Positions 1-63,539 of a stretch of 63,539 bases of DNA are shown here, one piece after another; the first letter of the stretch is position 1; each line of letters starts with the position of its first letter. Origin of the DNA: Opitutales bacterium (GTDB lineage Bacteria > Verrucomicrobiota > Verrucomicrobiia > Opitutales > Oceanipulchritudinaceae); contig JAFIGH010000014.1 of NCBI GenBank assembly GCA_020831525.1, positions 1 to 63,539 on the forward strand, in the 5' to 3' direction. The position numbers were made by a program, and so were the translations under genes. The notes beneath the pieces were generated by a model, which saw only the letters and a program-made list of their open reading frames with translations, did not search any database and was not told where the DNA came from.

Positions 1-186
1 ACGAAACAACGCGTCCCGCCGCCGCGCGGCATCGTCGCCGCCACCCTCGCGCGGGCAGGCCCGCCGCGTCAAGCATTTAATTTAACAAAGTCGAACTAAT
101 CTCCCCGATTTTCCCCTTGCCACCAGATTGCTCAATGCCAAATTGCTCAAAGCAAATCAATTTAGAAAATTTAAAAAAATCTAGTC
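1..186. other. Leader region before the first transposase gene
   Basis: No gene is supported here. The first 70 bases are GC-rich and could be the end of a gene outside the window. From about 75 to 186 the DNA is AT-rich. It holds a nine-base direct repeat (attgctcaa at 127-135 and 142-150, spaced by 15) and an A-rich run ending just before the transposase start. Similar AT-rich leaders precede the other two transposase copies. No convincing promoter hexamers were identified. Confidence 0.4.
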
Positions 187-1197
187 ATGGGAGAAAAAAG
201 AGTCATATCAGAAAAGATCTGCGTTTATCATCTTATTGCGCGTGTGGTGCAGCGGCGGCGGTTGCTGGCGGATGTGCAGCGCGAGGTTTGGGCGGGGGCG
301 CTGCGCCGCGCGGCGGTTTTCAGCGGGGTGGAGGTGATCACCTACTGCTGCCTGCAGAACCACTTCCACATCCTCGTGCGCATTGATCCGGCGGCGAAGG
401 CGTGTGACGACGCGGAGCTGGTGCGGCGGTTCCGCGCGCTCTACGGCAGCGCGAAAGCGATGTGGTGCGGACTGGACGCGGCGGGGCTGGCGCACGCGCT
501 GGCGCACGACCCGCCGGAGACGGCGGAGCGCTTGCGGGAGCGGCTGCGGGCGCGTATGGGGAACGTGTCGGAGTTCATGCGCACGCTGCGTCAGCGCTAC
601 ACGATGTGGTTCAACAAGACCTACGACACGGTGGGCACACTGTGGGCGGAGCGCTTCACGAGCGTGCTTGTGCAGGACACGCCTTGGCTGGTGGGCCTGG
701 TGGCGGCGTATATCGACCTGAACCCAGTGCGGGCGGGCCTTGCGGCGCTGCCGGAGGACTACCGGTGGAGCGGGTATGCGGCGGCGCTGGGCGGGGGCGA
801 CGCGGAGCTGCGGGGCGCGCTGGCGGCGTGTTTCCCGGGTGAGGGCGGAGAAGACGGGGCGCTGGCGCGCTACCGTCTACTGATGCTGGGGAAGGGGGCG
901 GTTTCGAAGCGCGACGGGACGGGCGCGCGGATTGACCCGGCGGCTTTGGCGAAGGCGGCGGCTTCGGGGGGCGAGTTAGAGGCGCATGAGTTGCTGCGCT
1001 TGCGGGCGCGGTTTTTCACGCGCGGGAAGGCGCTGGGGACGGAAGCGTGGCTGCGCGGGGGAGCGGGGGCGGCGGCGCTCTCGCGATTGCGCAAGCCGCC
1101 CGTACCGAGACCGGTGGAGATGCTCCGGCACACTGAACTTGCGGTGGCGGGCGGCGCCTCCGGGGTGGAGGCACCGCTGTCGGCAACAGAATCGTAG
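187..1197 (+). CDS. RAYT-type (REP-associated tyrosine) transposase, copy 1
   Basis: This 336-residue protein belongs to the Y1 (HUH) transposase superfamily, which cuts and joins single-stranded DNA through one tyrosine. The metal-binding HUH motif is NHFH at residues 58-61, and the likely nucleophile is Tyr138 in LRQRYTMWFN. The family signature GTLWAERF and the YIDLNPVRAG / DYRWSGY block follow at about 150-197. It is longer than IS200/IS605 TnpA, and no TnpB or IS ends are visible, which fits a domesticated RAYT. Two homologues lie at 10019-11047 and 60573-61589 and align without gaps over the first 200 residues. The first 20 codons are AT-rich and the rest very GC-rich. Whether REP-like palindromes are its substrates here is not shown. 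Confidence 0.88.
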   Translation: MGEKRVISEKICVYHLIARVVQRRRLLADVQREVWAGALRRAAVFSGVEVITYCCLQNHFHILVRIDPAAKACDDAELVRRFRALYGSAKAMWCGLDAAGLAHALAHDPPETAERLRERLRARMGNVSEFMRTLRQRYTMWFNKTYDTVGTLWAERFTSVLVQDTPWLVGLVAAYIDLNPVRAGLAALPEDYRWSGYAAALGGGDAELRGALAACFPGEGGEDGALARYRLLMLGKGAVSKRDGTGARIDPAALAKAAASGGELEAHELLRLRARFFTRGKALGTEAWLRGGAGAAALSRLRKPPVPRPVEMLRHTELAVAGGASGVEAPLSATES

Positions 1198-1411
1198 ACA
1201 ATGTGATTGTCGAGCGAAACGCCGTCTGGAGCGGCATGGAGCGACGGTAAAGTTGTCCCGCCGACAGCATCTCCACGGAAACAACCTTGACGGCGGCGGA
1301 CCGCCCCCATTTGAACGGTCTCTTTGGTCCGACTGTGCCCGGAGCGGGAATTTGCCCCGCTGGTGAGAAAGCGCCGCGCCGCGTGCCGACGGACCCCAAA
1401 CTGGAATTTTC

Positions 1412-2494
1412 ATGAGTTACAAGCTGTTCATCCCCGGACCTGTTGAGGTCTCCGCAAAGACATATACCGCAATGACGACGCCCGTTTTCGGGCACCGCAG
1501 CGCGGATTTCGTAGAGCTATGTCAGTCCGTCCAGCCGGGCTTGCAGACGCTTTTCGAGACGAAGGACCCTGTCTACATCTCCACGAGCAGCGCCTGGGGC
1601 GTGATGGAGGGTGCGATCCGCAACCTCGTGCGCAAGAAGGTGCTCAATTGCTGCAGCGGTGCGTTTTCGGACAAGTGGTATGATGTTTCCATGCGCTGCG
1701 GCAAGGACGCCAAGGCCCTGCAATATGAATGGGGCACGCCGGTCGACCCGAAGGACATCCGCCGTGAGCTTTCGAGCGGGGATTACGACGCGATCACTGT
1801 CATCCACAACGAGACGTCCACCGGCACAATGAACCCGCTGGCGGAGATCATGGCGGTGCTGCGGGAGTTTCCGGAGGTCATGAGCATTGTGGACTGTGTG
1901 AGTTCATTTTCAGCGGTCTCCATCCCGAAGGACGAACTCGGCATCGACGTTCTCCTGTGCGGCAGCCAGAAGGCGCTCGCCCTTCCGCCGGGTATGGCGC
2001 TTTTCAGTGTGTCGGAGCGCGCCCACGGTCGGGCGGAGGAGCTGGCCGACCGCGGCTACTACTTTGATTTTCTTGAATTCCGCAAGAACCACGAGAAGGG
2101 CATGACGCCCTCGACGCCGGTGATTCCACTGATTTTCGCGCTGAAGTCGAAGCTGGAGGACATTTTCGCGGAAGGCGTTGAAACCCGCCACGAGCGCCAC
2201 GCCCGCCTCAACCGCCTTGTGCATGAATGGGTGGACCAACGCGGGTTTGAGCTGTTGCCCCCGCGCGAATTCGCCTCGAAGAGCCTTTCATGCGTGAAGA
2301 ACACCAGGGACATCGATATCGCCGACCTCAACAAGCGGCTCAAGGCCCGCTACAATTGCGTGATTGACGGCGGATACGGCAAACTGAAGGGCAAGACCTT
2401 TCGCATCTCCAACATGGGCGACGAGACCGACGCCACGATCTCCGCGCTCCTCGACCAGTTGGATACGATTCTCGCCGAGATAGGGGCCGCCTGA
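1412..2494 (+). CDS. Class V aminotransferase (alanine-glyoxylate / serine-pyruvate / phosphoserine type)
   Basis: A 360-residue PLP-dependent fold-type I aminotransferase. The N-terminal FIPGPVEVS and GHRSADF motifs are typical of the alanine-glyoxylate/serine-pyruvate aminotransferase branch. The PLP lysine lies in CGSQKALALPPG (about residue 192), and the glycine-rich binding segment is TSSAWGVMEG near residue 55. Relatives act in glycine/serine/glyoxylate metabolism, and some serve as phosphoserine aminotransferases, so the substrate cannot be fixed from sequence alone. It starts 214 bp after the transposase and ends about 100 bp before topB. The leader at 1198-1411 contains a small hairpin (agcggg/cccgct near 1343-1361) of unknown meaning. 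Confidence 0.8.
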   Translation: MSYKLFIPGPVEVSAKTYTAMTTPVFGHRSADFVELCQSVQPGLQTLFETKDPVYISTSSAWGVMEGAIRNLVRKKVLNCCSGAFSDKWYDVSMRCGKDAKALQYEWGTPVDPKDIRRELSSGDYDAITVIHNETSTGTMNPLAEIMAVLREFPEVMSIVDCVSSFSAVSIPKDELGIDVLLCGSQKALALPPGMALFSVSERAHGRAEELADRGYYFDFLEFRKNHEKGMTPSTPVIPLIFALKSKLEDIFAEGVETRHERHARLNRLVHEWVDQRGFELLPPREFASKSLSCVKNTRDIDIADLNKRLKARYNCVIDGGYGKLKGKTFRISNMGDETDATISALLDQLDTILAEIGAA

Positions 2495-2594
2495 TCCGTC
2501 CGGCGTCGTTGCCGTGCCGTCGCTTTGCCCCTTGTCTGCGGAGGAAGGGGGCGGACATCCCGGTCCACACCGTTTCAAACACGACTATTACGAA

Positions 2595-5141
2595 ATGAAG
2601 ACATTAGTTATCGCCGAAAAGCCCAGTGTGGCCCAGGACATCGCGCGCTCCCTTGGCAAAATGAAGCGCGATGGTGACCACTTTGAAAACGATGAATACA
2701 TCGTTGCCGCCGCCGCGGGGCATCTCGCCGAACTCTGCATGCCGGAGGATATCGACAAAAAGCGCTACGGCTTCTGGCGGTTGAGCGAACTGCCCATCAT
2801 TCCGGAGCCTTTCAAGGTCAAGGCGCCGTCCGAAAAGCGTAGCAAAGAGCGTTTCGATTCGTTGAAAAAACTCATGGCCCGCAAGGATGTGGGCAAGATC
2901 CTCAACGCGTGCGACGCCGGGCGCGAGGGCGAGCTGATTTTTACCTACATATACGAGCTGGCAAAGTGCAAGAAGCCTGTCGAGCGCCTGTGGATGCAGT
3001 CGATGACCCTCAACGCCATCCGCGAGGCTTTCCATCGGCTTCGTTCGCCCGAACAGATGCAGGGTCTGCAGGACGCCGCACGCAGCCGTTCCGAGGCGGA
3101 CTGGCTTATCGGTATCAACGGCACCCGCGCCATCACCAAGCGTATGTTCGGGCGCGGCAAGCAAGTCGCTACCGTGGGGCGGGTGCAAACGCCCACGCTG
3201 TCCATCGTGCTCCGGCGCGAGATGGAGATACGCAACTTCAAGCCCCGCGACTACTGGCGGCTCGTCGGGCAGTTCGGTGTCACATCGGGTGAATACGAGG
3301 GCGTCTTCCAGCACCCCGAAGCGAACAAGCGCGGCATCGAAGAAGACCGCGCCGACCGCGTCTGGGACGAGGAGGAAGCCGGACGTCTCCTCGCCCGGGC
3401 GAAAGACGCTTCGCACGGTGTCGTCGAAGAAGAGAAAAAGCGCACCCGCCAAAGCTCTCCCCGCCTCTACGACCTCACTTCCCTGCAGCGCGAGGCCAAC
3501 GGCCGCTACGGCCTGCCTGCGGGCAAGACTCTCCGCATCGCCCAAGCCCTCTACGAGAAGCACAAAGTCCTCACCTATCCGCGAACCGATTCGCGCGCCC
3601 TGCCGGAAGACTACATCGGCACGGTCAAGGACGTGCTCGGCGCGCTTCCCGGCGAACTCGGCGAGAAGGCGGGACCTGTCCTTAAGAACGATTGGGTACG
3701 CCCGAACAAGCGCATCTTCAACAACGCGCAGGTCAGCGATCACTTCGCCATTATACCCACCGGTCAGACGAGTTCCAAGCTCAGCGCCGACGAGGCAAAG
3801 ATCTACGACATGGTGACGCGCCGCTTTATCGCGATCTTCTACCCGCCGGCCGAATTCGACGAGACCACCCGCCTCACCACCGTCGACAAGGACCTCGTCT
3901 TCAAGACGGCGGGCAAAGTCCTTGTCGAGCCCGGCTACCTCGCTGTTTACGGCAAGGCGGCGCTCGACAAAACGCTGCCGCCCCTCGCCGACGAAGACCG
4001 CGAGCCCAAGTGGTGGAAGGGCGGCCCCGTCCCCGGCGGTTACCTTGCCGAACCCCGCGGCAGCGAACTGGTGCAGGAGACCACCAAGCCCCCGCCGCGC
4101 TACACCGAGGCGACCCTTCTCGCCGCCATGGAAGGCGCCGGCAAGCTTGTCGACGACGAGGAACTCGCCCTCGCCATGAAGGAGCGTGGTCTCGGCACCC
4201 CCGCCACGCGCGCCTCCACCATCGATCACCTCATCAACGAGAAATACATCGAGCGTGACGGCAAATTCCTCGTCCCCACCGTCAAAGCGGAGAATGTCTT
4301 CGAGTTTCTCTCCGCTGTGAAGGCCGAGGTGCTGACCAGTCCGGACCTGACCGGCGAGTGGGAGCACAAGCTCGTCCAGATGGAACGCGGCAAACTCTCC
4401 CGCAAAGAGTTTATGGACGGGATTGTCGATCTCACGAAGACGATCGTCGACCGCACACGCAACTTCGAGGAATCTGAGGACGACGCCCGCGAGACTTCCG
4501 TCATCGCGCCGAGCGACGGTAAGCCTATGCTTGAAACCCTGCGCACTTTCCGGTCACAGGATGGCGTTTTCAATATCTACAAGACAATCGGAAACCGAAA
4601 GATGGAGGAGGCCGAGGTAGCCGAACTCCTCGAAAAGCGCCAGGTCGGCCCGCTCGACGGGTTCCGCTCACGCGCGGGAAAACCGTTTTCGGCGATGCTC
4701 CGCCTTGATGCGATGAACAAGGTCGCTTTTGATTTCGGGGACAATGCTTCGGGCGACAACGGCGATGCGGAGGGTCTCGACCGTTCGCAGCTCAAGGTTG
4801 TCGGCACGTACAATGAGACCGGTGCCAAAGTTTACGAGACCCCCAACGCCTATGCCTGCGAGCGCAGCCTCGACGGCGACGAGAAGAGCGCCCTGCGCAT
4901 CAGCCGCACCCTGCTCGGCAAGACGCTGCCCCCCGAGGAAGTATCCAAAATGCTCGAAGAGGGGAAAACCGGGCTCATTAAGGGCTTCAAGTCCAAGCGC
5001 ACCGGCCGCCTCTTCGACGCCTTTCTTCTTCTCAAGCCCGGAGGTAAGATCGGCTTCGAATTTCCACCCCGTCCGGCCCGCAAGGGTGCGGCCAAAAAGG
5101 CGGCCAAGAAAGCGGCGAAGAGCAGCGGCGGCGGCGATTGA
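2595..5141 (+). CDS. topB: DNA topoisomerase III (type IA)
   Basis: An 848-residue type IA topoisomerase that passes single DNA strands through transient breaks and can unlink replication or recombination intermediates with RecQ, which is encoded at 16.1 kb. The Toprim domain opens the protein (MKTLVIAEKPSVA) and carries the acidic DAGREGELIF motif. The catalytic tyrosine is Tyr328 in LTYPRTDSRALPED. Two topoisomerase C-terminal repeat segments (roughly 590-820) precede a Lys/Ala-rich tail that may bind DNA. The start at 2595 is chosen because the Toprim domain begins immediately there; 27 in-frame codons further upstream look unrelated. Downstream comEC is convergent with only 15 bp between stop codons. 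Confidence 0.95.
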   Translation: MKTLVIAEKPSVAQDIARSLGKMKRDGDHFENDEYIVAAAAGHLAELCMPEDIDKKRYGFWRLSELPIIPEPFKVKAPSEKRSKERFDSLKKLMARKDVGKILNACDAGREGELIFTYIYELAKCKKPVERLWMQSMTLNAIREAFHRLRSPEQMQGLQDAARSRSEADWLIGINGTRAITKRMFGRGKQVATVGRVQTPTLSIVLRREMEIRNFKPRDYWRLVGQFGVTSGEYEGVFQHPEANKRGIEEDRADRVWDEEEAGRLLARAKDASHGVVEEEKKRTRQSSPRLYDLTSLQREANGRYGLPAGKTLRIAQALYEKHKVLTYPRTDSRALPEDYIGTVKDVLGALPGELGEKAGPVLKNDWVRPNKRIFNNAQVSDHFAIIPTGQTSSKLSADEAKIYDMVTRRFIAIFYPPAEFDETTRLTTVDKDLVFKTAGKVLVEPGYLAVYGKAALDKTLPPLADEDREPKWWKGGPVPGGYLAEPRGSELVQETTKPPPRYTEATLLAAMEGAGKLVDDEELALAMKERGLGTPATRASTIDHLINEKYIERDGKFLVPTVKAENVFEFLSAVKAEVLTSPDLTGEWEHKLVQMERGKLSRKEFMDGIVDLTKTIVDRTRNFEESEDDARETSVIAPSDGKPMLETLRTFRSQDGVFNIYKTIGNRKMEEAEVAELLEKRQVGPLDGFRSRAGKPFSAMLRLDAMNKVAFDFGDNASGDNGDAEGLDRSQLKVVGTYNETGAKVYETPNAYACERSLDGDEKSALRISRTLLGKTLPPEEVSKMLEEGKTGLIKGFKSKRTGRLFDAFLLLKPGGKIGFEFPPRPARKGAAKKAAKKAAKSSGGGD

Positions 5142-5156
5142 CGGGGGTGAAGCACA

Positions 5157-6842
5157 TCAGTCTGGCGGGATGCCCGAGGCACCGAACATCAACAGCGCCA
5201 GAAACACAGCGGGCGGAAGGGCGAAGCGCCACGGCGTCGCCGACAGGGGGCGAAACCGAATGATCACGCCCGAAGAGAGAATCGCGCCGACCGTGACAAA
5301 CGGCATCGCGCCCGTCCGCCATTCCATATTGAAGTAGAATCCGGGTACGCGGAGAGCGGTTTCGACCATCCACAACATGACGGCCAGCACTGTCCACGAT
5401 CCCCGGTTGAGAAAGGCGCTCAATCCTTCAAGGCCCGCCAGACCGACGGCGGCGGAGATGACTCCGTTGACCACGGCGAGCGAGGCGGCGGGAATGAGGG
5501 CGAGGTTGAGGAGAAGCGCTCCGGGTGTGAAGAGGTCGAAGTAGGCAATGATCAGCGGCATACTCCCGAGGCTTGCGGCGAGACTGATGGAGAAGGCCGT
5601 TGCCGTCCAGCGAAGGGCCGCCGCGGTGGGAGCGACCCATGCGGGATGCAAGTCCTCCGGCATAAAACGCCCGAGGTTGATCGCGTCGCGCAGGTGGACG
5701 GAAAGCGGCAGACCGATGAGGAGTATGGAGCCGACAACGGCGTACGAAAGTTGAAAGCCCACGGCGAAGAGCTGGCGCGGATCCCACAGGAGCACGGCTA
5801 CGGCGGAGGCGACAAGCGCGGCGAGTGGCTCGCGCTGGCGCAGGAAGGCGTTCGCCGCCCAGTAGAACGCCACCATGCTGAAGGCACGTACGGCCGACGG
5901 CGGCGCGCCGACGGCGAGCACGTACCCGAAAAGCAATGTAAGCCCGGTGACAGCCGCGGCCCGCGGCGGTGCGCGCATCAGTTGCAGGGCGAGGACGAGG
6001 GTCAGCGCTACGGCCGCGACGTGCAGTCCGCTCACGGCGAAGAGGTGCATCGTGCCGGTGCGCACAAAGGCAGTGCGTAGGTCCGGCCCGAGCATCCATT
6101 TTTGCCCGAGAAGCATGGCGGCGAAGACGCGTCCGTAGGGGTGCTCTTTGTCCTCCGAACCGGCGAGGAGAATGAGGGTGAGCCTTTCGTTGGCGGCGTT
6201 GCCGAAGGCAGTATGCCACGACGCGCTTCCCATGTGTTCCAATACGGCTCCGCGGCGGAGTGTTGCCGAAACGCGTCGGGCGTCGAGGTAGGTGTCGAAA
6301 CCGTCGCGGGGCTCGGTTGAAGCCCGGAACTCCACAACGCCCCGTGCCTTCACGCGCTCGCCCCACCGAACCGGACGACCCTCGGAGCATGGCGCGAGCG
6401 AGTAATACACGCGGCAACCCTCCAACTCGGCCGAGGGCGCATGGGCTGTCGCCATCACGCGGCCCAATCCCATGGCGCGCTCTGGTAAGGCGAGCGAACG
6501 GAAGGTCTGCTCGACGTGGATTTCCAAGAGTGCGTCGCGTGCAGGCAGGTCCGCCCACTCCGCGGGTTCTGGCGCATCTTGCATCTGCCAGCGGCTCACC
6601 CCGAAGGCGATTATGGATAGGATGAGCAGCGGGAGCCATGCGCGGGATCCGGAAACCGCAATGCAGGTAACCGCCGCCGCGAGCGCAACGAGGGCGTAGG
6701 CGAGGGGCTTGTGGTAAACAGGAGTGATTACCGTTGTCGCCAGAGTGTATCCGGCGATCAAGGACAGCAGCACCCACACCAGCGGCACGCGCAGCGAGGG
6801 CAGTCGGAGGGACTCAGGTTCCGTGCGCGATAAAATGCTCAC
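5157..6842 (-). CDS. comEC: ComEC/Rec2-family inner-membrane DNA-uptake channel
   Basis: A 561-residue polytopic membrane protein of the ComEC/Rec2 family, which carries transforming DNA across the inner membrane. The Competence-domain signature MHLFAVSGLHVAAVA lies roughly in the middle, flanked by hydrophobic helices. A DUF4131-like stretch with two or three helices lies near the N-terminus. It lacks the C-terminal metallo-beta-lactamase domain of many ComECs. The start is placed at a GTG at 6842 because GGAGGT sits five bases upstream; an in-frame ATG at 6878 has no such site. The gene overlaps the end of thiD by 29 bp, which suggests translational coupling. No other competence genes are adjacent. 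Confidence 0.87.
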   Translation of the reverse strand: MSILSRTEPESLRLPSLRVPLVWVLLSLIAGYTLATTVITPVYHKPLAYALVALAAAVTCIAVSGSRAWLPLLILSIIAFGVSRWQMQDAPEPAEWADLPARDALLEIHVEQTFRSLALPERAMGLGRVMATAHAPSAELEGCRVYYSLAPCSEGRPVRWGERVKARGVVEFRASTEPRDGFDTYLDARRVSATLRRGAVLEHMGSASWHTAFGNAANERLTLILLAGSEDKEHPYGRVFAAMLLGQKWMLGPDLRTAFVRTGTMHLFAVSGLHVAAVALTLVLALQLMRAPPRAAAVTGLTLLFGYVLAVGAPPSAVRAFSMVAFYWAANAFLRQREPLAALVASAVAVLLWDPRQLFAVGFQLSYAVVGSILLIGLPLSVHLRDAINLGRFMPEDLHPAWVAPTAAALRWTATAFSISLAASLGSMPLIIAYFDLFTPGALLLNLALIPAASLAVVNGVISAAVGLAGLEGLSAFLNRGSWTVLAVMLWMVETALRVPGFYFNMEWRTGAMPFVTVGAILSSGVIIRFRPLSATPWRFALPPAVFLALLMFGASGIPPD

Positions 6843-7611
6843 CGGCGACCTCCAGCGGTCGGCGCATGGCGGCTTCAAGGTAAGCGAGGGCGGCTTCCAC
6901 GGCAGCTTCTAGAGCGGGGCCCTTCGCCAGCTCGGCGGCGATAGCGCTCGCGAGGGTGCAGCCGCTGCCATGCGTGTTGATATTGTGGATACGTTCGCGG
7001 CGCATCGCTTTGCGCGGTCCGCCCGGTATGGCAAGGAGGTCTACGAGGTCGTCTCCTCTCAGGTGGCCGCCCTTTAAGAGGACGGCGGCTCCGGTTGAGG
7101 CGGTCAGTTCGTCGGCCGCCCGTTCCATGTCGGCGGGGGACTCCGGATGCCAACCGAGCAGAACGGCGGCTTCGTCGAGATTCGGCGTGAATACGGTAGC
7201 AAGCTGAATCAAGCGCCGCATGGCCGCCTGTGCGTCCGCTTCCAGCAGCACCGCTCCGCTGGTCGCCACCATCACGGGGTCCACGACGAGCGGGACGTCG
7301 CGCCGCTCTTCCGCGAAGGCGCGCACTGTGTCGACCAATTCCGCATTGAAGAGCATCCCGGTTTTGATCACGGAGAGATCAAAGTAGACGGCGACAGCGT
7401 CGAGCTGCTGGAGGAGGAAGTCCGGCGATACGGCCTCGACTCCCGTTACTTCCCGTGGGTTCTGGGCCGTGAGGCACGTGATCGCGGTCGTCCCGAAGAC
7501 ACCGTGCGCGGCGAAAGTCAGGAGGTCGGCTTGGATGCCCGCGCCGCCACCGCTGTCGGATCCCGCGATGGTCAGGGCCACCGGAAGTCCGTGTTGAGGT
7601 CGTTGTGCCAT
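6814..7611 (-). CDS. thiD: Hydroxymethylpyrimidine / phosphomethylpyrimidine kinase
   Basis: A 265-residue ribokinase-fold kinase that phosphorylates HMP and then HMP-P in thiamine biosynthesis. The N-terminal [17 protein letters not shown] motif binds [12 protein letters not shown] is central, and the anion hole / catalytic loop is [16 protein letters not shown] near the C-terminus. Length fits the family. It is the first gene of a thiD-comEC pair and is divergent from the ligase gene across about 213 bp. I looked for a TPP riboswitch upstream and did not find one. Other thiamine genes are absent from the window. Confidence 0.95.
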
Positions 7612-7824
7612 GGCAATGAAGAGTGGGGCGGGCGGATGGCGTGCGCAAGAGTTTTTTGAACGTTATGTGTTGTGAATGTGAAATTGTGCTTGACAATCTC
7701 CAGCGAAAAATCATTGGAAACCGGGTGTAGTCCGTGGAATGGACTGTTTTTCGCATGGTCCTTGTCCGGCTCGTCCGGTTAGGCCCGCTTGTTCATCCAA
7801 TATTTCACACAACGCTGCTGCACA

Positions 7825-9999
7825 ATGTTTGCTTTTCGCTTCCTCCCTCGCCGACTGCCGCGTTTCACTCCGCTCACGGCTCTGCTCTTGCTCACGGTAG
7901 TGCTTCCGGCTACCACTGCCTTCGGCGGTAGTCCGCCGCCGCTTCCCGCCGGGCACGAGGCACCGCCCGCTGTTGTCGAGCGAATCGACGAGCTGCGGCG
8001 CGAAATCGCCCGCCACGATGATCTTTATTTCCGACTCGCCGAGCCGGAAATCACGGATGCCGAGTACGACGCGCTGAAGGCCGAACTCCGTCGGCTCGAA
8101 GCGGAATGGCCCGATATCGTGACGGACGCGCCGCCGGTTCCGGAGATCGGGGACGACCGCACCGGCTTCTTTCCGACGCACCGCCACATCGCTCCCATGC
8201 TCAGCCTCGACAAGGTGACTACGGAGGAGGAGCTTGAGGCCTTTGACCGGCGTGTGCGGCAGGCACTCGGGCGGGATGCCATCAATTACTGGGTTGAGCC
8301 CAAATTTGATGGTATTGCGGTCAGCCTGACCTTTGAGAACGGTCGTTTCACGCGCGCGGCCACGCGGGGAAACGGCGAAGAGGGCGACGATATTACCGCG
8401 AACGTTCGCGCGCTGGGGATCGTCCCGGAAGTGCTGCGGCGGGCGGTTGCAGATGGCCGGGCGGTGCCGGGGCCGGACCTTATCGAGATCCGCGGTGAGC
8501 TGTTTGCTTCGTATGAGGAGTTCGAGCGTCTGAACGCGGCGCGTGTGACGGAGGGAGAACGGCCCTTCGCCAACCCGCGCAACTTGGCTGCGGGAACGAT
8601 GAAGCTGCGCGAACCCGCTGAGGTCGCGGAGCGCCGCATCGAACTCGTCTGTTTCGGCTGGGGCGGTTTCGTGCCAGAGGACGGGCGGCCGGCGGACCTG
8701 CGCGGATTTCATGAATGGCTGGCGGCATGGGGCCTGCCGGTGGTGGAGGAACCGGAGATGATGCGGGGCATTGAGGAGGCCATGGCTGCCGTCCGGAGGA
8801 TCGGCGACGAACGCGGAGAGCTTCCCTTTCCCATCGACGGTGCGGTCGTCAAGGTCGCCGCCGTCGAAGATGCCGACGTCTTGGGTTGGAGCACTACCGC
8901 GCCGCGCTGGGCCGTTGCATGGAAGTTTGCCCCTCCGCGCGCAGCTACCCGGTTGCGCGGGATCGCTTTCCAAGTGGGGCGCACGGGTGCTGTGACTCCG
9001 GTCGCCGAGTTGGAGCCGGTGGAGTTCGAAGGGGCTACGGTGGAGCGGTCGAGCTTGCATAACGCCGACGAGATAGCCCGGCTCGATCTGCGTATCGGCG
9101 ACACCGTTCTCGTGGAAAAGGCCGGTGACATCATTCCCGTCATTGTCGGTGTGGATCGCGCGCAGCGGCCGGAGGACAGCGAACCGTTCGCGTTCCCGGC
9201 GCTGTGTCCGTCGTGCGGCGGGCCGCTCCATCGGCAGCCGGGGCGGGCGGTCCATTTTTGCGGCAACCGCGAGTGTCCGGAGCGGGTCGCGCGAACCATC
9301 GAGCACTTTGCTTCGTCGGCCGCGCTCAATATCCGCGGTCTCGGGCCACGCACGGTGGAAGCACTTGTGCGGGAGGCCGGAGTTCGGTCCGCGGTCGACC
9401 TTTACCGGCTCGATGCGGAAACGCTCTTGGGTGTGTCCGGTATCGGCGAGCGGACCGCTGCAAATCTTCTGGCGTCCATCGAAGCCAGCCGCGGGGCGCG
9501 GTGGGAGCGTGTCGTCTACGGGCTCGGCCTTCCTGGCATCGGCGCCCGGCGGGCCCGATCGCTGGCTGCCGCAGCAGTGGACTATGAGGCGTTGCTCGAC
9601 GTCGATGCCGAACGCCTCGTGGCCGGTCTCGATGATGGCGGCGCGGGTTTGAGTGCTTCCGTCGTCGGCGATCTTCTTGCCGAACTCGCATTGCCGGAAA
9701 CGCGGCAGCTTCTCAAAGAACTGCGGGATGCTGGAGTCGGCAGCGCGCCGGAGCTTTCCGGCACCGGTCCCCTCGCAGGCGAAGTGGTGGTCGTCACCGG
9801 GAGCCTGCCCGACTGGACGCGCGCCGAGGTTGTCGCACTCATGGAGGCCGCCGGAGCCGGTGTCCGCAGCCGTGTAACCGGGGAAACGACATTGCTCGTC
9901 GCGGGAGAGCGGCCCGGCTCCAATCTCGAACGCGCCCGTGCGCTGGGGGTGCCCGTCATCGACGCCGCTGAGCTTCGCCGTCGATTGGAAGAGAATTGA
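7825..9999 (+). CDS. ligA: NAD+-dependent DNA ligase with an apparent N-terminal signal peptide
   Basis: A 724-residue ligase from the ATG at 7825. The adenylated lysine is Lys160 in VEPKFDG. A four-cysteine zinc site uses Cys461, Cys464, Cys479 and Cys484. Helix-hairpin-helix repeats follow, and a C-terminal BRCT domain (about 645-724) ends the protein, so the whole LigA architecture is present. Before the usual LigA start (residues like ERIDELRREIARHDDLYF) there are about 45 extra residues: an Arg-rich start, a hydrophobic run LTALLLLTVVLP, then a Pro-rich linker. This looks like a signal peptide or membrane anchor. No good ribosome-binding site is seen; a TTG at 7789 and a GTG at 7900 are alternative starts, and the GTG would remove most of the hydrophobic run. 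Confidence 0.93.
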   Translation: MFAFRFLPRRLPRFTPLTALLLLTVVLPATTAFGGSPPPLPAGHEAPPAVVERIDELRREIARHDDLYFRLAEPEITDAEYDALKAELRRLEAEWPDIVTDAPPVPEIGDDRTGFFPTHRHIAPMLSLDKVTTEEELEAFDRRVRQALGRDAINYWVEPKFDGIAVSLTFENGRFTRAATRGNGEEGDDITANVRALGIVPEVLRRAVADGRAVPGPDLIEIRGELFASYEEFERLNAARVTEGERPFANPRNLAAGTMKLREPAEVAERRIELVCFGWGGFVPEDGRPADLRGFHEWLAAWGLPVVEEPEMMRGIEEAMAAVRRIGDERGELPFPIDGAVVKVAAVEDADVLGWSTTAPRWAVAWKFAPPRAATRLRGIAFQVGRTGAVTPVAELEPVEFEGATVERSSLHNADEIARLDLRIGDTVLVEKAGDIIPVIVGVDRAQRPEDSEPFAFPALCPSCGGPLHRQPGRAVHFCGNRECPERVARTIEHFASSAALNIRGLGPRTVEALVREAGVRSAVDLYRLDAETLLGVSGIGERTAANLLASIEASRGARWERVVYGLGLPGIGARRARSLAAAAVDYEALLDVDAERLVAGLDDGGAGLSASVVGDLLAELALPETRQLLKELRDAGVGSAPELSGTGPLAGEVVVVTGSLPDWTRAEVVALMEAAGAGVRSRVTGETTLLVAGERPGSNLERARALGVPVIDAAELRRRLEEN

Positions 10000-10018
10000 T
10001 GGCTCCCGAGGTGGCGGC

Positions 10019-11047
10019 TTACGGTGTTTCGGAATTTTCCGGATACTCGGAGTTCGGAATCCCCAGTCCGCCCGCGCCCATCCACCGGTGGGCGACAGCC
10101 AACTCTTCGCCGTCCAGAACTTCCACGGGAACGGGTTGCGGCGGTTTCCGCAGACGCGCGAGTGCGGCACCGCCTGTGCCGGTACGCATCCATTCCACGG
10201 TTCCCATGGCGCGGCCCCGGGTCATGAAGCGCGCCCGCAGTTGCAGGAGTTCATGCAAGGCCAGTTCGCCTCCGCAGCGCACCGCCTCCAGCAATGCGGC
10301 ACGGTCCACACACCCGCTTCCGCCCGCTTTTGGCTTCGCGCCCTTGCCGAGCATCAGCAGACGGTAGGCGGCGAGGGCGGCTGCTTCGTTCCCTTCCCGC
10401 GGAAAGCAGCCCGCGAGCGCGGCGCGGAGGTCCGCATGTCCCGCAAGCGCCGCCGCGTAGCCGCTCCAGCGGTAGTCCTCGGGCAGCGCCGAAAGACCCT
10501 CGCGCACTGGATTTAAGTCGATATACGCCGCGACCAAGGCGACAAACCAAGGCAAGTCCTGCACGAGCACACTGCCGAATCGTTCCGCCCAGAGCGTGCC
10601 CACCGTGTCGTGCGTGCGGTTGTACCATTTTGTGTAGCGCTGCCGCAGTGTGCGCATGAACTCCGGCACATCTCCCATCCGGGCGCGTAAGCGTTCCCGC
10701 AGGCGCTCCGCCGTCTCCGGAGGGTCATGGGCGAGCGCATGGGCGAGGGCGTCGGCGTCCAGCGCGCACCACTGCGCCTTCGACTCTCCGTAAAGCGCGC
10801 GGAAGCGCCGAACCAATTCCCCGTCGCCGCACGCCTTCGCCTCCGGATCGACACGCGCGAGGATATGAAAGTGGTTGCCGAGCACACAGTAGGTGATCAG
10901 CTCGACCCCGCTGAACACCGCCGCCCGGTGCAGCGCCCGCACCCACGCATCGCGCTCCGCCTCGCCCAGGATCCGCCGCTTGTGCACCACCCGGCCAAAT
11001 AGATGATACACACCACATTCATCAGATAGAATTCTTCTTTCGCTCAT
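10019..11047 (-). CDS. RAYT-type (REP-associated tyrosine) transposase, copy 2
   Basis: A 342-residue Y1/HUH transposase homologous to the copies at 187 and 60573. NHFH is at residues 58-61, the likely nucleophilic tyrosine is Tyr138 in LRQRYTKWYN, and GTLWAERF and YIDLNPVREG follow. It is the most diverged of the three (for example VHKRRILGEAERDAW where the others read VQRRRLLADVQREVW). The start at 11047 (MSERRILSDE) aligns with the starts of the other copies; upstream in-frame residues do not. It is convergent with ligA, 19 bp apart, and divergent from rarA. A perfect palindrome lies 13 bp upstream of the start. Confidence 0.88.
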   Translation of the reverse strand: MSERRILSDECGVYHLFGRVVHKRRILGEAERDAWVRALHRAAVFSGVELITYCVLGNHFHILARVDPEAKACGDGELVRRFRALYGESKAQWCALDADALAHALAHDPPETAERLRERLRARMGDVPEFMRTLRQRYTKWYNRTHDTVGTLWAERFGSVLVQDLPWFVALVAAYIDLNPVREGLSALPEDYRWSGYAAALAGHADLRAALAGCFPREGNEAAALAAYRLLMLGKGAKPKAGGSGCVDRAALLEAVRCGGELALHELLQLRARFMTRGRAMGTVEWMRTGTGGAALARLRKPPQPVPVEVLDGEELAVAHRWMGAGGLGIPNSEYPENSETP

Positions 11048-11060
11048 AATTAAATTATAA

Positions 11061-11071
11061 ATCTTCAAGAT
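11061..11071 (-). promoter_or_regulatory. Palindrome upstream of transposase copy 2
   Basis: The 11-base sequence ATCTTCAAGAT (ATCTTGAAGAT on the gene's strand) has perfect five-base arms around one central base and sits 13 bp before the copy-2 start codon. The identical sequence lies upstream of copy 3 at 60529-60539. It may be an operator, a small hairpin in the leader, or conserved flanking DNA of the element. No direct evidence distinguishes these. Confidence 0.35.
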
Positions 11072-11133
11072 ATACAGTTTGACGGGGAGCGGTGTCAAGT
11101 TGGATTTTGGTGGCGCGGGCCGGGTTTGGGGGC

Positions 11134-12528
11134 ATGTTTGGGAGGTGCATGGGGAGTGACGGACAGGAGGAGTTGTTCGCGGGGCCGGGCGGGGCGGGAG
11201 AGGCGCCGGCGCCGCGGGGTGGGGCGCACCGGCCGCTGGCGGAGCGCATGCGGCCGCGGTGCCTGGCGGAGGTGGCGGGGCAGGCGCGTGTGCTCGGGGA
11301 GGGCTGCCTGCTGCCGCGGTTGATTGCGACGGATTCATTCGGGAGCCTGCTGTTTTACGGGCCACCGGGCTGCGGGAAGACGACGCTTGCGGAGGTGATC
11401 GCGCGGGAGACGAAGAGCCGGTGCGTGCGGGTGAACGCGGTGCTGTCGAATGTGGCGGAGCTGCGCGAGCACCTGCGCTGGGCGCGGTCGCGGCCGGAGG
11501 ACCGCACACTCTTGTTCATCGATGAGATCCACCGCTTCAACCGGGCGCAGCAGGACTTGCTCCTGCCCGACGTGGAGGCGGGGAATGTGCGCCTCATCGG
11601 AGCGACGACGCACAATCCGGGATTTTATGTGATTCCTCCGCTGCTGAGCCGCAGCCATTTGTTTAGGCTGGAGCCGCTGCCGCCGGAGGCTGTGGCGGAG
11701 ATCCTGCGGCGCGCCCTTGAGGATGAGGAGCGTGGTCTCGGCGCGCGGCGGATGTCAGCGACGCCGGCGTTTTTGGAGGGTCTTTCGCGGATGTGCGACG
11801 GCGACCTCCGCCGTGCGCTGAACGCGCTGGAGACGATCGCGCTGGGCGAGCCGACGGGATCGGAACTGGACACGCCTGTGCTGGAGGGTTTCGCGCGGGA
11901 GCGGCAGATCCGCTACGACGCCAACGAGGACGAGCACTACGACACGGCGTCGGCGTTTATCAAGAGCATGCGCGGGGGCGATCCGGACGCCGCGCTGTAT
12001 TGGCTGGTGAAGATGCTGGAGGGCGGCGAGGACCCGCGCTTTATCGCTCGGCGGCTGGTGATCTTCGCTTCGGAGGACGTTGGGCTGGCCGACCCGCGCG
12101 CCCTGCCTTTGGCGACGGCGGTGTTCGAGGCGTGCGAGAAGATCGGGCTGCCGGAGTGCCGCCTGAATCTAGCGCACGGGGTTGTGTTTCTCGCCACGGC
12201 TCCGAAGAGCAATTCGACGACAGAGGCGCTGGGCAAGGCGGCGGCTCACCTGAAGGATCGCGGCTTGCAACCGGTGCCTTTGTGGCTTCGCGACGGGCAC
12301 ACGGAATTCAACAAGAAGCTGGGGCAGGGGGCGGGCTATCTCTACAGCCACGAGTTTCCCGAAGGGGTGAGCGGGCAGGCTTATATGCAGGAGCCCGCGC
12401 AGTTTTACTCACCGAAAGAGACCGGTGCGGAGCGCCACATCTCGGAGCGGCTCACCCGTTGGAAGGACCTTCGCCGCCGCGCATCGGGGCGGGACGTTCC
12501 GGGCGACGATGCCGGGAGGAAGGGTTGA
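11134..12528 (+). CDS. rarA: Replication-associated recombination protein A (AAA+ ATPase)
   Basis: A clamp-loader-like AAA+ ATPase of the RarA/MgsA family, which acts at stalled replication forks. It shows LAERMRPRCLAEVAGQ before the ATPase core, Walker A GPPGCGKTT, Walker B LLFIDEIHRFNRAQQD, sensor GATTHNP and an arginine finger region LLSRSHLF. The C-terminal region HYDTASAFIKSMRGGDPDAALYW is diagnostic of RarA. The start is uncertain: ATG at 11134 and ATG at 11149 are both plausible, and the latter has GGAGG but only three bases away. Length (about 460 residues) fits. It is divergent from transposase copy 2; grpE follows 164 bp later. Confidence 0.93.
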   Translation: MFGRCMGSDGQEELFAGPGGAGEAPAPRGGAHRPLAERMRPRCLAEVAGQARVLGEGCLLPRLIATDSFGSLLFYGPPGCGKTTLAEVIARETKSRCVRVNAVLSNVAELREHLRWARSRPEDRTLLFIDEIHRFNRAQQDLLLPDVEAGNVRLIGATTHNPGFYVIPPLLSRSHLFRLEPLPPEAVAEILRRALEDEERGLGARRMSATPAFLEGLSRMCDGDLRRALNALETIALGEPTGSELDTPVLEGFARERQIRYDANEDEHYDTASAFIKSMRGGDPDAALYWLVKMLEGGEDPRFIARRLVIFASEDVGLADPRALPLATAVFEACEKIGLPECRLNLAHGVVFLATAPKSNSTTEALGKAAAHLKDRGLQPVPLWLRDGHTEFNKKLGQGAGYLYSHEFPEGVSGQAYMQEPAQFYSPKETGAERHISERLTRWKDLRRRASGRDVPGDDAGRKG

Positions 12529-12692
12529 TTTGCCGTTCGGTCCGACGGTACCGTCCACGCTCGGCGGAATTCGCTGCGTCGCCGCGGGCGCATTTGCCTG
12601 CGGCCTTGCCATCGCGGGTGGAATGCTTTTTGTTCGTGGGTTTTTGCAATTGGAAGCGTACTAAGGACGCGAACCATCGCATAGCAGTAACC

Positions 12693-13367
12693 ATGAGTGA
12701 CGAAACAAAGGAATCAGTGACAGAGCAAACGGCGGCCAAGAGAACCGAGCCCATCGTGAAGGAGGCGGAACCCGTGGAACGGCGGGACACCGGCGAGGCG
12801 AACGGCAACGGAAACGCCCCTGCCGATGCGCCGTCGGGGACGGAGACCGGCGACGGCGAACTCCTCAAGAAGCTTGAGGAGGTGACCGCCGAAGCTGATG
12901 CCCAGCGGGACCGCTATATGCGCGCCGTTGCGGAGATGGATAATCTGCGCCGCCGTACCGCGCGCGAAAAGGACGAGGTACGCCGCTACGCGGTGTCGGG
13001 CTTGGTGGAGGATCTGCTTCCGGTCATCGACCACTTCAGTCTCGGACTCGATGCCGCCCGCGGCCACGAGGGCGGCAAGGCGTTCGCCGAAGGCTTTGAG
13101 ATGATCCTCGGGCAATTGCGTGCGACGCTGGAACGGCACGGGGTTTCGGGGATCGATCCGGAGGGAGAAGTTTTTGATCCCAACCTTCACGAGTGCGTGT
13201 CGCACCAACCGCACGCCACGGTTGAAGAGGGCGCTGTGATTTCCGTGGAGCGTGTCGGCTACAAGTTGCACGACCGGCTCCTGCGGCCGGCTTCCGTGGT
13301 TGTATCGAGCGGACCGGCGAAGCCGTCGTCAGCTGAAGACGCCGACTCGGCCGACGGGGATAACTGA
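12693..13367 (+). CDS. grpE: GrpE nucleotide-exchange factor
   Basis: A 224-residue cochaperone that releases ADP from DnaK. A charged, low-complexity N-terminus (about 1-55) leads into the long helix (LLKKLEEVTAEADAQRDRYMR) with the family motif AEMDNLRRRTAREKDEVRRYA. The beta domain ends the conserved part (VFDPNLHECVSH, VGYKLHDRLLRPASVVV). The start at 12693 gives MSDETKES, and upstream in-frame codons belong to another frame of rarA. dnaJ follows after three bases, so the two are co-transcribed. dnaK is not in the window. I saw no CIRCE element upstream. Confidence 0.95.
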   Translation: MSDETKESVTEQTAAKRTEPIVKEAEPVERRDTGEANGNGNAPADAPSGTETGDGELLKKLEEVTAEADAQRDRYMRAVAEMDNLRRRTAREKDEVRRYAVSGLVEDLLPVIDHFSLGLDAARGHEGGKAFAEGFEMILGQLRATLERHGVSGIDPEGEVFDPNLHECVSHQPHATVEEGAVISVERVGYKLHDRLLRPASVVVSSGPAKPSSAEDADSADGDN

Positions 13368-13370
13368 GCC

Positions 13371-14525
13371 ATGGCGAAGGAAGATTATTACTCTGTTCTC
13401 GGTGTGGAGCGCGACGCCACGCCGGAGCAGATAAAGAAGGCCTACCGCCGCAAGGCGGTCGAGTGCCATCCCGACAAGCACAAGGGCGACAAGGCCATGG
13501 AGGAGCGCTTTAAGACGCTCTCCGAGGCATATGAGGTGTTGAAGGACGCCGATAAGCGGGCCGCCTACGACCGCTATGGACATGCCGCCTTTGAAGGCGC
13601 GGGTGCCGCGCGCGGGGCGCGTGGCGGGGGTGGATTCGGGGGCTTCCATGATCCGTTCGACATCTTCCGCGAGGTCTTCGGCGGCGGCGGGGGTGGCGGC
13701 GGCTTCGAGGAGTTTTTCGGCGGCGGCGGACGCCGGGCCGCGCGTCAGGGTGAGGACCTGCGTTATGATTTGGAGATCTCGCTTGTGGACGCGTTCCGCG
13801 GGGTGGAGAAGGAGATCCGCTACCGCGCGCCCGTGGTCTGCAAGAAGTGTGAAGGCTCCGGTGCGGAGCCGGGGTCGTCGATCAAGACCTGCCCGACCTG
13901 CGGCGGAGCCGGTCGGGTTGTCACGTCGCGCGGGTTTTTCCAGGTGCAGCAGACCTGCCCGACCTGCGGCGGTGCGGGGCGCATGCCCGAGCGCGCATGC
14001 TCGGCGTGCGGCGGCGAAGGCCGTTCGGTTGAACACCGGCAGGTGAAGGTGCGTATCCCCGCGGGGATAGACACCGGCCAGAAGCTCCGCTCGGCGGGCA
14101 ACGGCGCGGCGGGGCCGCAGGGGGCGCCGCCGGGCGACCTCATTATCGTCGTGCATGTCCGGGCGCACGAACTCTTTGAGCGCGAGGGAGATGATTTGTA
14201 TTGCGATCTTCCTATCAAGTTTACGCTCGCCGCCCTCGGCGGCTCCATCGATGTGCCCACACTTTCCAATGAATCGGGACTGGTGACCCTGAAAATCCCG
14301 GCGGGCACCCAGGACGGCACTGTCTTCAAGCTGCGCGACCGCGGGATGCCGCACCTGCGCGGGGGAGGCCGCGGCAACCAATTTGTGCGCGTGCACATCG
14401 AGGTGCCGCGCAAGCTCACGTCCGAGCAGCGCAAGCACCTCGAAGCCTTCGCGGTGGCCTCGGGCGATGCCGACTCGGGGGAAAGCACGGGTTTCTGGGA
14501 AAAAGCGAAACGCATTTTCGAGTAG
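13371..14525 (+). CDS. dnaJ: Chaperone DnaJ (Hsp40)
   Basis: A 384-residue type I J-protein that delivers substrates to DnaK and stimulates its ATPase. The J domain carries His33-Pro34-Asp35 in [10 protein letters not shown] Gly/Phe-rich linker (about 70-120) follows. The zinc domain has four CxxCxGxG-type motifs ([16 protein letters not shown] twice, CSACGGEG), and the C-terminal substrate domain includes [18 protein letters not shown]. Length and order are standard. It lies three bases after grpE; purN starts about 40 bp downstream. Confidence 0.97.
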
Positions 14526-14566
14526 CGGCTTGCAAGGATGAGCGGCTTTGTGGAACGCTCCGGCTC

Positions 14567-15172
14567 ATGAAATTCGCTCTCCTTGGGTCGGGCCGCGGTT
14601 CCAATGCCGAAGCCATTCTGCGGGTGTGGCGCGCGGGCGGTCTCGGCTCCGCCGTGCCGGTTGCGCTTTTTTCGGACAAGGCCGACGCGCCTTTCCTTAG
14701 GCTGGGGGAGAGCTTCGGTGTTCCGTCCGCGTTCGTCGATCCGGGTCCGTTCCGCACCAAGCTGGATCCCGCCGCCGAGGAGCGTTTCGCCACCGCCGTG
14801 CGTTCCGCCGGGGCCGACTGGGTGGTCCTCGCCGGGTTCATGCGGGTGCTCAAGCGCGGGTTCCTCGAGGCTTTTCCCGACCGCATCATCAATCTGCATC
14901 CTAGTCTCCTGCCGAGCTTCAAGGGTCTGCACGCCATTCGTCAAGCATGGGATGCGGGCGTGCGGGTGACGGGATGCACCGTGCATCTGGTTTCGCCCGA
15001 GGTCGACGGCGGGGCCATCCTCGACCAAGCGGCGGTGCGCGTGGAGGAGAGTGACACCCTGGAATCGCTGGAAGCCAAAGTGCATGCGGCGGAGCACGCA
15101 CTGTTGCCGTCGGTCATTCTCCGCCTCGCCGAGGGCCGCCTGCGCCCGCTCGACCGGAGGGCGGCACGATGA
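14567..15172 (+). CDS. purN: Phosphoribosylglycinamide formyltransferase
   Basis: A 201-residue GART that transfers a formyl group from 10-formyl-THF to GAR in purine synthesis. The N-terminal GSGRGSNAEAIL loop binds phosphate, and the catalytic triad is visible as Asn109 and His111 in INLHPSLLPSFKG and Asp147 in SPEVDGGAIL. Length is typical. The stop codon overlaps the start of prmA by 4 bp (ATGA), so the two are translationally coupled. Confidence 0.95.
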   Translation: MKFALLGSGRGSNAEAILRVWRAGGLGSAVPVALFSDKADAPFLRLGESFGVPSAFVDPGPFRTKLDPAAEERFATAVRSAGADWVVLAGFMRVLKRGFLEAFPDRIINLHPSLLPSFKGLHAIRQAWDAGVRVTGCTVHLVSPEVDGGAILDQAAVRVEESDTLESLEAKVHAAEHALLPSVILRLAEGRLRPLDRRAAR

Positions 15173-16068
15173 TCGAAGTGCGCATAGCCGTGGACGCCGC
15201 TGAAGCGGATGCGCTCGAAGCGTATTTTTGCGAGGACTACCAGGAGCACTGGATGCTCTACGAGGATGAGAAGCAAGGGGAGCATGAGTTGCGCGGTTTC
15301 TTCGACCACCGCGAAGCGGCGCAGAGTGCTTTCGGGGCGCTGGGCGCGGAATTTCCAGCACTGCGCGGGCGCGTGTGGAAAGTGGAGCGTCCCGTCGCCG
15401 ACACCGACTGGAAGGAAGCGTACAAGCTGCACTTCCGGCCGTGGTCGGACCGCGGGCTGCACTGGGTGCCGGTATGGGAGGCCGACGACTACCCGCTGCC
15501 GGAGGGCGACTGCCTCATTCCGCTGGATCCCGGCATGGCTTTCGGCACGGGCAACCACGAGACGACCCGTCTTTGCGTGCGCCGCCTCCTCGACGCCCGC
15601 GACGCATGGGGGGCGGACAATCTCGCGGGCCGTGCCGTGATCGACGCGGGGTGCGGGTCGGGCATTCTTGCTCTCTCCGCGCGCAAGCTGGGGTTCTCGC
15701 CGGTGGAGGGTTTCGACAACGATCCGGATTCCGTTGCTGTGAGCGTGGACAACGCCCGCCTCTGCGGGATCGAAGACGAGGTGGCGTTCCGCTGGTCGGG
15801 GCTCGAGGAGGGCCTCGCGGGGCGATCCGTCGACATCCTCATGGCGAATATCCTCGCCGATGTCCTTTGCGAAAACGCCGATCTTCTCCTCGGTGCCGTG
15901 CGGCCGGGCGGTTGGCTTATCCTCAGCGGCATCCTCGCCCGCGAGGCGGACGATGTCGCCCGGCACTTCCGCGTGCGTGCGGGCGAGCTTTGGCCCGGCG
16001 GCGTGGATCGAATGGAATCGAGGGGCGACGGCGACTGGGCGGATGTTCTCCTTGTGCGCGCTGTTTGA
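15169..16068 (+). CDS. prmA: Ribosomal protein L11 methyltransferase-like
   Basis: A 299-residue class I SAM-dependent methyltransferase. The SAM loop is VIDAGCGSGILALSARKLG, the PrmA signature DPGMAFGTGNHETTRLC precedes it, and the catalytic-region motif MANILADVL lies near residue 227. A WKEAYKLHFRP segment before the catalytic domain is also characteristic of PrmA. It trimethylates ribosomal protein L11 in characterised bacteria. It overlaps purN by 4 bp and ends 59 bp before recQ. Confidence 0.9.
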   Translation: MIEVRIAVDAAEADALEAYFCEDYQEHWMLYEDEKQGEHELRGFFDHREAAQSAFGALGAEFPALRGRVWKVERPVADTDWKEAYKLHFRPWSDRGLHWVPVWEADDYPLPEGDCLIPLDPGMAFGTGNHETTRLCVRRLLDARDAWGADNLAGRAVIDAGCGSGILALSARKLGFSPVEGFDNDPDSVAVSVDNARLCGIEDEVAFRWSGLEEGLAGRSVDILMANILADVLCENADLLLGAVRPGGWLILSGILAREADDVARHFRVRAGELWPGGVDRMESRGDGDWADVLLVRAV

Positions 16069-16127
16069 CGCCGTGCGGGCTTTCGGGCTTTACGGAGCGG
16101 TCTTCCGCCGTAATTTTCTGTGTGCAA

Positions 16128-18257
16128 ATGACCACTGTTTTGCAGTCGGCGGAGGAAGCCCTTGGGCGCTGGTTCGGCTTCTCCGCCTTCCGTCTGGGCC
16201 AGGACGAGATTGTCGAGGCCGCGCTCAACGGGCGGGACGTCCTCGCCATAATGCCGACGGGCGGGGGCAAATCGCTTTGCTACCAGCTGCCGGCGCTGCT
16301 GCTTGACGGGACGGCCGTTGTTGTCTCGCCGCTCATCGCACTCATGAAAGATCAGGTCGACGCGCTGCGGCAGCGCGGAGTGGAGGCGACCCTCATCAAC
16401 AGCACGCTTGGCGCGGCGGAACAGGGCGAGCGCATCCGCGCGATGGCGGCGGGCCGATACAAATTGGTTTACATCGCGCCCGAGCGGTTCCGCCACCGCT
16501 ACTTTCTCGAGCAGTTCCGCAAGGTGAAGGTCTCCTTCTTTGCCGTCGACGAGGCGCACTGCGTGAGCCAGTGGGGCCATGACTTCCGGCCCGATTACCT
16601 GCGCATCGGGCGGGGCATCGAGGCGGCGGGGCATCCGCCGGTGGGGGCGTTTACGGCAACGGCGACGAAGGCCGTGCGCGACGACATTTCCCGCTCTCTC
16701 GGGCTGCGCGACCCGGCTGTCTTTGTGCGGGGCTTCGCTCGCCCGAACCTTGAGTTCCGTGTGAGCCACGTGGCGAAAAAGGCGGAAAAGCTCGCGCGCC
16801 TCAGCGCCATCGTCAGCGAACACAAAAAGGGGATCATCTACTGCGCCACGCGCAAACGGGTGGAGGAGGTGGCCGACGTCCTTGCGGAGTGGGACTGCGC
16901 TCACGTCGCCTACCACGCCGGACTGCCGGATGCCGAGCGGGAGGAGCGGCAGAACGCCTTCATTCGCCGCGAAGTCGACGTGGCCGTGGCGACCAACGCC
17001 TTCGGCATGGGCATCGACCGCGCCGACATCCGCTTCCTCGTGCACTTCGAGATGCCCGGCAGTGTCGAGGCCTACTACCAGGAGGCGGGACGCGCCGGTC
17101 GCGACGGGCTTCCCTCGGTGTGCGATCTGTTCTTCAACTACGCCGACCGCAAGACGCAGGACTTCTTCATCGAGGGGCGCAATCCGTCGGTGGCCTTCAT
17201 GCGCGAGGTCTACGCCCATCTTCTCGAGACCGCCGACGCGGACGGCAACGTCCACCGCTCCATCCAGGAAATCACCGACGCCCTCGCCGGGGGTAACGGT
17301 ATGATGGTGGGCACGTCGCTCAAACACCTCGCCCATCTCGGCTACATCGAGCGATTCGACATTCCCGGCCAGCGCAAGCGCGGCACACGTGTCGTCGACA
17401 TCAGCCGGCGGCCCGGCGACCTCGAGTTCGACGAGCCCGCCCTCCTCGAAAAAGCGCGGCGCGACCAGGCCAAACTCGACGCCATGCTCGCCTACGCGGA
17501 CGCCCGCGGCTGCCGCCAGGAATGGATCCAGCGCTTCTTCGGCGAGGCGGAGGCCAAACCCTGCCGCGTTTGCGACTACTGCCAGCGCAGTGACCCCGCC
17601 AATCAAAAGGCGCTCACCGAAGCCCAGATCGTCACGCTCCAGAAGGCACTCAGCGGCGTCGCGCGCATGAGCAGCCGCAACGCCGTAGAGGGCTGGGTGC
17701 CCCGGTTCGGCATGGGGCTCATTATCCGCATGCTCACCGGAAGCGAAGAACAGCGCATCCGCGAGCTGGGCCTCGATAAATTGAGCACCTACGGAATCCT
17801 CAAGGACAAGGGACGCAAATTCGTGCGTGCTCTCATGGATGAATGCCTCGGGGCGGGGCTCATCCGCAGCACCGGCGGGCAATTACCCATGGTCACCCTC
17901 ACCCCGCTCGGCGACTCGGCAATGCGCCGCGAATTCATGCCCCGGATCGTCTGGCCCGAGAGCGATCCACTTCCGCTGCGTCCGCCGCCGGGCGGCGGTC
18001 CGGCGCTGAAACTCGATGGCCAGCCCTCGGCGGAACTCCTCGAAGAACTGCGCCGCAAGCGCGCGCAACTGGCCCGCATCCGCGGAAACGTTCCGCCCTA
18101 CCGAATCTTCAGCAACCGCGTCCTCGAAGACCTCGCCCGCTTCCGCCCGCTTACCACCGAGGAGGCCCTTCTCATTCCCGGCATCGGTGAAAAAAAAGCC
18201 CGCGGCGTCCTCCGGCCCTTCCTCGAAATCATCGCCCGCGCCAGCCGGACCGGTTAG
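16128..18257 (+). CDS. recQ: ATP-dependent DNA helicase RecQ
   Basis: A 709-residue 3'-5' helicase for recombination and fork repair. Walker A is MPTGGGKSLCYQLPAL, the DEAH box is in VDEAHCVSQWGHDFRPDY, and motif VI is YYQEAGRAGRDG. The RecQ zinc domain has Cys residues in ARGCRQEWIQRFFGEAEAKP and CRVCDYC, followed by the winged helix. A C-terminal HRDC domain (about 630-705) includes LLIPGIGEKKARGVL. The start at 16128 was chosen because helicase homology begins at SAEEALGRWFGFSAFRLGQDE; upstream residues are another frame of prmA. Together with topB it could form a decatenation pair. Confidence 0.96.
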   Translation: MTTVLQSAEEALGRWFGFSAFRLGQDEIVEAALNGRDVLAIMPTGGGKSLCYQLPALLLDGTAVVVSPLIALMKDQVDALRQRGVEATLINSTLGAAEQGERIRAMAAGRYKLVYIAPERFRHRYFLEQFRKVKVSFFAVDEAHCVSQWGHDFRPDYLRIGRGIEAAGHPPVGAFTATATKAVRDDISRSLGLRDPAVFVRGFARPNLEFRVSHVAKKAEKLARLSAIVSEHKKGIIYCATRKRVEEVADVLAEWDCAHVAYHAGLPDAEREERQNAFIRREVDVAVATNAFGMGIDRADIRFLVHFEMPGSVEAYYQEAGRAGRDGLPSVCDLFFNYADRKTQDFFIEGRNPSVAFMREVYAHLLETADADGNVHRSIQEITDALAGGNGMMVGTSLKHLAHLGYIERFDIPGQRKRGTRVVDISRRPGDLEFDEPALLEKARRDQAKLDAMLAYADARGCRQEWIQRFFGEAEAKPCRVCDYCQRSDPANQKALTEAQIVTLQKALSGVARMSSRNAVEGWVPRFGMGLIIRMLTGSEEQRIRELGLDKLSTYGILKDKGRKFVRALMDECLGAGLIRSTGGQLPMVTLTPLGDSAMRREFMPRIVWPESDPLPLRPPPGGGPALKLDGQPSAELLEELRRKRAQLARIRGNVPPYRIFSNRVLEDLARFRPLTTEEALLIPGIGEKKARGVLRPFLEIIARASRTG

Positions 18258-18617
18258 CCGGGCAACACACCGCCGCGGTGCCCACAGCCGTGCGCCCGCA
18301 CGGTCCGCATTGGACACTGCCGATCCTTACAAAAAAATGATATAAGGCGGATGTAATTGGTTTCCGAATAAATTTTGTTTTGGGTGATATTTCGTATTCT
18401 TTATTTTCTCTGAGAAATTGTGTTTGGGATGAGTTCTGTGTAAGCGATTGATATAGAGGAGCCTTGTGAGGTAATGATATTAAGCGATTTTTGTATGATG
18501 TCCCCATTTGGATGGGTCTTAGGAGGTTTTCGGTGAATCAATCGTCTTATGATAGAATCTGTTTTAACTCTGAGATTTACCTCGAGTTGGGATTGCGCGC
18601 GGTTTGGAGGAGCGGGG
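18258..18617. other. AT-rich intergenic island between convergent recQ and dxs
   Basis: Both neighbours end here, so no promoter is required, yet about 18330-18600 is strikingly AT-rich compared with the genes around it. An inverted repeat (cccatttggatggg) lies at about 18503-18516. A 92-codon minus-strand reading frame (18229-18507) and a plus-strand GTG frame with GGAGG upstream (near 18533) exist but resemble nothing. No Rho-independent terminator with a T-run was found. A small RNA or a remnant of transferred DNA is possible. Confidence 0.4.
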
Positions 18618-20552
18618 TCAGCGGTTGGCGGAATGGGCGGGGGCGTTGGCGGGGGCGTTGGCGGGGAGGCCGAGGGCGGCGAGAAAGCGGTGGAGGCGGG
18701 TGCGGATGGCTTCGGGGGAGAGGCCGGCGGACTCGCGGAGGTCGGCGGTGCCGGAACCGTGGTGGATGAATTGGTCGGGATAGCCGATGCGCAGGACTGA
18801 GGTGGACTCGCCGAGGTCGTTGAGGGCTTCGAGGAGGGCGGCACCGAAACCGCCCATGAGGGCGTGGTCTTCGAAGGTGACGATGGCGCGGGCAGAGGCG
18901 GCGTGGGCGGCGAGAAGTTCGAGGTCAAGTGGTTTGGCGAAGCGGGCGTTGACGACGCCCGCGCGGATTCCGTGGGACTCGGCGAGGCCGGCGGCGATTG
19001 CCGAGGCTTCGCCCACCCACGGGCCGAGGGCCCAGAGTTGGACTTCGTCGCCCGGGCGGATGACCTCGGCCTTGCCGATGCCGATTTCGACGGGAGTTTC
19101 CTTGCAGGCAACGCCGCGGGCGGAGCCGCGCGGGTAGCGGATGAAGGTAGGGGCGTCGGTGCGGAGGGAGGTCCAGAGCATGTCGGTCAGCTCGTCCTCG
19201 TCTTTGGGCTGCATGACGATGGTGTTGGGGACGGTGCGCAGGTAGGCGATGTCGAAGAGTCCGTGGTGGGTGGGACCGTCGTTGGGGGAGAGTCCGGCGC
19301 GGTCCATGCAGAAGGTGACGGGGAGGTTCTGGAGGCAGATGTCGTGGACGATGGGGTCGTAGGCGCGCTGAAGGAAGGTGGAGTAGATGGCGACGACGGG
19401 CCGGTAGCCACAGGTGGCCATACCGGCGGCGAAGAGGACAGCGTGTTCCTCGGCGATGCCGACATCGAAGAATTGCTCCGGGAGCGCCTCGCGCAGGTAG
19501 GAAAGGCCGGTGCCCGGGGGCATGGCGGCAGTGATCCCGACGATGTTGCGGTTTTCGCGGGCGAAGCGGAGGAGGGCTTGGCCGAAGGCGTCCTGGTAAT
19601 TGGGCGGTGCGCCCGGTTTGCCCGGGGTGGACTGGCCGGTGCGGATGTTGAAGGGGCCGAGGCCGTGAAAGCGCTCCGGTTGCTCGAGGGCGGGTGGGTA
19701 GCCGTGCCCTTTCTTTGTGAGCATGTGGAGGAGAATGGGTTGGGTGCTCTCCTTGGCGAACTCGAGGTGTTTGACGACGGCGTCGAGGTCGTGCCCATCG
19801 ACGGGGCCGATGTAGCGGAGATCATAAGCCTCAAAGAGGCTGGAGCCGACGAAGAAGTCCTTGGTTTCGCGCTTCCAGCGTTTGCCGAACTCGAGGACGG
19901 ACCGCCCGCCCGGCATCCGCCCGATGACGCTCTTGAGGTCGCGGTCGAGGCGGTTGTAGACCGGATTGGTGATGATCTCGTTGAAATACTTGGCGAGGGC
20001 ACCGACATTGCGGGCGATGGACCACTCGTTGTCGTTGAGGACGATGATGAGGCGCTGGGTGGTGGAGGCGAGGTTGTTGAGGGCCTCCATGGTGATGCCG
20101 CAGGTGAAGGCGGCGTCGCCGAGGATGGCGACAACGTGGTTGTCGCCGCCGGAGCGGTCACGCGCGGCCGCCATGCCGATGGCGGCGGAAAGGGCGGTAC
20201 CGGCGTGGCCCGCGCCGTAGCTGTCGTGCTCGCTCTCCGAGCGCATGAGGAAGCCGCTCAGCCCGTCGCTTTTCCGAATGAGGTCGAACTCCGGTCCCTG
20301 CCGCCCGGTGAGCAGCTTGTGGACATAGCCTTGGTGGGAGACGTCCCAGACAAAGTGGTCGCGTGGGCTGTCGAAGACGAGGTGGAGGCCGAGGGTCAGT
20401 TCGACGACTCCGAGGTTGGGACCGATGTGCCCGCCGTTGCGCGAGGTGACGGCGATGATGCGCTCGCGGATTTCCGCCGCGAGGGACCCGAGGTCGTCCG
20501 GACCGAGGCGTTTGAGGTCGGCGGGACTCTGTATGCCGGAGAGAATGGACAT
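18618..20552 (-). CDS. dxs: 1-deoxy-D-xylulose-5-phosphate synthase
   Basis: A 644-residue TPP enzyme that condenses pyruvate and glyceraldehyde-3-phosphate, the first step of the MEP isoprenoid pathway. It shows NGGHIGPNLGVVELTLGLH (His42) and a TPP-binding segment GDAAFTCGITMEALNN, in which the usual GDG reads GDA. The pyrimidine-domain block DGPTHHGLFDIAYLRTVPN lies near residue 430. The C-terminus is an Ala/Pro/Asn-rich tail of about 15 residues. It starts 4 bp after the xseB stop, matching the frequent xseB-dxs pairing in isoprenoid operons. Confidence 0.95.
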   Translation of the reverse strand: MSILSGIQSPADLKRLGPDDLGSLAAEIRERIIAVTSRNGGHIGPNLGVVELTLGLHLVFDSPRDHFVWDVSHQGYVHKLLTGRQGPEFDLIRKSDGLSGFLMRSESEHDSYGAGHAGTALSAAIGMAAARDRSGGDNHVVAILGDAAFTCGITMEALNNLASTTQRLIIVLNDNEWSIARNVGALAKYFNEIITNPVYNRLDRDLKSVIGRMPGGRSVLEFGKRWKRETKDFFVGSSLFEAYDLRYIGPVDGHDLDAVVKHLEFAKESTQPILLHMLTKKGHGYPPALEQPERFHGLGPFNIRTGQSTPGKPGAPPNYQDAFGQALLRFARENRNIVGITAAMPPGTGLSYLREALPEQFFDVGIAEEHAVLFAAGMATCGYRPVVAIYSTFLQRAYDPIVHDICLQNLPVTFCMDRAGLSPNDGPTHHGLFDIAYLRTVPNTIVMQPKDEDELTDMLWTSLRTDAPTFIRYPRGSARGVACKETPVEIGIGKAEVIRPGDEVQLWALGPWVGEASAIAAGLAESHGIRAGVVNARFAKPLDLELLAAHAASARAIVTFEDHALMGGFGAALLEALNDLGESTSVLRIGYPDQFIHHGSGTADLRESAGLSPEAIRTRLHRFLAALGLPANAPANAPAHSANR

Positions 20553-20556
20553 GGGT

Positions 20557-20811
20557 TCAGGAAGCGCCTTCAGGATCGAACGGTTCGGTCTTCGCCTCGC
20601 CGTTGGCTTCTTCGCGCAGGATTTCGATTTTTCGTTCGGCCTGTTTTAACCGTTGTTCGCAGGACTTTACAAGCTTACAGCCCTCCTCGTATTTCGCAAC
20701 GAGTTCTTGGAGGGGGAGGTCGCCGCTCTCCATGGATGCGACGAGAGCTTCGAGCTTTTTCAGCCCGGCTTCGAAATCGAAGGCGCCTTCCTTTTCCTTG
20801 GTTTTGGACAT
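20557..20811 (-). CDS. xseB: Exodeoxyribonuclease VII small subunit
   Basis: An 84-residue protein with the XseB pattern: FEAGLKKLEALVASMESGDLPLQ, then LVAKYEEGCKLVKSCEQRLKQAE and a charged tail. XseB binds XseA to form the ssDNA-specific exonuclease VII. It lies directly upstream of dxs (4 bp), as in many bacteria. xseA is not in the window. The start at 20811 (MSKTKEKEG) is the first Met before the homology; longer in-frame upstream sequence crosses the eno terminator. Confidence 0.92.
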   Translation of the reverse strand: MSKTKEKEGAFDFEAGLKKLEALVASMESGDLPLQELVAKYEEGCKLVKSCEQRLKQAERKIEILREEANGEAKTEPFDPEGAS

Positions 20812-20902
20812 GGTCGGCAAGGTATGGGGGCGCGGAGCGGCAGCAAGGGCAAAGCGCCGTGTTGTTCGATTGCCAGCGCCGCACTGGGGAGCGGCGGTTC
20901 CG

Positions 20903-20943
20903 GAAAAAGAAGACGCCCCCCGTCGGGAGAAACGGGAGGCGCC
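20903..20943 (-). terminator. Rho-independent terminator after eno
   Basis: On the minus strand, an 11-bp stem (20933-20943 pairing with 20912-20922, counting two G-U pairs) closes a ten-base loop and is followed by TCTTTTT. It lies about 45 bp past the eno stop and before xseB, so xseB-dxs probably has its own promoter or depends on read-through. Confidence 0.75.
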
Positions 20944-20989
20944 TTTGGTGTGGGTGGAGGGAAAAATCGTCCCGCCGGGGCATTTAGCC

Positions 20990-22351
<1,362 letters not shown>

Positions 22352-22448
22352 TCAACGGAACCTACCCGTCACCCCGGCTTTTTTCCGCAATTGGCGCGGT
22401 TTCGCGGCTTGCCGCCGCCTGCGGGCGTGTAAAGCTGGGCCTCCGACC

Positions 22449-23642
22449 ATGCCAGCCGAACCGCGGATCCTCTGTGTTGTCGTCATCGATAGCTTCGGGA
22501 TGGGGGCGCTGCCCGACGCGGCGTCCTACGGTGACGCCGGAGCGCACACGGCGGCGCACCAGGCGGCGGCGGTCGGCGGGGCGCGCTGGCCTTTGCTCAC
22601 GCGGTGGGGGCTCGGCAATGCGGCGGCGCTGCGGGGTGACTGTATTGAGGGCGTGTCACCCGCCGCGCGGCCCGAAGCGTCCTTCGGCCTCATGGCGGGG
22701 CGTTCGCCGGGTAAAGATACCGTGACGGGCCACTGGGAGTTGGCGGGTGTCGTGCTCGACGAGCCCCTGAAAATTTTTCCGCCGGGTCCGCCCGCTTTTC
22801 CGCCCGGTTTGCTCGCCGCCTTCCGCACCGAATTCGGCACGGATATCCTCGGCGATTGCGCGGCCTCGGGCACGGAAATCATTCAGCGCCTTGGTGACGA
22901 ACATTGCCGCAGGGGACATCCTATCGTCTACACCTCGGCGGATTCCGTCGTGCAGATCGCGGCGCACGAGGCGGTGGCGCCCGTGGAGCGGCTCTACGCC
23001 ATGTGCGCCTTCATGCGCGAACGGTGCGACGCGCTGCGGGTAGGCCGGGTGATTGCGCGTCCCTTCGAGGGAGGCGGAGGCGATTACCGCCGCACCGCGC
23101 GGCGCAGGGATTTTGCCATGGCGGTACCCGGCGTGACCGTCATGGATCCGCTCCGGCGCGCCGGGGTGCGGACCGTTGCGGTCGGCAAGATCGGCGACAT
23201 CTTCAACCACGAAGGTTTCGATACCATCCATCCAGACAAAGGCAACGCCGCCTGTCTTGATCGGCTCGAAGCGCTTCTGCGGACCCGCTTTGAGAGCCCC
23301 GCCTTTGTTTTCGTTAACCTCGTCGACACAGACATGGTGTATGGGCACCGCCGCGATCCGCGCGGCTACCACGGCGCCGTGGCGGAGATTGACGCGAGGC
23401 TCGCTGCCTTCGCCGCTCTCCTGCGCGGGGACGACCGCATGATCATCACCGCCGACCACGGTTGTGACCCGTGCCACCCCGGAACCGATCATACACGGGA
23501 ATACGTTCCTATTCTTGTTTACGGGCCGGGGCATGTTCCCGCGAACTTCGGCATCCGCGCGACGCTTGCCGACCTTGCCCAATCGCTGGCCGCCGTCTTC
23601 GGCGCGGAGGCGATGACGGCGGGGACTTCCTTCCGGCTATGA
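22449..23642 (+). CDS. deoB: Phosphopentomutase
   Basis: A 397-residue alkaline-phosphatase-superfamily enzyme interconverting (deoxy)ribose 1- and 5-phosphates in nucleoside salvage. Metal ligands and the phosphorylated Thr are visible: VVIDSFGMGALPDA at the N-terminus, GRSPGKDTVTGHWE near residue 85, KIGDIFNHEG, and ADHGCDPCHPGTDHTREYVPIL near the C-terminus. Length matches DeoB rather than cofactor-independent phosphoglycerate mutase. Upstream in-frame codons are rejected because homology begins at PRILCVVVID. Confidence 0.94.
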   Translation: MPAEPRILCVVVIDSFGMGALPDAASYGDAGAHTAAHQAAAVGGARWPLLTRWGLGNAAALRGDCIEGVSPAARPEASFGLMAGRSPGKDTVTGHWELAGVVLDEPLKIFPPGPPAFPPGLLAAFRTEFGTDILGDCAASGTEIIQRLGDEHCRRGHPIVYTSADSVVQIAAHEAVAPVERLYAMCAFMRERCDALRVGRVIARPFEGGGGDYRRTARRRDFAMAVPGVTVMDPLRRAGVRTVAVGKIGDIFNHEGFDTIHPDKGNAACLDRLEALLRTRFESPAFVFVNLVDTDMVYGHRRDPRGYHGAVAEIDARLAAFAALLRGDDRMIITADHGCDPCHPGTDHTREYVPILVYGPGHVPANFGIRATLADLAQSLAAVFGAEAMTAGTSFRL

Positions 23643-23676
23643 CCCTGCGGCACTCCTGCCTGAAGAGATGTTTCCG

Positions 23677-26600
23677 CTACCGTAGACCGGCTTCAAACCA
23701 TTCATCGGTTGCGGTGTCGTAGAAGCGGCGGCCGCCGCCATTGGCGTTTGCGTGGTATATCCAGCTTCGGGTCTCGGCGCGGTAGACCCACGGGTGGAGC
23801 CGTTCGGAGGTCAGGAGCCAGCCGAGGCCGCCGTCGTGGAACCATCCGCCGCCGTTGGCACCGCCGCTCCCGGCGTAGATCCAGCCGTGTTCGGCGTGGG
23901 TAACCCAGGGGAAGCTGTCGGCGGTGTAGTGGAATTCTCCGAACCAACCCGATGTGTGCCGGTCGCCGCCGTCGGGCTGCGCGCCCATCCAGCTTTGTCC
24001 GAACCGTTCCCAGTAGCGCGGGTGGTCGAGGAGGGAGGCGATGATGTCCTCAATGTCTTCGTCTGCGCGGGCGAGGGCCTCGGCGGGGGTGCCTTCAAAA
24101 GGCGGCAGGCCGTTGTCGGGATCGCCGCTCCAGAGGGTCATCCAGAGCGAGGAGACACGCACGATGTCGCGCCAATTGCTGTTTGGTGGTCCCCAGATGA
24201 TGTCCTGTCCGTTGACCATCTCACCGCGCACGAGAGCGTCGAGAAACCGGGCGCGTCCATAGGAGCGGTCGCTCAGGTTCTGGTAGATGGAGTCCTTTTG
24301 CGCCCGGAAGACCTCCATGCGGTTGAAAGCCTGGACAATCTGCTGTGGGGTGGGCGTGCTGTCGTGCCGGTTGGCCCAGAAGCGGGCGAAGATGTCGCGG
24401 TCCGGCAGATCAGCCGGGCGTCCGCCGAGCGCTTCCTCGAACTCTACGCTTCGGTGCACGCCATGGTAGGCGAGCCCGAGCAGGCCGCCGGGTTGCAAGC
24501 CCAGCGAATCGAAGAAGAGGTTGCTCGTGAAGCCGAGAAAGCCGTTCCAGCCCTGAGACTGCACGATGGTGGGTCCGCCGATGGGCGAGGCCTGGAACTG
24601 AAACATGAAAATTGGGGTACGGAAAAACTCTTCCCAATCCGGAAACCGCCGGTAGAGGTGCCAGACCATGGACTTGCCTGCACGGATCCGTTCGAACTCG
24701 GAAGAACGGAACAGCTCGGCGGCGACCTGTACCCTCGTCCGCTGGCCGTTCTCGAGGGAAGTGATGTGGCGGTTGAATTCACTTGTCGTCGGCTCCCGGT
24801 CAAACATGTCGGCATAGAGCTGGATGACGAAGTCGCGTTTGTTGACGACCGGATTGAAGACGATTTCGATCTCGGTCGGCGGCAGGGTCTCGTCCCGCAG
24901 GATGTCGTCGCGGACCTCGGCGGTGAGCACGCGCGGGCCGAGGGAGTCGAAAGATTCCTCCGTGCGGAAGGGCGGGCGCGTCCATTGGGTGGCCGGGCTG
25001 CCGTCAATGAAGAGGGTCACGTCGATCAGGGAATCGAGGTTGCCCTCGAGTTCGATCTCGATGAGAACAGACTGGCCGACGGCGAAGGTCTGGCCGGGAA
25101 GGGGCCGGACGAAGCGTCCGCGCGGGTCGGTGTTGCGTACGAGGAGGTCGAGCCTGCCGACAGAGTAACCGTCGATCTCCGCAACGACGGTGACGACGCG
25201 GTCGGGGCGGTAGACGCCGTCCTCAACCGCTTCTACCACGAAGGGGATTTCAACGGCGTCGGCGTGCACTTCAAGCGACGGGGGGACGGCGAGCAGGCCG
25301 CTTGTCGTGCTCAGCCGCAGTTCACGTGCAATACCCGCCGGGGTACTTAGCCGAGCGATGACGAGCAACTCATTGCCTTCGTCGATCATGTCGGTGTCGG
25401 CGAGAAGTTCGACACTTCGCGGAATGTCGCGGTCTTCCACGACAAGGCTGGCGCTTGCGGAGGCATAGCCGGCGGCGGAGGCGACGACCGTCACCGTTTG
25501 GTCGCCATCCATGATCCCGTCGGGCAGAGCATGGACCGTAAACGCGGCCGTGGCGAAACCGGCGGGGATCACCACCTGCGCGGGCACCTCGAGTTCGGTG
25601 GTGTCGCTGCTGACAAGAGACACCGTGACGTCGGCGTCGGGGGCGGTCGGCAAGAAGACGAGGGCTGAACCGCTTTCGCCCTCGCCGAGACGCTCGGGAA
25701 GGACAAGCGCGAGGGCGGGCGGACCGGCGGATTCGGCGGGGCGGACATCAAGCGCAGCGGCGGCGGCGACGAACGGTTCACCCTCCGCACGCAAAGACAC
25801 GGAGGTCTGCGCCGTGACGCTCCCTTCGATCACACCCACGTCAAAGGTTGTTTCGAGCCCGCTCGCCACGGTGACCGACGCCGGAACCTGAAGGATGCCC
25901 GGTGGGTCGGCGGCGAGGGTGAAGGAAACCGGATAATCCGCTGGCGGCGGAGCAGAAAGCGTGAGAGTGGCGCGCGACGCCTCCGGTCCGGCGGTGTCGA
26001 AGACGAGGACGGGATCGAGCGCGAGCGACAGTTCCGGCGGGGGATCGCTCTCGCGCACGGTCAGTTGGACGCTCGCCGGAACGAGCCGATCTCCCGATGC
26101 GGTCAGCGTGACCATGCGGTCGCCCGTGAAGACGCCATCCTGTATTGCGTTGACGGGTACCTCGGCGGAAAGGCCTTCATCGATGATGACCTTCGTCGGA
26201 ACGGCGGCGGCACCGGGATCGGATGATTCGAGCACGACGGTGACGGGATACTCGGCGGGCGCTTCCGAGAGTGTGACGGTGAGGGCCGCTGCATCGGTGC
26301 CGTCGGCCTCAAATACGGCGGCGGGTTCCACCGAGAGGGAGATTTCGGCAAGCGTGGTAGGGAGGACGGTGACGGTCGCCGTGCTCCCGGCAGCGGCGCT
26401 GCTGCGTGCCTCGATCACAACCTCGGCGGCGGTCTCAAGCGCGAGTCCGGCCACCGGTGCGATTTCGACAGTGACTGACGTCGCGCCCGACGGTATTGTT
26501 GCGGTGGCCGGAACGGTGAGAATGTCCGGAGACCGACTGCGCAGAGAGACGGGGAGCGCTTCTTCATGAGCGTTGGGTATGGAGACCGTGAGGTTTGCTT

Positions 26601-28080
26601 CGCCCGCCGCGACATCCTCGCGGAATGCTTCAGGGTCGACCGCCAGTGTGACGTTCGGTATGGGAAAGACCTCGTCACCGGCGAGGACGGTGACGCTGTC
26701 AAGCGCCCAAAGCTCGCTTGAGCTGGAGGTTGTGCCGCTGGAAATGTAGCGGAACGCAAATTGCACCGTCTCGTCCGCGAAGCGGGACAGACTGACACTT
26801 CCCGAGGCGAACCATTCATTGGTTCCGCGGCCCGGGAGCGGCGGAAGCAGTTCCGTCCATGTGGCTTCCGGCGGATCACCGCCGTCGTAGTCCGTCGATA
26901 CGAGCACGGAAATTCCTGCAAAAACGCCTTCATCAACAAACTGGGTACGGCTCCGAATGTCGATGACGGCTCCGGCGGTTCCGGTGAGGTCGACGGCAGG
27001 GGAGATGAGCCAGTCGTCGGCGGGTCCGGTGCTGCCAAAGGCATTGGCGACGGCCTGTCCGTCGGAGACGGCCCACTCCGCCTGTGCCCCTGCGGTGAAT
27101 ACAGTCCAGTCGCCAAGGGCGTAGAAGTCCTGGGAGAGCAGAACGAGCGGCGTCGCGAGCGTCGTCGTCGGCACGGGAGGGTCCGTGAGGAAGAGGATGT
27201 TCTCGGCCCGGTTGGCAAACGGATGGATTGTCGCCGTGTAGGTGGTGCCACCCTGCATGCCACTGAATTCAACATTCTCCACGCCGTGGGCGACGCGCGC
27301 CACGCCGGTCCCGGCGGATAGGTCGAGGTTGGTTTCCGGTTCGACGCCGTCGACCGGTGCGGCGGGTTCGCCGTCGGCCGCAACAAAGACATAGTATCCG
27401 TCCGGAACGGGTTCGGAAGCGGCGTCGGTCCATGACGCACGGAGGATTGTCGCGTCGGCTCCGTCCAGAGCGAATGCGGCCGGGTATTCGGAGGGCGGGG
27501 GACGCAGCAGGCTCTCGTCGAAGGCAGTGACGACAAGGTCGTCGAGATTGAAGCGCTGGTTGTCTCCGGAGGGCGGCACGGCGCGGAACCGGAGACGCAC
27601 ATTGCCGCTGCGCAGGACGCGGACCGTTGCCTCGGTGAGGGTGTTCACGTCGGCGGTGACAAAGGGCCCGCCCGCGGTCTCCCATGTGTCGCCGCCGTTG
27701 ACCGAGGATTCGACGACAAAGGCGGGCGGTTCGGCGTCGCTGCTGAAGCGCGCGTATAGAAAGCTCACTTCACCCACGCCCTCCGCGAAATCACCGAGCA
27801 TCGTCATGGAGGCAACATTGTCCGGGTTTTCAAAGCGGAAGCGGGCGGAGCGGTCGCCGTTCCTGCGGTCGCCTTCGGCTGTGCCGATGAGGACATTGTC
27901 GAGAATCCACTGCACTCCGTCGATGTCCACGGCTGCGGCGCCGTAGGTTCCCTTTATTGTATCCTCAAACCCTGTCTCGTAGATGACCTCCTTGGCGCGG
28001 GCGAGAGGCAGTGCCGTGAGGGCGGCGGCGAGTACGAGGGCGAGGGTAATTCTGTTACGCAAATGGGTGTGTGTTTTCAT
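23677..28080 (-). CDS. Giant secreted multidomain surface protein (choice-of-anchor J, Calx-beta-like repeats, DUF4214-like, W-rich C-terminus)
   Basis: A 1467-residue protein with a clear signal peptide (1-29, ending LARA). Next come a beta-sandwich (30-190, SSVNGGDTW, FNLDDLVVTAF), a linker domain, and a choice-of-anchor-J-like domain (about 320-465, ending ELWALDSVTVLAG). About five repeats of roughly 100 residues (473-983) follow, each with an LSVEPAAVFEADG-like start and a VTLTASG-like end, resembling Calx-beta or cadherin-like folds. A DUF4214-like segment (about 1078-1125, FVIQLYADMFDREPTTSEFN) and a long linker lead to a Trp/Tyr-rich C-terminal domain (1380-1467; HAEHGWIYAG, GLGWLLTSE, SWIYHANANGG). 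It starts 18 bp after the secretin stop, so it is probably the last gene of the pilus-like operon and may be an adhesin or a substrate of that system. That role is inference. Confidence 0.85.
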   Translation of the reverse strand: MKTHTHLRNRITLALVLAAALTALPLARAKEVIYETGFEDTIKGTYGAAAVDIDGVQWILDNVLIGTAEGDRRNGDRSARFRFENPDNVASMTMLGDFAEGVGEVSFLYARFSSDAEPPAFVVESSVNGGDTWETAGGPFVTADVNTLTEATVRVLRSGNVRLRFRAVPPSGDNQRFNLDDLVVTAFDESLLRPPPSEYPAAFALDGADATILRASWTDAASEPVPDGYYVFVAADGEPAAPVDGVEPETNLDLSAGTGVARVAHGVENVEFSGMQGGTTYTATIHPFANRAENILFLTDPPVPTTTLATPLVLLSQDFYALGDWTVFTAGAQAEWAVSDGQAVANAFGSTGPADDWLISPAVDLTGTAGAVIDIRSRTQFVDEGVFAGISVLVSTDYDGGDPPEATWTELLPPLPGRGTNEWFASGSVSLSRFADETVQFAFRYISSGTTSSSSELWALDSVTVLAGDEVFPIPNVTLAVDPEAFREDVAAGEANLTVSIPNAHEEALPVSLRSRSPDILTVPATATIPSGATSVTVEIAPVAGLALETAAEVVIEARSSAAAGSTATVTVLPTTLAEISLSVEPAAVFEADGTDAAALTVTLSEAPAEYPVTVVLESSDPGAAAVPTKVIIDEGLSAEVPVNAIQDGVFTGDRMVTLTASGDRLVPASVQLTVRESDPPPELSLALDPVLVFDTAGPEASRATLTLSAPPPADYPVSFTLAADPPGILQVPASVTVASGLETTFDVGVIEGSVTAQTSVSLRAEGEPFVAAAAALDVRPAESAGPPALALVLPERLGEGESGSALVFLPTAPDADVTVSLVSSDTTELEVPAQVVIPAGFATAAFTVHALPDGIMDGDQTVTVVASAAGYASASASLVVEDRDIPRSVELLADTDMIDEGNELLVIARLSTPAGIARELRLSTTSGLLAVPPSLEVHADAVEIPFVVEAVEDGVYRPDRVVTVVAEIDGYSVGRLDLLVRNTDPRGRFVRPLPGQTFAVGQSVLIEIELEGNLDSLIDVTLFIDGSPATQWTRPPFRTEESFDSLGPRVLTAEVRDDILRDETLPPTEIEIVFNPVVNKRDFVIQLYADMFDREPTTSEFNRHITSLENGQRTRVQVAAELFRSSEFERIRAGKSMVWHLYRRFPDWEEFFRTPIFMFQFQASPIGGPTIVQSQGWNGFLGFTSNLFFDSLGLQPGGLLGLAYHGVHRSVEFEEALGGRPADLPDRDIFARFWANRHDSTPTPQQIVQAFNRMEVFRAQKDSIYQNLSDRSYGRARFLDALVRGEMVNGQDIIWGPPNSNWRDIVRVSSLWMTLWSGDPDNGLPPFEGTPAEALARADEDIEDIIASLLDHPRYWERFGQSWMGAQPDGGDRHTSGWFGEFHYTADSFPWVTHAEHGWIYAGSGGANGGGWFHDGGLGWLLTSERLHPWVYRAETRSWIYHANANGGGRRFYDTATDEWFEAGLR

Positions 28081-28098
28081 GTGCGTACCTCCGGTCCG

Positions 28099-30582
28099 CT
28101 ACTCGTTTTCCCGGACGCCGCGGTTTACGGCCCCGCCGGGCGTGACGATCGTCGGGTTCTGGAAGAGCGATCCCGGATCGACGGAGCTGATCTGCTGGCG
28201 TGCGGGCGAGCCGCCGGGACTGATGAGGTTGGCCGTGACGAAGATGAGGAGGTTGCGCTTCTGCGTGCTTTCACCTTGGCTGCGGAAAAGCCGGCCGAGC
28301 AGAGGAATGTCACCGAGGACCGGCACCTTGTCGTGGATGGATACGGCCTGTTCGCGGGTGAGCCCGCCCATGACAACAGTGGCGCCGTCCCAGATAGTGA
28401 CCTCGGTGCGCACGCGGCGTACGCTGAAGATGGGCTGAAAGAAGCCGCTTGGTACCGTGACGGTGGTGTTGGAGGCGATGGCCACGGAGGTTCCGCCGTA
28501 TTCGACGAATCCCTCGAACTCGGTGACACGGGGCTCGAGGAGCAGGCTGATGGCGTTGTCGTCTTCAACCGTCGGCGTGACCTCCATTTCCACGCCCACG
28601 TTTCGCACGCGGAAATTCTGCGGCGTGCCCGCTGTGATGGCGACACCGGCGGAACCGGCCTGCGAGTCGCCCCGGCCGACCTGGGCTTCGACACGGTCGT
28701 AACTGGACGGGTACAACAGCTCCTGCGCGACGGTGATCTCGGCGGTCTTGCCGGAGAGCACGGTGACTTTGGGCGCGCTCATGAGGTCGTTTCCCGTTTT
28801 GCGTTCGAGGGCGCGGATAATGAGGTCGATGTCGGCGGTGCCGATGACACCGGAGATGCGTGCGAAGTCACCCGCGCCTGCGCCGAGATCTAAATTATTG
28901 GGGATGATGGGTGCACCTTGGGGGATTGTAATCTCCCGGCCGGGAATGGCGGGTTGACCATCTTCGCCTGGTGTGTCCGGCAGGGCGATGTTGAGGGCGC
29001 TTTCGAGCCCGGCGACAGTGAAGGGATCGCTGAGGCGGCGGCCCTGCGAATCGAACTGCCGGCGGTGGCCGTGCAATTGTTGCCCGTCGGGTCCGATGAG
29101 CGGGTTGCCGGTCTGCGGGTCAAAGAGCGGAAATCCACCCATGGCGACGGACCAGTTGAAGCCGAGTTCCTCGAGGTCACCCTGCTGCACTTCAAGGAAG
29201 CGGGCTTCGATCTCGACCTGTTTCACTTCGGTGTAGCGGCGCAGGATGTTGCGCACGCGCTCCATGTTGCGGGGTGTTTGTGTGACGATGAGCTGGCCGT
29301 CGGCAAGGGCGAGGTTGGCGCCTTCGATGGTATCGAAGGGCACGCCGGCGCGTTGGAGGAAGTTGCGCAGGGCGGTCTCCTCTTCGCCCGGGGTCGCCGT
29401 CGGGGACGGTGTGGGCGGGGGGGCGAAAGGGTCGACCGGACTTGCCGGGGCTGCCGCTCCCGTGCCCGCCCCGAGGCCGGTGAGGCGGATGATTGTGGAT
29501 CGGCTGACGGGGAAGAAATCGGTTTCCAGGCGCGTGCCGGGCCCCATCCCCTGGCGCACGACGACGGCGTCGCTCTGCACGTCGTATTCGAATCCGACGG
29601 ACTCTACGATGAAGTCGAGCACGCGGTTGAGGGCGAGGTTGCGGAGCGTAATGGAGACGCGCGGATCCGCTCCGGCGGGGTCGATAAGGACCATGTTTAC
29701 ACCCGTGCCCTCGGGGTCGTAATCTTCGGAGAGGGCGGAGAGGGTGTCCATGACGCGGCTCAACGGCACACCTGCAAAGCTCACGCGGGGGAGGACGATC
29801 TCCTGGAGTTTGTCGCGCAGGCCGCGGTCTTCGACGACGGCGCGGGCCGTGAAATCGCGGTCAAACACCTGCGGACGCTGCCAGCCGCGGGAAACTTCCT
29901 CCATCATCTGCTCACGGGTCTTGAAGCGGTCGAGGTCGCCGGCTTCGCGCACACGGCGGGCGATCTGGGCTTGGAAGTACTTTGCCTCGGCGTTGTTGGG
30001 GTCGCGGGCTTCGACCTGGGCGTAGGTTTCCCGCGCGCCCTCGTAGTCGCCTGCGATGAACTGCGCGCGACCGCGGCGCAGGAGATCGGCGATCTGCTCC
30101 TGATCGCGTACGAAACCGGGACTCACTTCGTCGATATCGGGGAGATCGGTGGTTCCGCGCCGTGTTTGGGGGCGGTGCCGGGTGGAGGCGGGGCGGTCGG
30201 TTTCCGCGGCGCGGGCGCGCAGGCGCTCGCTCTCCTCCTGGACGAGCTGATCGAGGTCCGGTGGCGCGTCGCCGCTGGTGCGCGTGGGAGACGCCGCCGC
30301 CGGTGCCGGGGTCTGGAAGCGGACGGGTTCGCCGCGCTCGCGCCGGGCGATGTCGGCCCGCACGGATTCGAGGAGGGCGCGGATGTTGGTGTCGCCGGGG
30401 GCGAGGTCGGCGATTCGGGCGAGCTTTACTTCCGCCGCCTCGAGGTCGCCGGCGGAGCGAGCGCGCAGTGCCTCGGCGAGCATGGCGACGCGGTCAGGCT
30501 CGGTTTGCGCCAACGCGGCGGGATACGGCGCGAGGACGAGGAGGCAGAGGAGAATGTGGCTGAGGTAGGGTGTACGGTTCAT
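28099..30582 (-). CDS. Secretin, Amuc_1098-type pilus outer-membrane protein (PilQ/GspD superfamily)
   Basis: An 827-residue secretin with a signal peptide (1-25, ending ALAQ). A TPR-like region (about 26-190) precedes N0/N1-like domains (KLQEIVLPRVSFAGVPLSRVMDTL, VRNILRRYTEVKQVEIEARFLEV). The secretin core is at about 570-810. The signature VPVLGDIPLLGRLFRSQGE followed by KRNLLIFVTANLISPGG is diagnostic. Secretins form the outer-membrane gate for type IV pili and type II secretion. It lies 23 bp after the Amuc_1099-like gene and 18 bp before the giant surface protein. The low-complexity Pro/Ala/Thr stretch near 375-395 probably spans a linker. Confidence 0.9.
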   Translation of the reverse strand: MNRTPYLSHILLCLLVLAPYPAALAQTEPDRVAMLAEALRARSAGDLEAAEVKLARIADLAPGDTNIRALLESVRADIARRERGEPVRFQTPAPAAASPTRTSGDAPPDLDQLVQEESERLRARAAETDRPASTRHRPQTRRGTTDLPDIDEVSPGFVRDQEQIADLLRRGRAQFIAGDYEGARETYAQVEARDPNNAEAKYFQAQIARRVREAGDLDRFKTREQMMEEVSRGWQRPQVFDRDFTARAVVEDRGLRDKLQEIVLPRVSFAGVPLSRVMDTLSALSEDYDPEGTGVNMVLIDPAGADPRVSITLRNLALNRVLDFIVESVGFEYDVQSDAVVVRQGMGPGTRLETDFFPVSRSTIIRLTGLGAGTGAAAPASPVDPFAPPPTPSPTATPGEEETALRNFLQRAGVPFDTIEGANLALADGQLIVTQTPRNMERVRNILRRYTEVKQVEIEARFLEVQQGDLEELGFNWSVAMGGFPLFDPQTGNPLIGPDGQQLHGHRRQFDSQGRRLSDPFTVAGLESALNIALPDTPGEDGQPAIPGREITIPQGAPIIPNNLDLGAGAGDFARISGVIGTADIDLIIRALERKTGNDLMSAPKVTVLSGKTAEITVAQELLYPSSYDRVEAQVGRGDSQAGSAGVAITAGTPQNFRVRNVGVEMEVTPTVEDDNAISLLLEPRVTEFEGFVEYGGTSVAIASNTTVTVPSGFFQPIFSVRRVRTEVTIWDGATVVMGGLTREQAVSIHDKVPVLGDIPLLGRLFRSQGESTQKRNLLIFVTANLISPGGSPARQQISSVDPGSLFQNPTIVTPGGAVNRGVRENE

Positions 30583-30605
30583 GGGAGCAGACGGATTGGA
30601 TCGGA

Positions 30606-31424
30606 TTAAGGTTCTTCAAATGGGGACGGGTCCGGCGGGATGGAAAACCCGCGGCTCTCGGGCTCGGCGTCTCCGCGGCGGCGGGTCACGCCCACTTGTC
30701 CGGTGGCGGGGTCCATTGAATCGATGGTGTAGACGGTGGAGCCGTCCTGCCATTGTTCGCCTTCGTCGAGGGAGAGGGTATAACCGTCGCCTTCGGCAAC
30801 GAGAGTCCATGCGTCTTCATAGCGGGGCTCGCGGGAGAGGACGACGGTTTCTCCAGTGCGTTCGTCGAGGATTTCGAGGAGAATGACTTCGTCGACGTAG
30901 GCGGTGTCTCCGGCGGCGGCCCCGGGCACGCGAATGCGCTCGACGGAGAAATCGAGGATTCGGAAGTCTCCCTCGGCGATATGCTCGCCGACACGACCGC
31001 GCAGCCACGTGTCGGTCTCCTCGTCACGGATTTCGATGATGTAGCGCCCCTCCGCGCCGGCGTGGGCGGCGTATTGCAGGCGGTAGAGACCGCGCTCGAA
31101 ACGCACCGGATTGAGCGCGAAGGGAGGCGGCGGCTCGGCGCGCCGCGGGGGCGTGACGTCGAAGGCGTTGCGCTCCGGGTCGAAGTAGATGATGGGAGGG
31201 GTGAAGACTTCGAAGAGCCAGTCGGGGCCTGCTGACTGATTCGGAGGTTCATCCCATGCCGCGGGTGTCGGATCGGGAACGGCGACGGCGCGGGGTTCGG
31301 GCGGATGGACAGCGGCGGGCGGGGAGGGCAGGGGCGGCGGTGCGGCGCGCAGCAGGGCGGCGAATCCGGCGGCGAGCAGGGCGGCGGCGCCCGCGGCCAG
31401 GAATATGGCGTCGCCCCGGTTCAC
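30606..31424 (-). CDS. Amuc_1099-like pilus-system accessory protein
   Basis: A 272-residue protein with an N-terminal membrane helix (about 8-28) and a Pro-rich linker, then the family-typical DWLFEVFTPPIIYFDPERN motif near residue 70 and a beta-rich domain repeating strands to the C-terminus. I recognise it by motif and position as the Amuc_1099-like component. Its biochemical role is unknown; by location it probably sits in the periplasm, linking inner-membrane subunits to the secretin. It overlaps the upstream gene by 4 bp (ATGA). Confidence 0.75.
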   Translation of the reverse strand: MNRGDAIFLAAGAAALLAAGFAALLRAAPPPLPSPPAAVHPPEPRAVAVPDPTPAAWDEPPNQSAGPDWLFEVFTPPIIYFDPERNAFDVTPPRRAEPPPPFALNPVRFERGLYRLQYAAHAGAEGRYIIEIRDEETDTWLRGRVGEHIAEGDFRILDFSVERIRVPGAAAGDTAYVDEVILLEILDERTGETVVLSREPRYEDAWTLVAEGDGYTLSLDEGEQWQDGSTVYTIDSMDPATGQVGVTRRRGDAEPESRGFSIPPDPSPFEEP

Positions 31425-32425
31425 CGACGGTCCTCCCCGTTGGTTTCGTGACCATGAGAGATTTCAAAGTATTCAAAAGTCACGACAAACCGTGAAAGGT
31501 TGTCGCGCACAAGCGGGACGGCGGATGGAGCGGATTCGGTTGGTTCCGCTTCCGGCGCGGCGGTGCCGAATATCTCGAATGGCGTGGGGGCGCGCCCGCG
31601 GGCGGCTGTCCCGGCGTCGGTGCCGCGCTCGGTCCGATCCGCGTCAGAGGCCGCCGGTGCGACGGATACGCCGCGCACGGCGAGCGGAAACTCAAAGGAG
31701 GCGAGTGCGGCGAGAAAATCGCGCAGGGCGGCTGTGTGGCCTTCAAACGTCACCTCAAAAGCAAGCGTGTCGACAGCTCCCGGCACCCGTGCGGAGGCAA
31801 GCGGGTCGATGCGGAACAGTTCGGGCTCCCGCAGGCGCTGCGCCGCTGGTTCCAACTCCACCGACTCGCGCCGCACGAGCAGTATGGACTGCGGCTCGGC
31901 CTGCACAAGGCGGGTGAGCGTATGTTCGAGGACCTGCCGCTGGCGGTTGAGCGCAGTCATGGCCGCGGCGCGTGCGCCGTCGTCGCCGGAGTCGAAGCGG
32001 AGGCGCCCGCGTTCCACAATGTCGCGGAAGCCGAAGCGGGCGTCCTCGGGCACGCGGATGCGGCCATCCGCGCACTTTGCCGCCATGCGCTCGGTGAAGT
32101 CGGCGAGTTCGAAAAACACCTCCTCCGGACCGCGGTAGTCCGGGGCGGGCTCCAGTCCGCGTTCCGAGGCAAGGGCGCGGCGGATGTCGCCGCGGAGGGC
32201 ATGCAAACGCCGGACTTCGCCTTCAAGGGCACGCACGGAGGCCTCGGTCGGACTCGGCCGGGCGGTCTGCACGGCTTCGAGCGAGCGGGCGGTCAGGGCC
32301 GCTCGGCGCAACGTTTCCCGGTTTTCCGCCTGCTGCGAAAATCCGAGTACCGCCAGCACGCCCGCGCCGACGAACGGCAGCGCGACGAGGGTCCAGAACA
32401 ATGGTTGGCGGGAGAGAGAGCGCAT
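31421..32425 (-). CDS. Amuc_1100-like pilus-system protein (PilO-like)
   Basis: A 334-residue protein: one N-terminal membrane helix (9-28, FWTLVALPFVGAGVLAVLGF), a helical/coiled-coil region (about 30-180), and a periplasmic beta-alpha domain ending in DNLSRFVVTFEYFEISH, a hallmark of the Amuc_1100 family. A segment TLAFEVTFEGHTAALRDFLAALASFEFPLAVRGVSV resembles PilO/GspM-type ferredoxin-like folds. In Akkermansia the homologue is an abundant envelope protein with host immunomodulatory activity. No such activity can be inferred here. It lies 2 bp downstream of the PilM-like gene. Confidence 0.8.
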   Translation of the reverse strand: MRSLSRQPLFWTLVALPFVGAGVLAVLGFSQQAENRETLRRAALTARSLEAVQTARPSPTEASVRALEGEVRRLHALRGDIRRALASERGLEPAPDYRGPEEVFFELADFTERMAAKCADGRIRVPEDARFGFRDIVERGRLRFDSGDDGARAAAMTALNRQRQVLEHTLTRLVQAEPQSILLVRRESVELEPAAQRLREPELFRIDPLASARVPGAVDTLAFEVTFEGHTAALRDFLAALASFEFPLAVRGVSVAPAASDADRTERGTDAGTAARGRAPTPFEIFGTAAPEAEPTESAPSAVPLVRDNLSRFVVTFEYFEISHGHETNGEDRR

Positions 32426-32427
32426 TC

Positions 32428-33960
32428 TCAGAGGGGACGTTCCGGGTCCGTCACGAGGGTGAACTCGAAGCGCAGGATACCGGGCTGCGATGTATCAAAG
32501 CGGCGTTCTCCGATGGTTGAGACAAACTCCGAGAGCGTGAATCCGTCGATGAGGGCGCCAACTCGCGTGCGCATGTCGGGACTTGCCCGGCTGAGCGGGT
32601 TCTCACGGTCGAGCATGCGGCCGGTGAGTTTCAGCTCGACCGACAGTCGCGGTGGCGGGAGGGGCTCCTCCTCGTAGTGAAATTCTTCTGGTCCGGCGGC
32701 GGGCGCCGGAATGCGGCGGACCTCGAGTCCGTCGATCCAAACGTCTTCTACGGCGAGGAGGCGGTTTTGCAAATCTGCGAAGAAGCGCAGCCAGTTGCTC
32801 CGCCCTTCGGCGAGCGCGCCGATGTCGCGCAACTCTGCGGCCAATGCGTCGGCCTCGTCGCTGATCGTGCGCACTTTTGCATCGAGGGTGTAGACGGGGG
32901 TGCCGGCTTCACGCAGATCGGCTAGGTACGCAGCCAGTTGCCGCCCTTTCTGCCACTCGCCCGCATAGAATACCGCTGCCGCCGCGAGAAACAGGCAGGC
33001 CGCGAGGGCGAGCGCGGGCATACGGCGGCGCAGGGCGCGGGCCTCGCGCAGGCAACCGGGCAGCAGGTCAAACCGCAACATGCCCGGTGCACCGCTGTCG
33101 GCCACGGCGCCCAGCATGACCGCATGTGTGCCGTCGCCCGTTTCCGCGCGCAGCGGTTCAACGCTCATGCCGAGGTACGCGCCGAGGAGCGCGGGAAGGT
33201 CAGAGTCGCTGTCCAGCGCCGAACCGGTGACCAGCGCATGGTCTGGATCGTAGTCCTTGTTCTGCCGCTTCTGTGCTGTGAGGGAGCGCGCCACTTCACC
33301 GCCGAGGCGGCGCACGAACGTCTCCGGGTCCGCTCCCGCCGATTCGTGTCCGAAAGCCGCTGTGCGTAGGGCAAAATGTTCTCCGCCCATGAACACAAGG
33401 TGGGTCGTCCGGTGTCCGGCGTCGATCAACACCCGGTCGTCGCCACCGCCCTCCGTCGCGCGTGCGGCGTTGACCATGCAGGCGGGGAGCGCGGCAATCT
33501 CCGCCACGGAAAGGCCTGCCGACCGCAGGGCGTCGACGATGGCTTCCGGCCATTCCCGCCGCACCGCCACGAGTGCCACACGGCGTTCGAGTCCGTCGTC
33601 ACCGACCACGGCATGGTCCCAGATAACCTCCTCAAGCGGATAGGGTATCGCTTGGCGCACCTCGTGCCGGAGGGTTTCGGCGGCCTTCGCGGCGGCGACG
33701 CGCGGGACTTCCACCACTTTAGCGAGAAGCGGCATGGGCGCGCAGACCACGGTCAGCGGCACATTCCGCAGGGGTGCCGGGTCGAGGCGGGCGAGCGCGG
33801 TCGCCATGGCACCGGCATACGCGTGTGGGTCTTCCGTGTCGGCCGCGATCTCCGTAGTGGAGAAGATGTCGACGCGGGGCAGCGCGGAAGACGTGTCGTA
33901 GCGGGCGTAGGCAACATGCCCGGTGCCCGCGTAGAGGATGTCCCGCTGCCGGGCGCTCAC
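32428..33960 (-). CDS. PilM-PilN-like fusion, Amuc_1101-type
   Basis: A 510-residue protein. The first about 280 residues are an actin-like PilM domain (AAETLRHEVRQAIPYPLEEVIWD near 100, VLIDAGHRTTHLVFMGG near 180, ALVTGSALDSDSDLPALLGAYLG near 240). A short loop leads to a membrane helix (about 318-336, LALAACLFLAAAAVFYAGEW). A PilN-like periplasmic coiled-coil/ferredoxin-fold region follows (340-510, WLRFFADLQNRLLAVEDVWIDGLEV). In classical type IV pili PilM and PilN are separate, so the fusion is notable. It overlaps the upstream gene by 4 bp. The stop is 2 bp before the Amuc_1100-like start. Confidence 0.85.
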   Translation of the reverse strand: MSARQRDILYAGTGHVAYARYDTSSALPRVDIFSTTEIAADTEDPHAYAGAMATALARLDPAPLRNVPLTVVCAPMPLLAKVVEVPRVAAAKAAETLRHEVRQAIPYPLEEVIWDHAVVGDDGLERRVALVAVRREWPEAIVDALRSAGLSVAEIAALPACMVNAARATEGGGDDRVLIDAGHRTTHLVFMGGEHFALRTAAFGHESAGADPETFVRRLGGEVARSLTAQKRQNKDYDPDHALVTGSALDSDSDLPALLGAYLGMSVEPLRAETGDGTHAVMLGAVADSGAPGMLRFDLLPGCLREARALRRRMPALALAACLFLAAAAVFYAGEWQKGRQLAAYLADLREAGTPVYTLDAKVRTISDEADALAAELRDIGALAEGRSNWLRFFADLQNRLLAVEDVWIDGLEVRRIPAPAAGPEEFHYEEEPLPPPRLSVELKLTGRMLDRENPLSRASPDMRTRVGALIDGFTLSEFVSTIGERRFDTSQPGILRFEFTLVTDPERPL

Positions 33961-34607
33961 GGCTCACCCTCCCGGCTGGCGGCGGACGTCGGCTCATGGC
34001 GGATGAACGACGGCAAGTCACGGAAGCGACCGGACTCCCGCTGGTAGAACGGGGTCAGGTAAATAGGTAGCAGCACACCGTCGTTCTTCGGCGCGTCCTC
34101 CGTGATCCGCCGAAGGAAGCTCTGCGCCGCCTGCGGCTCCCCGAGAGTGCGCGAGTACTGCTCCGGCGCGTTCGGCAGGGGCTGCCCGTCGACGGCGAGG
34201 GCGACGCGCCATGCATACGGCTCGCGCTCCAGACGGTCGCGGTCGACCACCTCCGGCGGCAGGTAGAAATACACGAAGGCACGTTGGTTCTGCGCAAGAG
34301 CGGCGATCTTCGCGCGCGAGCGGTAGAACTCGTACCGGCCCCCTGCCGGATCGCCCACGGCATACGCGGCTTGGAAAACCACCTCGAGCCGCGAGTTAAA
34401 GCGCGCCGCGTGTCCCTCGCCGCCTTCAATGGAGGGGCCGCCCCGCAACTCCACGGCGGCTTCCAGCCAATGCCCGTCCACTCCGGGGGCGCGGTCGCGC
34501 GCGAAGCGCACGTTCTGCACGGTTACGGGCTGCGCCGCCGCGGCAACAGTCCCGGCGAACACAAGCGCAAGGCACACGAGGGTACGTCCACATCCAGTGA
34601 AAACCAT
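33957..34607 (-). CDS. Amuc_1102-like secreted pilus-system protein
   Basis: A 216-residue protein with a signal peptide (about 1-25, ending AAAA). A beta-rich domain follows (VQNVRFARDRAPGVDGHWLEAAVELRG, RFNSRLEVVFQAAYAV, FVYFYLPPEVVDRDRL), and a polar tail ends it. In Akkermansia the counterpart has an immunoglobulin-like fold. It is the first gene of the operon by position; 34608 onwards is the probable promoter region. Assignment rests on position and strand pattern more than on a single motif. Confidence 0.65.
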   Translation of the reverse strand: MVFTGCGRTLVCLALVFAGTVAAAAQPVTVQNVRFARDRAPGVDGHWLEAAVELRGGPSIEGGEGHAARFNSRLEVVFQAAYAVGDPAGGRYEFYRSRAKIAALAQNQRAFVYFYLPPEVVDRDRLEREPYAWRVALAVDGQPLPNAPEQYSRTLGEPQAAQSFLRRITEDAPKNDGVLLPIYLTPFYQRESGRFRDLPSFIRHEPTSAASREGEP

Positions 34608-35039
34608 CGGACCTTAAGGTCTAGGCGCTCTCGTCCGGCCCGCAATGCTAAATCATTTCTACGTGAACAATTCGTCTAAAAACGGAGCCCGCCAAGGGCA
34701 CCTCCTTGTAATCTTAAAATTGCGTCCCCTTTATGGCTTGGGAAGGTAAAATGGATTTTCCGATGAAATCAGGAAGGAATGGGATATATCATTATTTCAA
34801 ATTCTCAGAGATAAAACAAATTGAGCTGGCGCCGTTTTCCTGATTTCCTTCCAAGGCTACCTGTTCGCCGGTCGCATTGCCTCGGCCTCCGGGACAACCC
34901 TCTATCTCCCGCACCCCGGCAGTGGCGAGACCATCTGCACGGGACTGGCTATGCTCCGACGCCCGGAACAACCGCAACAAGATTGCCGGTGATCGCACAT
35001 GGTGGATCCGCGGGCCTGCCATGGAATCCGTTTCCGGCA
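34608..35039. other. Intergenic region upstream of the pilus-like operon
   Basis: The part near 34650-34830 is AT-rich and probably carries the operon promoter on the minus strand, though I could not settle on a clear -35/-10 pair. The rest (34830-35039) is GC-rich. Apart from the weak 82-codon frame listed separately, no gene is supported. Confidence 0.4.
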
Positions 35040-35040
35040 T
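34792..35040 (-). CDS. Possible small uncharacterised protein coupled to the endonuclease gene
   Basis: An 82-codon frame whose ATG shares a base with the stop codon of the upstream endonuclease/phosphatase gene (TGATG), an arrangement typical of translational coupling. The sequence (MPETDSMAGPRIHHVRS at the start, SSICFISENLK at the end) has no recognisable domain, signal peptide or membrane segment. The second half runs into AT-rich DNA. It may be a chance frame. Confidence 0.2.
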   Translation of the reverse strand: MPETDSMAGPRIHHVRSPAILLRLFRASEHSQSRADGLATAGVREIEGCPGGRGNATGEQVALEGNQENGASSICFISENLK

Positions 35041-35783
35041 CACCCAACCTCAATCCACAAGGGATAATGGTCAGACAATCTTTCAAACGGCTCGCCCGCC
35101 AGTCGCCGGGCGCGGGCGGCAAGGTCACGGGTCAAAGCGTAGTCAATCCGAAGGGGACGGCCCTCCTTCTTGCGCGGCTTGGGCGGTGCCGAGGTAGAAA
35201 CCGTCGGTTCGGGATGCCCCGCGCAAAGGTCGGTGAAGCCCGCTTTGGCAAAGGCCTCCATTGCCTCGAAAGAGGGCTGTCCGTCGCAGCAGTAACGGCC
35301 CTCGCGGGCCGATCCGACCAACGCGGCGTACCCAAGACGATCCGCGTCGGAGGCGGCAAGCGCATTGAAGTCACCCGCCACAAGGACCGGCTCTCCCTTC
35401 CAGCTCTCCAGCTCCGTCACAAGGCGATCCGCGTCGTCCGCAATCACATCGGATGTATCCGGAAAACCGTGTGTGGCCACCAAGTGCATGCCCGCCACCC
35501 GTACCGCAACCACCCGAAGGCCCTCCGGAACAAACGGAGTTCCCTCGAACGGCAGCCGGCTGAATACGGCCGTCAGGTTCCCGTTTCGCTTTTCGGTATG
35601 ACGATTGACCACCCCGTGACGAAAGCCCGCCGTCTCCCGCAAGGCCGACCACTCGGGTGAGTCCCGGTGCTCGTTCACCAGCAGCACATCCACCGGGTTG
35701 GCCTCCAGCCAATCTCGCAGCGGAGAGAGCGGAATGCGCCCGTTGTCAAAACCGTTGAAGATATTGTAATGGAGGATTCGCAT
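35040..35783 (-). CDS. Endonuclease/exonuclease/phosphatase-family protein
   Basis: A 247-residue metal-dependent phosphoesterase of the DNase I-like superfamily. The conserved acidic and His residues are seen in LLVNEH (about residue 38), VLVAGDFNAL (near 140), RIDYALTRD (near 215) and the C-terminal SDHYPLWIEV. There is no signal peptide, so it probably acts in the cytoplasm. The substrate (DNA, sphingolipid or inositol phosphate) cannot be told. Start at 35783 (MRILHYNIFNG) is preferred over an ATG three codons upstream. It follows the HAD gene by 36 bp. Confidence 0.85.
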   Translation of the reverse strand: MRILHYNIFNGFDNGRIPLSPLRDWLEANPVDVLLVNEHRDSPEWSALRETAGFRHGVVNRHTEKRNGNLTAVFSRLPFEGTPFVPEGLRVVAVRVAGMHLVATHGFPDTSDVIADDADRLVTELESWKGEPVLVAGDFNALAASDADRLGYAALVGSAREGRYCCDGQPSFEAMEAFAKAGFTDLCAGHPEPTVSTSAPPKPRKKEGRPLRIDYALTRDLAARARRLAGEPFERLSDHYPLWIEVG

Positions 35784-35819
35784 GGAGGTCATATGGACGT
35801 CGGCCGGAAGACCCGGACC

Positions 35820-36710
35820 TTATGCCAGAACGGTTCGCAACTGGTCAAGGGTAGTGAGTGTGCGGTCCGGGCGGACGGAGGCGCAGCGCGGATCGTCTTC
35901 GCGGAGGCGCAGGGAGCGTTTGTCGCCCGCGAAGAGGGCGGTGCGGAATCCCGTTTCGTGTGCGGGCCAGATGTCGTTGCGCTGATCATTGCCTGTATAG
36001 AGGCATTCTCCGGGAGCGATGCCGCGGGCGCGGAGGCGGGCGGCGAGTTTCTCGTAGAGGCGGAAGGACGGTTTGCCTTCCCGCTCCGCGAAGGAGTAGA
36101 CGCACAGGTCCGGGTCGAAGCCGAGGTCGGCGAGCGGTGCGCCGAGAAAGGACTCCATCATGAGGGGCGTGTAGAACTGGGCATTCGAGACGATGCCGGG
36201 AACGAGCCCGCGCTCCCGCAGTTCGGCGAGTGTCTCCCGGAGACCGGGCATGGGCCAGACGGGGTTGGCGCGGCATTCGTACTCGACAGCGAGGGCGTCG
36301 CGCCGTGCGGGCGGGACGGGCGCGCCGGAGAGGATGCCGTCATCGCGCAGGCTGTTGAGAACGGCGTCCCACACTTCGCGGATCTCCACTTCGGGGTATT
36401 CCACGCCTTTGCGCCGTCGCTCGTCCTGGGCCGCGAGGATGGCTTTGTGTAGGCGCGGGGCGAGCGGAGCGGAGTCGTTCTCTAATGCGATTCCCGCGGC
36501 GTTGAAGGCGTCGCGGGCGGCTTCTTCGCGGTCCTGCTTCTCCGCGAGGCTGATATCGCCGGAGGCGGAAATGACGAGCGTGCCGTAGATGTCGAAAAGG
36601 GCGGCGCGGATGCCGGGGAGAGGGCGTATGTCCGGCGCGGCGCCAGGAGGGACGGGCTCAAGCGGACGGGAGCGGGCGAGAATACGGTCTGGGAGAGAGA
36701 GGGTTTCCAT
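35820..36710 (-). CDS. HAD-superfamily hydrolase
   Basis: A 296-residue HAD phosphatase-like protein. Motif I is ALFDIYGTLV, with Asp as nucleophile and Tyr two positions later where phosphatases usually carry a second Asp; that form occurs in haloacid-dehalogenase-like members. Motif II is PGIVSNAQ, motif III a Lys in EGKPSFRLYEKL, and motif IV ECLYTGNDQRNDIWPAHETG. An inserted cap follows motif I. The N-terminal 30 residues are non-conserved. It sits between the DUF983 gene (18 bp upstream) and the endonuclease gene. Substrate unknown. Confidence 0.85.
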   Translation of the reverse strand: METLSLPDRILARSRPLEPVPPGAAPDIRPLPGIRAALFDIYGTLVISASGDISLAEKQDREEAARDAFNAAGIALENDSAPLAPRLHKAILAAQDERRRKGVEYPEVEIREVWDAVLNSLRDDGILSGAPVPPARRDALAVEYECRANPVWPMPGLRETLAELRERGLVPGIVSNAQFYTPLMMESFLGAPLADLGFDPDLCVYSFAEREGKPSFRLYEKLAARLRARGIAPGECLYTGNDQRNDIWPAHETGFRTALFAGDKRSLRLREDDPRCASVRPDRTLTTLDQLRTVLA

Positions 36711-36728
36711 CGTGATTTGTCGGGAAAT

Positions 36729-37127
36729 TCAATGCACGTCGCCTTTTTCGCCTTCTTTGCGCACACGCAGTTCACCGGGCACGGCCGCGTAGTAGATGCC
36801 GACCCACAGCGCTTTGGTGAGGCGGAAGGTGAGGACGGGGACGACAAGCACACCGAGGAGGGCGACGATGACGGCTGTCTTCACGGAGAGGAGACCGAAG
36901 AGGGTGAGCAGCGCGACGGGCAGGACCCACACGACGCAGGCGAATGTGTAATTGAGCGGCACAGCGCCGTAGCTCCAACCGTCTTCCATTTCAAGGGGCA
37001 GTCCGCAGTGCGGGCAGCGCTCGTGCAGGCGGAAAGCCGACTTGAAGACAGACGGGCGGTCGCAGCGCGGGCAGCGGTGGCGGAGGCTACGGCGCAGGAT
37101 GGTCTCGCGCGGGAGGTGTTCGGACAT
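36729..37127 (-). CDS. DUF983-family membrane protein
   Basis: A 132-residue protein with a zinc-ribbon-like N-terminus (HRCPRCDRPSVF and ERCPHCGLPLE) followed by two hydrophobic helices (about 62-82 and 84-103). A conserved ...DGWSYG... segment and the pattern of four cysteines plus two helices fit the DUF983 family. Function is unknown. The start is 5 bp after the glycosyltransferase stop, so it belongs to the same transcript. Confidence 0.8.
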   Translation of the reverse strand: MSEHLPRETILRRSLRHRCPRCDRPSVFKSAFRLHERCPHCGLPLEMEDGWSYGAVPLNYTFACVVWVLPVALLTLFGLLSVKTAVIVALLGVLVVPVLTFRLTKALWVGIYYAAVPGELRVRKEGEKGDVH

Positions 37128-37132
37128 CGGGA

Positions 37133-38581
37133 TCAGCTACGGAGAAGGTTGAAACGCGCGGGGTCGAGAAAGGCGGCGAGGACAGCATCGGCGTCGTGTG
37201 CGTCCGGTTCGGCGGGCTCCGCCGCAAGGAGCCGCTGATAAGCGGCGAGCAGTGTTTCGCCGTAGCGCGACGGCCCGAACTCTTCCGCGACGATGTCTCT
37301 GTTGCGGCGGAGGGCTTCCGGCGGGCGGGCGCGCGGGAGGCGTTTGACGAGGGCTTCTTCCGGACCGTCGGCGGCAACGCGGGCGATGACGCTGCGCTGG
37401 ATGTCTTCGTTGAGCCTTCCGAAGTCGAAACCGGCTTCGCAGCGCGAGGCATCGAAGGCCTGTCGCACGGCATTCTCCGGCAGCGGTCGGTCGTAGGCTT
37501 TGTAGAGAGCGGGCAGCGCCGCCGCCAGCGCATCGCGGAAGGCGCGCTCCTCGCCGGCGATGAGGGCGGCGGGAAGCGCGGTATAGAGCGAATCGAGCGA
37601 AATGCCCCGGGCCGTGAAGCCGCGCGTGATCTCGGGAAGGTCGCGGCCCGTGATGTCCTTGCCGAAGAGAAACGGCTCGAGGTAGGCCAGGCCGAAGCCC
37701 TCCGCCACGCTCGTCGTCACAATGGCCTCCGCCCCCCGGACGAGGCCGGCGAAGTCGTGATGCTCGCCGAGTCCGAAGGCGACAGGCAACCGGTGCTGCC
37801 GCGCGCAGGCCACCCACGCGTCGTAAACGGGCCGCCAGACCGGATTGTCGGGGGCAAGTGTGGCCCCGTAGGCGGTGTCCGGCGCGGCGGCGCGCGCGGC
37901 GGCGGCAAGGAGAACCATTTCGCCGAGGTTTTTCCGACGGATGCCCCGCGTAGGGTAGAGAAAGTAGCGGTGCGCCTCCCCGAAGGGCCGGGCTGTCTCA
38001 CGCCCCGCGAAGGCGGGCACGGAAACGGCGTTGGGCAGGAGGTGGCGGCGTTCGCTCGGGACGCCTGCACCCGCGAGAACGGTGTTGTCGCGTTCGTTGA
38101 GGGTGGCGTAGTGGATCTGCGGGGCGGCGGGGTAGAGGGCGCGGGCAAACGCGGCGGCGTCCGGAACGACAGCGCGCTGCGCGCGGTAGTTGGCGGGGCG
38201 TCCGTCCTCCGCGAAGTCGTGGACTTGCAGGAGTACGCGTGCGCCGTTGGCGAGCAGCCAACGCAGTGCGGCGGGGAAGATTACGTTTTTGCCGAGGCTG
38301 TGGTTGTGGATGTGCCACAGGTCCGGCGGGCCGCCGAGGGAATCCGCCGCCGCCGCGAGCATGCGCTGGCCGAGCGCGGGGCCGTCGTCGTCCGGCGCGT
38401 CCGGGGTGTCGCGGTAGCCGAGGCCGTCGACGACTGTGACGGCCGGAAGGGCATCGCCACCGTAGGGCTCCCCGCCGAGTACGACGGTCTCCGCGTTGTC
38501 CGCAAGCGCTGCAACCGCGGTTTCGATCACCCGTGTGACGCCCCCGCGGCGCAAGTGGTAGTGGACGATGGCTACGCGCAT
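37133..38581 (-). CDS. Glycosyltransferase family 4-like protein
   Basis: A 482-residue GT-B-fold protein. The N-terminus (RVAIVHYHLRRGGVTRVIE) has the donor/acceptor loop of GT4-type enzymes, followed by DLWHIHNHSLGKN. The C-terminal half carries AEAIVTTSVAEGFGLAYLEPFLFGK, which aligns with the E-x7-E donor-binding motif. It probably makes an unidentified polysaccharide or glycolipid, in the cytoplasm or at the inner membrane. It lies 70 bp after sdhB and is tightly followed by DUF983. Confidence 0.82.
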   Translation of the reverse strand: MRVAIVHYHLRRGGVTRVIETAVAALADNAETVVLGGEPYGGDALPAVTVVDGLGYRDTPDAPDDDGPALGQRMLAAAADSLGGPPDLWHIHNHSLGKNVIFPAALRWLLANGARVLLQVHDFAEDGRPANYRAQRAVVPDAAAFARALYPAAPQIHYATLNERDNTVLAGAGVPSERRHLLPNAVSVPAFAGRETARPFGEAHRYFLYPTRGIRRKNLGEMVLLAAAARAAAPDTAYGATLAPDNPVWRPVYDAWVACARQHRLPVAFGLGEHHDFAGLVRGAEAIVTTSVAEGFGLAYLEPFLFGKDITGRDLPEITRGFTARGISLDSLYTALPAALIAGEERAFRDALAAALPALYKAYDRPLPENAVRQAFDASRCEAGFDFGRLNEDIQRSVIARVAADGPEEALVKRLPRARPPEALRRNRDIVAEEFGPSRYGETLLAAYQRLLAAEPAEPDAHDADAVLAAFLDPARFNLLRS

Positions 38582-38651
38582 GGGGGAGGCGGAGGAAAGT
38601 CCGCGTCAGTACGGGTGCAGATCTCTTGCCGGTCCGGCCCGCGCACTCCGC

Positions 38652-39428
38652 TCAGGCGGCGCCGGAGAAGAAGCGCTTCACTTTGGCGACGGCGTAGTCG
38701 CGGTTCATCATGGCGATGAAGTCGAGGCTGATTCCCTTGGGGCAGGCCGCCTCGCACTCGCCGATGTTGGTGCAGTTGCCGAAGCCGTTGTCGTCCATGG
38801 ATTCGACCATGTTGATGGCGCGCTTGTAGCGTTCGGGCTGGCCCTGCGGCAGGAGGTTGAGCTGCGACATTTTCGCGCCCGTGAAGAGCATGGCGGAGGC
38901 GTTGGGACAGGCGGCGACGCACGCGCCACAACCGATGCACGCGGCGGCGTCCATGGCCTTGTCGGCGATCTCCTTGGAGATGGGCAGGGTGTTGGCGTCC
39001 TGCGCGGAGCCGACGCGCTGCTCGATGTAACCTCCCGCCTGGATGATCTTGTCGAGCGGTTCGCGGTCGACCACAAGGTCCCGCATGACGGGGAAGGGCT
39101 GCGCGCGGAAGGGCTCGACGGTGATCGTCTCGCCGTCCTCGAACTTGCGCATGTGCAGCTGACACGTTGTTATCATGCGCCCTTTGCCGTGGGGGATGCC
39201 GTTGATCGTGAGCGAGCACGTGCCGCAGATACCCTCGCGGCAGTCGTGGTCGAAGGCGACCGGCTCCTCTCCCGTTTCGATGAGCTGCTCGTTGAGCAGG
39301 TCGAGCATCTCGAGGAAGGAGGAATCGGGCGAAACGTTGTCGAGCTTGTAGGTGACAAATTCGCCCGGAGCGTCCGCGGTTTTCTGGCGCCAGACGCGCA
39401 GGTTCAGGTTGAGCGACTTTTCCGACAT
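38652..39428 (-). CDS. sdhB: Succinate dehydrogenase / fumarate reductase iron-sulfur subunit
   Basis: A 258-residue iron-sulfur subunit. The N-terminal 2Fe-2S ligands are in [19 protein letters not shown] and CQLHMRKF, the 4Fe-4S motif is [17 protein letters not shown], and the 3Fe-4S motif is [16 protein letters not shown]. It passes electrons between the flavoprotein SdhA and the membrane haem subunit SdhC. It ends the sdhC-sdhA-sdhB operon, 24 bp after sdhA. Confidence 0.95.
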
Positions 39429-39452
39429 GGGTCTATCGTCCGTTTGGAAGGT

Positions 39453-41390
<1,938 letters not shown>

Positions 41391-41436
41391 AGTTCCAAAT
41401 GCTGCGGAAGGTTTACGGATTCAGGCGCGTCGCGGG

Positions 41437-42204
41437 TTACGGCGTCGGGTGCGTATGGATGTAGGCGCCCTGCACCATGTCCTGGTAGGGCAGAATGCCG
41501 AGCAGGCCCGCTACCGGAATCGAAGCAAAGCCAAGGAAAAGCGCGATGGAAATGACGAGGGCGGCACGGTCGAGACGGACACGCCACACGTGGTTGCGCA
41601 GGCCCACGCTCTGGAACATGCTGCTGATGCCGTGGCTCAGGTGCAGAAAGAGCAGGCCCATGGCAATGACGTAGAAGAGCGACACATACCAGTACTGCGC
41701 GCTGAAGCCGATGGCCACCATGCTGTAGACGTCGTGCACGTTGTTTTTGCCCGTCGCTTCGAGGAGGTCGTAGGCGGCGTGCATCGTCGGAACCCCCTCC
41801 AGCGGGCGGTAGAGGTCGCGGAACTCCGGATGCACGTGTTGCGTGGTGAAGTGCAGGATGTGGAAGACGATGAAGGCGAGAAGGATCACTCCCGAGTAGC
41901 GCATTGTCCGGCTGGCGAAGGTCGATTGGATCGGCTTGTCCACGGAATACCCCCGCGGCCGGGCGCGGCGATTCTCGATAACAAGGAGGACTGCGGTCAC
42001 AATGTGCGCGACCACCGCCGCGAAGAGGACTAACCGGACCACCCAGAGCAGACCGTAGGGCAGGTTCTGCAATTTGTATGCGTATGCGTTGATCCAGTCC
42101 GGATGGAGGAACATCTGGAGATTGCCGATCATGTGGCCGATCACGAATCCGACGAGGATCAGACCGGAAACGGCCATGACGTATTTCTTACCGAGAGAAG
42201 TCAT
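41437..42204 (-). CDS. sdhC: Succinate dehydrogenase cytochrome b subunit (class B)
   Basis: A 255-residue membrane protein with about five helices, the usual form of a single-subunit diheme cytochrome b in class B complex II. His residues in GFVIGHMIGNLQMF, LFAAVVAHIVTAVLL, IVFHILHF and LLFLHLSHGISSMFQ lie in hydrophobic segments and are the likely haem ligands. No separate SdhD follows. It is the first gene of sdhCAB; the promoter should be in 42205-42448, a 244-bp gap with an AGGAGG-like sequence on the other strand but no gene. Confidence 0.93.
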   Translation of the reverse strand: MTSLGKKYVMAVSGLILVGFVIGHMIGNLQMFLHPDWINAYAYKLQNLPYGLLWVVRLVLFAAVVAHIVTAVLLVIENRRARPRGYSVDKPIQSTFASRTMRYSGVILLAFIVFHILHFTTQHVHPEFRDLYRPLEGVPTMHAAYDLLEATGKNNVHDVYSMVAIGFSAQYWYVSLFYVIAMGLLFLHLSHGISSMFQSVGLRNHVWRVRLDRAALVISIALFLGFASIPVAGLLGILPYQDMVQGAYIHTHPTP

Positions 42205-42448
42205 TGCAGAATCAGTATTTGGAAGGTGACGCCTGCGAGTAGTTAGGAGGATGAATGGAGAGTAAAGGGAATATCCATGAGTGCCAGTAGCGGGTTTTGC
42301 TTATAACCGGAGCTTTGTCCACGGAAAAGGTGTGCTAATAGAATGGAGGGAGGCGCGATGGACGTGGCAATGCGAATAGAGGAGGGCATTCCCGCCCGCT
42401 GCGGTCCGGATTCGTGCGCGCCGCACCTGCTTATAATTCCGCCGCCGT

Positions 42449-42934
42449 TCATTGGTACGCCTCGATGATCTGCTGGACGATCCACCCGTGGTCCTCGGCG
42501 GTAATGGCACCTTCCTCCAGCATGGCATCGGCGGTGCGCACGCGCTCGGCCATCGCGCCCAAGCCGCCCATGCCCCGCGCCGGGGGCACCAGCGTCGAGC
42601 GGAGGGTGACGGCCACGGGGTTCGGGCTGAAGGTCTGGTAATAGCCCGATTGCACCCGCGGCCCAAAGCGGAGTAAACCGTTCTTCGCCGGATTCTGCAC
42701 CGGAACCAGCCTTAGGTCCTCGGCGACGAATCCCGTCCGCTCCATCCTCAGGCTGTGCGGGCGGCGGGTTTCTAGCTCCACCTCGAGCGGTGTCGTGCCC
42801 CGCTCCTCGCCGTTTACATGCACCACTGCCCCCGGTGGATAGCTCTCGATGCGCACCGTCTCCCGGTGGGCTGCGCATCCTGCGAAGAGGGAGAGGACCA
42901 GGGCGGGCAGAGGGAGGAGGCGGTGCGGCTGCAT
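42449..42934 (-). CDS. PEGA-domain lipoprotein
   Basis: A 161-residue protein. The start at 42934 gives MQPHRLLPLPALVLSLFAGCAAH, a lipoprotein signal with lipobox FAGC (Cys20). A PEGA-type beta domain follows (VRIESYPPGAVVHVNGEERG, TPLEVELETRRPHSLRM), and the rest is unannotated, including a region QTFSPNPVAVTLRSTLVP and a C-terminal helix. PEGA domains are common in surface lipoproteins. An upstream in-frame GTG at 43102 would hide the lipobox and is rejected. It is 13 bp downstream of the next gene. Confidence 0.75.
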   Translation of the reverse strand: MQPHRLLPLPALVLSLFAGCAAHRETVRIESYPPGAVVHVNGEERGTTPLEVELETRRPHSLRMERTGFVAEDLRLVPVQNPAKNGLLRFGPRVQSGYYQTFSPNPVAVTLRSTLVPPARGMGGLGAMAERVRTADAMLEEGAITAEDHGWIVQQIIEAYQ

Positions 42935-42947
42935 TGCGGTTTGCCGA

Positions 42948-43442
42948 TCAGTGGTTCTTATAGAAATACACCCACGCCCCCGCGCCGTCAAAATGATCCT
43001 CCGGAAGGTAGGCGAACCCATCCAGAGCGGCGACGTATACGAAATCTCCCACGGGCGAGACCTTCCCGAGAAAATGTCCGGTGTCGTAGAAGCCGTCGGC
43101 ACCGGGTTCGTGGCCGCCCCACGTGGTCTCCGGGTCGGGGTCCGCCGGGCGCTCCACGCCGTCGAACACGTAGGCCCACCCGCCCTCGGCGTCGATGTTG
43201 GACTCCGGCAGGAAAATGTAGGTCCCGAGATCGCGGACGTAGACGTAGCTATAGTGAATCAGCCGTGTGTTCGGCCGGATCCGGCCCAGAAAGTTACCGG
43301 TGTCGGCCCACCAGTCCTCGCCGAATTCGTAGCCGCCCCAATGGCTCGGGGCGATCGGGACGAGAATGAGCCGGCCCGAAAGCAGCGGCGACAGGACGAG
43401 AAGCGCAAGGAGAGTCAGGGGAATCGTTCGAATCAGACGCAT
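42948..43442 (-). CDS. Small secreted protein with two internal W/Y-rich repeats
   Basis: A 164-residue protein with an N-terminal hydrophobic signal (about 1-25). Two repeats of roughly 65 residues follow, each with WGGYE/WGGHE, D-TGNFLG/D-TGHFLG, a VYVRDLGTYIFLPES / VYVAALDGFAYLPED strand and a GGWAYVF / GAWVYFY end. The repeat resembles the C-terminal W-rich domain of the giant protein at 23.7 kb in style. It probably acts on the cell surface. I cannot name its function. Confidence 0.65.
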   Translation of the reverse strand: MRLIRTIPLTLLALLVLSPLLSGRLILVPIAPSHWGGYEFGEDWWADTGNFLGRIRPNTRLIHYSYVYVRDLGTYIFLPESNIDAEGGWAYVFDGVERPADPDPETTWGGHEPGADGFYDTGHFLGKVSPVGDFVYVAALDGFAYLPEDHFDGAGAWVYFYKNH

Positions 43443-43540
43443 ATCGGAGGCGGATCATGGGGATCCTTGCCGCCCCGACAAGCGCAAGTCGCGCGTATTT
43501 TCGTGCAAAATCACGCGTCCTCCGCCCGGACGGCGGGAAC

Positions 43541-43810
43541 TCACAACCGCGCGCGCCGCTGCTCCCCGACGACAAGCCAGAACATGTGCACCGCGACGAA
43601 GAACACGCCTGCCATGCTCAAGGCCGTGAAACCGCCCCAGACATACTGCCAGAAGGCCGTCTGCACGGGCACGAAACCCGAGAGAATCACAGTGAATATC
43701 ACCCAGAACACAAACGTCAGCACAACGCTGACCACCTTGAACACGCCGCCGCAGTAATCGCGGTAATGATCCGTGGTTTCACCTTCCATGAGGGCAGACA
43801 GTGTGCGCAT
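43541..43810 (-). CDS. Small uncharacterised membrane protein
   Basis: An 89-residue protein (start at 43810, MRTLSALMEGE) with two predicted hydrophobic helices (VFKVVSVVLTFVFWVIFTVI and YVWGGFTALSMAGVFFVAVH). A longer frame from 43897 adds 29 residues without visible homology. A GGAAGG stretch precedes the 43810 start. I do not recognise a family with certainty. Confidence 0.55.
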   Translation of the reverse strand: MRTLSALMEGETTDHYRDYCGGVFKVVSVVLTFVFWVIFTVILSGFVPVQTAFWQYVWGGFTALSMAGVFFVAVHMFWLVVGEQRRARL

Positions 43811-44163
43811 CGTCCCCGCCCTTCCAAGCAAAAAATCGTCCCGCTCAACGATCCGAAGCAACTCCCTCACCGTCCGGAGACAGCCCCGCCAACGCATCCT
43901 GAGTCAACTGTTTTTTCCGTGAGTTAAATATAAACTATTACAGAGAAAAATAAACATGGACCCACGAGAATCACTTGAAAGAAGCTAAAGAATTTATGCG
44001 GATTAACCAGTATGATACCACTGTATAGGGTGGCGGCGCAGCCCGCATGCGCCTCAACTTTGCGGATGTGTCAACAAATTTAATTGTGAGTTTAGATATG
44101 TTACTTTTATATCTGAGGGACGTTTATACGGGTGTCCGGTTGGGCGGTTTGCCGGGGCTTGGG
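43811..44163. other. Intergenic region with an AT-rich core
   Basis: No gene is supported. About 43900-44115 is AT-rich and contains several TATAAA/TTTATA-like segments and one TTGACT on the minus strand (near 43900). It could hold the promoter of the small membrane protein and the 3' end of the MFS gene. A short inverted stretch exists near 44095-44140 (atatg...atatc) without a T-run. Confidence 0.35.
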
Positions 44164-45510
44164 TCAGTCGACTTTCCGTTGTTTGAGGGCGGGGCGCAGG
44201 GGGATGAAGACGAGGGTGGCGGCGCCGACAGCGGCGGCGGCGATCCATGCGGCGAAGACGGGGCCGCCGAGGCCGAGGAAAGCATAGCCGATGAAGGGGG
44301 CGGCGGCGGCGCGAAGGCCGGTGAGGAAGCCGTGGAGGCTCATGTAGGCGGGGACTTTGTCGGGCGTAGCGATTTTGGTGACGAAAAGGCTCCACATGAT
44401 GCCCGCGCCGCCGAAGGCGATGCCGAGGAGGGCCGACCCGAGGGCCAGCCAGACCACCTGCGTGGAGTTGAAGAAGACGAGGATGCTCAGAAAAAAGAAG
44501 AGGTTCAGGACGACGCGCACGGTGATGACGTTGAGTCGGTCGAAGACGATGCCCCAGAACGTGGTCGAAAGGATGCGGAAGACCGCCACAACACCGACGA
44601 GAAGGGCGGTGATGGTGGCGTTGCTCATGTCGATTCCGTAGGCGGGATTGGCGAGGTATTCGACGCGCAGGGGGATGACCATGAGGTTGCCGAGTCCCAT
44701 GAGCATCCAGCCGAAGAGCAGCCAGCCGAACACTTTGTCCCGCCATGCGAGGGAGAAATTTTCCCACAGACCGCTCGCGGGGATGGAGGCGAGGGGCTGT
44801 GACGGCATGCGGTGAAAGGCGTAGGCACCGGTGAGCGCGGCCGCCGCGGCGAGGGCGAAGACGAGGCGGTAGAGCCGGATGTCGGCGTCGAGCACGGCCC
44901 CGCCCGCGTAGCTGAAGGCGATCCCGGTGACTGAAGCAATGATGAAGACGAGGGACAGGCGTCGTCCCCGTTCCCGCGCGGCAAAGTTTGTCGCGTAAAT
45001 GTGCGTGACGAGCTGGGGTGCCTGCGCGAGGAGAATCTGCGCGGCGATCACCCCGCCGAGAAAGGCGAGGTAGTGGCCGAGCACAGTCACGCACAAAAGG
45101 AGAAGTCCGGCGGCCACCCACAGGAGCGCGAGCGCGTCGGCGACCTTCATCCGCAGGCGGAGGAGCAGCGGCAGGGAGAAGAACGAGAGTGTGAGCCCGA
45201 TGCCAGTCGCCGCGGCGAGGAGTGACTTTACGCCTTCGTCCGCCGCGAAGTAGCGGATCGCGACGATGAGGGCGAGCGCCTGCCAGCATGGGTCCAGCAC
45301 TCCCTGCGAGGCGCCCCGCACGCCTTCCCAGCGCGCCGTCGCGCGCGCCGTGTCCGATGCGGACGAGGGCGGGGGCGGTTTCGGGGATTCCGGTTGCACC
45401 CCGACAATGACGCTACCCGGACGCGGTAAAGGCAATCCGTAAGCAGTAGTCCTGCACGGAATCGCGCTCGGTTTGGACGGGGGATCGTGAGTTGGCGGGC
45501 TTTCGCGCAT
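44164..45510 (-). CDS. MFS transporter
   Basis: A polytopic protein of about 450 residues with about 12 hydrophobic helices (for example LALIVAIRYF, GVIAAQILLAQAP, RVVLNLFFFLSILVFF). A cytoplasmic loop with ERGRRLSLVFII and FWGIVFDRLNVI suits the major facilitator superfamily. The N-terminal stretch before the first helix is Pro/Ser-rich and the start is unclear: ATG at 45510, GTG at 45399 and an upstream ATG at 45579 are all possible. Substrate unknown. It lies in its own transcription unit. Confidence 0.75.
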   Translation of the reverse strand: MRESPPTHDPPSKPSAIPCRTTAYGLPLPRPGSVIVGVQPESPKPPPPSSASDTARATARWEGVRGASQGVLDPCWQALALIVAIRYFAADEGVKSLLAAATGIGLTLSFFSLPLLLRLRMKVADALALLWVAAGLLLLCVTVLGHYLAFLGGVIAAQILLAQAPQLVTHIYATNFAARERGRRLSLVFIIASVTGIAFSYAGGAVLDADIRLYRLVFALAAAAALTGAYAFHRMPSQPLASIPASGLWENFSLAWRDKVFGWLLFGWMLMGLGNLMVIPLRVEYLANPAYGIDMSNATITALLVGVVAVFRILSTTFWGIVFDRLNVITVRVVLNLFFFLSILVFFNSTQVVWLALGSALLGIAFGGAGIMWSLFVTKIATPDKVPAYMSLHGFLTGLRAAAAPFIGYAFLGLGGPVFAAWIAAAAVGAATLVFIPLRPALKQRKVD

Positions 45511-45651
45511 CCCGGGCCGGCCGCCAAGATGGCAGCCGACTACGATATTCAAGCCGACCCGTGGCATGCCTTGCCCCACCGTGCCCGGCTTATCCGGGTG
45601 CCATCGAGGCCTGCGCGTGCGTCGTCTTTTCCGAATGCGGAGAACTGATCG

Positions 45652-46713
45652 TCACTGTCCGGCGGTGGGTGCCGAACCCCGCGGGACCTCCCATGTGGCA
45701 TCGCCCGTGAGGAGTTCCTGGAGGTCGCCTTCCCCGGCGGTCGCGCGGGCTTGGGCGATCTGCGCGGCGACGCCGTCTTCGTAAGAGGCTCTTTCCTCGA
45801 CGGAGCGGAAGACGCCGACGGGTGTGGGAAACTCGGGGTAGCCCATGCGCGCGAGGAGGGCGGCGAAGAGGTGGGAAGGGTGGTGGATGTCGTGGACGAG
45901 GAGTTCGTCTTCGGGCACGCCGTTTTCGCCGACAGTGACGACCTCGGGTTCGAGGCCGTTGAGGCGGATGCCTTTGGCGCCGTCTTTGCCGAAGCGGAGA
46001 GGCTTGCCGTCTTTGAGGTAGAGAAGCTGTTCGTCGCGCTGTTCTCGGCCGTAGACGGGGTCGAACGTGCCGTCGTTGAAGATGACGCAATTTTGGAAGA
46101 TTTCGACGAAGGAGAGTCCCTTGTGGCGGGCGGCGGCCTCGAAGGTGGCGGTCATGTGTTTGACGTTGTTGTCGAGGGTGCGGGCGACGAAACCGGCCTC
46201 GGCGCCAAGGGCGAAGCGCACGGGGTCGAGCGGCTGCTCGAAGGAGCCGAAGGGGCTGCTCTTGGTGCGCATGCCGACGGGCGAAGTGGGGCTGTACTGC
46301 CCTTTGGTGAGACCGTAGACGCGGTTGTTGAAGAGAAGGACGTTGATGTCGACGTTGCGCCGCAGAAGGTGGAGCATGTGGTTGCCGCCGATGCTGAGGC
46401 CGTCGCCGTCACCCGTGACGAGCCAGACGGAGAGTTCCGGATTGGCGACCTTGACGCCGGTGGCGACAGCGGGGGCGCGCCCGTGGATGGTGTGGAACCC
46501 GTAGGTGTTCATGTAGTAGGGGAAGCGGCTGGAGCAGCCGATCCCGCTTACGACGACGAACTTTTCGCGCGGGATGCCGAGGCCGGGAAAGGTGCGCTGG
46601 AGGGCGTTGAGGATGGCGTAGTCGCCGCATCCGGGGCACCAGCGGACATCGTTTTCGGTGACAAAATCTTTGCGGTTGAGGGCGTGGGCGCCCGTTTCGG
46701 TGGCGGTGCTCAT
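45652..46713 (-). CDS. korB: 2-oxoacid:ferredoxin oxidoreductase, beta subunit (KorB-like)
   Basis: A 353-residue TPP-binding subunit with one or more Fe-S-linked Cys residues. CPGCGDYAILNALQ at the start, IGCSSRFPYYMNTYGFHTIHGRAPAVATG and the TPP/Mg motif VTGDGDGLSIGGNH fit the beta subunit of 2-oxoglutarate- or related oxidoreductases. The C-terminal 150 residues are specific to this family. It overlaps korA by 4 bp (ATGA). It converts 2-oxoglutarate (or another 2-oxoacid) to the acyl-CoA with ferredoxin as acceptor. Confidence 0.9.
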   Translation of the reverse strand: MSTATETGAHALNRKDFVTENDVRWCPGCGDYAILNALQRTFPGLGIPREKFVVVSGIGCSSRFPYYMNTYGFHTIHGRAPAVATGVKVANPELSVWLVTGDGDGLSIGGNHMLHLLRRNVDINVLLFNNRVYGLTKGQYSPTSPVGMRTKSSPFGSFEQPLDPVRFALGAEAGFVARTLDNNVKHMTATFEAAARHKGLSFVEIFQNCVIFNDGTFDPVYGREQRDEQLLYLKDGKPLRFGKDGAKGIRLNGLEPEVVTVGENGVPEDELLVHDIHHPSHLFAALLARMGYPEFPTPVGVFRSVEERASYEDGVAAQIAQARATAGEGDLQELLTGDATWEVPRGSAPTAGQ

Positions 46714-48563
46714 GACTGGAGAGAGGTGAGGATTTCTGTGATTTTGTCGTGGATTTCGGCTACGGTGAAGGGGCGGCCCTGCACTTTGTTGAGGCCGGCG
46801 ATCTCCCGCTGGAAGCGCGCGGCGAGAAGGAGCCTCAGCTGACCGAGGTTCAGCTCGGGCACGAGAATGCGGCGGAAGCCGGCGACGAGGGCATCGAGGT
46901 CCGGATGGAGCGGATTGAGGTGGGTGAGGTGGGTGTTGCTCACGGCGTGGCCTTCATCCCGCAGGCGGCGCACGGCGGAGGCGATGGCCCCGTGGGTGCC
47001 GCCCCAGCCGATGACGAGGACGTCGCCCTCGGGCGAGCCCTGGACGGCGAGCGGGGGGAGGTTCTTAGCGACGGCGGCGACCTTGTCGGCACGCAGGTGC
47101 GTCATCAGTTCGTGGTTTTCCGGATCATAGTTTACGCCTCCGGACTCGCCTTTTTCGAGACCGCCGATGCGGTGTTCGAAGCCGGGGCGGCCGGGATGGG
47201 CGAGACGCCGCGCGAGCGTGTCGGGGTCGCGCTTGTAACTGATGTAGGGTTCGTCGGGCGAAGGCTCGCGGACGCTGATGGCGGGGAGTTTGGCGGCGTC
47301 TTCGATGAGCCACGGTTCGGAGCCGTTGGCGATGTAGCTATCGCTGAGGAGGACAACGGGCGTGCTGTACTCGAGGGCGATGCGCGAGGCTTCAAGGGCG
47401 GCGCGGAAGCAGTCGGCGGGCGAGGAGGCGGCGATGACGGGCAGCGGGCTCTCGCCGTTACGCCCGAAGAGACTCTGCAGGAGGTCGCCCTGCTCGGTCT
47501 TGGTGGGCAGTCCCGTGCTGGGACCGCCGCGCTGCACGTTGATGATGACGAGGGGCAGTTCGGTTGTCACGGCGAGGCCGACGAATTCCGCTTTGAGGCA
47601 CATGCCCGGTCCGCTTGTGCCGGTGACGCCGAGGTCGCCGGCGTAGCTCGCGCCGAGGGCCATGCCCGCGGCGGCGATTTCGTCCTCCGCCTGGATCGTT
47701 TTGACGCCGTGGTTTTTGTGGCGGGCCAGCCCTTCGAGGATGGAGGATGCGGGCGTGATGGGGTAGCCCGCGTAGCAGAGATCCTTGCCCGCCTGTCGCG
47801 CGGCGGCGATGAGCCCGATGATGAGCGCGTCGTTGCCGCTGATCTTGCGGTAGCGGCCGGGGACGGTGCGGGCGCGGGCGATCTGGTAGCGGTTGCGCGA
47901 GATTTCGTGGGTTTCGCCGAGAAAGTAGCCGGCCTTGAGGGCGCGGGTGTTGGCGTCGGCGAGGTCCGGCAGGCGCTTCCCCCATTTTCCCTGAATGGAG
48001 TTGAGGGTGGGGTCGATGGGCCGGTCGTAGACCCAGAACATGAAGCCGAGCGCAAAGAAGTTTTTGCAGCGCAGTTTGTCGCGGGTGGAGAGCGGCGAGT
48101 CGGCGAGGGCGTCCTTCGTCAACTCGGAGATGCGCAGGCGGATGACTTCGAAACGTTCGTTGAGGGCGGGGTCGTCGAGCGGGTTGGTGTCGTAGCCCGC
48201 GAGCCGCAGATTGGCTTTGGTGAAGGCATCTTCGTTGACGACGAGGAGACCGTTGGCCGCGAGGTCGCCGAGGTTGGTCTTGAGGGCGGCGGGATTCATG
48301 GCGACAAGGGCGGCGGGCTCGTCGCCGGGCGTCAGGATTTCGCGGCTGCCGAACTGGAGTTGGTAGCCGGAGACTCCGGGCAGCGAACCGGCGGGGGCGC
48401 GGATCTCGGCGGGGAAATCGGGCAGGGTGCGGATGTCGTTGCCGGCGAGCGCACTGGCATCGGTGAACTGCTCGCCCACGGTCTGAATGCCGTCGCCGGA
48501 ATCACCGGCGAAGCGCACGACGACAGCTTCGATTTCACGGAATCGGTCTTTCGATTTGATCAT
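46710..48563 (-). CDS. korA: 2-oxoacid:acceptor oxidoreductase, alpha subunit with fused gamma domain (KorA-like)
   Basis: A 617-residue protein. An N-terminal gamma-type domain (about 1-190: VVVRFAGDSGDGIQTVG, GVSGYQLQFGSREI) is fused to the alpha domain (about 215-617: ISGNDALIIGLIAAARQAGKD, AGYPITPASSILEGLARH, GTSGPGMCLKAEFVGLAV, VQRGGPSTGLPTKTEQGDL). This is the standard architecture of two-subunit KorAB. The start at 48563 (MIKSKDRFRE) is chosen because the gamma domain begins directly after; a longer upstream frame is antisense to cysS. Together with the sdh genes it covers oxidative or reductive TCA steps. Confidence 0.92.
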   Translation of the reverse strand: MIKSKDRFREIEAVVVRFAGDSGDGIQTVGEQFTDASALAGNDIRTLPDFPAEIRAPAGSLPGVSGYQLQFGSREILTPGDEPAALVAMNPAALKTNLGDLAANGLLVVNEDAFTKANLRLAGYDTNPLDDPALNERFEVIRLRISELTKDALADSPLSTRDKLRCKNFFALGFMFWVYDRPIDPTLNSIQGKWGKRLPDLADANTRALKAGYFLGETHEISRNRYQIARARTVPGRYRKISGNDALIIGLIAAARQAGKDLCYAGYPITPASSILEGLARHKNHGVKTIQAEDEIAAAGMALGASYAGDLGVTGTSGPGMCLKAEFVGLAVTTELPLVIINVQRGGPSTGLPTKTEQGDLLQSLFGRNGESPLPVIAASSPADCFRAALEASRIALEYSTPVVLLSDSYIANGSEPWLIEDAAKLPAISVREPSPDEPYISYKRDPDTLARRLAHPGRPGFEHRIGGLEKGESGGVNYDPENHELMTHLRADKVAAVAKNLPPLAVQGSPEGDVLVIGWGGTHGAIASAVRRLRDEGHAVSNTHLTHLNPLHPDLDALVAGFRRILVPELNLGQLRLLLAARFQREIAGLNKVQGRPFTVAEIHDKITEILTSLQS

Positions 48564-48688
48564 TGAATACGCGGATAGGAATGGAATGCGGCTGTGCGGA
48601 GAGCGAGGACACAGTGAGACGGTTCCGGCAGCCGACAAAGGGATTTTGCAGTTCTTTACTCCGGCACGGCGGCTCTTGTAAAGCGTGC

Positions 48689-50131
48689 TCAGTTGTTCTT
48701 CCGCAGCGTGTAGCCGTCTTTGGCGTCGAGGACGTTCCAGCCGGCGTCGGCGATCTGCGCCCGCAGGGCGTCGGCGCGGCTGAAGTCGCGCGCCTTTTTT
48801 GCCGCCCAGCGTTCTTCGGCGAGGGCTGTGATTTCGGCGGGCGGTTCGCTCTCGTCCGTGTCGTCTTTGCGCATGAGCCACGGGCGCAGGCCAAGGGCAT
48901 ACATCAGTTTGCGGAAGCCGTGGAAGTCGGCGTCGGCGGGGGCTTCGTCGGCGAGCGCGGGCAGGGCCTTGAAGAGTGCGCCGAGGGCGGCCGGCGTGTT
49001 GAGGTCTTCGCGCAGGGCGTCCCACGCGGCGGCGAAGCGCCCGCAGGGGTCGCCTTCGGCGGCTTCGGCGGTGACGAATTCGCGCCACGCCTCTTCGCCT
49101 CCGGGCCATGTCCCGGCGAGGCGGCGGTCCGCTTTTTCGAGGCGGGTAAGGGCGCTGCGCGCGGCGTCGAGGCCGTTGAAGGTAAAGTTGAGTTGCTGGC
49201 GGTAGTGGCCGGAGATCAGGGCGTAGCGCACGACCTCGGGGACGTGCCCCTTGTCGAAGAGATCGCCTGCGGTGAAGAAGTTGCCGAAGCTCTTGCTCAT
49301 CTTGCGCCCCTCCACGAGGAGATGGACGGCGTGCACCCAGTGGCGGACAAACGGTTTGCCCGTGGCCCCCTCGCTCTGCGCGATCTCGTTTTCGTGGTGG
49401 GGAAAGCACAGGTCTTCGCCGCCGCCGTGGAGGTCGAAGGTCTCGCCGAGGAAGGCCATGCTCATGGCCGAGCATTCGAGGTGCCAGCCGGGGCGGCCGC
49501 GGCCCCACGGGCTGTCCCACGCCACGGGGCCGTCCTCCGCTTTGTGTGCTTTCCACAGGGCGAAGTCGGCCACGGCGTCGCGTTCGTATTCATCGGCCAG
49601 GTTGCGCCCGCCGCCGCTGGTCTCAGCCGGCGTGCGGAGGGCGTCGGCGTCGATGTGCGAGAGCTTGCCGTATTCCGGGAAGGAGCTGACGTCGAAATAG
49701 ACCGAGCCGTCGCCCGCCGCGTAGGCGTGGCCTTTGGCGATCAGCTTTTCGACGAGGTGAATCTGCTCGGCGATGTGGGCTGTGGCGGCGGGCTCGGCGT
49801 CGGGTGTGAGGAGGTTGAGCGCGGCGCAGTCGCCGTGGAACTTCTCCGTCCACCGCTGGGTAAAGTCCGCGAGGGCCGTGCCTTCCGCCTGTGCGCCGCG
49901 GATCGTCTTGTCGTCGACATCGGTGATGTTGCGCACGTAATTCACGCGGTATCCGGCGGCGCGCAGGGTGCGGTATAGCACGTCGAAGAGGATAAACGTG
50001 CGGAAATTTCCGATGTGCGCGGGGCCGTAGACTGTCGGCCCGCACACGTACATGCGGAATGTCGACCCGTCCTCCGGTCGGAGGGCGCGGCGTTGGCGCG
50101 AGCATGTTTCGTGCAGGTGGACCGTTTCCAT
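48689..50131 (-). CDS. cysS: Cysteinyl-tRNA synthetase
   Basis: A 480-residue class Ia synthetase. The HIGH-like motif GPAHIGNFRTF, zinc ligands MYVCGPTVYG and RPGWHLECSAM with HHENE, and KMSKS in EGRKMSKSFGNFF are all present. The C-terminal helical region has RWAAKKARDFSRADALRAQIADAGW. Length is standard. It is divergent from the PfkB kinase across about 241 bp that hold no gene. Confidence 0.97.
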   Translation of the reverse strand: METVHLHETCSRQRRALRPEDGSTFRMYVCGPTVYGPAHIGNFRTFILFDVLYRTLRAAGYRVNYVRNITDVDDKTIRGAQAEGTALADFTQRWTEKFHGDCAALNLLTPDAEPAATAHIAEQIHLVEKLIAKGHAYAAGDGSVYFDVSSFPEYGKLSHIDADALRTPAETSGGGRNLADEYERDAVADFALWKAHKAEDGPVAWDSPWGRGRPGWHLECSAMSMAFLGETFDLHGGGEDLCFPHHENEIAQSEGATGKPFVRHWVHAVHLLVEGRKMSKSFGNFFTAGDLFDKGHVPEVVRYALISGHYRQQLNFTFNGLDAARSALTRLEKADRRLAGTWPGGEEAWREFVTAEAAEGDPCGRFAAAWDALREDLNTPAALGALFKALPALADEAPADADFHGFRKLMYALGLRPWLMRKDDTDESEPPAEITALAEERWAAKKARDFSRADALRAQIADAGWNVLDAKDGYTLRKNN

Positions 50132-50372
50132 GGATGCGCTCTACCGTGCGGCATCCGGCGCGCTTGTAAACCGTGAAGAGGTTTTCCCGTCGCTTGCCGA
50201 TCCCGCGGCGCGCCACCGGGCGCATGGCGGCGACGATGCTGGATCCCGATGCGGCTTTGCGACAAACCGGACACCTGTCCGCTCCGGCGTACCGGGCTAC
50301 GGCCGGTCCTGATTTCGGGAGTCGCGAGGGATTGCGCTTGAGAAATCACCGCAGACAGTGGGAGAAGGATTT

Positions 50373-51245
50373 ATGCCACGCATCTTGAATTTCGGTTCCA
50401 TTAACATCGACCATGTCTACCAAGTCCCCCATTTCGTGCGCCCGGGGGAGACACTCTCGAGCGGCGGCTACACCACGGGCTTCGGCGGAAAGGGGTTCAA
50501 CCAGAGCGTCGCGCTCGCGCGCGCCGGTGCGCGGGTGATCCACGCCGGAGCGGTCGGCCCGGACGGAACCGCTCTCGTTGAGCGGTTGCGGAGGGAGGGG
50601 GTGGACCCGGACCGCGTGGCTTCTCTTGAGAGCCCGACCGGGCATGCCGTCATCCAAGTAACGCCGGACGGACAAAACGCTATTGTCATCCACGGCGGGG
50701 CAAACGCGCGGATGGGGTCGGGGGATTTCAACGCGTTCTTCGCCGGTCTCGGTTCGTCCGACCATTTCCTCTGCCAAAATGAAACCTCGGCGGTGCCTGA
50801 ATCCCTCTCCCGCGCGCGGGAGGACGGGCTCACGGTCTGGTTTAATCCCGCGCCTATGCACCCCGCAGTGTCGGACTACCCGTTTGAGGCTGTCGACTGG
50901 CTGCTTGTCAATGAGACCGAAGGCGGCTCGTTGAGCGGCGCGGAGACGCCGGATTCCATCGTTGAAACGCTGCGGAACCGCTTTCCACACCTCAGTGTCG
51001 TCCTCACGCTGGGCGGCGAGGGTGTAATCGTCGTGTCGGACGGGGTGGCGTTGCGGATTCCGGCGGAGCGCGTGAGCGCGGTCGATACAACCGCCGCCGG
51101 CGACACGTTTATCGGTTTCTTTGTCGCCGCCGTCATGGATGGAGTGGATTTGGAGGCGGCAACGCGCCGCGCCGTCCGCGCCGCCGCGATGTGTGTGACC
51201 CGCCCCGGCGCGTCCGGCGCGATACCGCACATGCGCGAGTTGTGA
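50373..51245 (+). CDS. PfkB-family carbohydrate kinase (ribokinase-like)
   Basis: A 290-residue sugar kinase. The N-terminal motif GETLSSGGYTTGFGGKGFNQSVALARAG matches ribokinase signature 1, and the C-terminal VDTTAAGDTFIGFFVAAV contains the anion-hole / catalytic Asp motif. GGAGAAGGA precedes the ATG at 50373 by three bases; a slightly earlier in-frame start at 50358 is less likely. Ribokinase is the best guess, but fructokinase or adenosine kinase activity cannot be excluded. Stands alone between divergent cysS and a convergent gene. Confidence 0.85.
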   Translation: MPRILNFGSINIDHVYQVPHFVRPGETLSSGGYTTGFGGKGFNQSVALARAGARVIHAGAVGPDGTALVERLRREGVDPDRVASLESPTGHAVIQVTPDGQNAIVIHGGANARMGSGDFNAFFAGLGSSDHFLCQNETSAVPESLSRAREDGLTVWFNPAPMHPAVSDYPFEAVDWLLVNETEGGSLSGAETPDSIVETLRNRFPHLSVVLTLGGEGVIVVSDGVALRIPAERVSAVDTTAAGDTFIGFFVAAVMDGVDLEAATRRAVRAAAMCVTRPGASGAIPHMREL

Positions 51246-51258
51246 ACCGGCCCCCGGC

Positions 51259-51810
51259 TCAGCGGCCCAGCAGCTGGTCGCGGAAGGATGTGCTGATGGG
51301 GTCGTCGCCGAGCCAGATACGGAAGTAGGCGGCGGCGAAGTCTCCGCCTTCGACCGTGACGAGCGGTTCGCCGTTCAGGCGCAGAGTCGTTCCCTTGTCA
51401 GGAATGAACGTAAGACTGTAGCGGTCGCCGGAAGAAATATCCTGATAGGCGGTATTTATTTTCTCCAGACGGTCGGAAATCCGGGTGAGCGTTTCGCGGT
51501 CGACATTCTTTTCTAACAATGCGTTCCCGCCTTCGACGATATCGCTCGCCGAGAATCCGCGACTGTAGTGCAGTTCGAGACGGAGGGGCGCTTCGCCGTT
51601 CATGGCTGCCCGCTTGTCACCTCCGTTTTCTAAATACAGGGCGCCATCGTAGACCCGGAAGATGCCGCGCCAGCGGAAGGTGCCTTCCGCTTTGCGCTCG
51701 AAGCGCACGCCGTCCTCCTCCACCACTGGTTTGAAGCCGTCTCCGTAAGCGGTGACGGCGGCAAGAATGCATGCTAGAGGGATGACTGTGTATCGAATTC
51801 CGGCTACCAT
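51259..51810 (-). CDS. Secreted chalcone-isomerase-like protein
   Basis: A 183-residue protein with a signal peptide (about 1-23). The family features are ALYLENGG near residue 58, LRLELHYSRGFSASDIVEGG, YSLTFIPDKGTTLRLNG and a C-terminal FAAAYFRIWLGDDPISTSFRDQLLG. Bacterial members (chalcone isomerase-like, Chalcone_3) are periplasmic or surface proteins of unclear role, not flavonoid enzymes. It is divergent from the SDR gene across 85 bp and convergent with the PfkB kinase. Confidence 0.82.
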   Translation of the reverse strand: MVAGIRYTVIPLACILAAVTAYGDGFKPVVEEDGVRFERKAEGTFRWRGIFRVYDGALYLENGGDKRAAMNGEAPLRLELHYSRGFSASDIVEGGNALLEKNVDRETLTRISDRLEKINTAYQDISSGDRYSLTFIPDKGTTLRLNGEPLVTVEGGDFAAAYFRIWLGDDPISTSFRDQLLGR

Positions 51811-51895
51811 GCTGGGATGATGAACCCCTGTCGGTCACCGCGCAAATTTCAAAGTCGGTTTTGCGTTGCGCCGTCGACGGTGTATTCTCTCCGGC

Positions 51896-52636
51896 ATGAG
51901 TCAGCCATTTCATTTCATCGGAGGCATTACAGGCGGGGTGGGCCGAGCGCTCGCGGAGCGATTGGCCGCTTCCGGGGCAACCGTTGCGGGGTATGCACGG
52001 ACAGCGGAGGATCTTTCGGATATTGGTGTCGAGAAAGTTTTCGAAGCGGATGCGCGCGATTCCGGGGCCGTGGGGAGAGTATTCAAAGAAGCGGAGAACG
52101 CTTTCGGGACGCCAACCGGTTATGCCCATTGCATCGGATCGGTTTTTCTCAAGCCGGTCCACACGATGAAGGACGAGGAGTGGACGGAAGTCATCGCGAC
52201 CAATCTGACAACCGCTTTCTACGCCCTCCGGGCGGCGGTAACGGCGATGCGCCGGGAAAAGGCGGGCTCGATTGTCCTCGTCAGTTCTGTGGCGGCCCGT
52301 TTTGGGCTGCCGAGCCACGAGGCCATCGCAGCGGCAAAGGGCGGTGTCGAAGGCCTTGTCCGCGCGGCGTCGGCGAGCTACGCCAATTTCGGCGTGCGGG
52401 TGAATGGAGTCGCGCCGGGGCTGGTGGAGACTGGCGCGACGAAGCACCTCCTCGGCAGCGAGCAGGCGCGGAAGATGTCCGCCTCAATGCATCCGCTCGG
52501 GCGCATCGGCGCGCCCGACGAGGTCGCCTCGCTCATGGCGTGGCTGCTCTCAGAGGACGCAGCGTGGGTGTCCGGCCAAGTGTGGTCAATCGACGGCGGC
52601 ATGGGCGGCATCATGCCCAAGCCGCGCGCCGGTTGA
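51896..52636 (+). CDS. Short-chain dehydrogenase/reductase-like protein lacking the catalytic tyrosine
   Basis: A 246-residue Rossmann-fold protein. The N-terminal glycine motif is GGITGGVGRALAERLAASGA, the Asn of the active-site tetrad region is in ATNLTTAFYALRA, and Ser131 is at the end of IVLVSS. Lys148 of the YxxxK motif is present, but the Tyr position reads Ile144 (HEAIAAAKGGVEGL). So the usual catalytic Tyr is missing although the fold and the Lys are kept. Some SDR-like proteins with this substitution exist; enzymatic role is uncertain. The ATG at 51896 gives MSQPFHFI. It precedes the GPH transporter by 21 bp. Confidence 0.8.
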   Translation: MSQPFHFIGGITGGVGRALAERLAASGATVAGYARTAEDLSDIGVEKVFEADARDSGAVGRVFKEAENAFGTPTGYAHCIGSVFLKPVHTMKDEEWTEVIATNLTTAFYALRAAVTAMRREKAGSIVLVSSVAARFGLPSHEAIAAAKGGVEGLVRAASASYANFGVRVNGVAPGLVETGATKHLLGSEQARKMSASMHPLGRIGAPDEVASLMAWLLSEDAAWVSGQVWSIDGGMGGIMPKPRAG

Positions 52637-52657
52637 TCCGGACCTTGGGCACAGCCT

Positions 52658-54052
52658 ATGGCCGCGCAACTCCGGCGCCGGACGAAAGCCGGTTTTGGTC
52701 TGGCGGATTTCGGTCTCTCGTCGGCGGAACTGCTCATCCAGTTTTATCTGTTCGACTTCTATACGAGAGTCGTCGGGTTGCGCGCGGATTTGGCCGGGTA
52801 CGCGCTGGCCCTCGCAGTTGTGTGGGACGCCGTGAGCGATCCGCTCATGGGCATGGTGACCGACCGCACGCGCAGCCGCTTCGGTAGCTTTCTGCCGTAT
52901 CTGGTTGCCGGTGCCGTTTCTCTGCCGCTCGCGTTGTGGGCGCTCTTCAGTCCGCCCGCCCTCTCCGGGCAAGGGGCGGGGTTTCTCTATTTGCTGTTTA
53001 CGTATGTGCTGGTGAATACATCGATGACGGTCATCGGAGTGCCGCACCTCGCGCTCGGCGGAGCTCTTACGGAGGACAGCAATGAACGCACGGAAGTTTA
53101 CGGCTGGCGCCTTGTGGCGGGGACTTTCGGGTTGTTCTTCGGCATCCTCGCACCGCTTCTGGCGGCAGATTCGTTCGGTCTCGATGTGGATTCCGACGAC
53201 GGGGTGTGGTGGAGCCGGTCACTTGCCGCCCTCTTTGTCGGCGGGGCCGTCATCGCCTCCGCCGGTGCGACGATCTTCGCGGTGCGCCGCCGCGCCATGG
53301 AGGCAAGGGTGCCGGTGGGCGCGGCATTCAGCCTCGGTTCGCTCGCCGCAAGCCTGCGCGGGGTGTTCGCCAACCGCTTTTTTCTTCCCGTGCTTTTTGC
53401 TTTTGTCATCGCCTCGGTAGGCCGCGCCATGAACGCCACGCTGGCCTTGCCCTATTACCGGTTCCGCCTCGAACTGGCGGAGGCCGATGTGCAGCGCTGG
53501 GTGCTGGGGATTTTCGCGGTCGCCATCGTCGCGTCGGTGGCGGTCTGGATTCCTCTGGGGCGGCGGTTCGGGAAAAAATGGCCCGGCTTTGCCGGCATGC
53601 TCGCCCTCGGGATCATGACGGCGGTGGCGTACCCCCTCTTTCCGGCGGGCAGTCTCGCCGGTCCGGCGGTCATGGCGGTCTTCGGAGGAATCGCCGTGGG
53701 TGCGATTATTCTTTTTGAGTCACTCGTCACCGATGTGGCGGATGCCGACCGGCTAGAGACCGGCGAGCAGCGCGCCGGGCTCTACTTCGGCTTTTGGCGG
53801 CTGGGGCAAAAACTCGCGCGCTCGGTCGGACTCGGTCTCACCGGTCCCATGCTCGCGCTCATCGGTTTCGAGGAAGGCGTGCGGGAGCAGAGTGCGGAAA
53901 CGGCTCTCGGCCTCGCGCTGTTCTTCGGTCCGGGCGTCGGGCTGTGCTTCATCCTCGCCGCCGTGGTCTTTGCCTTTTCGCCCATGGACCGGCGGGAACA
54001 AGCGCGCGTGCAGCGCCGCCTCGAGGCCCGCCGCGGAAAATCCGGTGGATAG
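52658..54052 (+). CDS. GPH-type sugar/glycoside symporter (MFS)
   Basis: A 464-residue polytopic protein with about 12 helices. WDAVSDPLMGMVTDRTRSRFGSFLPYL is the diagnostic segment of the glycoside-pentoside-hexuronide (MelB) family. The conserved loop GALTEDSNERTEVYGWRLVAGTFG follows. It probably co-transports a sugar with H+ or Na+, but the substrate cannot be told. It lies 21 bp after the SDR-like gene and 38 bp before ygfZ. Confidence 0.85.
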   Translation: MAAQLRRRTKAGFGLADFGLSSAELLIQFYLFDFYTRVVGLRADLAGYALALAVVWDAVSDPLMGMVTDRTRSRFGSFLPYLVAGAVSLPLALWALFSPPALSGQGAGFLYLLFTYVLVNTSMTVIGVPHLALGGALTEDSNERTEVYGWRLVAGTFGLFFGILAPLLAADSFGLDVDSDDGVWWSRSLAALFVGGAVIASAGATIFAVRRRAMEARVPVGAAFSLGSLAASLRGVFANRFFLPVLFAFVIASVGRAMNATLALPYYRFRLELAEADVQRWVLGIFAVAIVASVAVWIPLGRRFGKKWPGFAGMLALGIMTAVAYPLFPAGSLAGPAVMAVFGGIAVGAIILFESLVTDVADADRLETGEQRAGLYFGFWRLGQKLARSVGLGLTGPMLALIGFEEGVREQSAETALGLALFFGPGVGLCFILAAVVFAFSPMDRREQARVQRRLEARRGKSGG

Positions 54053-54090
54053 GGTTGCTTCGGCGCGCCCGCCGCGCAAATCTGCCCTCC

Positions 54091-55047
54091 ATGTCTATGC
54101 CGGGTTTTTGGTTTCATCGCGCGTCGCCGGCCGCCGTCCTCGCGGTGGCGGGAGAGGACGCCCCGCGCTTCCTTCAAGGGCAAGGATCGGCGGATCTCTC
54201 CGGCCCGGTTGGATCGTGTCAATACACCCTTTGGCTCGACCACCGCGGCCGTGTGCAGGGCGACAGCCATGCGCTCCGCACCGGAGAGGAGGCCTTCCTT
54301 CTCGTCAGCGCCGGCACGCCCGGGGCCGATCTGCGCTCCCGCTTCGATTCGTTTATCGTGGCCGATGATGTCGAAATCGAAGAGCGCACGGGGAAGGTGT
54401 TGTTCACACTGGGAGGTGCGAGGTTGGCACCTGTCCTTGAGGCGGCGGGCGTGCGGTTGCCTTCCGCGGGCGCTTTTTCCACCGGCGAAGGCGCGGCGGA
54501 GGGCTCAGGGTTGCCGCCGGAAGCCTTTTTTTTCCGCATTGCGCGGGGCGCGCCCGATTGCGTGGAGTGCCTTTTTGACGCTGACGCCGCTCCCGCTGTT
54601 GCCGCATGGCTGGAGCGAAACGGAGCGGAAGAATGTCCGTTTTCAGATCTCGAGGCGATGCGAATCGCGGCGCGGATCCCCGCCGTCCCGCGTGATATCG
54701 GCCCCGGCGAAACCCCTTTTGACGGCGGCCTCGGTGACGTCGTCTGCCTGACCAAGGGCTGTTTCCTCGGCCAGGAAGTGGCGGCACGGCAGGCCCGCCT
54801 CGGACGCTGGCCGAAAATTCTTGTCCGCGTGGAAGGTAGCGTGAAAGTGGATACGGATAAGGCGTACCCGGTTTTCTCTGATTGCCAAGAGGTCGGCGAG
54901 CTGCGCTCCAGTGTTTATCAGGGCTTCGGGCTTTCCGGGCTGGCTCTTGTGAAACGTTCTGCACTTGGCGGCAGTGCGGTCGTGAATCTTTCGGCGGAGG
55001 GCGGCGAGCCTCTCCGAGTCGTCCGCGGTGATGGAGATTCCGACTGA
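54091..55047 (+). CDS. ygfZ: YgfZ-like folate-binding protein (GcvT family)
   Basis: A 318-residue protein of the YgfZ/GcvT superfamily, implicated in Fe-S cluster assembly or repair and in tRNA modification. The signature KGCFLGQEVAARQARLG is near residue 228, preceded by ARIPAVPRDIGPGETPFDGGL. The conserved Cys of the KGCxxGQE motif is present. The start at 54091 gives MSMPGFWFHR; a second ATG six bases later is equally possible. It overlaps the following small gene by 17 bp. Confidence 0.9.
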   Translation: MSMPGFWFHRASPAAVLAVAGEDAPRFLQGQGSADLSGPVGSCQYTLWLDHRGRVQGDSHALRTGEEAFLLVSAGTPGADLRSRFDSFIVADDVEIEERTGKVLFTLGGARLAPVLEAAGVRLPSAGAFSTGEGAAEGSGLPPEAFFFRIARGAPDCVECLFDADAAPAVAAWLERNGAEECPFSDLEAMRIAARIPAVPRDIGPGETPFDGGLGDVVCLTKGCFLGQEVAARQARLGRWPKILVRVEGSVKVDTDKAYPVFSDCQEVGELRSSVYQGFGLSGLALVKRSALGGSAVVNLSAEGGEPLRVVRGDGDSD

Positions 55048-55288
55048 AGACGAGGCGGTTTGGGTACGGCGTGTGAGTGCACTCGTGCACAGCCTCGGAG
55101 GACCGTTAGGCAAGGAGGATGTGATCGCCCAGCAGTTGTGGAAACGGTCGAAGCAATTGGCTGTCAAGCATGGAATCAAGCAGGTTGAGGCGCTGGATTA
55201 CCTTTTGCGCGCGATGGTCAGCGGGACGCGTGGCGACCCCCCTCCGAAACCCCCATGGGAAAAGGGCTCGGGCGGAACCAATGCATAA
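55031..55288 (+). CDS. Small uncharacterised protein overlapping ygfZ
   Basis: An 85-residue frame (ATG at 55031, preceded by an in-frame GTG). It contains a predicted helical region (WVRRVSALVHSLGG, DVIAQQLWKRSKQLAVKHGIKQ, EALDYLLRAMVSG) and ends in a Pro/Gly-rich tail. It has no signal peptide or membrane segment. Overlap with the ygfZ stop suggests translational coupling. I do not recognise a family. The regular amphipathic pattern suggests a real protein. Confidence 0.55.
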   Translation: MEIPTEDEAVWVRRVSALVHSLGGPLGKEDVIAQQLWKRSKQLAVKHGIKQVEALDYLLRAMVSGTRGDPPPKPPWEKGSGGTNA

Positions 55289-55329
55289 AAAAAATACGCC
55301 CGTGGTGTCGGTTTTCCATTGACGGCGCT

Positions 55330-55363
55330 GTGAATAAGTCGTTCACATGGGGGCGCTATTCAC
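55330..55363 (+). promoter_or_regulatory. Nested inverted repeats upstream of the HU gene
   Basis: GTGAA at 55330-55334 pairs with TTCAC at 55342-55346 (seven bases apart), and GTGAATA at 55330-55336 pairs with TATTCAC at 55357-55363. The arms could be a dimeric operator or overlapping sites in the HU promoter. A TTGACG lies at 55319-55324, but no matching -10 at the right distance is clear. Confidence 0.35.
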
Positions 55364-55398
55364 GGCACTGAATCAACCAACCTCACAAAGGAGAATAC

Positions 55399-55677
55399 AT
55401 GAACAAGTCAGAATTGGTAGAAAGCATCCAAAAGTCACTCGGTCCCGACACGTCGAAGGCCGCCGCCGAGCGCGCTCTCGAAGCCGTCCTCGACGGCATC
55501 AAGAAGGGCCTCAAGAGCAAGGCCAAGTCCGTGCAACTCATCGGCTTCGGCACCTTCTCGGTCGTCAAGCGCTCCGCCCGCACGGGTGTGAACCCGCAGA
55601 CCGGCCAAGCGATCAAGATCGCCGCGTCGAAGTCCGTCAAGTTCAAGCCCGGAACCGCCCTGAAGGGCGCGATCTGA
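55399..55677 (+). CDS. HU-family histone-like DNA-binding protein
   Basis: A 92-residue HU/IHF protein that bends and compacts DNA. It shows [74 protein letters not shown] (the DNA-intercalating arm includes NPQTG), and ends at KGAI. AAAGGAG lies 7 bases before the ATG. A strong terminator follows about 30 bp after the stop, so it is monocistronic. Confidence 0.95.
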
Positions 55678-55707
55678 GGCTTCCCCGACGATTTTAGGCT
55701 ACCCCGG

Positions 55708-55744
55708 AAGGCCCGTGTGCGCGACACACGGGCCTTTCTTGTTT
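55708..55744 (+). terminator. Rho-independent terminator after the HU gene
   Basis: A perfect 12-bp stem (55708-55719 with 55725-55736) around the five-base loop cgcga is followed by a T-rich tract ending at 55744. It begins 31 bp after the HU stop. The convergent gene ending at 55756 does not use it in its own orientation, since no T-run lies on the opposite side. Confidence 0.85.
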
Positions 55745-55755
55745 TGGTAATTGGC

Positions 55756-58173
55756 TCACCCGGGACCTTCGCGGTGTGTGAGCGCGGCGGCGGAAGCGGC
55801 GAGGTAGGCCGCCGCGGCGACGGCGGCAAGGCTGTTGAACCCGGCGGCGAGGGCGAGGAGACCCGCCGCAGGCGCGGAAAGGACGGAGAGGCAACCGTTT
55901 ACCCCCCATGCCCATGGCACGGAACCGGAGGCGCGGTTTGTGAGGAGCCGCAGGCCGAGGGGAAACGGCATTCCGAGCAGGACAGCGGGCGGGAGAATAA
56001 GGAGCACGCCGCCTAGGATCCGCGCCGCGGGCGCGGCGGCGGCGAGGGTGTCAGCGGCTGCTGCCAGAGTGAAGAGAATTGCGCCCTGAAGGACGGCAAT
56101 TGCGGTCGCGAGGACCGCGAGCCCGCGCGGCGAGGGCCGGAAGCGTTGGCTCAAGGCGCTGCCGATTCCCATCCCGCATAGGAGGGTCCCGATGACTCCG
56201 GCGGCACTGTGCAGGGGGCTGCCCCAGATAAGTGTGAAGCGCTGTATGAGGGCGATTTCGAAGAACATGAAGCCGGCCCCGAGACCGGCGAAGTAGAGTA
56301 GGGTGAACCGTGTCGTGGCGAGCGGTGTCCGTGCCGCCGCGAGCGGACCGAGAATCAGCAGCAGGGAAGCAAGCGCGAGGAGGGCGACAAGGAGGACGAT
56401 GACGACGATGCCGCGTTCGCTCACGCTGAGGGTCGCAAAGTCGTCCCCGCCGGTGGCAAAGAGCGCGGCGCGGGTGTCCGCGGGCCGGACGAACTGATTG
56501 AAGAACGGGCGGTTGTCGGCGGGAGCGGCGACATCGAGCCGGTAGTTGCCCAGAAAGGCTTCGCGGTCCGGCCCGGTGAGGGCTATGAGCGCGCGGTCAA
56601 GGACATCGCCGGCGTCGCCGTGCAGGCGTTCGGACCCGCGCGCTTCGGCGGGCGCGAGGACGTCAAAGCCTGCGCTTTCGGCGAACGCGCGGATCTTTTC
56701 GATATCGGTTTCGTCGAGCGGTGCGGCGGAGGCGACGAGCGAGAGCGACCCCCATCCGCGGACGACGGCGATGTGGCGCGCCGGGTCGGAGACACCAATT
56801 GCGCGAAGAGCCCGGGCCACCAGATCGATGATACGCGGTGCGTGCCGCAGTGGTTCGTCGAGCCAGACGTTCACAGCGACCTGTCCGCCGGGAGCGAGCC
56901 GGGCGAAGGCTGCCGCAAAGGCTTCTTCGGTGAAGAGGAAGTCCTCACCCAGTGCCTGGAGACCGACAGGGCCGCCGAAGATGCCGCGCTCAGGAAAGGC
57001 AATGAGGTCCGGGCGGTCCGCGGCTTCGGTCATGAGAAAAGCCCGCGGATTGCGTTGCACGACGGTCACTCCTTCCGGAGCAAGGAGATTTTCGATACGC
57101 GCGGCGACGTGCGGGTGCGGCTCGACGACGGTGACGCGGGTACCCTGCGCAAGCGCGAGGTTCGGGCCCGGCGTGCCTCCGGGCGCGAGATAGACGGCGT
57201 GCCCGGCGGGCCGGAGAGCGAACGGCAGCGCGCGCGGTGTGTGGGCGATGATGTCGGCGCCGGGCGCTGCGGGATCGAGGAGGTGTCCGTAAGTGTCGGC
57301 GTTTACATATACGGTCTCCGGCGCGGGCACGGTCCCGGTGTAGCGCAGGCTGAGATCCGGCGCATGGCGGAGGGCGGGCGAACGCACCGTCTCCATGCGG
57401 CCGAGGGGATGGGGCCGCGCGGGGCTGTGCTCGGCCTCGGGCAATTGTAGGGCATAGCTCAACCCTTTGTAGGCCGAGACGGGGATTTCGCGCGGCGCAA
57501 AGGCTCCGCCGAGCGTTCCGAGTGCCGCCGCCGCAAAGAGGGTTGTCCGGAGCTTTGACCTCCGGCTTTCCGCTGTGATCAGGGCGGCGGCGAGCAGCGC
57601 GAGGGCAAGGAGCGGGACGAGATCTTCGGGTAGGGCAAGGGTGAGTAGTCCGAGCGCCCCGGCCGCGCCCGCCGCCGATCCGAGAAGGTTGGCTCCATAA
57701 AGTAGTCCGACGGACCGGACGCGTGTTGTGAAGGCGATGGCAAGGGCACATGCGCCGAAGAAGAAAGGGATGAGCAGGAGCAGCCCGGCCGCGCCGAGAC
57801 GCAGCCATTGGGCCGGGTCGGCTTCCAGCTGGTCGATTTCGATACCGGTGAGGAGTGGCCGGGTTGTCGGCAGAAGCCACGCAGTGGATACTGCGCAGAG
57901 GAGGAGGCTGGGGAGAAAAAGGGAGGGGAGCCGGCGGTCGGCGTCGGCGGCGCGTGCCCGCCACACGTGCAGGAACGATCCGCTCGCGCCGAACCCGAGG
58001 AGTGCGATGGAGATGACGATGTAGGCGAGGTGGTGGCCGTGTGCATGAGCCAGTCCTTGCATAAGCGCGATCTGCAGAGCGAGGAGCGCGAAGGAAACGA
58101 CGCCCACCGCGATGCCCTGCCGCAGCGCTGCCGCCCAGCCCGCCGGTCCGCCGGTTGCGTCGGCCTGCTTCAT
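55756..58173 (-). CDS. Membrane-embedded spermidine-synthase-like protein
   Basis: An 805-residue protein: about seven N-terminal hydrophobic helices (1-230), a central methyltransferase/spermidine-synthase-like domain (about 290-560; PGGTPGPNLALAQGTRVTVVEPHP, LAPGGQVAVNVW), and about six more helices (600-800) with the family-typical GMPFPLGLRLLTNRASG...PWAWGVNGCLSV. Similar proteins are annotated as fused MFS/spermidine synthase. The catalytic residues of true spermidine synthases are not clearly all present, so polyamine synthesis is unproven. It is the last gene of the esterase-PCMT-this run, 52 bp after pcm. Confidence 0.75.
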   Translation of the reverse strand: MKQADATGGPAGWAAALRQGIAVGVVSFALLALQIALMQGLAHAHGHHLAYIVISIALLGFGASGSFLHVWRARAADADRRLPSLFLPSLLLCAVSTAWLLPTTRPLLTGIEIDQLEADPAQWLRLGAAGLLLLIPFFFGACALAIAFTTRVRSVGLLYGANLLGSAAGAAGALGLLTLALPEDLVPLLALALLAAALITAESRRSKLRTTLFAAAALGTLGGAFAPREIPVSAYKGLSYALQLPEAEHSPARPHPLGRMETVRSPALRHAPDLSLRYTGTVPAPETVYVNADTYGHLLDPAAPGADIIAHTPRALPFALRPAGHAVYLAPGGTPGPNLALAQGTRVTVVEPHPHVAARIENLLAPEGVTVVQRNPRAFLMTEAADRPDLIAFPERGIFGGPVGLQALGEDFLFTEEAFAAAFARLAPGGQVAVNVWLDEPLRHAPRIIDLVARALRAIGVSDPARHIAVVRGWGSLSLVASAAPLDETDIEKIRAFAESAGFDVLAPAEARGSERLHGDAGDVLDRALIALTGPDREAFLGNYRLDVAAPADNRPFFNQFVRPADTRAALFATGGDDFATLSVSERGIVVIVLLVALLALASLLLILGPLAAARTPLATTRFTLLYFAGLGAGFMFFEIALIQRFTLIWGSPLHSAAGVIGTLLCGMGIGSALSQRFRPSPRGLAVLATAIAVLQGAILFTLAAAADTLAAAAPAARILGGVLLILPPAVLLGMPFPLGLRLLTNRASGSVPWAWGVNGCLSVLSAPAAGLLALAAGFNSLAAVAAAAYLAASAAALTHREGPG

Positions 58174-58225
58174 GACGCGGCGCGCACGTGTGGGCGGTGC
58201 TGCGCGGGACCCGTCCGCACGGGCG

Positions 58226-58978
58226 TCAATCCTCCTCCGCGCGTGTGAACGGAACGAACTGCACAGGCAGGATGTTACGCGTGCGCGTGCGTTCGCCGCG
58301 CTTCTCCACCAGCACGAGCTGCTGGGTGCGGAAGGGCGACCCCACCGGAATGATCATGCGCCCTCCGTCCTTCAACTGCTCGATGAGCGGCGGGGGAATG
58401 TGCGGGCTTGCCGCGGTGACGACGATGGCGTCAAAGGGGGCGTGCTCCTCCCAGCCGTGGTAGCCGTCGGCGTGCTTCACGGAGACATTTTCGTACCCGG
58501 CGAGCTGCAAGCGGCTCTCCGCCCATTCGGCGAGTTCCGGCACGATCTCGACGGTATAGACGTGGTCGACGATTTCCGCGAGAACAGCGGCCTGATAACC
58601 CGAGCCGGCGCCAATCTCAAGGACACGGAAATCCGGTTTGGGTTCGATGACTTCCGTCATAAAGGCCACGATATACGGCTGCGAAATCGTCTGGCCGTAG
58701 CCGATGGGTAGGGGACGGTCGTCGTATGCATGACCCGTGACACGGTCCGGTACAAAGAGGTGGCGCTTCACATCGCGCATGGCGCGCAGCACCTCGGGGT
58801 CGCGCACTCCGCGGTTTTCAATCTGTCGTTCCACCATTTCCATACGGGCTGATTCGGTCGCGGACGGCTCGTCCGCGTGTGCAATGCCATTGGAACCGAT
58901 AAGAAATATCGCTAGAAGTAAGGCCGATGGCAATGATGATGTTCGCGCGGTTCGGGCGGTTGCTTGGTGTCTTGTCAT
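58226..58978 (-). CDS. pcm: Exported protein-L-isoaspartate O-methyltransferase
   Basis: A 250-residue PCMT that repairs isoaspartyl damage with SAM. The signature GYGQTISQPYIVAFMTEVIE precedes the SAM site LEIGAGSGYQAAVLAE; the DGYHGWEEHAPFDAIVVTAA and IPVGSPFRTQQLVLVEK strands complete it. The N-terminus is a clear signal sequence (Arg/Thr-rich start, then LPSALLLAIFLIG, ending IAHA), so the enzyme probably works in the periplasm. The start at 58978 gives MTRHQATART. It lies 32 bp after the erythromycin-esterase-family gene. Confidence 0.93.
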   Translation of the reverse strand: MTRHQATARTARTSSLPSALLLAIFLIGSNGIAHADEPSATESARMEMVERQIENRGVRDPEVLRAMRDVKRHLFVPDRVTGHAYDDRPLPIGYGQTISQPYIVAFMTEVIEPKPDFRVLEIGAGSGYQAAVLAEIVDHVYTVEIVPELAEWAESRLQLAGYENVSVKHADGYHGWEEHAPFDAIVVTAASPHIPPPLIEQLKDGGRMIIPVGSPFRTQQLVLVEKRGERTRTRNILPVQFVPFTRAEED

Positions 58979-59010
58979 GGCTTCAATCGGGGCGGGGTTG
59001 TTTTCGGCGG

Positions 59011-60462
59011 TTATTCGAAGGCGCGCAGGGCGTGTGTTTCCGGGAGGAACAGCATCGCATTGTAACGCGCGGCGAGGCGCGTAGGCACGTAATTGCCTTG
59101 CTCCGCTTCCGGGCGGTAAACGACGCCGATGGCGCGGTGGGGAACAGGATCGGTGTGCGCGGTCTCCGGAGCGTCGTCGAAGAACAACAGGGCACCTTCG
59201 GGAAAGTGGATATTGAGGGCGTCCTCGAGGCTGCCCGCAATTCCGTCGGGAATGCGCATGGACTGGCGGCGTCCGCCCCACTGTCGGCCCGCCTGCACGC
59301 GGCCGCGGTGGGTCGTGAAACCGAGGGCGAAAACACTCTCGATGCCGTGACGTTCGCGTGCGAGCTGCCCGATGTTTACCTCCCCGCGCTCTGCCATGGC
59401 TGTGGCACGTGCGTCGCCGATGTGGGTGTTGTGTGCCCAGACGATTCCGCGCGCCTCCTGCCCGTAGCGCTCAAGGAGGCGTTCCACGGTAGATTCCATG
59501 TGCCCCACACGGGCGTTCCATGACTCCGGGCCGCGGTCGACCATGCCCGTGAAATGCAGGTGCGCGCCCTTCACCACGTATGCGCTTTGCTTTGCGGTGA
59601 ATTTTTCGAAGGCCGGCGCGTCCTCCGCCCCGGCTACAAGGGACACGAGGGCGCGGAAATTCTCCAGTGTCTCCGCACGTTGAGGATAGGTCGACCGGAC
59701 ATACGCCTGGATGTCCTCCTCGTTGCGCTGAAAGCGTGCCAGTTTGCGGCGTACGCGCAGGCGCTCGTCGCTGCTAAGATAATCGCGGGCGAACGCTATG
59801 ACCGCGTCCGCCGCAGCCCACGGAGCGTAGACGTCCTTTCCGTAAAAGCCGGCGCGCTCCTCCATCGGACGGTCTTGATTCCACTCCCGCAGCCACTCGG
59901 CGAGGGCTTCCACTTCCTCGTTCGCCCACATCCACGTCGGCCAGCGTTCGAGGCCCTCGAGCGCGGCCCGGGCTGTTTCGGGCGCGCCCGGCTTGTTCTT
60001 CACATAGCGGTTCAGCTCGAGCAGCGACGCCCAGTCGCCCTCCACCGCAATGAAGCGGTAATCACCCGTTTCGATGAGTCTGCGCGAAATCCGGTCGCGC
60101 CACGTATAATACTCGTGCGTGCCGTGGGTCGACTCGCCGAGGAGCACAAGGCGGCGGTCGCGCATGCGCTCCGCAAGTGCTTCCAGCGCCGCTTTATCGT
60201 CCAGCTGCTCACCAAGTTCCGCCAGCCACGGCAGCGGCAGATCGGGGCTCACCGATTCCGTCACCGGGACAAATCCCGCCGCCACGAATGCAAACGGTAG
60301 CAACAACAACCCCAGCCGCCTTGGCCGCACGCGCGGAAGAACGCTCCCCGGACTAGCTTCCCGCCCGCCTGCGCGCCGGGCGCCGGACGGCGGAGTCCAA
60401 TCTCGGTGAAAGTGGTTCCCGCCCTCATGAGGACGCTGCAAAGTCCTGTGCAAACACGTCAT
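59011..60462 (-). CDS. Erythromycin-esterase-family hydrolase
   Basis: A 483-residue protein from the ATG at 60462. A hydrophobic N-terminal helix (LLLLPFAFVAAGFVPV) suggests export or membrane anchoring. The catalytic core has LLGESTHGTHEYYTWRD, FIAVEGDWASLLELN, ARGIVWAHNTHIGDARA and the C-terminal ETHALRAFE. These are the His/Glu motifs of EreA/EreB-like enzymes, which hydrolyse macrolide lactones only in a few members; the wider family is of unknown function. Its gene partners PCMT, so resistance is not the likely role. Start choice among 60501 and 60462 is uncertain. Confidence 0.85.
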   Translation of the reverse strand: MTCLHRTLQRPHEGGNHFHRDWTPPSGARRAGGREASPGSVLPRVRPRRLGLLLLPFAFVAAGFVPVTESVSPDLPLPWLAELGEQLDDKAALEALAERMRDRRLVLLGESTHGTHEYYTWRDRISRRLIETGDYRFIAVEGDWASLLELNRYVKNKPGAPETARAALEGLERWPTWMWANEEVEALAEWLREWNQDRPMEERAGFYGKDVYAPWAAADAVIAFARDYLSSDERLRVRRKLARFQRNEEDIQAYVRSTYPQRAETLENFRALVSLVAGAEDAPAFEKFTAKQSAYVVKGAHLHFTGMVDRGPESWNARVGHMESTVERLLERYGQEARGIVWAHNTHIGDARATAMAERGEVNIGQLARERHGIESVFALGFTTHRGRVQAGRQWGGRRQSMRIPDGIAGSLEDALNIHFPEGALLFFDDAPETAHTDPVPHRAIGVVYRPEAEQGNYVPTRLAARYNAMLFLPETHALRAFE

Positions 60463-60528
60463 TGTGTATACACGCTTACGCACCGCGGCGCACCCGCGCA
60501 AGTCCTTCCCGTTACTTCTTGACTTAAA

Positions 60529-60539
60529 ATCTTGAAGAT
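60529..60539 (+). promoter_or_regulatory. Palindrome upstream of transposase copy 3
   Basis: ATCTTGAAGAT is a perfect palindrome of five-base arms around one base and lies 33 bp before the copy-3 start. It is identical to the sequence 13 bp upstream of copy 2. A TTGACT sits a few bases upstream (60519-60524), which could serve as a -35 element. Confidence 0.35.
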
Positions 60540-60572
60540 ACTAGATCCTTTCCATAAACAAAATATAAACTT

Positions 60573-61589
60573 ATGGGAGAGATAAGAATAAAGTCTGATA
60601 AAATCGCTGTATATCACATTACGGCGCGAGTGGTGCAGCGGCGGCGGTTGCTGGCGGATGTTCAGCGTGAGGTGTGGGTGCGGGCGCTGCACCGCGCGGC
60701 GGACTTCAGCGGGGTGGAGGTGATCACCTACTGCTGCCTGCAGAACCACTTCCACATCCTCGTGCGCATCGACCCGGCGGTGAAGCGGTGCGACGACGCG
60801 GAACTGGTGGGGCGCTTCCGCGCGCTCTACGGATCGGCGAAGGCGATGTGGTGCGGTCTGGACGCGGCGGGGTTGGCGCATGCGCTGGCGCACGATCCGC
60901 CGGAGGCGGCGGAGCGGTTGCGGGAGCGCCTGCGCGCGCGGATGGGGGATGTGTCGGAGTTCATGCGAACGCTGCGTCAGCGGTATACGAAGTGGTTCAA
61001 CCACACATATGATACAGCGGGCACGCTGTGGGCGGAGCGTTTCGGCAGTGTGCTGGTGCAGGACACACCGTGGCTGGTGGGGTTGGTGGCGGCGTATATT
61101 GATTTGAACGCGGTGCGCGCGGGGCTGGCGGAGCTGCCGGAGGACTACCGCTGGTGCGGCTATGCGGAGGCGCTGGCGGGCAACGGAGAGCTTTGCCGCG
61201 TCTTGGCAGAGTGTTGTCCCGGTGAGGGCGGCGAGAACGGGGCGCTGGCGCGCTACCGTTTGCTGATGCTGGGGAAGGGAGCGGCGGCGAAGCGTGACGG
61301 GACTGGCGGTCGCGTGGACCGGGAGACGTGGCTGGAAGCACTGCGCGCGGGCGGGGAGTTGCTCCCGCACCAACTCTTGCAGTTGAAGTTGAGGTTTATG
61401 ACATGCGGGGTGGCGCTGGGGTCGATGGATTGGTTAGCGAAGGGTGACGGTGCGGCGGCGCTGGGGAAGCTGCGGAAGCCGCCGGGTGTTTGTCCCCTTG
61501 AGCCGCTGGAGGGCGCGGGCGTCGGTGTGGCGCGAAGGAAATACCGCGGCGGCGGCGCAGTCGAGCCGACGGACAGCCGGACGGCGTAG
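60573..61589 (+). CDS. RAYT-type (REP-associated tyrosine) transposase, copy 3
   Basis: A 338-residue Y1/HUH transposase. NHFH is at 58-61, Tyr138 is in LRQRYTKWFN, and GTLWAERF follows; the usual NPVRAG reads NAVRAG. It is most similar to copy 1, with long runs of shared DNA sequence (for example in the first 70 codons). It lies directly upstream of ilvN, 112 bp away on the same strand, so it may separate ilvN from ilvB, which is not in the window. The C-terminus diverges from copies 1 and 2 after about residue 300. Confidence 0.88.
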   Translation: MGEIRIKSDKIAVYHITARVVQRRRLLADVQREVWVRALHRAADFSGVEVITYCCLQNHFHILVRIDPAVKRCDDAELVGRFRALYGSAKAMWCGLDAAGLAHALAHDPPEAAERLRERLRARMGDVSEFMRTLRQRYTKWFNHTYDTAGTLWAERFGSVLVQDTPWLVGLVAAYIDLNAVRAGLAELPEDYRWCGYAEALAGNGELCRVLAECCPGEGGENGALARYRLLMLGKGAAAKRDGTGGRVDRETWLEALRAGGELLPHQLLQLKLRFMTCGVALGSMDWLAKGDGAAALGKLRKPPGVCPLEPLEGAGVGVARRKYRGGGAVEPTDSRTA

Positions 61590-61701
61590 CGTATTTGGGC
61601 GGGTGCGGGTTTTTGCTTGCTTTGTGGAGTCCGGCGCTTGGATTGTTGCGGTTTGTCTCCGTGCTCCGGCGCGGTGCTTTTCATTCCGAATCAGACCGAT
61701 T

Positions 61702-62193
61702 ATGCCACACACGCTTTCCGTTCTCGTGGAAAACAAATTTGGCGTCCTTGCCCGTGTGGCGGGGATGTTCAGCGGTCGCGGCTTCAATATCGACACGCTC
61801 AATGTCGCTCCGAGCCACGACGAACGCTATTCCCGGATCACGGCGACCGTGCGCGGGGATTCGCAGCAGCTGGACCAGTGCATCAAGCAGCTGCACAAAC
61901 TTGTCGACGTGATCGAGGTCAACGACCTTGCGCAGGGGCAGTTCGCGGCGCGTGAGCTGGTGCTGCTCAAGGTGGGTGCGCAGGGCCCGGCCCGGACCGA
62001 AGTGGTGCAGATCTGCGATATCTTCCGCGCGAAGATCGTTGATGTCTCGCACCGCAGCGTGATCATTGAGCTGACAGGCAACTACGAAAAAGTGGAGGCC
62101 TTCCTGCAGATGGTGGAGCCCTTCGGTATCAAGGCCATGGCGCGCACGGGAATCGCCGCGCTTCCCCGCAATCGCAAACTCGAACTCGAATAA
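61702..62193 (+). CDS. ilvN: Acetolactate synthase small (regulatory) subunit
   Basis: A 163-residue ACT-domain protein. The N-terminal ACT domain is HTLSVLVENKFGVLARVAGMFSGRGFNIDTLNV, where feedback valine binds in homologues. The C-terminal domain includes ARELVLLKVGAQGPARTEVVQICDIFRAKIVDVS and ELTGNYEKVEAFLQMVEPFGIKAMARTG. It stabilises and regulates the catalytic subunit IlvB. ilvC follows 75 bp later. The start at 61702 (MPHTLSV) aligns with homologues; upstream in-frame codons read through the transposase in another frame. Confidence 0.95.
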   Translation: MPHTLSVLVENKFGVLARVAGMFSGRGFNIDTLNVAPSHDERYSRITATVRGDSQQLDQCIKQLHKLVDVIEVNDLAQGQFAARELVLLKVGAQGPARTEVVQICDIFRAKIVDVSHRSVIIELTGNYEKVEAFLQMVEPFGIKAMARTGIAALPRNRKLELE

Positions 62194-62268
62194 GCTCTTA
62201 CCGCAGCTTCACGTCCGGTGAAATCGGGCGGATGCCGCCCGTCAAATAACCAATTCATTCACAGACCC

Positions 62269-63300
<1,032 letters not shown>

Positions 63301-63336
63301 CGCCGGGCTAGCAACGCGGCGCGTGCATTTTTTCGA

Positions 63337-63371
63337 GGCGCGGAGGGGAGACCTTCCGCGCCTTTTCTTTT
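63337..63371 (+). terminator. Rho-independent terminator after ilvC
   Basis: An eight-base stem (ggcgcgga at 63337-63344 with tccgcgcc at 63355-63362) is followed by ttttctttt. It lies about 37 bp past the ilvC stop and ends the ilvN-ilvC unit. The remaining bases to 63539 contain no supported gene. Confidence 0.8.
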
Positions 63372-63539
63372 CTGACGCAGAGTCGGCGGGAGCCGCGGTT
63401 GTGCCGCGGACAGGAATGTACGCTCTCCTCTTTGTGTGCGGGCCCGCGGCTGGGGTTGTGTGACGCGGGCGACCGGGGCGCTATCCTGACTTCCCCGACA
63501 TTGAGGCTGTAGGCCCCGTGTTTACCGGGGGCGGCGGTT

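Follow-up and report, generated by a model that had tools for sequence, protein, structure and literature searches.

The window (the whole stretch of DNA that was analysed, 63,539 nucleotides) carries five contiguous genes on its minus strand. Gene 1 (33957..34607) encodes a 216-aa secreted protein resembling Amuc_1102 and putatively Ig-like, an assignment based on its frame, on matches of its orthologues and on a position syntenic with locus L259 from an Akkermansia-type genome. Gene 2 (32428..33960) encodes a 510-aa PilM-PilN fusion resembling Amuc_1101, gene 3 (31421..32425) a 334-aa PilO-like protein resembling Amuc_1100 and gene 4 (30606..31424) a 272-aa PilP-like protein resembling Amuc_1099. 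Gene 5 (28099..30582) encodes an 827-aa outer-membrane secretin of the Amuc_1098/PilQ kind with a TPR-containing N-terminal part. The open reading frames of the window reproduce the coordinates and junctions that an earlier note on this DNA had described: in gene order, a 4-bp overlap, a 2-bp gap, a 4-bp overlap and a 23-bp gap. The operon continues beyond position 28099. A sixth gene (23677..28080), which encodes a giant secreted protein of 1467 aa, begins on the same strand 18 bp past the stop codon of the secretin, and a scan for terminator-like sites between the two, a weak test, found none. This gene does not appear in the earlier description of the locus. In GC-rich DNA such as this, longest-frame gene calls are often shadow frames, and neighbouring genes were judged mainly via profile matches.

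The five genes had been claimed to match Amuc_1102-Amuc_1098 of Akkermansia muciniphila in homology and order, and the HMM searches suggested for checking this support the claim. Genes 2, 3 and 5 were matched directly, each under the family cut-off, and genes 1 and 4 through some of their orthologues. In NCBIfam, the secretin scored 382 bits against NF042912 (Amuc_1098_fam; cut-off 750), and it also matched Pfam Secretin (E 3e-35). Gene 2 scored 134 bits against NF045709 (Amuc_1101_fam; cut-off 650; E 8e-39) and matched pilM TIGR01175 (E 5e-9), and gene 3 scored 69 bits against NF038287 (Amuc_1100_fam; cut-off 180; E 5e-19). As single sequences, genes 1 and 4 gave no relevant match in Pfam and NCBIfam scans of the window proteins and have no score to set against an equivalog cut-off. 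Among their aligned orthologues, 4 of 21 for gene 1 matched NF042424 (Amuc_1102; best E 7e-5) and 4 of 19 for gene 4 matched NF042425 (Amuc_1099; best E 4e-5). Locus L259 was used as a yardstick and passed all five NCBIfam cut-offs. The order 1102-1101-1100-1099-1098 on one strand is found in the window as in L259, and the arrangement Ig-PilMN-PilO-PilP-secretin was found again in relatives. Because the scores lie far above chance, yet under equivalog cut-offs that L259 passes with its genes in the same order, the window operon is, on sequence grounds, a diverged homologue of the Akkermansia locus.

Profile comparisons with solved structures connect the operon to the alignment proteins of type IV pili. 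The first part of the gene 2 profile matched PilM of Myxococcus (M. xanthus 3jc8, E 7e-44) and of Thermus, and the second part matched PilN (3jc8_N, E 1e-6), in agreement with the fusion read from the sequence in the earlier note. Gene 2 also has an FDLLPG motif ahead of its membrane helix, similar to the INLLP motif of PilN. The gene 3 profile matched the solved structures of Amuc_1100 (6lad and 6kny, E 8e-8). The profile of the Ig family (gene 1) gave nothing convincing by sequence against solved structures. A structure of Amuc_1102 exists (7DSZ; PMC13174399), and divergence is the likely reason that the profile does not match it.

Gene 4 had been described as a membrane-anchored accessory protein. 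Its predicted model has one membrane helix, a linker and a C-terminal beta domain (pLDDT 84.5). Foldseek alone gave no significant match for this model. When it was compared with 996 chains using VIA-align, the first four rows were all PilP (2ivw, Z 7.2; 2lc4, 7.1; 3jc8_P, 7.1; 4av2_M, 6.7), with the best unrelated row directly below them at Z 5.9; the PilP scores of 6.7-7.2 sit under 8 and call for caution. Since four PilP entries top the fold list and the gene lies between pilO and pilQ, PilP is the best reading of the modelled gene 4 product. The set PilM, N, O, P and Q is then complete, PilP through its fold (Z about 7) and gene order only, and the operon reads pilM(N)-O-P-Q, as in the classical order, preceded by an Amuc_1102-like gene.

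The order and domains are those of the pilM-N-O-P-Q operon of type IVa pili in Myxococcus, Thermus, Pseudomonas and Neisseria. In the window, however, PilM and PilN are fused and preceded by the Amuc_1102-like gene, PilP has a membrane helix and no obvious lipobox, the secretin bears TPRs, and pilins and motors are encoded elsewhere. With the Akkermansia muciniphila locus, of which Amuc_1099-1102 are also named MUL2, the operon shares five genes and their order, the PilM-PilN fusion, the Amuc_1100-like PilO and the Amuc_1098-like secretin with a TPR N-terminus. It differs from that locus in that all its scores are under equivalog cut-offs, and in that the secretin is followed by the giant secreted protein and not by coaE-rho.

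A survey of relatives, which had also been proposed, showed nothing unusual in the five-gene operon, which belongs to a known family spread across the phylum. The PilM-PilN family occurs in 359 of 388 Verrucomicrobiota genomes, and strong matches were found in 148 of the 223 genomes of the order. The named matches are Verrucomicrobiota, mainly Opitutia, Opitutales and Puniceicoccaceae, and include many environmental genomes. The locus thus belongs to the core of the phylum and is near-universal in it. In 2016, Amuc_1098 received the name PilQ and homologues of it were pointed out in other Verrucomicrobia (PMC4960237). More recently, a 2026 paper described amuc_1099-1102 as syntenically conserved in aquatic Akkermansiaceae (PMC13174399). 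The presence of the operon in an organism that probably does not live in a gut is therefore no surprise. The proposal that its ancestral role was unrelated to a host fits the distribution, but it is not a new inference.

The operon itself encodes no assembly ATPase, pilin or PilC, and the possibility had been raised that these lie elsewhere in the genome, which was found to be the case. The genome encodes three PilC-like proteins and gives ten T2SSE matches, of which one falls under the family cut-off, and a PilB-PilT-PilB-PilC cluster is located on another contig (C110:89145-94366). A tandem PilB pair was defined as two T2SSE matches of at least 400 bits each, lying on the same strand in a stretch of about 3.5 kb. 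In a set of 41 hand-picked, related genomes, it was present in all 18 assessable operon-positive genomes and in none of the 22 operon-negative ones (one further operon-positive genome was cut by a contig end), counts that overstate independence because the genomes are related. The contrast was also seen inside families f1, f5, f8 and f14, and PilC adjoins the pair in most genomes. The genome therefore holds the extension and retraction ATPases and PilC of a type IVa system, and their link to the operon, which is on a different contig, consists of this correlation and a shared neighbour. The neighbour is coaE-rho, which lies behind the secretin in 14 of 16 regions taken from other families (once as rho alone, and sometimes with 2-3 kb in between). 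In several Opitutales, unlike in Akkermansia, coaE-rho adjoins the motor cluster instead of the operon, and the cluster lies directly downstream of it. The identity of Rho and CoaE was checked with Pfam on examples from both neighbourhoods, and the shared neighbour offers a second, independent hint that ties the motor to the operon. Several operon-negative genomes of f1 carry a diverged ATPase-PilT-ATPase cluster, which perhaps serves another system; such clusters suggest that systems may share or exchange motors.

The genome encodes type IV pilins as well. Its 16 N_methyl frames include a major-pilin-like frame (C48), a GspG-like frame (C176) and PilV/W/X-like sets on C174 and C178, and no particular one among them could be tied to the window operon rather than to a second operon. 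That second operon, on C114, is of the classical kind, with pilM, N, O, P and Q as separate genes in the same order as in the window. It differs in that PilM and PilN are unfused, the Amuc_1102 gene is absent and the secretin is PilQ/GspD-like, with only 122 bits to Amuc_1098 where the window secretin reaches 382. The C114-type operon has its own distribution (87 of 223 genomes). The third secretin of the genome (C150) is GspD-like and lies near GspH/I-like pseudopilins, and a GspE-F pair is present as well. No pilin-like frame was found in the window, and its operon does not combine a GspD-type secretin with GspH-K pseudopilins.

The giant encoded by gene 6 has a signal-peptide-like start, a choice-of-anchor J domain, repeated beta domains, an Ig-DUF4214 module (24586..25128, minus strand, about residues 985-1165) and a C-terminal domain of about 85 aa rich in Trp and Tyr (23695..23958, minus strand). 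The position of the gene is kept in genomes G001 and G002, whose contigs end within it, and in G006. Enough DNA to look behind the secretin was available for 60 window-type loci of the order. In 17 of them a frame of 900 aa or more starts no more than 260 bp on, compared with 0 of 92 on the upstream side (p 3e-8, relatedness ignored); in most of these operons, 43 of 60, no giant follows the secretin directly. Related giants contain bacterial Ig domains, PD40 or BNR propellers and DUF4214, and their heads vary widely among lineages.

The Ig-DUF4214 module follows the secretins closely. A profile was trained solely on giants that follow window-type secretins in families f1, f21 and f24 and then compared with 5,279 open frames of the collected loci. 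All matches with E < 1e-4 share their strand with a secretin and lie downstream of it, in a collection that is enriched for secretin neighbourhoods and thus biased towards this exclusivity. Most of the matched giants lie 12-342 bp from the secretin, one overlaps it at a contig edge, and those in three f24 loci lie 1.4-4.7 kb behind it. About 50 bp behind the C114 operon is the frame of a 3258-aa giant with the same module and the same C-terminal domain at its end. This giant was absent from the training set and was matched, while none of the 28 other proteins of the genome that share only the C-terminal domain was. Giants with the module come from at least five families and lie behind both secretin systems.

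The C-terminal domain has a much wider occurrence. It closes about 50 proteins of this genome and is present in 68 of the 223 genomes of the order. It is predicted to form nine strands (pLDDT 90). No convincing sequence relative was found in Pfam or the PDB, which makes the domain uncatalogued; its modelled fold had no significant Foldseek match, which is not proof of a new fold. The domain is linked to window-type secretins in f1, f21 and f24, and in genomes G056 and G039 the secretin-linked gene is the sole gene found to carry it. A strict sorting tag, by which the domain would exit only via the window-type secretin, was considered and rejected, since about ten relatives in f1 lack the operon yet encode many domain proteins, and since the window-type operon is present in 46 of the 68 genomes with the domain and in 102 of the 155 without it (p 0.88). 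The dependence on one dedicated export machine that a C-terminal sorting domain (MYXO-CTERM, the type IX CTD) would lead one to look for was not seen for the window-type operon across these 223 genomes. As its presence across genomes is independent of the operon, the domain is more plausibly a general surface domain than a tag for the window-type gate. With the C114-type operon the domain is associated only weakly (p 0.001), and family membership confounds this association.

PilY1 tip adhesins are very large secreted proteins with a variable head and a genetic tie to a pilus system. The giants resemble them in size, in their variable heads and in their linkage to a pilus locus, and some related giants have beta-propellers (PD40, BNR). 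They differ from PilY1 in having another conserved module and in lying behind the secretin, not among minor pilins. In Pfam and NCBIfam scans, no PilY1 C-terminal beta-propeller domain was found in gene 6. The giant is probably what the machine presents to the outside, as an adhesin or as cargo that it would export.

Taken together, we consider it probable that the operon encodes the alignment frame and gate with which a type IV pilus machine spans the envelope, with the motor of C110 driving the filament and the giant exported or displayed as a PilY1-like part. PilM-PilN, PilO and PilP would make up an inner-membrane and periplasmic frame that docks on the secretin. The PilB-PilT-PilB-PilC motor would build a pilin filament and extend and retract it through the secretin. 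The machine would export or display the giant, with an adhesin-like variable head, the conserved Ig-DUF4214 module and the Trp/Tyr-rich beta domain, and the giant may act as PilY1 does in other pili.

The main rival to this pilus machine is a dedicated type II-like exporter, in which the secretin would be the gate, the giant the main client, perhaps together with other domain proteins, and the filament only a short pseudopilus. The giant's place directly behind the secretin in several lineages would suit such an exporter, as would the roughly 50 proteins of the genome that end, as if sorting-tagged, in the same domain, and two f24 genomes in which a single domain protein lies 4.5-4.7 kb behind a window-type secretin. 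Against this, the domain does not track the operon, and a separate GspD-like secretin, GspH/I-like pseudopilins and a GspE-F pair already exist in the genome. PilT in the associated motor implies retraction, and hence a retractable pilus rather than a plain type II exporter. Because of PilT and the separate GspD-like locus, we regard the exporter as unlikely.

The giant might instead be an independent surface protein that lies behind secretins by chance or for co-expression and has no physical part in the machine. The 43 operons without it and the wide differences among its heads are in keeping with such independence. The empty upstream control and the confinement of the module to giants downstream of secretins, in several families and both systems, speak against it, the latter in a collection biased towards secretin neighbourhoods, and this independence appears improbable. 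Less probable still is the suggestion of the earlier note that the operon makes something other than a classical pilus, a structure formed without pilins. It was prompted by the lack of a pilin or ATPase in the operon itself, but type IV pilins, PilV/W/X-like minor-pilin clusters, PilC and PilB/PilT ATPases are all encoded in the genome. With type IV pilins present and a tandem motor that tracks the operon, a non-pilus product need not be invoked.

In addition to the pilus machine favoured here, a broader possibility can be put forward tentatively for the Opitutales. The secretin gates of both pilus systems might display giants with exchangeable heads, with the Ig-DUF4214 module docking the giant and the C-terminal domain serving as an unrecognised surface-sorting or anchoring domain.

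The Akkermansia locus has been studied mainly for Amuc_1100 and host effects. In the present analysis it emerges as the alignment unit, pilM-N-O-P-Q, of a pilus machine found throughout the phylum. The PilP and motor assignments and the secretin-linked giant family go beyond the literature that could be searched. The uncharacterised Amuc_1099 family gains a testable role as PilP, and the accompanying motor genes can be named. Finally, the family of giants tied to secretins and the uncatalogued C-terminal domain are candidates for surface exposure in environmental bacteria.

A second, classical pilM-N-O-P-Q operon, with separate PilM and PilN, is present on contig C114 of the genome that contains the window (L043, 5515-10280; L072, 268-10044). 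This operon is followed by the gene for a giant protein of 3258 aa with BNR-type propellers, which has a C-terminal module in common with the giant encoded in the window. In several relatives (L137-L141, L151), the secretin of the second-type operon is likewise followed by a giant protein. The N-terminus of these giants is RCC1-like in appearance, and several of them share a C-terminal 'RITVRD' stretch that replaces the Ig-DUF4214 module. In Puniceicoccaceae-like genomes (L194, L196, L200, L201, L202, L214), the secretin is followed by another large membrane-anchored protein family. Five members of this family exceed 1000 aa, and the one member scanned had no Pfam match.

The Trp/Tyr-rich beta domain (~85 aa) was found to form the C-terminal end of ~50 proteins encoded across the contigs of the window's genome (e.g., L075-L104), with the pattern SxWxGxF...PWxYHxxHGWL...LGWxWT...YP. 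The domain is uncatalogued, with no convincing sequence relative in Pfam or PDB.

Five genomes lacking the window-type operon (G007, G010, G012, G015, G016) carry a strongly diverged ATPase-PilT-ATPase cluster, which scores ~210-340 bits rather than >400 bits. Opitutales-like PilM-PilN genes also occur in three publicly available MAGs (CAMDHP010000036, CAMCZZ010000004, CAMCHD010000253; L238, L246, L248), whose title, 'Akkermansia muciniphila', is probably wrong.

The window's genome encodes further pilin-type and PilM-like genes. A cluster of five pilins (C143:1930-4417; loci L155-L178), with a PilC-like gene on the same contig, is apparently an additional pilin-type system without its own secretin close by. 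A PilM-like domain is found in a protein of 881 aa (C118; L156, 7253-9898), which has counterparts of 600-940 aa in many relatives and is possibly a GspL/PilM-type component of the type II system.
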